Of a stretch of 33,049 nt of DNA, positions 1 through 33,049 are shown in pieces. A model generated the notes under the pieces. It had not been told where the DNA came from and searched no databases. It saw only the letters and a program-made list of their open reading frames with translations. The stretch is from the NCBI GenBank assembly GCA_027075555.1, contig JALTAZ010000124.1:1-33049 (forward strand), read 5' to 3'. Numbering within the stretch: position 1 is the first letter of the stretch; every line of letters begins with the position of its first letter. The stretch is from Micavibrio sp. Lineage in GTDB: Bacteria > Pseudomonadota > Alphaproteobacteria > Micavibrionales > Micavibrionaceae. A program made the position numbers and the translations under genes.

Positions 1-51
1 ATAGTTATAGAAAATGATGATTAGATATTTGTGCAATGCAGCGAATCATTA

Positions 52-60
52 TGTGGATAA
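52..60 (-). promoter_or_regulatory. single perfect DnaA-box-like 9-mer
   Basis: The minus strand reads TTATCCACA, the consensus DnaA box, just upstream of the rho -35 element. It stands alone, with no cluster or AT-rich unwinding region visible, so it is not evidence of an origin. Two more identical 9-mers lie inside genes (9061-9069 and 14761-14769), so chance is a fair explanation. Confidence 0.25.
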
Positions 61-64
61 ACTC

Positions 65-93
65 TTGACTCTTTTTTATCTTATGGTTATAAG
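65..93 (+). promoter_or_regulatory. sigma-70-type promoter of rho
   Basis: A TTGACT -35 (65-70), a 17-base spacer and a TATAAG -10 (88-93) form a near-consensus housekeeping promoter. Transcription would start near 100, giving a leader of about 160 bases before rho. A long leader fits the known self-control of rho in other bacteria. I see no strong hairpin in it. Confidence 0.7.
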
Positions 94-258
94 AAAATGT
101 CTTTGAGAAAATCCAGTGAAATTTTTGGGTATTAGCCACAATATTGGGCACGGGATAAAAGCTTTACGAATTAAGTTTTATGTAATTTGCATTTATCGAA
201 ATAAATTAAAGGTAAAAATCTTTCTCCATTAGGGTATCAACTTAATAATGAGTCTTTC

Positions 259-1515
259 ATGAATTTAACGGAATTAAAAACACGCTCTCCGGCTGAGTTA
301 CTGGCATTCGCAGAAGAGCTGCAAATTGAAAATTGTAACACAATGCGCAAACAAGATATGATGTTTGCTATACTTAAACAGCTAGCAAGCCAGAATGTTC
401 CTATATCTGGTGTTGGTGTTTTAGAAGTTTTACAAGATGGTTTTGGGTTTTTGCGTTCCCCAGAGGAAAATTACCTGCCAGGTCCTGATGACATATATGT
501 TTCACCTTCGCAAGTACGTCGTTTTGGTCTGCGTACAGGTGATATCGTTGAAGGAGAGATTAGAGCCCCTAAAGATTCAGAGCGTTATTTTGCGTTACTA
601 AGGGTATCGCTAATAAGCAATGAAACACCCGATAGATTGCGCCATCGCATAAATTTTGATAATTTAACCCCGCTATATCCAGATCGTAAAATAAAACTTG
701 AAATTGATGATCCTACAAAAAAATCAAACGTACAGCGCGTTATTGAATTAACATCACCGATTGGATTTGGACAGCGTGCTTTAATTGTTGCTCCACCACG
801 TACAGGTAAAACTGTAATGATGCAAAATATTGCAACTTCTGTTGCAGAAAATCATCCAGATGCTTATTTGATTGTTCTTCTTATTGATGAACGCCCAGAA
901 GAAGTTACCGATATGGCACGCTCAGTTCGTGGGGAGGTCGTTTCATCGACCTTTGATGAACCAGCTTCAAGACACGTACAAGTTGCCGAAATGGTAATGG
1001 AAAAAGCAAAAAGATTAGTTGAACATAAACGTGACGTTGTAATATTGCTAGATTCTATAACGCGTCTTGCACGTGCATATAACACGGTTGTTCCTTCATC
1101 TGGTAAGGTATTAACTGGTGGTGTTGATGCAAATGCCCTGCAACGCCCAAAAAGATTTTTTGGTGCGGCACGCAACGTTGAACAGGGTGGATCTTTAACC
1201 ATTATTGCTACAGCGCTAATTGACACTGGATCTCGTATGGATGAAGTGATTTTTGAAGAATTCAAGGGCACTGGTAATTCTGAGATTGTTCTTGATCGCA
1301 AACTTGCTGATAAAAGAATATTCCCTGCAATTGATATTCAAAAATCTGGCACTCGCAAAGAAGAACTACTAGTTGATAAAGACACATTGCAGAAAATGTG
1401 GGTTTTACGCCGTATTCTTAACCCAATGGGAACTGTAGATGCCGTTGAATTCCTACTTGGCAAGATGAAGCAAACCAAAAATAATGAAGAATTCTTCAAT
1501 GCAATGAATCAGTAA
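259..1515 (+). CDS. rho: transcription termination factor Rho
   Basis: Hexameric RNA-dependent ATPase that ends transcription at Rho-dependent sites; cytoplasmic. The 418-aa length is normal. Residues 1-47 are the N-terminal helix bundle and about 48-117 the cold-shock-like primary RNA-binding domain ([21 protein letters not shown]). The Walker A motif APPRTGKT is at 178-185, and a Walker B segment ([15 protein letters not shown]) follows near 258-272. The ATG at 259 starts the conserved MNLTELK N-terminus; its ribosome binding site is weak. In many alphaproteobacteria rho lies beside mnmE and the gid/par genes. Here it stands alone and converges on pdxT, 26 bases away. The identification is secure. 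Confidence 0.98.
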
Positions 1516-1519
1516 TTAT

Positions 1520-1539
1520 TTAAATAGCAAAATATTTAA
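1520..1539. terminator. small AT-only inverted repeat between convergent rho and pdxT
   Basis: TTAAATA (1520-1526) and TATTTAA (1533-1539) are perfect inverted arms around a 6-base loop, filling the 26-bp gap between the two stop codons. The stem is weak because it has no G:C pairs. A bidirectional stop is possible but unproven. Confidence 0.3.
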
Positions 1540-1541
1540 GC

Positions 1542-2105
1542 TCAAATCAGGTCAATAAAAGCTCTATGCATAGGAGATGGATATTTCATTGTAAGCTCGG
1601 GGTGAAAGGTTGTTGCCATTATATCGCTGTACTTCACCCATACTGGAGTACTCTTGTGGGAGGCCAATATTTTTACGCTCTCATCAATTTCTGAAATTAT
1701 AGGAGCGCGTATAAAGGAAACTTCATAGCCATCAATTTTGGCATAGTGACTATCTAATTGCCTACCATATCCATTGCGTTTTATAGTTATTGGCAAAATA
1801 TTAAATGATTCTTGTTCAGGGTTTAAAACCGTTTTTGCCAGTAATATAGAACCTGCACATATTCCCCATACTGGCTTTTTGCTAAATTGATCTTTGAGAA
1901 TATCCCATAGGTTAAAGCGCTCTATCAATTTGAGCATGGTTGTACTTTCTCCACCAGGGATAATAAAGGCATCAATATATTCAAAATCTTTTGCTGTTTT
2001 AACGGGTTTAAACTCTGCTCCGCAGGCTTCAATATGAAGTTTATGTGCTTCTACCGCCCCTTGTAGGGCAAGAACACCGATTATAGGTTTTGCTTGAGAT
2101 TGCAT
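1542..2105 (-). CDS. pdxT: pyridoxal 5'-phosphate synthase glutaminase subunit PdxT
   Basis: Class I glutamine amidotransferase that releases ammonia from glutamine and passes it to PdxS for PLP synthesis (DXP-independent route). From the chosen start the protein is 187 aa, near the family norm. It shows the N-terminal IIGVLALQGAV, the oxyanion segment GGESTT, the nucleophile elbow WGICAGS with its Cys, and the FHPEL His/Glu of the triad. The frame stays open to a TTG at 2147 inside the upstream gene. I prefer the ATG at 2105 because it needs no overlap and sits closer to the conserved start. It belongs to a pdxS-orf-pdxT operon. Confidence 0.95.
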   Translation of the reverse strand: MQSQAKPIIGVLALQGAVEAHKLHIEACGAEFKPVKTAKDFEYIDAFIIPGGESTTMLKLIERFNLWDILKDQFSKKPVWGICAGSILLAKTVLNPEQESFNILPITIKRNGYGRQLDSHYAKIDGYEVSFIRAPIISEIDESVKILASHKSTPVWVKYSDIMATTFHPELTMKYPSPMHRAFIDLI

Positions 2106-2133
2106 ATTTTTATTATTCTCTATTGTTATTTTT

Positions 2134-2469
2134 TTATTGGGGTTCAATTAAATAAATGTCAGAAACTATTTTTTCACTTTCTTCATAGCAATCACTGATA
2201 TGTTTAGGAATATCTTCACCTCTATGTTTAAGTGCTGTTTTTAGGGTGCTATATCTTTCCCTCATTTCACTAACTATCTTATATAAGTAATCCATGTTTA
2301 AATCTTCGTCATAAGTAGGGACTCCACGAATTCTATTAAACATATTAGCATTAAAACTTGATATATCTTTACATGATTCCAAGAACTGACTTTTCAAATC
2401 ATCAGGATTTTTCCCAAGAATATGTGTTGGATGGTAAGAAATTTTGCTGTTTTTCTTATCATTATCCAT
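2134..2469 (-). CDS. hypothetical protein (111 aa) inside the pdxS-pdxT operon
   Basis: I do not recognise this protein. It is small, mostly hydrophilic and probably helical, with many Asp, Glu and Lys, three Cys spread without a metal motif, no signal peptide and no membrane segment, so it is likely cytoplasmic. It starts 16 bases after the pdxS stop and ends 28 bases before the pdxT ATG, all on one strand, so it is almost certainly co-transcribed with both. pdxS and pdxT are usually adjacent, which makes the insertion unusual. A role in B6 metabolism is only a guess from position. Confidence 0.75.
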   Translation of the reverse strand: MDNDKKNSKISYHPTHILGKNPDDLKSQFLESCKDISSFNANMFNRIRGVPTYDEDLNMDYLYKIVSEMRERYSTLKTALKHRGEDIPKHISDCYEESEKIVSDIYLIEPQ

Positions 2470-2485
2470 TAAGCAATCTTTCTAT

Positions 2486-3388
2486 TTACCAACCACGATT
2501 AGCCATTAGCATTGGCTCATCAATCTCACTGATTTCTGTACCGCGCATGGCAACACCGTCAAGTTCTTTAGAAGCTTCAAGGACAATGGCCGGATCATCA
2601 TAATGAGCAGTTGCTTTAACAATAGCTTTTGCAAATTTATCAGGATTATCAGATTTAAAAATACCAGAGCCAACAAATACCGTTTCTGCGCCAAGCTGCA
2701 TACAAATAGCCGCATCCGCTGGGGTTGCTATGCCACCCGCAGCAAAGTTAGGAACAGGAAGCCTACCTTCTTTACGCACAATTTTTAATAACTCATAAGG
2801 TGCACCCATATCACGAGCAATGGTCATAAGCTCTGACTCATCAATATTTTGCACACGCTTAATTTCTGCATTTATGCGGCGCATATGGCGCACTGCTTCA
2901 ACGATATTTCCAGTTCCTGGCTCACCTTTTGTACGCATTAATGCCGCGCCTTCACCAATACGGCGCAAGGCTTCGCCAAGGTTTTTAGCGCCACAAACAA
3001 ATGGAACTTTAAAATCATGCTTATTAATATGATATTCTTCATCAGCAGGAGTAAGAACCTCTGACTCATCAATATAATCAACCCCGATTTCTTGTAAAAT
3101 TTGAGCTTCGGCAAAGTGACCAATGCGACATTTCGCCATGACAGGAATTGAAACCGCATTCATTACTTCTTCGATAATTTCAGGTGGACTCATACGCGCA
3201 ACACCGCCAGCTTTTCGAATATCAGAAGGAACGCGCTCTAATGCCATGACTGCAACCGCTCCCGCATTTTCAGCAACCTTTGCCTGTTCAGCGGTAACAA
3301 CATCCATAATTACCCCGCCCTTAAGCATTTCTGCCAATCCAGTTTTAATATTCATGACATTATTTTGTGAAGGCTTATTATCGCTCAT
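2486..3388 (-). CDS. pdxS: pyridoxal 5'-phosphate synthase lyase subunit PdxS
   Basis: Builds PLP from ribose 5-phosphate, glyceraldehyde 3-phosphate and the ammonia delivered by PdxT; forms a (beta/alpha)8 dodecamer. At 300 aa the length is typical. Family motifs are clear: [30 protein letters not shown], the [10 protein letters not shown] lysine (K86) and the [10 protein letters not shown] lysine (K154), which are the two catalytic lysines of the family. The ATG at 3388 is preceded by AAGGA about 10 bases upstream. It is the first gene of the pdxS-orf-pdxT unit. Proteobacteria more often make PLP through PdxA/PdxJ, so this route is notable here. Confidence 0.98.
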
Positions 3389-3589
3389 CTTATATGTTCC
3401 TTAGTCTAAAGCTCTTAATTTTGAAGCTATTTATACATATTAAAAACACAAATGCAAAGAAAACTATGTGGATTAAATTGGTCATTATATTGAATATATA
3501 TCCTAATGTTATTCAATATATAATAATCGAAAATATAAAAATTTATATAAAGATCTCATTTTTTTAAGGTTTTTGTTATTATATATCCT

Positions 3590-4210
3590 CTATTGAATAA
3601 AAGACGAATCTAGAACTGGAATATCCTCAATCAAGATTTCATGATCTGACATTGTTACTCTACCAGTAGAATCAACAAATACTTGCACAGAAAACAGCGC
3701 ATCTTTAAGCATCATAAAAGCATTGATAACAAAAACACCATCTTTGCGTTTTTCTTTTATTTCTAGGGGGCTTATTGTTTTATTAAGCGATTTTTTAACC
3801 TCTTGAGGGGGTTCATCCTTCCATTTAATATGATCAGCAGTTTCACAAATAATAAATTTCCCATGCCTTCCTTTAACATAACTAAAGAAAAACCTTACAT
3901 ATTCAATTACGTTATCCTCATTTAAAGAAATTGGAACTTTTGCATTAAGATTATAAATAGTGTCATATTTCCAATCTATAATTGTAAAATCCAGCTCCCC
4001 TGATTTTTGAAATGCATAACGCTGAAGCGGTGGATTGGTTGCATGATCAGCGATATCTAGAAATTTATAATCTGGATAAAAAGGTATATCTATAGAAAGT
4101 ATAGTAGTTTCAAGAGGATCGAATATACTTCCTTCTATATCCTTATTTAAAATATCAATAATTTCAGCAACTTCTTCAAGTTTTAATTTTGTGTAGGATT
4201 CATCAAACAT
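3590..4210 (-). CDS. hypothetical protein (206 aa)
   Basis: I cannot assign a family. The protein is acidic, with no signal peptide or transmembrane segment, and is rich in aromatic residues in alternating strands, suggesting a mixed alpha/beta cytoplasmic fold. The N-terminal helix (about residues 8-28) is followed by a Pro-rich stretch with many Asp and Tyr. It stands alone: about 200 bases of AT-rich DNA separate it from pdxS, and it is divergent from hemE across a 426-bp spacer. The ATG at 4210 has only a weak ribosome binding site. The open length of 206 codons in such AT-rich DNA supports a real gene. Confidence 0.7.
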   Translation of the reverse strand: MFDESYTKLKLEEVAEIIDILNKDIEGSIFDPLETTILSIDIPFYPDYKFLDIADHATNPPLQRYAFQKSGELDFTIIDWKYDTIYNLNAKVPISLNEDNVIEYVRFFFSYVKGRHGKFIICETADHIKWKDEPPQEVKKSLNKTISPLEIKEKRKDGVFVINAFMMLKDALFSVQVFVDSTGRVTMSDHEILIEDIPVLDSSFIQ

Positions 4211-4576
4211 AATTTTAAGGTGATTCGTTTATTGATCAATTTCCTAGCGATAATGCTGGTTTTATGTATAAAAATCAAGTTAAGCCATTAGGAAAACTCT
4301 GTTAATGAATCCAATAGCCTTTTTTGTATAAAATTATGGATTAAGTTACCCAGATTCCATACTATAAGGTTTGATATTAATCATTCATATGTGTGAAACC
4401 ATAAAAATTAAAAATAGTAAAATTGACTCGACAAATACCGAATCGTGAGAGCTTCTATCTATTTGCATTTAAATTGCTTGTGAACAATTTTAGGGATAAT
4501 TTTTATTCCCCAATATTCACAGTCCCTACTCCTTACAAATACTCTTAAATTAAAATATATTATTTTTAAATCTTCC

Positions 4577-4604
4577 TTGCATGACAGTCTTATTTAAGAA
4601 TAAT
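4577..4604 (+). promoter_or_regulatory. candidate promoter of hemE-hemH
   Basis: TTGCAT (4577-4582), a 16-base spacer and AATAAT (4599-4604) fit a sigma-70 promoter with start near 4611, giving a short leader of about 26 bases before hemE. Other weak matches exist in this AT-rich spacer. Confidence 0.4.
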
Positions 4605-4616
4605 GATCCTCATCAT
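4603..4616. promoter_or_regulatory. palindromic operator-like site at the hemE start point
   Basis: ATGATCCTCATCAT is a perfect 5+5 palindrome with a 4-base centre. It overlaps the candidate hemE transcription start, a position suited to repression. It resembles an FNR-family box (TTGAT-N4-ATCAA) with both outer bases changed. The regulator is unknown. Confidence 0.4.
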
Positions 4617-4636
4617 ACGGTAACTTGGAATAAAAA

Positions 4637-5686
4637 ATGGCTAATCAGAAAAAGAATTTTTTAGAGGTTTTGAAAAAACATAAGCCTGATCATATACCTT
4701 TTTGGTTTATGCGCCAAGCTGGACGTTATTTACCAGAATATATGGAGCTTCGTAAACAAGCAGGAGGTTTTTTAGATATGGCTTATAATCCTGATATAGC
4801 TAGTGAAATTACTATGCAGCCAATCAGGCGTTTTGGTATGGACGCAGCGATTATATTTTCTGATATTTTGGTTATTCCTCATGCGCTAGGGCAGCATTTA
4901 GAGTTTGTACAAGGTAAGGGACCAAAACTTAATCCTTTGCGAGGTTCGTCTGATTTTTCTGTTTTGAATTTTTCAAAGTTTCAGCAAATTCTTAGTCCTG
5001 TTCACGAAGCAATATCGCTTACAAAAACTTCATTAAAAAAAGAAGGATTTGAATCAACTGCTTTAATTGGTTTTTGTGGCGCTCCTTGGACGGTTGCTTG
5101 TTACATGGTTGAAGGCGGCGGAAGTCGTGATTTTATTAATGTTAAAAAGCTTGCCTTTCAAGATGAAAAAGCCTTTTCAGAATTGATTGAAATTTTGGTG
5201 GAATCCAGTGCGCAATATCTGATTGATCAAATTAACGCAGGGGTCGAAGCAGTTCAAATTTTCGATAGTTGGGCAGGGGCTTTGGATGCGCAGAGCTTTC
5301 ATAAGTGGGTAGTAAATCCAACGCGCCAAATTGTTAATCTGGTAAGAAGCCAACATCCTGATATTCCAATTATTGGCTTTCCAAGATGCGCTGGTCAAAA
5401 TTATTTATCCTATGTACAAAATACAGGGGTAAGTGCAATTAGTATTGATCAAAATATTGATACAAAATGGGCTGCTAATAGTTTGCAATCATTTGTTCCT
5501 GTTCAAGGAAACCTTGATCCTATTTGTTTACTAACAGGTGGTGATTCCATGGTAATGGCAGTTGAAAAAATTATTGGAGATTTAAAAGATGGCGGTTTTA
5601 TATTTAATATTGGGCACGGAATTCATAAGCAAACCCCTGTAGAGCATGTAGAAAAGCTTTGCGCTTTAATTAGGGAATATTCTTAA
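4637..5686 (+). CDS. hemE: uroporphyrinogen decarboxylase
   Basis: Removes four acetate carboxyls from uroporphyrinogen III to give coproporphyrinogen III in heme synthesis; cytoplasmic. The 349 aa match the usual length. The signature PFWFMRQAGRYLPEY lies near residues 21-35, and IIFSDILVIPHALG (with the catalytic Asp) near 76-89. GFCGAPWTVACYMVEG and the C-terminal FNIGHGIHKQTPVEHV are also typical. The ATG at 4637 fits the conserved N-terminus. hemH follows after one base, so the two are co-transcribed and probably translationally coupled. Confidence 0.98.
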   Translation: MANQKKNFLEVLKKHKPDHIPFWFMRQAGRYLPEYMELRKQAGGFLDMAYNPDIASEITMQPIRRFGMDAAIIFSDILVIPHALGQHLEFVQGKGPKLNPLRGSSDFSVLNFSKFQQILSPVHEAISLTKTSLKKEGFESTALIGFCGAPWTVACYMVEGGGSRDFINVKKLAFQDEKAFSELIEILVESSAQYLIDQINAGVEAVQIFDSWAGALDAQSFHKWVVNPTRQIVNLVRSQHPDIPIIGFPRCAGQNYLSYVQNTGVSAISIDQNIDTKWAANSLQSFVPVQGNLDPICLLTGGDSMVMAVEKIIGDLKDGGFIFNIGHGIHKQTPVEHVEKLCALIREYS

Positions 5687-5687
5687 A

Positions 5688-6764
5688 ATGGGCAAAAAAA
5701 TTGCGGTAGTTTTATTTAATTTAGGAGGACCTGATAGCAAGGAATCTATAAAACCGTTTTTACTGAACTTCTTTATGGATAAGAATATAATAAGTTTGCC
5801 GATATTTTTACGGTTTTTTATCGCTCATATGATTTCAAGAAAAAGATCAAAGCATGAAGCAGGGGATTCTTATGGCTTATTAGGTGATAAATCACCATTA
5901 TTAGAAAATACTATAGAGCAGGTCAAAAATCTTGAAGAAAAACTAAATTATGAATTTTTTGAAAACACTTACAAGGTTTTTGTATGTATGCGTTATTGGC
6001 ATCCTATGAGCGCACAAATAGTAAAAGAGGTTAAAGAATGGAAAGCAGATAAAATTGTTTTATTGCCCCTATATCCGCAATTTTCGACCACTACTACTTG
6101 GTCATCATTACAGCAATGGAAAAAACAATCTACCAAATTAGGGATAGACATACAGACCTCTATGATATGTTGTTATCCTGAAAATAAGGGATATGTTGAA
6201 GGATCTGCCAAGAATATTTTAGAGCAATATAAAAGGGCAAAAAAAGATGGTTATGATAAAGTGCGGATTTTATTTTCTGCTCATGGGTTGCCTGAAAAAG
6301 TTATTAATGGCGGTGATCCTTATCAATATCAATGTGAAAATTCAGCAATATCAATAGTAAAGCGTTTAGAAAAAGAAATAGATAATGTTGATTGGCAGAT
6401 TTGCTATCAAAGCAAAGTAGGGCGTTTAAAATGGATTGAACCATCAATTGAGCAAGCTCTTGATAGAGCCGCTAATCATAATAGTTGCGTTATTATTTAT
6501 CCTCATGCTTTTACACAAGAGCATGTAGAAACTTTAGTAGAGCTTGATATTGAATATAAAAAATATGCTAAAGAAAAAGGGATTAAAGGCTATTATCGTG
6601 CCCAAACTCTTGGCATACAAAGTGATTTTATTGATGCTCTTGCGGATATGGTTAGGCAATGCGAAGCTCAAAAAGATATTATTTCTGATAATAATTTTTC
6701 ATGTCCTAAAGAATTTGGGCGTTGTTGTAAAAAAACTTTAACCCCAAATTATCCAACCAAGTAA
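5688..6764 (+). CDS. hemH: ferrochelatase
   Basis: Inserts Fe2+ into protoporphyrin IX, the last step of protoheme synthesis. The protein is about 358 aa. It has the N-terminal VVLFNLGGPDS, the metal/proton-handling His of SAHGLPEKV (about H199) and the HAFTQEHVETLVELDIEY segment with the catalytic Glu (about E280). Its C-terminus carries three clustered Cys (SCPKEFGRCC). Some alphaproteobacterial ferrochelatases bind a C-terminal [2Fe-2S] cluster, and this could be such a site, but the spacing is not one I can confirm. It starts one base after hemE. Its 3' end overlaps a small antisense ORF by 27 bases. Confidence 0.97.
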   Translation: MGKKIAVVLFNLGGPDSKESIKPFLLNFFMDKNIISLPIFLRFFIAHMISRKRSKHEAGDSYGLLGDKSPLLENTIEQVKNLEEKLNYEFFENTYKVFVCMRYWHPMSAQIVKEVKEWKADKIVLLPLYPQFSTTTTWSSLQQWKKQSTKLGIDIQTSMICCYPENKGYVEGSAKNILEQYKRAKKDGYDKVRILFSAHGLPEKVINGGDPYQYQCENSAISIVKRLEKEIDNVDWQICYQSKVGRLKWIEPSIEQALDRAANHNSCVIIYPHAFTQEHVETLVELDIEYKKYAKEKGIKGYYRAQTLGIQSDFIDALADMVRQCEAQKDIISDNNFSCPKEFGRCCKKTLTPNYPTK

Positions 6765-6836
6765 GAGTCCTATTATAAATCCAGAAAATGCACAGGCCGA
6801 ATACATAATAATAAAAATAGATTTATCTTCGTTCAC
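6738..6836 (-). CDS. small hydrophobic membrane peptide (32 aa), GTG start
   Basis: Not a family I recognise. A short charged N-terminus (MNEDKS) is followed by one long hydrophobic stretch (FIIMYSACAFSGFIIGLLL) ending in WIIWG, so it should be a single-span inner-membrane peptide. A perfect AGGAGG lies 8 bases before the GTG, which is the main reason to call it. Its last 27 bases overlap the 3' end of convergent hemH. Upstream lie about 180 bases of strongly structured leader (see 6849-7018). The same frame stays open further upstream to a TGA at 6918-6920, so it may instead be the end of a longer broken gene. Possible roles are a type I toxin-like peptide or a small subunit of a membrane complex; both are inference. 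Confidence 0.5.
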   Translation of the reverse strand: MNEDKSIFIIMYSACAFSGFIIGLLLGWIIWG

Positions 6837-7119
6837 AGAACTCTCCTCCTTTGGTGATCGGGGAGTTAACAAGCCCGCAATTAGAAGAGCCGCAATAATC
6901 TTTAGAATTACATTAAGTCACACGAAATATAATCCCTGGACATACATTATTGCCTCCCCGACCAAAGTCGAGGAGTGTGGTAACGGCACACAAAACCGCT
7001 AATTGCATGGGTTGTTAAGCCCAATTTAGAGACTATAGAAATTGTTTCATATGAACAAGTCTAATCTACTAATATCATAAACTTTGTTTAGTTAGCTAAT
7101 ATATGTTCTGTTTAAGTAA
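6765..7119. other. 355-bp region between hemH and the phosphatase gene
   Basis: Apart from the 5' two-thirds of the small ORF at 6738-6836 it holds no confident gene. About 170 bases (6849-7018) are unusually rich in inverted repeats. Two further short frames on the minus strand exist: one from an ATG at 6947 with GGGGAGG upstream that stops after 9 codons, and one of 31 codons starting near 7008. I treat them as possible leader peptides or chance. The remaining AT-rich part next to the phosphatase gene shows nothing I can name. Confidence 0.5.
6849..7018 (-). ncRNA. candidate structured leader RNA with competing helices
   Basis: Several complementary pairs are seen directly. A: 6849-6865 (CTTTGGT, 3-base bulge, CGGGGAG) with 6954-6967 (CTCCCCGACCAAAG). 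B: 6866-6884 (TTAACAA, GCAATTAG) with 6999-7018 (CTAATTGC, TTGTTAA). C: 6892-6899 (GCAATAAT) with 6946-6953. There are also two local hairpins: 6954-6975 (9-bp stem, 4-base loop) and 6975-6991 (GTGTG/CACAC). The 6954-6975 hairpin competes with helix A, and B crosses A, so the RNA could switch or form a pseudoknot. On the minus strand one arm of A lies directly before the AGGAGG of the small ORF. I match it to no known RNA family. Confidence 0.5.
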
Positions 7120-7662
7120 CTAACAGTCTTTACAAAAATTTTTCTTAATATTTTCTTCAAAATAATCACTCATACCTGCTTTATGTCCTTGTTCAAGAGC
7201 TTCATTTAATGGAACTCCTTTGCTTAATTGATATGCTGCCCATAAAGATCCTGCGCGATTTCCACTTTTACAGCTTAATAAGATATTTCCGTCAGAATTT
7301 TCAAAAATCTCTGAAAACTTCTCTACTTGTTCTTTTAATATTCCTTCTTTTCCATTTACTGGAATACTTACATATTTTGCTCCTGCTTTTTCTGCTTCTT
7401 CCTTGGCTTTTCTGATTTCATTAGGATCATTGCGAAGATCAATAAAAGTTTTTATCCTGTCTTTTGCAAGTTTAGTATATGCACCATCACTTAATTCACC
7501 AGATGTTGCCAGCCTATTGGTTATCTTTTGATAATTTATTACGTCTTCCTTTATATAAGAGGCTGAAGGAAGCTCTGTAAATTTTGATTGGTTATCTTGG
7601 GCAAAAACCTGATTTGGGTTTATGCTTATAGCTGTAAAAAGTAATAAAGCCGATTTTTTCAT
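7120..7662 (-). CDS. exported rhodanese/DSP-like phosphatase (beta-lactamase-hydrolase-like phosphatase family)
   Basis: 180 aa with a likely signal peptide (MKKSALLLFTAISINPNQVFA, cleavage after about residue 21), so periplasmic. The mature part follows the DUF442/TIGR01244 pattern: the early TSGELSDGAYTKLAKDRIKTFIDLR segment (about 53-77), then PVNGKEG and the catalytic loop LLSCKSGNRAG with Cys131 and Arg136. The C-x-SG-x-R spacing is usual for this family rather than the CX5R of classic tyrosine phosphatases. A good AAGGA lies 8 bases before the ATG. The natural substrate is unknown; relatives are linked to sulfide or persulfide chemistry only when fused to other domains, which is not the case here. 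It is divergent from the gene at 7927. Confidence 0.82.
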   Translation of the reverse strand: MKKSALLLFTAISINPNQVFAQDNQSKFTELPSASYIKEDVINYQKITNRLATSGELSDGAYTKLAKDRIKTFIDLRNDPNEIRKAKEEAEKAGAKYVSIPVNGKEGILKEQVEKFSEIFENSDGNILLSCKSGNRAGSLWAAYQLSKGVPLNEALEQGHKAGMSDYFEENIKKNFCKDC

Positions 7663-7877
7663 AATATTATCCTTATCTAATATTCTTAATATACAACATT
7701 ATTCGGATTAAATTAGTGTTTAGACACAATCTCAAATATATTTTTAACCCTTTATTTACCATCTATTAACACCTTATTAGTACTTATTAGTGAAGGTCAT
7801 AATATTCTTTAAAAAAAGCTGATTTTTTCTGTTTTTGGTAGGAAAGCGTTAATAATTTATCCTCATAATAAACTCAT

Positions 7878-7899
7878 ACCGCAGGCAATTTGCGGTTTT
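7878..7899 (+). terminator. attenuator-like hairpin with short T run
   Basis: ACCGCA (7878-7883) pairs with TGCGGT (7891-7896) around a 7-base loop and is followed by a TTTT run. It sits about 28 bases before the ATG of the next gene, where it could end transcription early or shape the leader. The stem is only 6 bp, so its strength is doubtful. Confidence 0.35.
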
Positions 7900-7926
7900 G
7901 AGCAGTATTATAAATTGGTTAGGGTC

Positions 7927-9261
7927 ATGAGCGATAGTTACGAAGAATTTTGCAATACACATATGATACAGCACAGAGTTTGTGGAGTTGCCTATACCAT
8001 TGATGATTATCAACCGGTAATTTGTACCTATATAGGTGATCAACCTTTATATTATTTTGATGAAGAAGAAATTATCGAAGAAGAGGAAGGATTGTTTGAC
8101 CCTGAAGAATTGGGAATGCTAGCTCATGAAATTCAGGTTTTAAAAGAAAATCTTTTAGGAGAAGGATACGATACTTCAACAACTTATGTTGAAGAAAAGA
8201 CCATGAGGGCTTTTTTAGAGTTTTCTCAAAATATGGAAGATTTGAGTTTGGGTAATAATTTTTATCTTAACAGCCAAGATCAAAAAGAACGCCTTAATGA
8301 CATTAAATCTATTTTATTAGAAAGCCGTCTGGCATCTGCATATATAAATACTGCCGAAAAATATGGCGTAGAAATAATGATGAGCGAACAGGTTGAAAAG
8401 GCCTTTTATGATCGCCGCAGTGGGAGAATTTTGTTGTATCCTCATATGGATATTATGGATCAAATATTGCTGATAGTGCGAGAACTTCGCCGTCATTGGC
8501 AACATCGTCAGGGGGTTTTAATCAATCCTTTAACATTTATTCCTGAACATGCAATTTTGATTAACCGTGCGCAAGAGGCTGATTTATATGTTTCAGTTAT
8601 CCGCATAGCGTGGGAATTACAACTAGCTGGTAAAAAAGATGTGTGGGAGCGGGTTGAAAATTCTCCCTTATCTGATTTGGCAAGGGCTTATGCACGCGAA
8701 GCCTTCTTAGATTTTCGTACTATAAATAACGGTGTGGCAAGCGCATCGGTATTTGAGGCTTGGTTCTTATCTGAGCGTTGCCGTCAGAAAGATAAAAATA
8801 TTATTCAAGAAATGTTGGCTGATCACAATGGATATGTATTTGAAAATGATCAATCGTCACATAGTGTAACATCGGCATTGATTTCCGCCCTAGGGGAAAT
8901 GCCATTCGGCAAAAATTACCTATCTGCACATGCCCATATCATTATGGACGATCCGATATTTGCCGAGGTAAGAGATCGCTCTAACGCTAATTTCCTATGG
9001 TTTATAAAATTTGAACGGACTTTTAAAGAAGCGGAACAAGAATTGCAGTTGGACTCTGACTTATCCACACATGACGTGCGTCATGATTTGTATAACCAAA
9101 ATAGTCAGGATCAAAATAATGGCATCACAAAAACCGCAGACATTATTCAACTTTTTGAATACAAACCGCAAAAACGGATCACAGGCAAGGATTCAAAAAC
9201 TAAGAGACAAAGCGGACAAAGCGCTGATGTTATCGACTTTAGATGCTGGTCAGGCAAATGA
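7927..9261 (+). CDS. hypothetical protein, resembles DUF6782 putative metallopeptidase family
   Basis: 444 aa from the ATG at 7927; the frame also allows a TTG at 7915 but no ribosome binding site favours it. No signal peptide. A strongly acidic run (about residues 45-54, mostly Glu) follows the N-terminal domain. The middle segment LLIVRELRRHWQHRQG (about 181-196) resembles the helix that carries HELRH in alphaproteobacterial DUF6782 proteins as I recall them, but both His positions are Arg, so any protease activity would be lost. The motif NRAQEADLYV (213-222) and the WELQLAGKKDVWE helix follow. The next gene is a diverged paralogue and overlaps its 3' end by 143 bases in another frame. Family assignment is from memory; function is unknown. 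Confidence 0.7.
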   Translation: MSDSYEEFCNTHMIQHRVCGVAYTIDDYQPVICTYIGDQPLYYFDEEEIIEEEEGLFDPEELGMLAHEIQVLKENLLGEGYDTSTTYVEEKTMRAFLEFSQNMEDLSLGNNFYLNSQDQKERLNDIKSILLESRLASAYINTAEKYGVEIMMSEQVEKAFYDRRSGRILLYPHMDIMDQILLIVRELRRHWQHRQGVLINPLTFIPEHAILINRAQEADLYVSVIRIAWELQLAGKKDVWERVENSPLSDLARAYAREAFLDFRTINNGVASASVFEAWFLSERCRQKDKNIIQEMLADHNGYVFENDQSSHSVTSALISALGEMPFGKNYLSAHAHIIMDDPIFAEVRDRSNANFLWFIKFERTFKEAEQELQLDSDLSTHDVRHDLYNQNSQDQNNGITKTADIIQLFEYKPQKRITGKDSKTKRQSGQSADVIDFRCWSGK

Positions 9262-10336
9262 TAATTATGATGGCTTGGTTAATATAAACGCTAATAAACA
9301 TTTTGAGTATCTTGGCGGTGGCGGAGTTATGGAGTTTAAATCAAAAGAATCATATAAAAAAGTAATCAACTATGTTGATAATCTTAATAATGACTGTGAC
9401 AGTGATAAATCGTGGTATTTTGCAGAAATTTACTATGATAAAATGCCTGTAGATTTTTTTGATTTTGTACAAAATTATGAAATTTTTGATTACCAAGATT
9501 TACTTAGATGGTGTGTATCAATTATAGAGCAAAGCCCCTCGGCTCTTCTTATGCTTAAAGAAGCTATAGAAAAAGATTGGAAAATAGCCATTGATGATCT
9601 AAATGGTGGTGATTATTGCCTTGATATTGATAACAAGATTTTGATCTTAGATAATAATGCACTTACTCCCGCGGCTTTGGTACGTTCAAGCTATTTTAGG
9701 AATATTACACTTGTAACTATGGTTAAGGCCTTGCGTGATATTTGGCAGGAAAAACGTCATGGTGGTTTTGATGAGCAATATTCACCTGATAAAGTTTTAT
9801 TGATGGAGCGTTTACGAGCAGCCGATCTTGAAGTAATGGCTATATTAGTAATGTGGGAACTTCGCTCTGAAGGGTATAGCGATATATGGCGTCATATAAT
9901 TGGCTCTGAGATTGGGGATATGGCGATGGTCTTTTCTGGATATCTAGAGCGTGACCCAAGATCTCAATTTAATGCTAAAGGATTATTAGCTGCGTTTAAG
10001 CAATGGTTCAAGGACGCAGCGCGTGTTAATTCTTGTGATCATGATACGCTTGAATATCTTGATGAAGTTTTGGCAATTAGTGATGTTATAAATCCCTTTG
10101 GACATAAAACTCCAAGCAAAATAAATATAGAGATGATATCTTGCCTTCCTGATAAAACTGCATATTTGCAAGGGCAGGGCGCGGAAATTTTAGGCAATCC
10201 AACTTACTCATCAGTTGATGATGATATTAATCAAACGCATCTATTTCATATTATGCATGATCTTGAATCAGTTGTTGTAGGAAATGTAGCTTTTCGTGAT
10301 GCGAATTTAGCCCGCAAAATCTTTCCAGTTGAATAG
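9119..10336 (+). CDS. hypothetical protein, diverged paralogue of the upstream gene
   Basis: 405 aa from the ATG at 9119, chosen because AGGA lies 8 bases upstream and the protein starts with a plausible MASQKPQTLFNFL. This start overlaps the previous gene by 143 bases in a different frame. A later ATG at 9329 is the alternative. The C-terminal half matches its neighbour in pattern: TLVTMVKALRDIWQEKRHG, then LMERLRAADLEVMAILVMWELRSEGYSDIW, against NRAQEADLYVSVIRIAWELQLAGKKDVW. The helix that holds the metal motif in relatives is even more altered here (KALRDIW). No signal peptide or membrane segment. Likely a tandem duplication product; function is unknown. Confidence 0.7.
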   Translation: MASQKPQTLFNFLNTNRKNGSQARIQKLRDKADKALMLSTLDAGQANDNYDGLVNINANKHFEYLGGGGVMEFKSKESYKKVINYVDNLNNDCDSDKSWYFAEIYYDKMPVDFFDFVQNYEIFDYQDLLRWCVSIIEQSPSALLMLKEAIEKDWKIAIDDLNGGDYCLDIDNKILILDNNALTPAALVRSSYFRNITLVTMVKALRDIWQEKRHGGFDEQYSPDKVLLMERLRAADLEVMAILVMWELRSEGYSDIWRHIIGSEIGDMAMVFSGYLERDPRSQFNAKGLLAAFKQWFKDAARVNSCDHDTLEYLDEVLAISDVINPFGHKTPSKINIEMISCLPDKTAYLQGQGAEILGNPTYSSVDDDINQTHLFHIMHDLESVVVGNVAFRDANLARKIFPVE

Positions 10337-10509
10337 ATTATATTTAAAAAAAAATCTTTCCCGCATTACATCATAAATGCTTAAATCACTATATCACTAT
10401 ATTTGCTTTTAGAGTGTAAATTTTTATATGATGGTTTTTTTAAAGTGAAATAACTCTTTGGTCATAATATCATAGATGTTTGTCATTTTTATGTGAAAAG
10501 GAATTGCGC

Positions 10510-10887
10510 ATGTATAAACAAGGTGAGATTATCAGCGTAAATTGGCATATGGGTGTTGAACATGATGGTATATATACCGCTAAAGGCACGGTTATTTCTG
10601 GATCAAAGCGCGTAGGTTATGTAGTAGAGGAAAGCATAGAAGAATTCTCTGGTGGTCGCAAAATCCGCTCTAAAGGTTTTCCAAGTGATTTATCAGGCGC
10701 GCAGATAGAGCGCAACGCTAGGGCAAGAATAGGCAAGTCCTATAATTTATTTGGTTATAATTGCCAGCATTTCGCAACTGAATGTCACGGCAGCAAACAA
10801 TCAAAGCAGCTTCGTTCAACTCTTTGGAGTATTGCAGGAATTGCTTTAATTGGAATATTAACCAAAGGGCGTATCTGGCGTGTTTAA
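10510..10887 (+). CDS. LRAT-like NlpC/P60-superfamily protein with C-terminal membrane anchor
   Basis: 125 aa from the ATG at 10510, chosen because AAAGG lies upstream and the domain begins at once; a TTG at 10480 is in frame but less likely. The fold follows the lecithin:retinol acyltransferase pattern: GVEHDGIYTAKGTVI (His18), then SIEEFSGGRKIRSKGFP, then YNLFGYNCQHFATEC with Cys85 in the NC-x-HF motif. These give the Cys and His of a permuted NlpC/P60 thiol enzyme. Residues about 104-118 (TLWSIAGIALIGILT) form one hydrophobic helix near the C-terminus, as in many LRAT proteins. Bacterial members are poorly characterised; an acyltransferase or (phospho)lipid thioesterase role is inference. 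It follows the DUF6782-like pair on the same strand. Confidence 0.82.
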   Translation: MYKQGEIISVNWHMGVEHDGIYTAKGTVISGSKRVGYVVEESIEEFSGGRKIRSKGFPSDLSGAQIERNARARIGKSYNLFGYNCQHFATECHGSKQSKQLRSTLWSIAGIALIGILTKGRIWRV

Positions 10888-10913
10888 AGTTTATAGATAG
10901 AGCTTTAACCCCC

Positions 10914-12311
10914 CTAAAAATCCCATTGCGTACGGAAGTTATAAACGACCGGATCATCATCGGCAACAACTGCTTTATTATCTGTGTTAACATCTGTTAT
11001 ATTTGCCATTAAACGAACATGGTCGCTTAAATACCAATTAACCCCAAAACTAATATTATTTAGTTCTCCCCCAGTAATATTTGCATCTTCATCATTTAGA
11101 TCAAGATTTTCATAACGTGCGAGAATTTCCCAAGCTCCGTAATTTCCGCTCTTAATATCAAATGGATTTTTTGGCTTTACGCGTCCAAAATATCCTTTTT
11201 TATATGGGCGTTGCTCTCCTGTTATTATCCAGCTTCCTTGCGCGTAATAGCCATCAAAACTTGCATCTTTATTTTCATTACTACGATTTAGATCAGCTTT
11301 AAAATACTCACTTTGAAAGCTTACAGAACCAAAAATTGCGGCTGTTTCCAAACCATAAATTGTTACGCCATCAACCGAAGAAATGCTTCTTGTATCAACA
11401 ATGTTATCACCGTCACCAGCAGGCTTTGCTTTAAATTGTACAGAGCCAGTTGGCAAGCGGTGGCTTATCCCTAAACCAAGATGCAATACATTATCTGTTT
11501 CTAGGTCATATAAGCCCAATGCATTGATTGAACCGCGTATATCAAATGATACGTCTTCATCTTCTCCAGTATCATCATTTCCAGCATCTTCATTAAATAT
11601 GCCAGCTCTTAGTGACCAGTTATCACCACTTGATATGGTATCTATGCCAATGATTTCAGAACGTGTAAAAGCGTTAGTTGCTGCGGCTCGTTCTATAAAC
11701 ATAATATAATTAGAACTTATAGTTTGCTCCATTCCTAAAGACGGCTTTTGATTTCCAATTTTTATATCGGTGGTTCCAATTCCTGTGTAAGTAAGGCTCA
11801 TTTCCTTAAAATTTACATTCTCTTCGGCAAAATCTATTTCGGATTTATATTTAAAATCCTTGCCCAGATTTCCTTTAAATCCTAATCGCGCCCTTCTAAA
11901 GTTAGAATTATTTGCGTGATCTTTTTTATCATCATTAAATTGTGTGCTGTCCAAATGAACACGACCAAATGGCTGAAACGAATATTTGCCGTCTATTGCT
12001 TCAATTTTTGGCATGGGCTTCATAGTAATCTTTACGTTTGAGTCATTCCCACCCTTAGCGATTTTCTTTACCTCTTCAAAATCTTTTTTTGAACCGCGTT
12101 TTTGAGCTTCTAGCTCTATTTTTTGCTGTTCTATAATTTTATTTTGCTGCTCAACCACCTTTGAGAGATTTTGCACTTGAGAAGAAAGCGCTTGTAACTG
12201 TTTTTGTATTTCCTCAATAGATATCTGATCTTTTGCAGCAGATGCAGGAATTGCAGTTGATGATAAAATTAGCAAAGATGCACATGCGCAAATAATTGTT
12301 CTTTTGGACAT
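10914..12311 (-). CDS. OprO/OprP-type outer-membrane porin
   Basis: 465 aa with a signal peptide (cleavage near residue 25, SAAKDQ). Residues about 30-75 form a coiled coil (EIQKQLQALSSQVQNLSKVV and on), a periplasmic trimer stalk seen in this porin family. From about 110 on come the beta-barrel repeats, starting FQPFGRVHLD and FRRARLGFKGNLGKDFKYKSEIDF, both typical of phosphate-selective porin O/P. The chain ends in the aromatic residue Phe (RTQWDF), the usual signal for outer-membrane insertion. A promoter is visible upstream (12355-12384). The substrate cannot be read from sequence: family members carry phosphate or pyrophosphate, but other anions are possible. It lies convergent to the LRAT-like gene. 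Confidence 0.9.
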   Translation of the reverse strand: MSKRTIICACASLLILSSTAIPASAAKDQISIEEIQKQLQALSSQVQNLSKVVEQQNKIIEQQKIELEAQKRGSKKDFEEVKKIAKGGNDSNVKITMKPMPKIEAIDGKYSFQPFGRVHLDSTQFNDDKKDHANNSNFRRARLGFKGNLGKDFKYKSEIDFAEENVNFKEMSLTYTGIGTTDIKIGNQKPSLGMEQTISSNYIMFIERAAATNAFTRSEIIGIDTISSGDNWSLRAGIFNEDAGNDDTGEDEDVSFDIRGSINALGLYDLETDNVLHLGLGISHRLPTGSVQFKAKPAGDGDNIVDTRSISSVDGVTIYGLETAAIFGSVSFQSEYFKADLNRSNENKDASFDGYYAQGSWIITGEQRPYKKGYFGRVKPKNPFDIKSGNYGAWEILARYENLDLNDEDANITGGELNNISFGVNWYLSDHVRLMANITDVNTDNKAVVADDDPVVYNFRTQWDF

Positions 12312-12354
12312 TTTTCACTCAATTCTTTAATCGTCGCCTTAGGTTAAGTAATGC

Positions 12355-12384
12355 CTTATAGGGTAAATATGAAGTTTTTTGCAA
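12355..12384 (-). promoter_or_regulatory. promoter of the porin gene
   Basis: On the minus strand TTGCAA (12379-12384), an 18-base spacer and TATAAG (12355-12360) form a reasonable sigma-70 promoter, with a leader of about 35 bases to the porin ATG. It separates the porin from the Moco operon. Confidence 0.5.
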
Positions 12385-12439
12385 GTTTTTTTATTTTAAA
12401 AAAGCGGGCATTGGTATAATTCCTGTTTTTCCTTGTATT

Positions 12440-13192
12440 TTATATCAGTGAAACAAGAAGTCTTATCGATACATACAATATCAAGGCAGAGGTTAAAAGC
12501 CGCAAAATATCAGGATTTAACTTTGCTGCGCTCATATAAGAGCCAATTTGACCACCAATAAAAACAGCAGGAAATAACAGCCAATATCCAGTTATATTTA
12601 AAATCATACCTAAATTATCAAGTTTCATTGCCTGCCCAATTATTCCTGATAAAGAATTTACTAATATAAATATGCTGCAAGTTGCCGCAATCTTTTTTGC
12701 ATTATCCCATTTCATCATATAAAGAATAGGGGCAAGAAATATCCCTCCTCCTATTCCTACAAGTCCTGCCAATAGTCCTAAAATTCCACCAATTATAAGG
12801 GGAACTATAGGGTTTTCATTTATAATAACATTATCAAGATTATATTGTTTTTGCCCAGTAATAAGCATACGTGTTCCAGATAGCAATAGTGAGAAGCCTA
12901 ATAACCCAGTAAATATTTCTTTAGAAATATCGATATATCCGCCAATCCATGCCGCGGGAACAGATGTTATTATCCATGGGGCAATTCGTTTAAGGTCAAT
13001 ATGATCTGCCTTATAGAATCTGTATGCTCCACCACTAACCACTATTAAATTACATATCAGGGCAATAGATGGCAAAATCCTGTAATCGGTATTGGTTAAA
13101 ACTAACAACGCGCTGTAGGTTGAGCCACCACCAAAACCCACTACGGCATAAAGTAGAGCAGTTATAAAAAATGCTCCTGATAATGCAATCAT
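12440..13192 (-). CDS. TauE/SafE-family anion (sulfite/organosulfur) exporter
   Basis: 250 aa, almost wholly hydrophobic with about eight predicted membrane helices. The repeated glycine-rich pattern of the family is present in both halves: AVVGFGGGSTYSALLVLTN near the N-terminus and LLAGLVGIGGGIFLAPILY at the centre. TauE/SafE (formerly DUF81) proteins are thought to export sulfite, sulfoacetate or similar anions. The gene overlaps orf113 by ATGA and is the last of the Moco operon. The link with molybdenum may be through sulfur or oxyanion handling, which is inference; I cannot name the substrate. Confidence 0.88.
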   Translation of the reverse strand: MIALSGAFFITALLYAVVGFGGGSTYSALLVLTNTDYRILPSIALICNLIVVSGGAYRFYKADHIDLKRIAPWIITSVPAAWIGGYIDISKEIFTGLLGFSLLLSGTRMLITGQKQYNLDNVIINENPIVPLIIGGILGLLAGLVGIGGGIFLAPILYMMKWDNAKKIAATCSIFILVNSLSGIIGQAMKLDNLGMILNITGYWLLFPAVFIGGQIGSYMSAAKLNPDILRLLTSALILYVSIRLLVSLI

Positions 13193-13530
13193 GCTTTATC
13201 TACCCTTTGCCTTTTATCGCTTTTTAAATCAACTTGCAGGGTAATTGTTAGATTTCCTATTTTTTGTTGCAGCCCCTCTTTAGAGCGCCCCATATCCGCA
13301 AGTTTTTGAACATGATCGGGTGGAACAATCAAACTTATATATATATCTCTTTCATCTACAGCTAGCTTTGATTCCATTATATCTGATAATCCTTTAGGGT
13401 TTATCAGAGCTATAAGATTTTTACCAAGTAAGTTTAAATCTATATGCAGGCAATCACCAATCAACAGTTTTTCAAGCTCTTCTTGAGTTATTTTGAATCT
13501 AATATTTTGGTTTTTAAGTCTAACATTCAT
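13189..13530 (-). CDS. hypothetical protein (113 aa) in the Moco operon
   Basis: The protein begins MNVRLKNQNIRFKITQEELEKL and seems to be a small alpha/beta domain, with no membrane segment. The start at 13530 is fixed by AGGAGG 10 bases upstream and by ATGA coupling with mobA; its own stop overlaps the tauE start in the same way. Similar short proteins with an MNVRLKN-like start turn up beside molybdenum cofactor genes in my memory of annotated genomes (possibly DUF7009), but I am not sure. Its tight coupling to mobA and tauE suggests a role in cofactor or sulfur handling. Confidence 0.8.
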   Translation of the reverse strand: MNVRLKNQNIRFKITQEELEKLLIGDCLHIDLNLLGKNLIALINPKGLSDIMESKLAVDERDIYISLIVPPDHVQKLADMGRSKEGLQQKIGNLTITLQVDLKSDKRQRVDKA

Positions 13531-14063
13531 GAGCTTATAACCTCCTGCCATTGTTCTGGTGTATTGGCATTTTTCATGTAATCTTTATATATATAGGGAA
13601 GATCAATAGCCATTATATCCATAATTGATAATAGTTCTTTAACTGACCTAACACGCGCCTTAGGGGGATTTGTTCTCAATATTGCAGGCAAGGGGTAATT
13701 ATAAAAATATCCACCATTTTTTTGCTCTGTTTGCTCTGCCTGCTCTATAAGTAAGTTCAAAATATCAGGGTTGAGAAATGGCATATCAACTGGAAGGAAT
13801 AAAATCTTTTCATAATTACTTAATTTTTCCAGCAAATCATAAATCGCATATGCAGGACCTTCAAAAGGTGAGATATCGGGAATAGTATTATCATACCCCT
13901 TTATATTACCGCTGATAAAAATATCTCTAATGTATGATTGCTTTAATAAAGCAATCATATGATCAATTAGTTTTTTGCCATTATAGTCAAGCAAGGCTTT
14001 ATTTTTTCCCATACGAGAGGATTTACCGCCTGCTAAAACTACTCCTGCAATATTATTAACCAT
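13527..14063 (-). CDS. mobA: molybdenum cofactor guanylyltransferase MobA
   Basis: Joins GMP from GTP to Mo-molybdopterin to make MGD, the form needed by NarG; cytoplasmic. It is 178 aa, near the family norm. The nucleotide loop VVLAGGKSSRMGKNKALL (about residues 8-25) and the metal-binding LPVDMPFL (about 91-98) are clear. It overlaps moaE by 8 bases and orf113 by 4 bases (ATGA). The presence of MobA matches the bis-MGD enzyme encoded just upstream. Confidence 0.93.
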   Translation of the reverse strand: MVNNIAGVVLAGGKSSRMGKNKALLDYNGKKLIDHMIALLKQSYIRDIFISGNIKGYDNTIPDISPFEGPAYAIYDLLEKLSNYEKILFLPVDMPFLNPDILNLLIEQAEQTEQKNGGYFYNYPLPAILRTNPPKARVRSVKELLSIMDIMAIDLPYIYKDYMKNANTPEQWQEVISS

Positions 14064-14505
14064 TACTTTCTTGCCTTAATGAATGACCAGGAAGCCAACT
14101 AGAGCGCCCATATTTGTAATGTTCTTGCTTCCATATGGGGCTGCGTTTTTTTATTTCTTCTATTACATAGCGACAAGCATCAAAGCTTTCAGCTCTATGA
14201 GTTGAGCTAATGGCAATAATAATACTAATACCGCCTATTGGTAGATCACCTTTATAATGATTTATATATATTTTTATATCTTTCCACTTATTGCATGCTT
14301 CTTTTGCTATATCTTCAAAGCTTTGCCTTGATAAAGTGTCATGCATGTCATAGGTGATTCCTTGCACGTTTTGCCCTTGATGATTATTACGCACCGCCCC
14401 TATAAATAAATCTATTGCACCATGGGCTGGATCACATACAAAATTATATGCATCTTGAATATCTAAAATTTCATTTGATATATTAACGGATATTTGTTTG
14501 CTCAT
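14056..14505 (-). CDS. moaE: molybdopterin synthase catalytic subunit MoaE
   Basis: Large subunit of MPT synthase; with thiocarboxylated MoaD it converts cPMP to molybdopterin. 149 aa from the ATG at 14505, chosen over an earlier in-frame start at 14523 because AGGGA sits upstream and the family begins here. Typical segments are GAIDLFIGAVRNNHQG (about residues 30-45), the IGGISIIIAISSTHRAESFDACRYVIEEIKKRSPIWKQE block and the YKYGRSSWLPG end. It begins 6 bases after moaD. Confidence 0.95.
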   Translation of the reverse strand: MSKQISVNISNEILDIQDAYNFVCDPAHGAIDLFIGAVRNNHQGQNVQGITYDMHDTLSRQSFEDIAKEACNKWKDIKIYINHYKGDLPIGGISIIIAISSTHRAESFDACRYVIEEIKKRSPIWKQEHYKYGRSSWLPGHSLRQESNG

Positions 14506-14510
14506 TGTCC

Positions 14511-14768
14511 CTAGCCCCCACATACTGGCGGTAATATTGAAAGGGTGGCATCATCATTTAATATATAATCATCTTGTAAAATAGAATCCTCATTTGAAAT
14601 AACAGAGCTTTGCACCAGACTCTTAGCATTTAGTTTGTCTTGAATTACGGCTTTTATATCGGCAATAGAGCTTTCTTTTGGCACAGAAAACTCTATGTCA
14701 TCACCGAATTTACGAAAAGCTCCATAATATTTGACTTTAACATTTATCTTACTATTTATCTTATCCAC
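14511..14768 (-). CDS. moaD: molybdopterin synthase sulfur carrier subunit MoaD
   Basis: Ubiquitin-like sulfur carrier; its C-terminal glycine is thiocarboxylated to supply the dithiolene sulfurs. The chain ends LSILPPVCGG, giving the needed terminal Gly-Gly. The start is not obvious. The frame is open to 14810 within moaCB, but no ATG lies near the expected N-terminus, so I choose the GTG at 14768, whose codon overlaps the moaCB stop (GTGGATAA). That gives 85 aa, normal for MoaD. Confidence 0.9.
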   Translation of the reverse strand: MDKINSKINVKVKYYGAFRKFGDDIEFSVPKESSIADIKAVIQDKLNAKSLVQSSVISNEDSILQDDYILNDDATLSILPPVCGG

Positions 14769-15792
14769 AGCAACCAAATCCCTGTTTTGCAATTTTGTTA
14801 AGTGCATCACCTAAAAACGGCTCTAATATATCCCAGCATTCTTTAACCGCCTTGGGCGATCCAGGAAAGGCAATCACAAGGGTTGAGCCAACCATTCCTG
14901 CGGTCATGCGCGATAGCCAAGCCGTATCTGTATAATGTAAACTTTCACTGCGCAAAATATCGCCAAGCCCATGCATCATGCGGTCACTGATTTTTTCTAA
15001 AATATCAGGAGTTACATCTCTTGGTCCTGGACCTGTTCCACCTGAAGCAATTAAAAGTTCTGGTTTGTACTTGTGACATATTGCAAGGATATTTTCTTCT
15101 ATTTGCTTTGCATCATCGGGAATAATATTTTGGGCGACTATATTTGCTCCTTGAGTTTCTAATATTTCCTTTAATATTGTTCCTGATTCGTCTTTATATT
15201 TTCCACTAGCTGCTCTGTCACTCATCACTAATAAAGCAGCCTTCTTACCTTTAAGGCTTTTACCATCTGGAAGTTGATCTCTTAGCCAATCGGGAATACC
15301 ATTAGGGTTGATGTAAACTCCGCTTTTACCACCTATCTTTACCAATAATTTGATACCCCCAATTTCAAGGTTAGGATCAACGCCTTTGGTTAAATCCCAT
15401 ATGGTAAGTAAAGCATTATTAACCCCTGCGATAGCCTCCATTTCCACACCAGTTTTAGCAAAAGCAATGGCTTGGCAATAAATATCAATGCTGTTGCTTT
15501 CATCATTAAGGGCGCAGTGAATAGTTACCTGATCTAATGGTAATGTATGGCACATTGGAATCATATCAGGTGTTTTTTTTGCGCCGTTTATCCCTGCGAC
15601 TTCGGCTAAAGCCAATACATCGCCCTTTGGTAATGTTTTACACTTAACATGCTCATATGCTTCTTTTCCCATTTTAATTGTTCCAACAGCTATGGCTTTG
15701 CGGCGGGTAGGGCGCTTACGACCAACATCAATCATTTTAAAATTTGGCTTATTTGCCATTGGAAATTCAATCATATTATCTAACTTTGCCAT
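14761..15792 (-). CDS. bifunctional MoaC-MoaB/MogA fusion protein
   Basis: 343 aa with two Moco domains. Residues about 15-165 are MoaC (cyclic pyranopterin monophosphate synthase), with GAKKTPDMIPMCHTLPLDQV (70-89) and the GVEMEAIAGVNNALLTIWDL segment (115-134). Residues about 183-343 are a MoaB/MogA adenylyltransferase-type domain with ALLVMSDRAASGKYKDESG and the SGGTGPGPRDVTPD loop (250-263). The fusion joins cPMP formation to molybdopterin adenylylation. Fused MoaC/MogA proteins are known but uncommon. The AGGAGG formed by the last Gly-Gly codons of moaA serves as its ribosome binding site. Confidence 0.95.
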   Translation of the reverse strand: MAKLDNMIEFPMANKPNFKMIDVGRKRPTRRKAIAVGTIKMGKEAYEHVKCKTLPKGDVLALAEVAGINGAKKTPDMIPMCHTLPLDQVTIHCALNDESNSIDIYCQAIAFAKTGVEMEAIAGVNNALLTIWDLTKGVDPNLEIGGIKLLVKIGGKSGVYINPNGIPDWLRDQLPDGKSLKGKKAALLVMSDRAASGKYKDESGTILKEILETQGANIVAQNIIPDDAKQIEENILAICHKYKPELLIASGGTGPGPRDVTPDILEKISDRMMHGLGDILRSESLHYTDTAWLSRMTAGMVGSTLVIAFPGSPKAVKECWDILEPFLGDALNKIAKQGFGCCG

Positions 15793-15798
15793 GATATT

Positions 15799-16788
15799 TT
15801 ATCCTCCTATAGATGCTAGATGCTCACGCACACCGCTATTATTATCATGCAGAAAATGAGCCTCTACCTTAAATTTCATCAATGTTAATATTTTATCTTG
15901 TAATTCTTCAATTTGATCATCGCTTTGCAAAAGGTGACGCAGCAAATAGCCACCCTCTCCAAACAAACATAAATGCAAAGCCCCTTTTGCAGATACGCGC
16001 AAGCGGTTACAGCTTTTACAAAAATCTTTGGAATATGGGGCGATAATGCCAATAGTGCCTTTGCAGTTATTATTGATATATTCTTGGGCTGGTCCTGCAT
16101 CGATTGCTCGATTTTTCTTTTTCCAGCCCCGCGCCAATAATCTTTCCACAACCGCCGCTCCTGACAAATGGTGAGTATTAAAATAATCCTGATTATCAAG
16201 GGTACGCATCAATTCTATAAAGCGCAAAGATATGGGTTTATCAGTAACAAAATCAATGAAATTATCCAGTTCTTTATCATTTAGTCCTTTTAGTAAAACT
16301 GTATTAAGTTTTACTGTTTCAAAGCCAGCATAAAGGCAGGCGTCAATTCCTTTTAATAATTCGTTAAGGCGCGAATGCCCCGTTATATTTTTAAATTGTT
16401 CAGGATTTAAAGAATCTACACTGATATTTATTGATCTAAGCCCTGCATTGTAATAGCTATTTGCTCTATCGGGGAGTTTATATCCATTGGTGGTAAAGCT
16501 TAGTTTTTTAATGGCTTGAATTTCATTTATACTAGAAACAATATCTATAAAATCTTTGCGAATTGTTGGCTCCCCTCCTGTTAGGCGTATTTTCCACGTT
16601 CCCAGCCCTGCAAAGGCTTTTGCAAGCCTGATAATTTCATCTTTATTCATAAATTTGTTATGTTGGCTTTTTCTATAGCCATCAGGCAAGCAGTAAGTGC
16701 ATCTATAATTGCAAATATCTGTTATAGATAATCTAAGATAAGGGAATGTACGACCAAAGCTGTCTGCTATTGCAGTTTTATTATCCAC
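15799..16788 (-). CDS. moaA: GTP 3',8-cyclase MoaA
   Basis: Radical SAM enzyme that turns GTP into 3',8-cyclo-GTP, the first step of Moco synthesis. It is 329 aa. The SAM-cluster motif C-x3-C-x2-C is at C26, C30 and C33 (TDICNYRCTYC), the substrate-side cluster Cys are C257, C260 and C274, and the chain ends in the Gly-Gly required for activity. It starts with GTG at 16788, set by AGGAG 9 bases upstream and by the conserved DSFGRTFPYLRLSITD. It is the first gene of the moa operon and is preceded by a candidate Moco riboswitch and an FNR box. Confidence 0.97.
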   Translation of the reverse strand: MDNKTAIADSFGRTFPYLRLSITDICNYRCTYCLPDGYRKSQHNKFMNKDEIIRLAKAFAGLGTWKIRLTGGEPTIRKDFIDIVSSINEIQAIKKLSFTTNGYKLPDRANSYYNAGLRSINISVDSLNPEQFKNITGHSRLNELLKGIDACLYAGFETVKLNTVLLKGLNDKELDNFIDFVTDKPISLRFIELMRTLDNQDYFNTHHLSGAAVVERLLARGWKKKNRAIDAGPAQEYINNNCKGTIGIIAPYSKDFCKSCNRLRVSAKGALHLCLFGEGGYLLRHLLQSDDQIEELQDKILTLMKFKVEAHFLHDNNSGVREHLASIGG

Positions 16789-16796
16789 CTATTTTA

Positions 16797-16896
16797 CTCC
16801 TTTGCAAGCACGGCAGGCTATGATGTTTCCATACATAACCCCGGTTCATCTTCCATATCTTCTTGCAAAGAAGACTTAGGGCTAGAGAACTCGGAG
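16797..16896 (-). promoter_or_regulatory. candidate Moco riboswitch in the moaA leader
   Basis: On the minus strand the leader holds CCTAAG (+ positions 16875-16880) and TATGG (16853-16857), separated by a perfect 7-bp hairpin (TCTTCTT/AAGAAGA, 16858-16874). Together these make a complete 11-nt GAAA tetraloop receptor. Next comes a hairpin (16816-16840) with stems GGTTATG/CATAGCC and ATG/CAT capped by GAAA. CTCC (16893-16896) can pair with GGAG (16797-16800), the moaA Shine-Dalgarno. A tetraloop plus receptor is, as I recall, a feature of the Moco RNA motif. Placement before moaA agrees. I could not align it to the full consensus. Confidence 0.72.
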
Positions 16897-16929
16897 ATTT
16901 TTACCTTCTCATAAAAAGGTTCTAAAGCT

Positions 16930-16935
16930 AGTTTA
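16930..16935 (-). promoter_or_regulatory. candidate -10 of the FNR-dependent moaA promoter
   Basis: TAAACT (4 of 6 matches) lies where a -10 belongs if the FNR box at 16958-16971 is centred at -41.5. Transcription would start near 16923, leaving a 135-base leader that covers the riboswitch. Confidence 0.4.
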
Positions 16936-16957
16936 CGCATAAAATACTAATATGCAA

Positions 16958-16971
16958 TTGATCCAAATCAA
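16958..16971. promoter_or_regulatory. FNR/CRP-family box upstream of moaA
   Basis: TTGATCCAAATCAA is a perfect match to TTGAT-N4-ATCAA, the FNR/ANR/FixK consensus. It sits about 170 bases before moaA and 27 bases before the expected -10. It argues for low-oxygen activation of Moco synthesis. Confidence 0.8.
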
Positions 16972-16987
16972 TATGATTTAATCATAT
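16971..16987. promoter_or_regulatory. 17-bp palindrome upstream of moaA, also found at narK
   Basis: ATATGATTTAATCATAT is a perfect palindrome around TTA, abutting the FNR box on its upstream side. The 15 bases at 16973-16987 occur identically at 27813-27827 before narK. It may be the site of a second regulator shared by the two operons. Confidence 0.5.
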
Positions 16988-17098
16988 AGTAACTTGCATT
17001 TATTTTATGACTTTGTTGCCGTGTTCCTAATGTAGGTTACTACGCTTTGTCACTTGCGCCTTGTCCTAAAATAAAGCCAAATCACTATAGCAAAGATA

Positions 17099-17890
17099 TT
17101 ATTGTACCAGTGGTGTATCAGATTGTTTAACTAAAAAACCGCTAATTTCTGCTTTTCCCGCTAATAGCTGTACATATTGACTAAAAGCCCTTTGCCAGCT
17201 TTGGCTCTTTAGATGATCGGCAATCCATTCTTCCACAGCATCAAAAGGAAGTTGTTTTCCCTCTATGCGTTTATGAACTTTAATTATATGATATCCATAT
17301 TTACTGGCAATTGGTGTTGGTGATATCTCTCCTTCTTGCATATCAAATAACGCAGATTCAAACTCTGGTGTAGTTTGCCCCTTTGTTATCTGCCCAAGAT
17401 ATCCACCTGTTTTTGCAGATGAACATGCAGATTGGTTTTTGGCAATTTTTTTAAAATCATCAGGATTTTTATTTATAAGATCTAGTGCTTTTACGGCTCT
17501 TTCAAGGGCTTTTTCTCTTGCTATATCATCACTAGGAGAAGCAAGAAATAAAATATGTGCCGCTTCAAATAATGGAGGGGTAAAAAATTTCTTTTTATTA
17601 TTTTTGTAAAAATGCTTACAGGCTTTTTCATCGGCTATCGGAACATCAATTTCCATATCCAGCAATTTATCAATAATTTCATCAGGATTTTCTAAAGCTT
17701 TATCATAGTTACATAAATTAAGATCTACAGCGCGTTGAATTAGAAGCTCACGCACTACAAGAGCCTGCATGGCTTCATATTTTGCACTAAACAAACTTCT
17801 CGAAGGATGGTATTGAACCTCAAAGTTAATTTGTTCAGGGGTAATTTTAATGCCATTAACACTAATTCCTGGGGCTTTAATTATATTCAT
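17099..17890 (-). CDS. PpiC-type peptidyl-prolyl cis-trans isomerase of the nar operon
   Basis: 263 aa parvulin/NifM-like protein. The N-terminal half is a helical chaperone-like region. The PpiC domain covers about 113-215, with FEAAHILFLA, the Cys-containing AKNQSACSSAKTGGYLGQITKGQ, FESALFDMQEGEIS and YGYHIIKVHKR, all typical of parvulins. I see no signal peptide, so it is likely cytoplasmic, where it may help fold or mature nitrate reductase. It starts 3 bases after the narI stop. The order narGHJI-ppiC-moaA is the same as in Pseudomonas aeruginosa, which suggests a common inherited or transferred nar island. Confidence 0.92.
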   Translation of the reverse strand: MNIIKAPGISVNGIKITPEQINFEVQYHPSRSLFSAKYEAMQALVVRELLIQRAVDLNLCNYDKALENPDEIIDKLLDMEIDVPIADEKACKHFYKNNKKKFFTPPLFEAAHILFLASPSDDIAREKALERAVKALDLINKNPDDFKKIAKNQSACSSAKTGGYLGQITKGQTTPEFESALFDMQEGEISPTPIASKYGYHIIKVHKRIEGKQLPFDAVEEWIADHLKSQSWQRAFSQYVQLLAGKAEISGFLVKQSDTPLVQ

Positions 17891-17893
17891 AAT

Positions 17894-18568
17894 TTATGAT
17901 TCTCGTTTACGCACAATTTGGTATGGGCGCATTACAAAACCGATTGGTGCGCTAAATACATGCACTAATCTACTAAATGGCCAAATAAACAAGATAAATA
18001 ATCCCAACGTTATATGTAGTTTAAATACAATTGCTACATCGGTTAAAAATTCATCTGCGCCCCCGCGAAATGTTACAATATGCTGCGCCCAGTTCATAAA
18101 TTTAACCATTTCATGACCATCAAGATGGTTCATTGAAACCGTAATAGTTAACAGCCCTAATAAAAGCTGTGCTAAAAGTAAAAACAAGATTGCTATATCA
18201 GCAAAAGAGCTATTGGCGCGTATACGCGGATCACTAAGGCGACGGTGAAGCAGAATAACTAAACCTATAAGGCAAAATATCCCTGCTATGCCCCCTGCGG
18301 TCATTGCCAGTATCTGTTTTGCCCCATGAGAAATGCCCAAAGCATCAAATATAGCAATTGGTGTTAGCAATCCAACTAAATGACCGGCAATAATTACTAA
18401 TATTCCTAGGTGAAAAAGAACACTGCCTATTATAAGTTGTTTCTTGCGCAATATCTGGCTAGATTTTGAACGCCATGAGTATGGATCACGGTCAAATCGC
18501 AAGATACTACCTAAAATAAATACTGAAATCGCTATATATGGAAATATCTGGAACAGGAAAAAATTCAT
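17894..18568 (-). CDS. narI: respiratory nitrate reductase gamma subunit (cytochrome b)
   Basis: Membrane anchor that takes electrons from quinol and passes them through two b hemes to NarH. It is 224 aa with about five hydrophobic helices. Likely heme ligands are H53 (LFHLG), H63 (AGHLVG), H185 (FKLHITLG) and H203 (LVHVFS), matching the four His of E. coli NarI in order and spacing. The start overlaps narJ by ATGA, so the two are translationally coupled; ppiC follows after 3 bases. Confidence 0.97.
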   Translation of the reverse strand: MNFFLFQIFPYIAISVFILGSILRFDRDPYSWRSKSSQILRKKQLIIGSVLFHLGILVIIAGHLVGLLTPIAIFDALGISHGAKQILAMTAGGIAGIFCLIGLVILLHRRLSDPRIRANSSFADIAILFLLLAQLLLGLLTITVSMNHLDGHEMVKFMNWAQHIVTFRGGADEFLTDVAIVFKLHITLGLFILFIWPFSRLVHVFSAPIGFVMRPYQIVRKRES

Positions 18569-19290
18569 AGGCGAGTCTCCTTATTATCTTTGTGATCTGT
18601 AATTGGCAAATTCATACGAGCTAGCATTTCTTCTGCCCTGGGGCAGCCACTGCCAATATCTTGCCCTGTTGTTTGAAGAGAGTTTTCAAAAGCATTTTGC
18701 TCTTCCCATGCCTTATCCAATTCATCAAAGGTACTGACCTTACCTGTTGCATCGGCAAGAGCTTTGGTAACGGCATTTTTATCTGGTTTGCAAGATGATG
18801 CTTCAATAAGTGCCTCAAATACTGAAAAATATAGTGACTGTCTGTTTTGCAGGCGGGCGGCTATCGCTCCTAGGATATTGACAATCTCACCAAGATTTTG
18901 ACGTCCTTCCTCGATATCGATAATAGAAAGATATTCAAGGAACATCGGTAGGTAGTCGGGCATTTCCTTAGTATTTATCGTTAAACCAGCCTCTTTATAA
19001 AGCTCTAATAAATTGACAAGGGCTTGTCCACGATCTCTTGAATCTCCATGAACATGTTCAAATAAGTGTAAACAAAGCGAAGGGGTGCGATCAAACAGGG
19101 AAACATACTCTTCTTGCAAGTCAAGCAGATCTTGTTGCTTTGCCCAGTCCATTAGGCGGTCTAATGCTTCTAGTGATTTAACAGGCAGCCACTTTTCCTG
19201 TGCCAAAATTTCTTTGAACTCTGGAAATGCTGCTATTTTCTCTTGCGAGGGATAGCTTAAAAGGCAACCTAAAATTTTTAGTGTTTTCAT
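18565..19290 (-). CDS. narJ: nitrate reductase assembly chaperone NarJ
   Basis: Cytoplasmic chaperone (TorD/NarJ family) that holds apo-NarGH until Moco is inserted and NarI is bound. 241 aa from the ATG at 19290, chosen for the GAGGAA upstream and the family start MKTLKILGCLLSYPS; a longer frame into narH has no support. The signature LCLHLFEHVHGDSRDRGQALV is present (about residues 73-93), followed by PDYLPMFLEYLS. It lies 13 bases after narH and overlaps narI by 4 bases. Confidence 0.96.
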   Translation of the reverse strand: MKTLKILGCLLSYPSQEKIAAFPEFKEILAQEKWLPVKSLEALDRLMDWAKQQDLLDLQEEYVSLFDRTPSLCLHLFEHVHGDSRDRGQALVNLLELYKEAGLTINTKEMPDYLPMFLEYLSIIDIEEGRQNLGEIVNILGAIAARLQNRQSLYFSVFEALIEASSCKPDKNAVTKALADATGKVSTFDELDKAWEEQNAFENSLQTTGQDIGSGCPRAEEMLARMNLPITDHKDNKETRL

Positions 19291-19303
19291 TTTACTACTT
19301 CCT

Positions 19304-20932
19304 CTAATTACAACTGCATGAGCCACTACCGCAGCCCCCGCCAGTGGCACTACTATCCCTAGATGTGCTGATTTTGCCTTGGGTAAATAGAGTATTTATA
19401 CGGTTATCTTTTCCAGAAGCGCTACGTCCACGCCAGTTTTTAGGATTTTCAAACAGATCTAAATCACTATTAGAATGTCTAGAGCAACCATTACCAAAGC
19501 TAAATCCACATGCCCCGCTTTGGCCATAAGCATCAATAGTTTCTTCGCGGTGCCCTGTTGGAATTACGTAGCGATCTTCGTAATTTGCTAAAGCCATGAT
19601 TTTATACATATCTTTGACCAAATCCTCGGTAAGACCAACTTCATCTAGTATTTTTATATCAGGCTTACCTTCTATCAGGCTAGCGCGCATAAAGTGACGC
19701 ATTGCCATCATACGTTTTAAGGCTCTTACTACGGGTTCTTCTTTACCGGCGGTTAGTAAATTAGCAAGATATTTAACTGGAATACGAAGTGAATCAATAT
19801 CTGGCATTATACCATCTGTTTTAAGCTTGCCTGCCTCAACCGCACTTTGAATTGGTGAAAGTGGCGGAATATACCAGACCATTGGCAATGTACGATATTC
19901 AGGGTGAAGTGGTAGAGCCACCTTCCATTCCATCGCCATTTTATATATAGGCGATTCTTGCGCCCCTATAATCCAGTTTTCGGCAATACCATCTTTGCGT
20001 GCTTGGGCTATAACTTCTGGATCATGCGGATTTAGGAATATATCGCATTGTGCTTCGTATAAATCTTCTTCATTGGCGGTACTTGCGGCTTCTTCAATAC
20101 GATCTGCATCATAGAGCATAACGCCAAGATATCGTATCCGTCCCACACAAGTTTCAGAACACACGGTAGGTTCGCCATTTTCAAGACGGGGATAGCAAAG
20201 CGTACATTTTTCTGCTTTGCCGGATTTCCAGTTATAATAAATCTTTTTATAAGGGCAGCCAGAAACACACATACGCCAGCCACGACATTTATCTTGATCA
20301 ACAAGAACAACGCCATCTTCTTCACGTTTGTAAATTGAACCAGACGGGCAAGAAGCCACGCAAGCTGGATTAAGGCAATGTTCACAAAGGCGCGGTAAAT
20401 ACATCATAAATGTATTTTCAAATTCGCCATATATTTCCTCTTCCATTTCCTTGAAATTGTAATCTTTGCGGCGATGCTCAAATTCGGTGCCAAGAATTTC
20501 TTCCCAGTTTGGCCCCCATTTTATTTTATCCATGCGCTCACCAGTTATCAAAGAGCGCGGGCGGGCTGTGGGCTGTGCCTTGCTCTCCCTTGATTTTTGT
20601 AAATGATCATAATCAAATGTAAATGGTTCATAATAATCGTCAATTTCAGGCATATCAGGATTACCAAAGATTTTGGCCAGAATACGCCAGCGTCCACCTT
20701 GCTTAGGGCGGATCTTGCCATTAGCCCCACGATGCCAGCCGCCATTCCATTTATCTTGGTTTTCCCAGTCTTTTGGAAATCCTATGCCAGGTTTGGTTTC
20801 AACATTGTTGAACCAGGCATATTCCATGCCCTCGCGCGAAGTCCAAACATTCTTGCATGTTACAGAACATGTATGACAGCCGATACATTTATCAAGGTTT
20901 AGTACCATTCCTATTTGAGCGCGTATTTTCAT
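19304..20932 (-). CDS. narH: respiratory nitrate reductase beta subunit (iron-sulfur)
   Basis: Electron-transfer subunit between NarI and NarG, with three [4Fe-4S] and one [3Fe-4S] clusters. It is 542 aa; the extra C-terminal tail is rich in Gly, Ser and Cys (GSGSCSCN). Cysteine sets are C16/19/22/26, C183/186/191/195, C216/222/226 and C243/246/258/262. Trp219 replaces a Cys in CRGWRMC, which marks the [3Fe-4S] site as in E. coli NarH. The start overlaps the narG stop by one base (TAATG). Confidence 0.98.
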   Translation of the reverse strand: MKIRAQIGMVLNLDKCIGCHTCSVTCKNVWTSREGMEYAWFNNVETKPGIGFPKDWENQDKWNGGWHRGANGKIRPKQGGRWRILAKIFGNPDMPEIDDYYEPFTFDYDHLQKSRESKAQPTARPRSLITGERMDKIKWGPNWEEILGTEFEHRRKDYNFKEMEEEIYGEFENTFMMYLPRLCEHCLNPACVASCPSGSIYKREEDGVVLVDQDKCRGWRMCVSGCPYKKIYYNWKSGKAEKCTLCYPRLENGEPTVCSETCVGRIRYLGVMLYDADRIEEAASTANEEDLYEAQCDIFLNPHDPEVIAQARKDGIAENWIIGAQESPIYKMAMEWKVALPLHPEYRTLPMVWYIPPLSPIQSAVEAGKLKTDGIMPDIDSLRIPVKYLANLLTAGKEEPVVRALKRMMAMRHFMRASLIEGKPDIKILDEVGLTEDLVKDMYKIMALANYEDRYVIPTGHREETIDAYGQSGACGFSFGNGCSRHSNSDLDLFENPKNWRGRSASGKDNRINTLFTQGKISTSRDSSATGGGCGSGSCSCN

Positions 20933-23900
20933 TATTCTGCTGCCTCCATTTTTAATGGTTCTTCCATCCAGTCAATATCTTGATCTTTAACTTTGCGAAC
21001 AATCACAAACTCATCACGATTAGAACCGACTGTTCCGTAATAGTTAAATCCGTATGATTGTTGAGCGTACGCCCCAATCATATGAGTTGGCTTAATCGTT
21101 GCCCTCGTAACAGAATTATGAATTCCGCCGCGTGTTCCAGTTATTTTACTTCCTGGCATATTCACGATTTTCTCTTGAGCATGATACATCATCATCATGC
21201 CTTCATTAACACGCTGTGAAACAACAGCGCGCGCCATAATTGCACCATTAATATTAAATACCTCAACCCAGTCATTATCCTTAATGCCAGTTTTTTGAGC
21301 ATCGGTTTCACTCATCCAGACAATAGGCCCACCGCGAGATAGAGTAAGCATGTGCAAATTATCGGAATAAGTTGAGTGGATTCCCCATTTTTGGTGCGGG
21401 GTAATCCAGTTCAAAACAACCGTTGGTGATTCCCCACCATGTTTTTCAAGCATTGATTGAACAGTTGATGTATTGATCGGCGGTTTATATGATACCAGAC
21501 CTTCACCAAAATCAATCATCCAAGGGTGATCTTGGTAAAGTTGTTGACGTCCTGTTAGCGTACGCCAGGGAATAAATTCATGCACATTAGTATAGCCTGC
21601 ATTATAGCAAACTTCCTCAGATTCAATGCCACTCCATGTTGGAGATGATATAATCTTTCGCGGCTGTGCTTGAATATCATGGAAGCGGATTTTCTCATCT
21701 TCCTTGGGTTTAGCAAGGTGTGTATGATCGCGCCCTGTTATCTTGCTCAATGCGTCCCACGCTTTAACGGCAACCTCTCCGTTAGTTTCTGGCGCAAGAG
21801 ATAAAATAACTTCCGTAGCATCAATATCACTTTCAATTTTTGCCAGTCCACCTTCATTCTTTCCATTAAGAGCTTTAATAAACTCAACCTCATGATCAGT
21901 GTTCCAGCCAATGCCTTTACCGCCATTACCTAACTTTTCCATCAGCGGACCAAGAGAGGTAAAACGTTCATAAGTAGCAGGGTAGTTCCGCTCAACCACT
22001 TTCATTGCAGGTGCCGTTTTACCAGGGATAAGGTCACATTCACCTTTGCGCCACTCTTTAACATCAATCTGCGCTAGCTCGCCAGGCGTATCATGCTGGA
22101 TTGGTGTAAGAACAATTTCTTCTTCTACGCCTAGATGGCCAACGCATAATTCAGAGAATTTTCTGGCAAATCCTTTGTAGATCTCCCAATCAGAGCGTGA
22201 TTGCCAAACGGGATCAATTGCCTTGGATAGCGGATGAATAAAAGGGTGCATGTCAGAGGTATTAAGATCATTTTTCTCATACCAGCTTGCTGTTGGCAAC
22301 ACAATATCAGAATACATGCAAGTGGTGGACATACGAAAATCAAGAGTTACCAGCAGGTCAAGCTTGCCCTCAGGGGCTTTATCATGCCAGACAATATCAG
22401 ATGATCTGTTATTGCCTTCTTTGCCTAAATCCCTGCCTTGAACGCCATGTTGTGTTCCTAAAAGATGTTTTAGGAAATATTCATGCCCCTTACTAGATGA
22501 TCCAAGCAAGTTTGAACGCCATACGAATAAATTGCGTGGCCAGTTATCAGGATTATCAGGGTCTTCGCATGACATTCTAAGTTTGCCTTTATATAGGCGA
22601 TCAACTACATAATCTATAGGGTCTTTCTTAGCTTTTTTCGCTGCCTTTACAAGTTTAAGTGGGTTTTCCTGCAACTGCGGGGCAGATGGAAGCCAGCCCA
22701 TACGCTCGGCTCTAACATTACAATCAATAAGCGATCCTTTCCATTTTTCTTTGTCTGCTGTTGGGCATAAAATCTCATCAATATTAAGCGTTTCATAACG
22801 CCATTGATCTGTATGAGCGTAAAAAGCTGATGTAGAGTTTTGTTGGCGTGGGGGACGCGCCCAATCAAGCGCAAAAGCAAGAGGCAACCAGCCTGTTTGT
22901 GGGCGGAGCTTTTCTTGTCCAACATAATGTGACCAACCCCCGCCTGATTTCCCAATGCAGCCGCAAAATACCAACATATTGATACATGCACGGTAATTCA
23001 TATCCATGTGATACCAGTGATTCATTGCTGCGCCGATAATAATCATAGACTTGCCCTTAGTGGCATCGGCATTACGCGCAAATTCACGCGCAACTTTAAC
23101 AACCTTATCAGCAGGAACCCCTGTAATGCTTTCTTGCCATTTAGGGGTATAAGCAATATTTTGGTCATAATCAAAAGCTACGTTGTCTCCACCTAATCCT
23201 TTACGTTCTATTCCATAATTGGCACAAGTCAGATCAAATACTGTAACTACAGGGGTTTTCTTACCGTTAATTTTCAAGTATTTAACTGGTAATTTACGGT
23301 AGAGGATATTAGCCCCTTGATCATTAGATTCAAAATATCCTAGATCATGCTTAGAGTTGGCAAAATAAGGAAAGCCAACATCTAAAATATCATCTTCAGA
23401 GCCAAGCAAGGTCTTTTGTGGCAAGAATTCTTTTTCAGTTTTGGAATCTGTTGGAACAATATTCCATTTGCCTTCTTCCCCCCATCTAAAACCAATAGAT
23501 CCCGTAGGAACTGTAACCTCGCCATTTTCTTCATTAAAGCAAACAGTTTTCCATTCTGGATTATTCTTTTCGCCCATGGATTTATCAAGGTCAGAGGCTC
23601 TGACCATTCGGCCTGGAACATATTTCCCATCGCGCTCTTCTAGTTTAACAAGAAACGGGAAGTCAGAATATTTGCGAGTATAATCATCAAAATATTCAGA
23701 TTTATTTTCAAGGTGGAATTCTTTAAGGATTACATGCCCCATAGCCATACCAACTGCGGCATCAGTTCCTTGCCTAGGGTTAAGCCAAATATCACCAAAT
23801 TTTGATGCTTCTGAATAGTCAGGAGTTATAGTAACAACTTGTGTTCCGCGATAGCGCGCCTCGGTCATAAAATGAGCATCAGGTGTACGTGTCTGCGGTA

Positions 23901-24669
23901 CGTTCGATCCCCACATGATTATAAAACCAGAATTATACCAATCTGCAGACTCTGGTACATCTGTTTGCTCTCCCCATGTTTGTGGGCTAGCTGGTGGAAG
24001 GTCACAATACCAGTCATAAAAGCTCATACAGACACCACCAAGCAATGAAAGATAACGTGAGCCTGCCGCATAAGAAACCATTGACATGGCAGGAATTGGA
24101 GAAAACCCAAATATACGATCAGGACCATGCTCTTTAATTGTATAAATATTAGAGGCGGCCACAATTTCATTTACTTCATTCCAATCGCCACGAACAAAAC
24201 CACCCTTGCCACGTAATTGTTGATATTTTGTGCGCAAAACCGGATCAGCTTGTATTGCTGCCCAAGCATCAACGGGATCACTATGTTTTGACTTCATAGT
24301 GCGCCACATCTTCAGCAAAGATTTACGAATAAGGGGATATTTCAAACGATTAGCAGAATAAATATACCAGCTATAGCTAGCCCCCCTAGCACAGCCACGT
24401 GGCTCATGATTTGGAAGATCAGGACGGGTACGCGGATAGTCGGTTTGTTGAGTTTCCCAGGTTATAAGTCCATTTTTAACATATATTTTCCATGAACAAG
24501 ATCCTGTGCAGTTTACACCATGAGTAGATCTTACAATTTTATCATGCGCCCAGCGTCCTCTATAGGCCTCTTCCCAGCCACGATTTTCTTCTGTAGTAAT
24601 ACCATGACCATCAGAGAATTCTTCGCGATTTTGTGAAAAATAGGATATACGATCGATAAAATAGCTCAT
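20932..24669 (-). CDS. narG: respiratory nitrate reductase alpha subunit (Mo-bisMGD)
   Basis: Catalytic subunit that reduces nitrate to nitrite on the cytoplasmic side of the membrane. At 1245 aa it nearly equals E. coli NarG. The FS0 cluster ligands are His50, Cys54, Cys58 and Cys93, the unusual His-Cys3 set of the NarG family. The Mo ligand Asp lies in FYDWYCDLPPASPQTWGEQ (about D223), and the nearby MWGSNVPQTRTPDAHF helps bind the MGD. The N-terminus has no twin-arginine export signal, consistent with the cytoplasmic, NarI-anchored type. It follows narK after a 113-bp gap holding a hairpin and an FNR-like box. Confidence 0.99.
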   Translation of the reverse strand: MSYFIDRISYFSQNREEFSDGHGITTEENRGWEEAYRGRWAHDKIVRSTHGVNCTGSCSWKIYVKNGLITWETQQTDYPRTRPDLPNHEPRGCARGASYSWYIYSANRLKYPLIRKSLLKMWRTMKSKHSDPVDAWAAIQADPVLRTKYQQLRGKGGFVRGDWNEVNEIVAASNIYTIKEHGPDRIFGFSPIPAMSMVSYAAGSRYLSLLGGVCMSFYDWYCDLPPASPQTWGEQTDVPESADWYNSGFIIMWGSNVPQTRTPDAHFMTEARYRGTQVVTITPDYSEASKFGDIWLNPRQGTDAAVGMAMGHVILKEFHLENKSEYFDDYTRKYSDFPFLVKLEERDGKYVPGRMVRASDLDKSMGEKNNPEWKTVCFNEENGEVTVPTGSIGFRWGEEGKWNIVPTDSKTEKEFLPQKTLLGSEDDILDVGFPYFANSKHDLGYFESNDQGANILYRKLPVKYLKINGKKTPVVTVFDLTCANYGIERKGLGGDNVAFDYDQNIAYTPKWQESITGVPADKVVKVAREFARNADATKGKSMIIIGAAMNHWYHMDMNYRACINMLVFCGCIGKSGGGWSHYVGQEKLRPQTGWLPLAFALDWARPPRQQNSTSAFYAHTDQWRYETLNIDEILCPTADKEKWKGSLIDCNVRAERMGWLPSAPQLQENPLKLVKAAKKAKKDPIDYVVDRLYKGKLRMSCEDPDNPDNWPRNLFVWRSNLLGSSSKGHEYFLKHLLGTQHGVQGRDLGKEGNNRSSDIVWHDKAPEGKLDLLVTLDFRMSTTCMYSDIVLPTASWYEKNDLNTSDMHPFIHPLSKAIDPVWQSRSDWEIYKGFARKFSELCVGHLGVEEEIVLTPIQHDTPGELAQIDVKEWRKGECDLIPGKTAPAMKVVERNYPATYERFTSLGPLMEKLGNGGKGIGWNTDHEVEFIKALNGKNEGGLAKIESDIDATEVILSLAPETNGEVAVKAWDALSKITGRDHTHLAKPKEDEKIRFHDIQAQPRKIISSPTWSGIESEEVCYNAGYTNVHEFIPWRTLTGRQQLYQDHPWMIDFGEGLVSYKPPINTSTVQSMLEKHGGESPTVVLNWITPHQKWGIHSTYSDNLHMLTLSRGGPIVWMSETDAQKTGIKDNDWVEVFNINGAIMARAVVSQRVNEGMMMMYHAQEKIVNMPGSKITGTRGGIHNSVTRATIKPTHMIGAYAQQSYGFNYYGTVGSNRDEFVIVRKVKDQDIDWMEEPLKMEAAE

Positions 24670-24736
24670 TTTTTTATATCTTCCGAATTTTTTATAAAAT
24701 GCTCATATCACTTGCACTTTATTAGTTTTGAATTAA

Positions 24737-24764
24737 GAGGGGCTTGATTTCGGTCAAGCCCCTC
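24737..24764 (-). terminator. strong hairpin between narK and narG
   Basis: An 11-bp perfect stem (arms 24737-24747 and 24754-24764, sequence GAGGGGCTTGA and its complement) with a 6-base loop lies 18 bases after the narK stop. The minus-strand sequence after it is TTAATTC, a poor T run, so it may only slow polymerase or protect the mRNA end. It could uncouple narK from narG expression. Confidence 0.55.
24744..24757. promoter_or_regulatory. FNR-like box inside the narK-narG hairpin
   Basis: TTGATTTCGGTCAA fits TTGAT-N4-GTCAA, one base from consensus and with the same half-sites as the box before narK. It occupies the centre of the hairpin. If it acts at -41.5, narG would start near 24709, leaving a leader of about 40 bases. 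No good -10 is visible, so an own narG promoter is uncertain. Confidence 0.45.
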
Positions 24765-24782
24765 CAGAAATAGTTACTATTT

Positions 24783-27740
24783 TTATGGATTTTTATATTT
24801 TGCCCCTGGGCGTAAATATACCCACCAATTAAGCACTACACAAAAGGCATAAAATGCAGCAAAACCATAAAGCGCAACTTCAGGGGTTGTTAGCTTTATT
24901 TGCTCACCCAGTACTTTTGGAATAATAAATGCTCCATAAGCAGCCACAGCAGATGTCCAGCCAAGAACAGGACCTGTTTGCTCTTTATTAAATACTATTG
25001 CAATAGTGCGGAAAGTCGAGCCGTTACCAATTCCTGTTGCAGCAAAAAGTATAAGGAACAAAATAAGGAATGGAACAAAAAATTGCTCTGGAGTTTCTGA
25101 GGCGTAGGCTTCTTTCATGTAATATGCAACGCCCAGTGCACTTGCCACCATCACTATAGAGCATATCTGAGTTACAAAAGCGCCCCCCAATTTATCGGAA
25201 ATTCTACCACCAATAGGGCGGATCAGTGCGCCAATAAACGCTCCTGTCCATGCATACATTAGTGCGCTAGGGGCATTTGGATTTGGCGTATTATGAGTCA
25301 TAACGCCATCGACCATTATATGCTGAAAGCCAAATATAACTTTAATAGCAAGCGGGAAGCTAGCAGCAAAACCGATGAACGAACCAAATGTCATAGTATA
25401 TATGATTGTCATCACCCATGTATGCGGGTTATTGAATATCTTATATTGGCGTTTAAGGCTTGCCCCAATCTCACCAGGAAGCATTTTCAACAATATAACT
25501 GTTGCGGCAATAACTCCTGGCAATATAATATATTTACTAATTCCAAAACCAGATCCATTTGCACTAGCTGGAAGCATTAACCAAAGACCAGTAGCCGCAA
25601 CCCCAAGAGCAATAGCAAGCATAATCAAAATTTTCATAAAAGCCACTGGTGGAGCGCCAATATCAGGGGATACATGCTTTGCCTTGATATTATCCATACC
25701 AAGCCATGCGGCAATTGATAAGGGGATAAGGAACACTAGCCAGATAAATCCGGCATTTTGGATATATGTTTCTGTTCCTGCTGGTATTTTGCCAATTAAT
25801 GTACCGCTGGTACTTTGTAAAATCATGGCATTACCGCCAAATAGCCCAAAAGTCATAACTAATGGAATTAGTATCTGCATCGTTGTAACACCAAAATTCC
25901 CAAGTCCTGCATTAAGACCAAGTGACATGCCTTGAACTTTTTTTGGAAAAAAGAAACTGATATTAGACATAGAAGATGCAAAGTTACCGCCACCAATACC
26001 AGATAGTAGAGCAAGAAGTTGAAATACCCAAAGCGGTGTATCTGGGTTTTGTAACGCTATACCAGTTCCAAGAGCAGGTAATATAAGCAAAGACGTAGTT
26101 AAGAATATAGTATTACGCCCACCTGCCAATCTTATAAAGAAAGTTGAAGGAATACGAAGCGTTGCACCCGATAGACCTGCAATAGCCATCAGAGAAAATA
26201 AATCGCTTTTTTCAAATGGAAAACCAAGGTTTAACATTTGAACAGTAATAATTCCCCAATAGAGCCATACCGCAAATCCAACTAGCAAGCAAGGAATAGA
26301 AATCCACAAATTGCGGTAGGCTATTTTCTTGCCATAATTATCCCACTGCTCCTTATTCTCAGGATCCCAGTCTTCTAAGCCATGATGCTTGAATTCCTTG
26401 GCACTATCTCCATATGTATCAGTTATATCCGCATCAATCTTTTTTTTGTATTTAGATTTTTGTACTTTAAGCTCGGGCAAGAATTTAGGCTTCTTAACCC
26501 TACCTTCTGCATAAAGAATAGAAGCATGCATCCAAAGTAAGGCAACAACGGTAAGGGCAAATAGCAACATAAAGCAGCTTGTCCATACGCCAATCATATC
26601 ATTCATAAAACCAAAAACAATAGGTAAGAAAAAGCCACCAAGACCGCCAACAAGACCTACAACACCGCCAACTGCGCCAACATGATCTGGATAATAAACT
26701 GGTATATGCTTATATACAGCGGCCTTACCCAGCGACATAAAGAAACCTAGAATAATGGTTAGTGATACAAAAACAGGAAGGCTAATAGCTATTCTAAACT
26801 CAATTGGCCCGTTTATCCCATCAACTATATAGCGTGTAGCAGGATAGGATAAGAAAAATGTAATTAAAATAGATGCAATAAAGGTCCAATACATTACGGC
26901 ACGCGCGCCATAGCGATCAGACATCCAGCCACCTAATGCTCTAAATATTGAACCAGGCAAAGCATATGCCGCGGCTAATAAACCGGCTGTTTTAATATCT
27001 AAGTCATAAACACCTACATAATAACGAGGCAACCATAGAGCCAGAGCAACGAATGCACCAAACACAAAGAAATAATAAAGAGAAAAACGCCAAACTTGAA
27101 TATTTTTCAAAGGCTCTAATTGCTCAAGAATTGGGCGAGGCTTTTCCTTTTTTTTCTTGCGCTCTGCTAATTTGGGATCATCTTTACTTAATAAGTAGAA
27201 TAAAATAGCAATCACACCAAGCATAATTGCATAAGCCCGCGCTGTTCCTTCCCAGCCAAGAGCAACCAAAAGATAAGGAGCACCAAAATTTGTTATTGCT
27301 GCGCCGACATTACCTACCCCAAATATACCAAGGGCGGTTCCTTGTTTTTCTTTTTCATACCATTGTGAAACATATGAAATACCAACGGCAAACCCACCGC
27401 CAGCCAGACCCACGCCAAGCGCGGCGACCAAAAACATTTCATATGTAGTAACTGTTGATAAAAGCCAAGTGGCAACCGCGGAACAAAGCATAGTCAGTGT
27501 AAATACAAGACGACCTCCATATTGATCCGTCCAAATACCAAGCAGCAGTCTACTGAGTGATCCAGTTAACACAGGAGTTGCAACTAATAAACCAAATTGC
27601 GTATCGGTCAGCCCAAGATCAGTCTTAATCTTAATTCCAATAATGGAGAAAATTGTCCATACCGCAAAACATGCTGTAAAGGCAAATGTACTAAGCCCTA
27701 AGGCTCTATTCTGATCTGATTTTTTTATATGCTTAATCAT
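24783..27740 (-). CDS. narK: fused NarK1-NarK2 nitrate/nitrite transporter
   Basis: 985 aa, two major-facilitator modules in one chain. Residues about 10-415 are a NarK1-like 12-helix unit (LSRLLLGIWTDQYGGR, GKAAVYKHIPVYYPDHVGAVGGVVGLVGG nitrate signature). A charged linker of about 60 residues (416-478) with many Lys follows. Residues about 479-985 are a NarK2-like unit (LSGIGGGNFASSMSNISFFFP, NAGLGNFGVT, GGRISDKLGGA). NarK1 types are thought to be nitrate/proton symporters and NarK2 types nitrate/nitrite exchangers, so one protein may start and then sustain nitrate uptake. A similar fusion is known in Paracoccus. It leads the nar operon and has an FNR box upstream. Confidence 0.96.
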   Translation of the reverse strand: MIKHIKKSDQNRALGLSTFAFTACFAVWTIFSIIGIKIKTDLGLTDTQFGLLVATPVLTGSLSRLLLGIWTDQYGGRLVFTLTMLCSAVATWLLSTVTTYEMFLVAALGVGLAGGGFAVGISYVSQWYEKEKQGTALGIFGVGNVGAAITNFGAPYLLVALGWEGTARAYAIMLGVIAILFYLLSKDDPKLAERKKKKEKPRPILEQLEPLKNIQVWRFSLYYFFVFGAFVALALWLPRYYVGVYDLDIKTAGLLAAAYALPGSIFRALGGWMSDRYGARAVMYWTFIASILITFFLSYPATRYIVDGINGPIEFRIAISLPVFVSLTIILGFFMSLGKAAVYKHIPVYYPDHVGAVGGVVGLVGGLGGFFLPIVFGFMNDMIGVWTSCFMLLFALTVVALLWMHASILYAEGRVKKPKFLPELKVQKSKYKKKIDADITDTYGDSAKEFKHHGLEDWDPENKEQWDNYGKKIAYRNLWISIPCLLVGFAVWLYWGIITVQMLNLGFPFEKSDLFSLMAIAGLSGATLRIPSTFFIRLAGGRNTIFLTTSLLILPALGTGIALQNPDTPLWVFQLLALLSGIGGGNFASSMSNISFFFPKKVQGMSLGLNAGLGNFGVTTMQILIPLVMTFGLFGGNAMILQSTSGTLIGKIPAGTETYIQNAGFIWLVFLIPLSIAAWLGMDNIKAKHVSPDIGAPPVAFMKILIMLAIALGVAATGLWLMLPASANGSGFGISKYIILPGVIAATVILLKMLPGEIGASLKRQYKIFNNPHTWVMTIIYTMTFGSFIGFAASFPLAIKVIFGFQHIMVDGVMTHNTPNPNAPSALMYAWTGAFIGALIRPIGGRISDKLGGAFVTQICSIVMVASALGVAYYMKEAYASETPEQFFVPFLILFLILFAATGIGNGSTFRTIAIVFNKEQTGPVLGWTSAVAAYGAFIIPKVLGEQIKLTTPEVALYGFAAFYAFCVVLNWWVYLRPGAKYKNP

Positions 27741-27812
27741 AATTGACTGTCCTCATCTTTGTAGAACAATGTAAGAAAAATTACATTTTCCAACATTTGC
27801 AGATTTTCTGTC

Positions 27813-27827
27813 ATGATTTAATCATAT
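27813..27827. promoter_or_regulatory. palindromic site upstream of narK, identical to that of moaA
   Basis: ATGATTTAATCAT (27813-27825) plus the next two bases are identical to the block before moaA. It lies about 80 bases before the narK ATG, on the narK side of the FNR box. Its minus strand also contains TATGAT, a possible -10, so binding here could block transcription. Confidence 0.5.
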
Positions 27828-27832
27828 TTAAC

Positions 27833-27846
27833 TTGATTCAGGTCAA
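27833..27846. promoter_or_regulatory. FNR-like box upstream of narK
   Basis: TTGATTCAGGTCAA matches TTGAT-N4-ATCAA in nine of ten defined bases. It is centred about 100 bases before the narK start. With FNR at -41.5, transcription would begin near 27798 and a GAAAAT -10 lies at 27803-27808. Confidence 0.65.
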
Positions 27847-27900
27847 TCTATTGTAATTTATACATAAAAAAGGTGGTTCTTATATAATAAAAGGGACTTT

Positions 27901-27943
27901 ATTGTAATATATTAACATATTTTATATATTAATATATTACAAT
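27901..27943 (-). terminator. AT-rich inverted repeat at the 3' end of moeA
   Basis: Perfect 15-bp arms (27901-27915 and 27929-27943, starting ATTGTAATATATTAA) surround a 13-base AT loop and overlap the moeA stop codon. The stem holds only one G:C pair. It could act as a weak terminator or as a site of mRNA processing between moeA and narK. Confidence 0.45.
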
Positions 27944-29169
27944 AAACCGCAATGAGGATATAATGGATATAGATCTACAATATCACCTGGCTTGATTTCT
28001 TCTATATCTTCGGGGGCAACAGCCCAGCAATTCATGTTAAGGAAAGGACTAACCATAAATGATGCTTGGGCATCAAGTATATCGACTGTTAATATCCCAT
28101 CTTCCCAATTTTCTGCTTTGGCTTTTAAAAACATTTTGACTCCTTTACGTTTTTTAAACGAAGTCATAAGAGTTGCTTGTACTGGCTTTTCTTCGCTTAT
28201 ACCCATCATTGCACGTAATGCAGGATAAACAAAAAAGCGCAATCCTGCCGCGGTTGCAACAGGATTTCCTGGAAGTCCGAAATAAAGCGCTCCATTAGGA
28301 AGACGGGCAAATAAATTGGGCTTACCCGGTTTGATTTTTACTTTATGAAACAGTATCCGTGCGCCTGTTTTTTCTAGAACCTCTCTTATAAAATCAAATT
28401 TACCCGCCGATACTGCCCCGCTAGAGATTATTATATCTATATCATCATCAATATAGGATTTAATAAGTTTCTCAAAATCATCAGGATTATCTGGAACAGA
28501 GTTTGGAGTATGTACATAATCCACCCCCATTGTTTTTAATGTGGCCAATCCGTATGGGTGGTTAGAGTTATATATTTGCCCAGATTTTAATTCTTTAGAT
28601 AGATCATCTACCAGCTCATTTCCCGTTGCAAGGAAAGCGGCACGTGGTTTTTTATAAACTTTAATCTTATCTATACCTAAAGCTGCAATAGGCATTATAT
28701 GTTGTGGGTTAATAATTTGAGAGGCTTTTAAAACCTTTGTTCCTTTTTTAAAATCCTCACCAGCGCGGCGAATATTTGCACCATCATTTGGACGTTTTTT
28801 AAATATTATTCTATCACCATCAATTTGTGTAAGCTCAATGGGAACTACGGCATCGGTATTTTCTGGTATTGGCGCTCCTGTCATAATTTCTATACAATGC
28901 CCTGATAGGATTTTATTATCTAGGACTTTATCTCCCGCAGCAATCAGCCCTGATTTAATCAAAGTGCCACCATTTTCATCTAAATCTTCAAGGCGCAAGG
29001 CAAATCCGTCCATTGCAGAATTATCAAAGGGTTGAATATCCATAGGCGCAAAAATATCATTAACGCAAACTCTGCCTACGCATCTTTCAAGAGAAAGCTC
29101 TTCAGTTTTTAATAAATGCTCCTCGCCGGCCTTTAATAATATTTCTTTTGCTTGCTTATATGAAATCAT
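27937..29169 (-). CDS. moeA: molybdopterin molybdotransferase MoeA
   Basis: Inserts molybdate into adenylylated molybdopterin, the step after the MogA-type domain of the MoaCB fusion. 410 aa, normal length. Key segments are PFDNSAMDGFAL (about residues 47-58), GHCIEIMTGAPIPENTDAVVP (about 90-110), the MogA-like SSGAVSAGKFDFIREVL loop and the GLPGNPVA motif. The ATG at 29169 fits the family start, yet no ribosome binding site precedes it, and the FNR box position suggests a very short or absent leader. It lies between the que operon and narK on the same strand. Confidence 0.96.
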   Translation of the reverse strand: MISYKQAKEILLKAGEEHLLKTEELSLERCVGRVCVNDIFAPMDIQPFDNSAMDGFALRLEDLDENGGTLIKSGLIAAGDKVLDNKILSGHCIEIMTGAPIPENTDAVVPIELTQIDGDRIIFKKRPNDGANIRRAGEDFKKGTKVLKASQIINPQHIMPIAALGIDKIKVYKKPRAAFLATGNELVDDLSKELKSGQIYNSNHPYGLATLKTMGVDYVHTPNSVPDNPDDFEKLIKSYIDDDIDIIISSGAVSAGKFDFIREVLEKTGARILFHKVKIKPGKPNLFARLPNGALYFGLPGNPVATAAGLRFFVYPALRAMMGISEEKPVQATLMTSFKKRKGVKMFLKAKAENWEDGILTVDILDAQASFMVSPFLNMNCWAVAPEDIEEIKPGDIVDLYPLYPHCGLL

Positions 29170-29204
29170 TAGCGAAACTTACTTCTTATATAGTTAATTA
29201 TGCA

Positions 29205-29218
29205 TTGACTCTGATCAA
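29205..29218. promoter_or_regulatory. FNR-like box upstream of moeA
   Basis: TTGACTCTGATCAA matches the FNR consensus in nine of ten defined bases. Its centre (29211.5) is about 41 bases from the moeA ATG. A class II FNR promoter would therefore start transcription at or next to the start codon. A TATAAG at 29185-29190 is the best -10-like hexamer but is closer to the box than usual. Confidence 0.6.
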
Positions 29219-29380
29219 ATTTTGTTACTTTTTAATGCTATAACTAAAGAATTTTAAATCTCTATTATATCTCTATATATGATAAATATTATTGTAGTCA
29301 TGATAAGGTGAAATGTTATTGTGATGTAAATTTATACATTGTTTAGCATTATTTTTGTAAAAAATATAACAGGGAATAAC

Positions 29381-29860
29381 CTAGCCCCGCCCCTTATATG
29401 GATTAACGCCTTGGTCTGGAATCCATACGCCCTTTGGTGGTTCACCACTTTGATAAAATACATCAATTGGAATGCCACCACGCGGATACCAATAACCGCC
29501 AATTCTAAGCCAAGTTGGCGTAATACATTTTATTATGCGAAGGGCTATTTCAAGCGTACACTCTTCGTGAAATGCCCCATGATTTCTAAAAGAACCAAGG
29601 AATAATTTAAGAGATTTGCTCTCAACAATATATTTGTCAGGCACATAATCAATTACCAGATGAGCAAAATCAGGTGCACCAGTAAGCGGGCAAATCGAAG
29701 TAAATTCCGGGGCAGTAAAACGTACAAGATAGGGCATATCAGATTTAGGATTTTCCACGCGCTCTAGTTTTGCCTCATCAGGAGAGTTTGGCAAAGGCGT
29801 ATGTGATCCTAGCTGGGTTAGGTTTTTATATATGGTTTCATCTGCTTGTTTATTGCTCAT
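29381..29860 (-). CDS. queF: NADPH-dependent 7-cyano-7-deazaguanine (preQ0) reductase QueF
   Basis: Reduces the nitrile of preQ0 to the amine of preQ1 for queuosine tRNA modification. 159 aa, so the short single-domain (YkvM-like) type. The catalytic Cys57 and Asp64 are in [13 protein letters not shown], and the substrate Glu lies in [24 protein letters not shown]. Last gene of queC-queD-queE-queF, 2 bases after queE. Its product preQ1 is the ligand of the riboswitch before queC, so the operon closes a feedback loop. Confidence 0.96.
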
Positions 29861-29862
29861 TT

Positions 29863-30591
29863 TTAAACTCCCTTTTTATTACCCCAAAGCAATATATGTA
29901 GCTGAGGTAATATACGGACATTGTTCCAATCATCTTGTTTTGCCATATCAATTAGCCAGCGCATGCGTCCCATAATACCATCAATATCAATTTTATCATC
30001 ATTATTATCAACAGAAGGTGGGCTATGATTAACCGGTTGCAAATATATTGGAATATACTTGTATCTTTTTGCTATATCACGCGCATATAAATAATCCGCC
30101 TCGTTTTGGATAGCAATTTTCAGCAATATATCAACATTATCCCCAGCGGCTTTTATAGATTTATCCAACAGATCATAATCAGTATCCATATCACTGCTTG
30201 GTGGCTTGGGGCTTAATGTTAAAATATCTAAATCGGCAAACCAATCTCTAACGACAGAGCCTTGAGTTTCTAGCGCAAATTTATATCCTTTATCATGCCC
30301 TAAATCTATTAATGGCTGTAATGGTTGAATTGCAGGATTGCCACCAGATAGGGAAATCATGATCGGATTGCCATTAGAGAGTTTTTCTATTTTCTCAAAT
30401 ATTTCTCTTGCGCTCATGGGTTTCCATCTATCATGAAATTTGCTATCCACCGCGTGCAAGGTATCACACCAAGAGCATCGATAATCACACCCACCTGTAC
30501 GTACGAATATAGTTGGTTGCCCGATTAACGCACCTTCGCCTTGAATAGTGGGTCCAAATATCTCTGATATTCTTATTTTATTACGTGCCAT
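29863..30591 (-). CDS. queE: 7-carboxy-7-deazaguanine synthase QueE
   Basis: Radical SAM enzyme that converts 6-carboxytetrahydropterin to 7-carboxy-7-deazaguanine. 242 aa from the ATG at 30591, which lies 4 bases after the queD stop; an upstream in-frame extension into queD lacks support. N-terminal [26 protein letters not shown] is characteristic, and the cluster Cys are C35, C39 and C42 in [19 protein letters not shown] (SAM-binding GGNP) follows near residue 75-85. Confidence 0.96.
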
Positions 30592-30595
30592 GATT

Positions 30596-30952
30596 CTAGG
30601 GTCTATATTCCGCGCAGCTTTTCGGGGTTTCACGTACACGTACGGCGCTAACCTCATTCCAGCGGTTTTTACACCAATCATAAAGAAACTTTGCTAGATT
30701 TTCTGCCGTTACATTATCATCGCCAAGAACATCATTAAGATGCCTGTGGTCTAGCGTAGCATCAATATAGGTTTTTAATTTGTCAAGCTCGCGATAATCA
30801 CGTACAAAACCATATTGGTTCAGCTTTTCAGATTGCAGCTCTACCTCAACCACGTAATTATGACCATGCATGCGTGAGCAGGGGTGATCTTTGGGTAGTT
30901 GCGGTAATATATGAGAGGCAGAAAAATGATATTCCTTATAAATTATATACAT
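30596..30952 (-). CDS. queD: 6-carboxy-5,6,7,8-tetrahydropterin synthase QueD
   Basis: Turns dihydroneopterin triphosphate into 6-carboxytetrahydropterin. 118 aa from the ATG at 30952, one base after the queC stop, with an AGGGGTGG stretch upstream. The zinc ligands are H14, H29 and H31 (FSASH, MHGHNY), and the catalytic Cys25 is in HPCSRMHGH. The LDHRHLND block (about residues 67-74) and the C-terminal [13 protein letters not shown] (catalytic Glu) complete the pattern. Confidence 0.97.
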
Positions 30953-30953
30953 T

Positions 30954-31655
30954 TTAAGCCACCCCTTTTTCTGTAGCCTGTTTCCAAAAATCAGGATCGG
31001 CATATTTTGTAGGATCATTAATGCCTGCAATATTAAATGCTTCTATACGCTCTACACATGTGCCGCAGCGCCCGCAATGTATATCTCCCCCCTTATAGCA
31101 TGACCAAGTATCACTAAAAGGAACGCTTAAGCGCGCGCCCTCGGCGGCAATCTCTGCCTTGGTTTTTTTTAAAAACGGGGTGTAAAGCTCTATTTGTGAT
31201 AGTCCTTCAAGCGCGTAATTTTGCATATTTTGGAAAGAATTTATAAATTTAGGGCGGCAATCGGGATATATAAAATGATCTCCGCCATGAACGGCTGTGG
31301 CTACTTTGCTGCATCTTCGTGCCGAAGCAATACCATAAGCAATTGTAAGCATTATAGCATTGCGGTTGGGAACAATAGTTACTTTCATGCTGTCTTTTGC
31401 ATAATGACCGTCGGGTACATCTATAATATTATCAGTTAGGGCAGAACCACTTAACGCCGCGCCAACGCCTGATATGTCAATTACATCAAAAGAGGTATTG
31501 AGCGCCTGCGCACATTTTTTAGCAAATAGAAGCTCTTTTTTATGGCGCTGCCCATAATCAAAAGAAATTAAGCCCGAGAGCCTACCTTCTTTGGCAATTT
31601 TATATGCAAGAGTTACAGAATCTAACCCGCCAGAGCAGATAATTAGTGTTTTCAT
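30954..31655 (-). CDS. queC: 7-cyano-7-deazaguanine synthase QueC
   Basis: ATP-dependent enzyme that makes preQ0 from 7-carboxy-7-deazaguanine and ammonia. 233 aa from the ATG at 31655. This start is fixed by AAGGA about 10 bases upstream and by the family start MKTLIICSGGLDSVT; an upstream extension to 31724 runs through the riboswitch and is not translated. The PP-loop SGGLDS is at residues 8-13. The zinc Cys lie in the C-terminal CYKGGDIHCGRCGTC. First gene of the queuosine operon. Confidence 0.97.
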   Translation of the reverse strand: MKTLIICSGGLDSVTLAYKIAKEGRLSGLISFDYGQRHKKELLFAKKCAQALNTSFDVIDISGVGAALSGSALTDNIIDVPDGHYAKDSMKVTIVPNRNAIMLTIAYGIASARRCSKVATAVHGGDHFIYPDCRPKFINSFQNMQNYALEGLSQIELYTPFLKKTKAEIAAEGARLSVPFSDTWSCYKGGDIHCGRCGTCVERIEAFNIAGINDPTKYADPDFWKQATEKGVA

Positions 31656-31665
31656 ATCTATTTTG

Positions 31666-31704
31666 TCCTTGTTTTCTTTTAAATGGGGTAGGCCGCGACC
31701 CATT
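31666..31704 (-). promoter_or_regulatory. preQ1-I riboswitch controlling queC
   Basis: On the minus strand a 6-bp stem AATGGG/CCCATT (+ positions 31699-31704 and 31682-31687) encloses an 11-base loop that begins TCGC and ends CCTAC. An A-rich tail (TAAAAGAAAACA) then runs into AAGGA, the queC Shine-Dalgarno. This reproduces the compact pseudoknot of preQ1-I aptamers almost base for base in the stem, TCGC loop and tail of the Thermoanaerobacter tengcongensis example. AGG of the tail can pair with CCT of the loop, so ligand binding should hide the Shine-Dalgarno and switch off translation. Confidence 0.9.
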
Positions 31705-31745
31705 ATGGCAATATATATCAACATTTTTACAAAGATGGAAGGATT

Positions 31746-32438
31746 TTAAATGCCTTTAATCTTTTCCCAAAGCGGATTGGTAAGTTCGCCTAAGAATTTT
31801 TTATGTGCGGCGAGCTCTTCGGCGCTAGGTGCATGGGGGCGGGGTTCACGGAATTTGCGCTCTATTTTTCCTTTTGCTAATAATTCGCCTTTATATGCAT
31901 TATCACTAAGGCCAAGACCGCGCTGTAAACCGCCAAGCAATTCTAGATATACTTCTGCTAGTAATTCAGAGTCCAGCAACGCCCCGTGGTAGCTCCTATC
32001 AGAGTTATCAATATTAAATCTGCGGCAAAGCGCATCAAGATTTGCAGGAGCACCAGGGAATTTCTTACGCGCCATGGTCAAAGTATCAATAACTCGATTC
32101 CATTGTAGTGGAGCGTGACCAACTTGCTCTAACTCCCAATTTAGGAATTTCATATCAAATTCCGCATTATGAATTATTAGTTTTGAATCTTCGCCTATAA
32201 AATCCAAAAAATCGCTATAGCATTGTGAAAAAACGGGCTTATCTTTCAAAAATTCATTGGTGATGCCATGAACGGCGATGGCTTCTTGCGGTACTTCGCG
32301 CTCTGGATTGATATAAAGCTGGCACGTTTTGCCCGTTGGCAGGTGGTTAATCATTTCCACCGCGCCAATCTCAACTATACGATCACCATTAAATGGATCC
32401 ATGCCTGTTGTTTCGGTGTCTATTGCAATCTCACGCAT
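31746..32438 (-). CDS. dnaQ: DNA polymerase III epsilon subunit (3'-5' proofreading exonuclease)
   Basis: DEDDh exonuclease that proofreads within the replicative polymerase. 230 aa. ExoI is IAIDTETTGMDP (Asp7, Glu9), ExoII is LIIHNAEFDMKFLNWEL, and ExoIII-epsilon is YHGALLDSELLAEVYLEL with the His and Asp of the active site. After about residue 180 comes the shorter tail that in this family binds the polymerase alpha subunit. It is followed, 90 bases on, by queC. The next gene, on the other strand, is the RHS fragment. Confidence 0.95.
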   Translation of the reverse strand: MREIAIDTETTGMDPFNGDRIVEIGAVEMINHLPTGKTCQLYINPEREVPQEAIAVHGITNEFLKDKPVFSQCYSDFLDFIGEDSKLIIHNAEFDMKFLNWELEQVGHAPLQWNRVIDTLTMARKKFPGAPANLDALCRRFNIDNSDRSYHGALLDSELLAEVYLELLGGLQRGLGLSDNAYKGELLAKGKIERKFREPRPHAPSAEELAAHKKFLGELTNPLWEKIKGI

Positions 32439-32549
32439 TTTAAAACAGCTTCTTTCTTTGGTTTATAACCTTTCCCTTAACTTATATAGAATTTATATGA
32501 TCTGTAAATTTAATTATAATGTTATTGCTTATCATAGTAATGTGCACTT

Positions 32550-32933
32550 ATGTACTCAGACCCTAAGGGGTTAACCTCTGTTTCTCCTACTTATACTCCT
32601 AGAATTCCTAGGTCTGTTGGTGTTGGCACTGCGATAGGTAGCGCTACGGTTAATCTACGCTTCGCGGGGCAGTACAGCGGCTTACATTACAACTGGAACC
32701 GCTATTACGACCCAACCACAGGGCGTTATATTACCAGTGATCCTATAGGGCTTGCTGGTGGTTTAAACACCTACGGCTATGCGCTCGCTAATCCTGTGAT
32801 GTTTATCGACCCCGAAGGGTTGAAAAGCTTAACGGCTGATCCCAGGGTCAGGATACCTGCCGCTGTAGGAACTGCTGTTTGCAAGGCATGGCCTGCTTGT
32901 ACGAAAACCTTGGTGGATAAATGTTTAACGTGA
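32550..32933 (+). pseudogene. orphan RHS-repeat core fragment
   Basis: 127 codons with the RHS-associated core signature: [37 protein letters not shown], then [20 protein letters not shown]. About four residues usually present between GQY and GLHYN are missing. Full RHS proteins are over 1,000 aa, with a variable toxin tip after the core. Here only the end of the core and about 36 residues of tip remain, with three Cys but no toxin domain I know. Local GC content is higher than in neighbouring genes, a sign of transfer. It is probably a decayed or displaced C-terminal piece rather than a working toxin. Confidence 0.75.
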
Positions 32934-32940
32934 AATAACT

Positions 32941-32961
32941 CCCCGGGCGTAAGCCCGTGGG
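32941..32961. repeat. GC-rich hairpin after the RHS fragment
   Basis: Arms CCCCGGGC (32941-32948) and GCCCGTGGG (32953-32961) pair through 8 bases with one bulged T, around a GTAA loop. It lies 8 bases after the RHS stop. There is no T run, so it looks more like a REP-type palindrome or element end than a simple terminator. The rest of the window (32962-33049) shows nothing I can name. Confidence 0.5.
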
Positions 32962-33049
32962 ATGTAGCGCTTCCAGTGTCTTCGTGTTATTCCTATGCAA
33001 TGAAGTATAAGAAGCAAACACATTGTATTTATCGCTGTGATTATCATCT

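What the first reader, a model, noticed from the sequence alone, without database searches (positions are those of the whole stretch)
6738..7018. Unassigned structured leader RNA before a 32-aa membrane peptide
Seen: three long-range complementary pairs plus two local hairpins lie in about 170 bases. One strong hairpin (6954-6975) excludes the longest long-range helix (6849-6865 with 6954-6967), and a second long-range helix crosses it. The downstream ORF has a perfect AGGAGG and codes for one hydrophobic helix. Inference: a switch-like leader or pseudoknot controls translation, as in type I toxin mRNAs or riboswitches. It matches no RNA family I know.
Basis: partly seen in the sequence, partly recalled or inferred. 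Interest (0 to 1): 0.68.

Follow-up and report, generated by a model that had tools for sequence, protein, structure and literature searches.

The report
Pseudoknot RNA switch, extended sRNA-Xcc1 relative
The stretch before a tiny membrane-peptide gene is a real, elaborately knotted RNA that sits in front of many unrelated genes in bacteria and probably switches them on and off, and a published 'small RNA' of plant-associated bacteria appears to be only its second half.

Summary
Window 7023-6852 (minus strand) is one copy of a structured RNA of about 150-170 nt. A covariance model from 47 copies finds it in 103 of 142 genomes of the same order and 54 of 385 of the class, up to 10 copies per genome. 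Its pseudoknots and alternative helices covary.

Neighbouring strands compete: strand 2 pairs with strand 1 (hairpin P5) or with strand 3 (10 bp); strand 3 can also cover the Shine-Dalgarno region (as here) or start an intrinsic terminator (62 of 161 copies). A same-strand gene start with SD follows within 70 nt in 121 of 153 copies against 7 of 153 in a mirror control. The genes differ. This is the layout of a riboswitch-like cis leader.

It has a family. Rfam RF02221 (sRNA-Xcc1, published as an integron-borne trans-acting sRNA) looks like the 3' half of the same RNA: sub-threshold hits both ways, and the 5' domain lies upstream of most RF02221 loci examined. The peptide also occurs without the RNA, so this is not a type I toxin system. 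Trigger and polarity are unknown.

The parts
6852..7023 (-). Whole structured RNA (model R2 match, positions 1-156 of 156)
   Evidence: R2 120 bits, E 6.3e-25, the only match in the own genome; the window copy was among the 47 that built the model
7008..7023 (-). P1 hairpin UGGG/CCCA (7020-7023 with 7008-7011)
   Evidence: Stem covaries across 101 copies, partner-swap z 8.3 (P1 not in the model)
7012..7018 (-). PK1 5' strand: P1 loop UUAACAA, pairs with 6866-6872
   Evidence: z 24.9 against swapped partners (this helix was in the model)
6999..7007 (-). P2 5' strand, pairs with 6876-6884
   Evidence: Coordinates; P2 is in model R2; P2 also seen in RF02221 loci, z 7.7
6984..6998 (-). P3 hairpin CGGU/GCCG; its loop GUGU (6988-6991) pairs with ACAC (6975-6978) = PK2
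   Evidence: PK2 partner-swap z 16.6 (not in the model)
6967..6975 (-). Strand 1 (CUCCUCGAC), 5' arm of P5; also complementary to the SD region
   Evidence: 1:2 z 9.2; -16.3 kcal/mol hairpin
6954..6963 (-). Strand 2 (GGUCGGGGAG): pairs with strand 1 (P5) or strand 3
   Evidence: 2:3 z 11.2, not in the model
6946..6953 (-). P6 5' strand GCAAUAAU, pairs with 6892-6899
   Evidence: In model R2; compensatory changes visible among the first four copies
6900..6945 (-). P6/P7 internal loop GUAUGUCCA (6937-6945) / UAAAG (6900-6904) with the variable P7 hairpin between; most conserved unpaired nucleotides, candidate binding pocket
   Evidence: AU of AUGU 100% and AAAG 94-100% weighted conservation over 102 aligned copies
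6866..6884 (-). P2 3' strand (6876-6884) and PK1 3' strand UUGUUAA (6866-6872)
6856..6865 (-). Strand 3 (CUCCCCGAUC): pairs with strand 2, or with the SD region; in many relatives its 3' end begins the 5' arm of an intrinsic terminator
6841..6850 (-). Strand 4: Shine-Dalgarno region AGGAGGAGAG
   Evidence: sequence; duplex 3:4 -9.0 and 1:4 -10.9 kcal/mol
6738..6836 (-). ORF for the 32-aa single-span membrane peptide (GTG start)
   Evidence: Family with 10 strong places in 135 genomes; 6-member alignment A9, 44-71% identity to the window peptide

Best explanation
It is a cis-acting, riboswitch-like 5' leader of an extended sRNA-Xcc1 superfamily. Shown by sequence comparison: P1, the PK1 loop helix, P2, P3 with PK2, and a P6/P7 arm with a nearly invariant internal loop; strand 2 can pair with strand 1 (P5) or with strand 3; strand 3 overlaps the translation start region or a terminator; a gene start with SD usually follows on the same strand. 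Inferred: when the core folds with 2:3 paired, strand 3 is kept from the SD (this copy and similar ones) or from the terminator (many relatives), so the downstream gene is ON; when strand 2 is captured by strand 1, strand 3 blocks the SD or seeds the terminator, so the gene is OFF. The trigger is most likely a small ligand bound near the conserved internal loop, but it is unknown. In the window the regulated gene is a 32-aa membrane peptide; across relatives it is a varied set of accessory genes, enriched for proteins with an N-terminal hydrophobic segment.
For: Copies in 103/142, 54/385 and 34/299 genomes (order, class and phylum samples, own genome counted in each); 0 of 8 genomes outside Alphaproteobacteria used as controls had a match, while the 1 alphaproteobacterial genome in the same call did. 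Covariation with partner-swap z 8-25, negative control -0.3. 2:3 is kept, read by eye, where strand 1 is missing or different (L139-L143). Terminator-like hairpin plus U-tract in 65 of 161 copies against 4.8 in mononucleotide shuffles; in 62 of them the 5' arm starts at or before the end of strand 3. ORF of at least 60 aa with SD starting within 70 nt after the RNA in 121 of 153 copies against 7 of 153 in the mirror control. -10-like box ending 25-34 nt upstream of P1 in 50 of 159 copies against 17.8 in shuffles. N-terminal hydrophobic segment in 68/146 downstream proteins against 36/395 other ORFs, p 1.7e-20. Copies within one genome are nearly as divergent as between genomes (63.7% v 59.7% identity, 30 copies of 6 genomes), as for old paralogous regulators. 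Link to RF02221.
Against: No ligand, transcript or translation data. sRNA-Xcc1 is published as a ~100-nt RNA by Northern and 88 nt by RACE with predicted target genes (PMC2996969, find passages), so a separate short RNA exists at least in one species. In the window strand 1 can also cover the SD (1:4), so the polarity is not settled. The window copy has no terminator-like hairpin and no P0 hairpin. 39 of 142 genomes of the order gave no match. 15 of 161 copies were dropped from the gene list for lack of a convincing ORF. The best-scoring type of copy (L055) gave no RF02221 hit at E<=5, and 5 of 17 loci gave none at E<=1. Partner swapping ignores phylogeny; the control ORFs were called by a simple longest-ORF rule of at least 100 aa.
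Confidence: 0.74

Rival explanations
1. A free-standing trans-acting small RNA, as sRNA-Xcc1 is described, with its own terminator; the downstream gene is a neighbour.
For: Published Northern (~100 nt) and RACE (88 nt) for sRNA-Xcc1 with predicted targets (PMC2996969, find passages); treatment of seven Xylella homologues as sRNAs with predicted targets (PMC12189769, find passages); 'trans-acting' in the title of the 2011 paper (seen only in reference lists). 62 of 161 copies have a terminator-like hairpin overlapping strand 3. In 4 of 10 strong peptide places the RNA was not found.
Against: 42 of 146 listed copies have the start codon 8-24 nt after the RNA, with an SD that strand 3 can cover. 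In terminator-type copies the start lies mostly 36-62 nt after the RNA, leaving little room for a separate promoter. Strong strand bias of following genes, 121 v 7 of 153. In Xanthomonas integrons sRNA-Xcc1 itself lies upstream of symE in the same direction (PMC12444791, find passage).
Confidence: 0.14
2. A leader that responds to a protein, tRNA, ribosome or temperature rather than to a small ligand, with the same strand exchange.
For: The strand exchange 1:2 / 2:3 / 3:4 is generic to attenuators (recalled); a conserved GCGGGGGCGYACCGC hairpin sits between strands 3 and 4 in several copies and could be a protein site.
Against: Nearly invariant internal-loop nucleotides and several pseudoknots resemble ligand aptamers more than thermometers (judgement); no shared downstream family that could be an autoregulator: the most frequent Pfam family matches 9 of 146.
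Confidence: 0.2
3. A type I toxin system: leader structure limits translation of a toxic membrane peptide, with an antisense RNA.
For: The window ORF is a short hydrophobic peptide with a strong SD; hydrophobic peptides are usual in type I toxins (recalled). One RF02221 locus precedes a SymE_toxin domain protein.
Against: The same RNA precedes unrelated lipoprotein-like, regulator, nuclease and pilin-like genes; the RNA was not found upstream of 4 of 10 peptide genes. No antisense RNA was looked for.
Confidence: 0.03
4. Chance structure or a DNA-level repeat with no RNA function.
For: None found.
Against: Fold z -4.13, compensatory changes in helices not used to build the model, fixed orientation towards a gene start.
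Confidence: 0.01

Closest known systems
sRNA-Xcc1, Rfam RF02221
   Same: The closing helix (= 2:3), the P6/P7 arm with a conserved A-rich internal loop, the hairpin before strand 3; integron and plasmid surroundings in the literature; the two models find some of each other's loci.
   Different: The Rfam model has 87 positions and lacks the 5' domain (P1, PK1, P2, P3, PK2, strand 1); the window copy does not reach the cut-off (53 bits) nor E<=5; the family is described as a trans-acting sRNA, here a cis leader is proposed.
GEMM/c-di-GMP class of riboswitches (recalled comparison)
   Same: Many copies per genome in front of unrelated accessory and envelope genes; transcriptional and translational platforms.
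   Different: No Rfam match to these families in the window or in 12 loci; different fold; ligand unknown.
Attenuator-type leaders with 1:2, 2:3, 3:4 pairing (recalled)
   Same: Competing neighbouring strands decide termination or SD access.
   Different: No leader peptide was noticed (not searched for systematically); the core is a multi-pseudoknot fold.

Membership tests
sRNA-Xcc1 (RF02221) | Covariance-model score at or above the gathering score of 53 bits | tested here: not met
   Window: no hit. 12 of 17 loci with the RNA match at E<=1 with 28-40 bits, none over 53, 5 without a match.
sRNA-Xcc1 (RF02221) | Homologous structure: closing helix, P6/P7 arm, hairpin before strand 3, in register | tested here: met
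   Alignments. Reciprocal: model R2, built without RF02221 loci, finds 9 of 30 RF02221 loci at E<=0.01 and 11 at E<=1. Of the 30 loci 28 were examined for the 5' domain: P1-loop:PK1 z 12.3, at least 7 paired bases in 24 of 28, weak or short in L260, L268, L276, L277; P2 z 7.7.
sRNA-Xcc1 (RF02221) | Expression as a separate ~88-100 nt RNA | not testable with these tools
   Published for Xanthomonas (PMC2996969, find passages); no RNA data for this organism.
riboswitch | Conserved aptamer-like core in front of genes, on the sense strand | tested here: met
riboswitch | Expression platform that is mutually exclusive with a core helix | tested here: met
   Strand 3 shared by 2:3 and by a terminator or the SD region; by sequence only
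riboswitch | Direct binding of a small ligand | not testable with these tools
   no binding data
type I toxin-antitoxin | RNA specific to a toxin gene | tested here: not met
   RNA precedes many unrelated genes; not found upstream of 4 of 10 strong peptide places
type I toxin-antitoxin | Antisense RNA antitoxin | not tested
   no search for an antisense transcript was made

The most novel reading that the evidence does not exclude
RF02221 and its alphaproteobacterial relatives together are an orphan riboswitch class found in at least two classes of one phylum and on plasmids, phage-like contigs and (by the literature) integron cassettes, by which horizontally moving accessory genes read a common cellular signal; 'sRNA-Xcc1' is the processed or separately seen 3' half of such a leader.
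Probability: 0.45. Interest if true: 0.87.

Novelty: new variant of a known kind. Interest (0 to 1): 0.72.

Why it matters
A family filed as an 87-position sRNA appears to be half of a larger, pseudoknotted cis switch with terminator and SD platforms. That would change how RF02221 is searched and annotated, would fit its position before symE and, in the loci seen here, before phage antirepressor-type genes, and gives a concrete orphan-riboswitch candidate with copies in several cultured genera (for example Caulobacter, Tardiphaga, Ancylobacter, Methylocapsa; record titles).

Tried and rejected
Type I toxin reading: rejected because the RNA is not tied to the peptide. A tRNA-like reading of strand 3 plus ACCA (it looks like an acceptor end): dropped because exact CACCA is present in 115 of 161 tails and missing in several divergent copies. 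Recent amplification of copies: not supported. Link to anti-phage defence: weak; in the 25 of 63 PADLOC families shown, UzuA matched 2 of 146, PDC-S11 2 to 4, PtuB 2, and RmrA/HTH models up to 9, which look like generic HTH hits. Phage records (INPHARED): no blastn match with one query copy. Model R1 was built with a placeholder structure of five pairs and not used. Rfam on 12 loci at gathering thresholds gave only two tRNAs. Literature: searches; nothing seen in their listings or in the passages read describes this full-length RNA or calls sRNA-Xcc1 a cis leader. Find passages were read of PMC11109978, PMC2996969, PMC12444791, PMC8876359 (where sRNA-Xcc1 showed only in the reference list) and PMC12189769; other papers were seen in listings with the start of the abstract only. 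The 2011 RNA Biology paper on sRNA-Xcc1 is not held; I know its title from reference lists.

Full report
OBSERVATION. The 281-nt stretch folds at -84.2 kcal/mol against -67.0 (sd 4.2) for shuffles, z -4.13, 0 of 200 as good. Rfam finds nothing in it at its cut-offs, and at E<=5 only one chance match on the other strand.

RELATIVES. Blastn in 58 genomes (the own one and relatives) gave three copies besides the window: two in the same genus in front of related peptides, one in another family in front of an unrelated secreted-looking protein. Their alignment shows compensatory changes. A pattern of 21 fixed bases then found 6 viral contigs and 54 genome contigs. Nine of the 54 lack the rest of the structure and are chance (L018, L019, L025, L031, L043, L045, L056, L057, L061); 45 are copies, some cut by contig ends, L035 broken, and three of them the same places. 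Forty-two of the 45 are titled as Alphaproteobacteria or taxa of it, three only as proteobacteria (my reading of the titles). A covariance model (R2, 38 pairs) from 47 copies finds one copy in this genome, and matches in 103 of 142 genomes of the order, 54 of 385 of the class and 34 of 299 of the phylum, 21 of these 34 outside the class. E-values of R2 are rough (short calibration). As a control, 8 genomes outside Alphaproteobacteria gave none, and the one alphaproteobacterial genome in the same call gave one. Six genomes chosen for many copies held 6 to 10. Blastn with one copy found 7 plasmid records (Shinella 3, Paracoccus 2, Bosea, Singulisphaera); R2 confirms the four that were fetched. 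INPHARED phages did not match that query.

STRUCTURE. From 5' to 3': P1 hairpin, whose loop pairs about 140 nt downstream (PK1); P2; P3, whose loop pairs with the following linker (PK2); strand 1; strand 2; the P6/P7 arm; the 3' strands of P2 and PK1; strand 3. Helices were tested on 101 aligned copies by comparing true partners with partners swapped between copies: P1 z 8.3, PK1 24.9, PK2 16.6, 1:2 9.2, 2:3 11.2; an unrelated pair of segments gave -0.3. P1, PK2 and 2:3 were not in the model, so the alignment was not fitted to them. The test does not correct for relatedness. The 2:3 helix is commonly 9-10 bp, changes in step (for example GGGGUG/CACCCC, CUGGGAG/CUCCCAG) and is kept in divergent copies in which strand 1 looks different (L139-L143, by eye). 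The P6/P7 internal loop is the most conserved unpaired part: AU of AUGU at 100%, AAAG at 94-100%. Upstream of P1 many copies carry a further hairpin, P0: the 24 nt before P1 fold at -9.3 kcal/mol on average against -3.6 in shuffles, and 89% reach -5 against 27% (159 copies). A two-box promoter score of 8 or more is reached by 41% against 12% of shuffles, and -10-like boxes are enriched 25-34 nt upstream (50 against 17.8). P0 is absent in the window copy.

PLATFORMS. In 161 copies a stem followed by a U-tract occurs in the 97 nt around and after strand 3 in 65, against 4.8 expected in shuffles; in 62 its 5' arm starts at or before the end of strand 3, so that it cannot coexist with the full 2:3 helix. 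In other copies, the window among them, strand 3 is followed at once by a Shine-Dalgarno sequence, often GGGGAG, the complement of CUCCCC. A third group has a hairpin GCGGGGGCGYACCGC between strand 3 and the SD. After dropping 15 copies without a convincing ORF, the 146 listed start codons lie 8 to 68 nt after the RNA: 42 at 8-24, 3 at 25-34, 101 at 35-69. These starts were picked by a score that favours SD and ATG, so a control was run: an ORF of at least 60 aa with an SD starts within 70 nt after the RNA in 121 of 153 copies, against 7 of 153 on the opposite strand before its 5' end. One core with both a terminator and an SD platform is what riboswitches show; that step is inference, as no ligand or expression was tested.

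GENES. The 146 downstream proteins are diverse: 42 Pfam families are matched at E<=0.001 over all of them, the most frequent (HTH) by 9; others include outer-membrane barrels 3, HNH 2, GIY-YIG 2, prepilin-type 2, DUF4268 2, zinc ribbons 3. An N-terminal hydrophobic segment is present in 68 of 146 against 36 of 395 other ORFs of the same loci (odds ratio 8.7; size-matched 47 of 90 against 30 of 308, 10.1). The window peptide belongs to a family with 10 strong places (E<=1.1e-13) in 135 genomes; in 6 the RNA lies upstream, in 4 (G006, G086, the second places of G009 and G011) R2 did not find it at E<=0.01.

IDENTITY. Single divergent copies searched against Rfam at relaxed thresholds gave RF02221, sRNA-Xcc1 (L150, E 0.0017, 30.3 bits), while L055 gave no RF02221 hit at E<=5. 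Of 17 loci with the RNA searched together, 12 match RF02221 at E<=1 with 28-40 bits, none over the cut-off of 53, and 5 do not match. In the alignments the Rfam closing helix is 2:3, its first arm is P6/P7 and its second hairpin lies before strand 3. RF02221 itself occurs in 57 of 398 genomes of the phylum, in 39 over the cut-off, and in none of 14 control genomes. In 28 of its 30 fetched loci (L263 and L273 left out because their match position in the locus was shifted) I looked for the missing 5' domain: the P1-loop/PK1 helix exceeds swapped partners with z 12.3, at least 7 bases pair in 24 of 28, and P2 gives z 7.7. Model R2, built without these loci, finds 9 of the 30 at E<=0.01 and 11 at E<=1. 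In whole genomes both models hit the same place in G622 contig 235 and in G256 contig 16. Of ten proteins behind RF02221 loci searched in Pfam, eight match: SymE_toxin 1, Bro-N 3 (one below its cut-off), KilA-N 1, P22_AR_N 1, Phage_pRha 2, phage antirepressor-type domains apart from SymE. sRNA-Xcc1 was described from Xanthomonas as an RNA of ~100 nt (Northern) and 88 nt (RACE) with many predicted targets (PMC2996969, find passages); a 2025 study places it upstream of symE, both turned against the cassette promoter, in the most widespread Xanthomonas integron cassette (PMC12444791, find passages); another treats seven Xylella copies as sRNAs, some of them in vesicles (PMC12189769, find passages). 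None of the passages read calls it a cis leader.

VERDICT. The finding is real. The RNA is a full-length, distant relative of RF02221 that most likely works in cis as a strand-exchange switch. The polarity (2:3 = ON) is best supported for terminator-type copies; in the window strand 1 can also cover the SD, so ON and OFF are not settled there. What it senses is unknown. It fails the RF02221 cut-off, so I file it as a variant of that family by homology, not as a member by Rfam's rule.

Noticed in passing
window 16781-16908, minus strand: Molybdenum cofactor riboswitch (RF01055, 59.6 bits) next to ORFs that look like molybdenum-cofactor genes (gene names not searched).
   Followed up: no
window 32550-32933, plus strand: ORF whose sequence reads like an Rhs-repeat core end (recalled motif, no search), at the edge of the window.
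   Followed up: no
L098-L100, L126, L127, L129-L133, L135, L181, L195-L197: A conserved hairpin GCGGGGGCGYACCGC, or close to it, between strand 3 and the SD in one group of copies; could be a second module or a protein site.
   Followed up: no
L139-L143 and RF02221 loci such as L254, L269-L271: Between P3 and strand 2 these copies carry what looks like a stem followed by a U-tract, a possible terminator inside the RNA; the Rfam model of sRNA-Xcc1 begins after it.
   Followed up: no
L036 1-139 and 1187-1339: Two copies 1.2 kb apart in Ancylobacter crimeensis, each before a prepilin-like gene.
   Followed up: no
L035 4145-4349: A copy whose 5' half through P5 is intact and then runs into other sequence; a broken copy (48 bits).
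   Followed up: no
L125 3001-3151: Shinella plasmid copy beside Tn3, ISL3, IS110 and IS3 transposase genes; no annotated sense gene begins until IS110 at 4966.
   Followed up: partly
L102, L189-L191 (genome G143): Several copies in one genome precede proteins that look like paralogues of one another.
   Followed up: no
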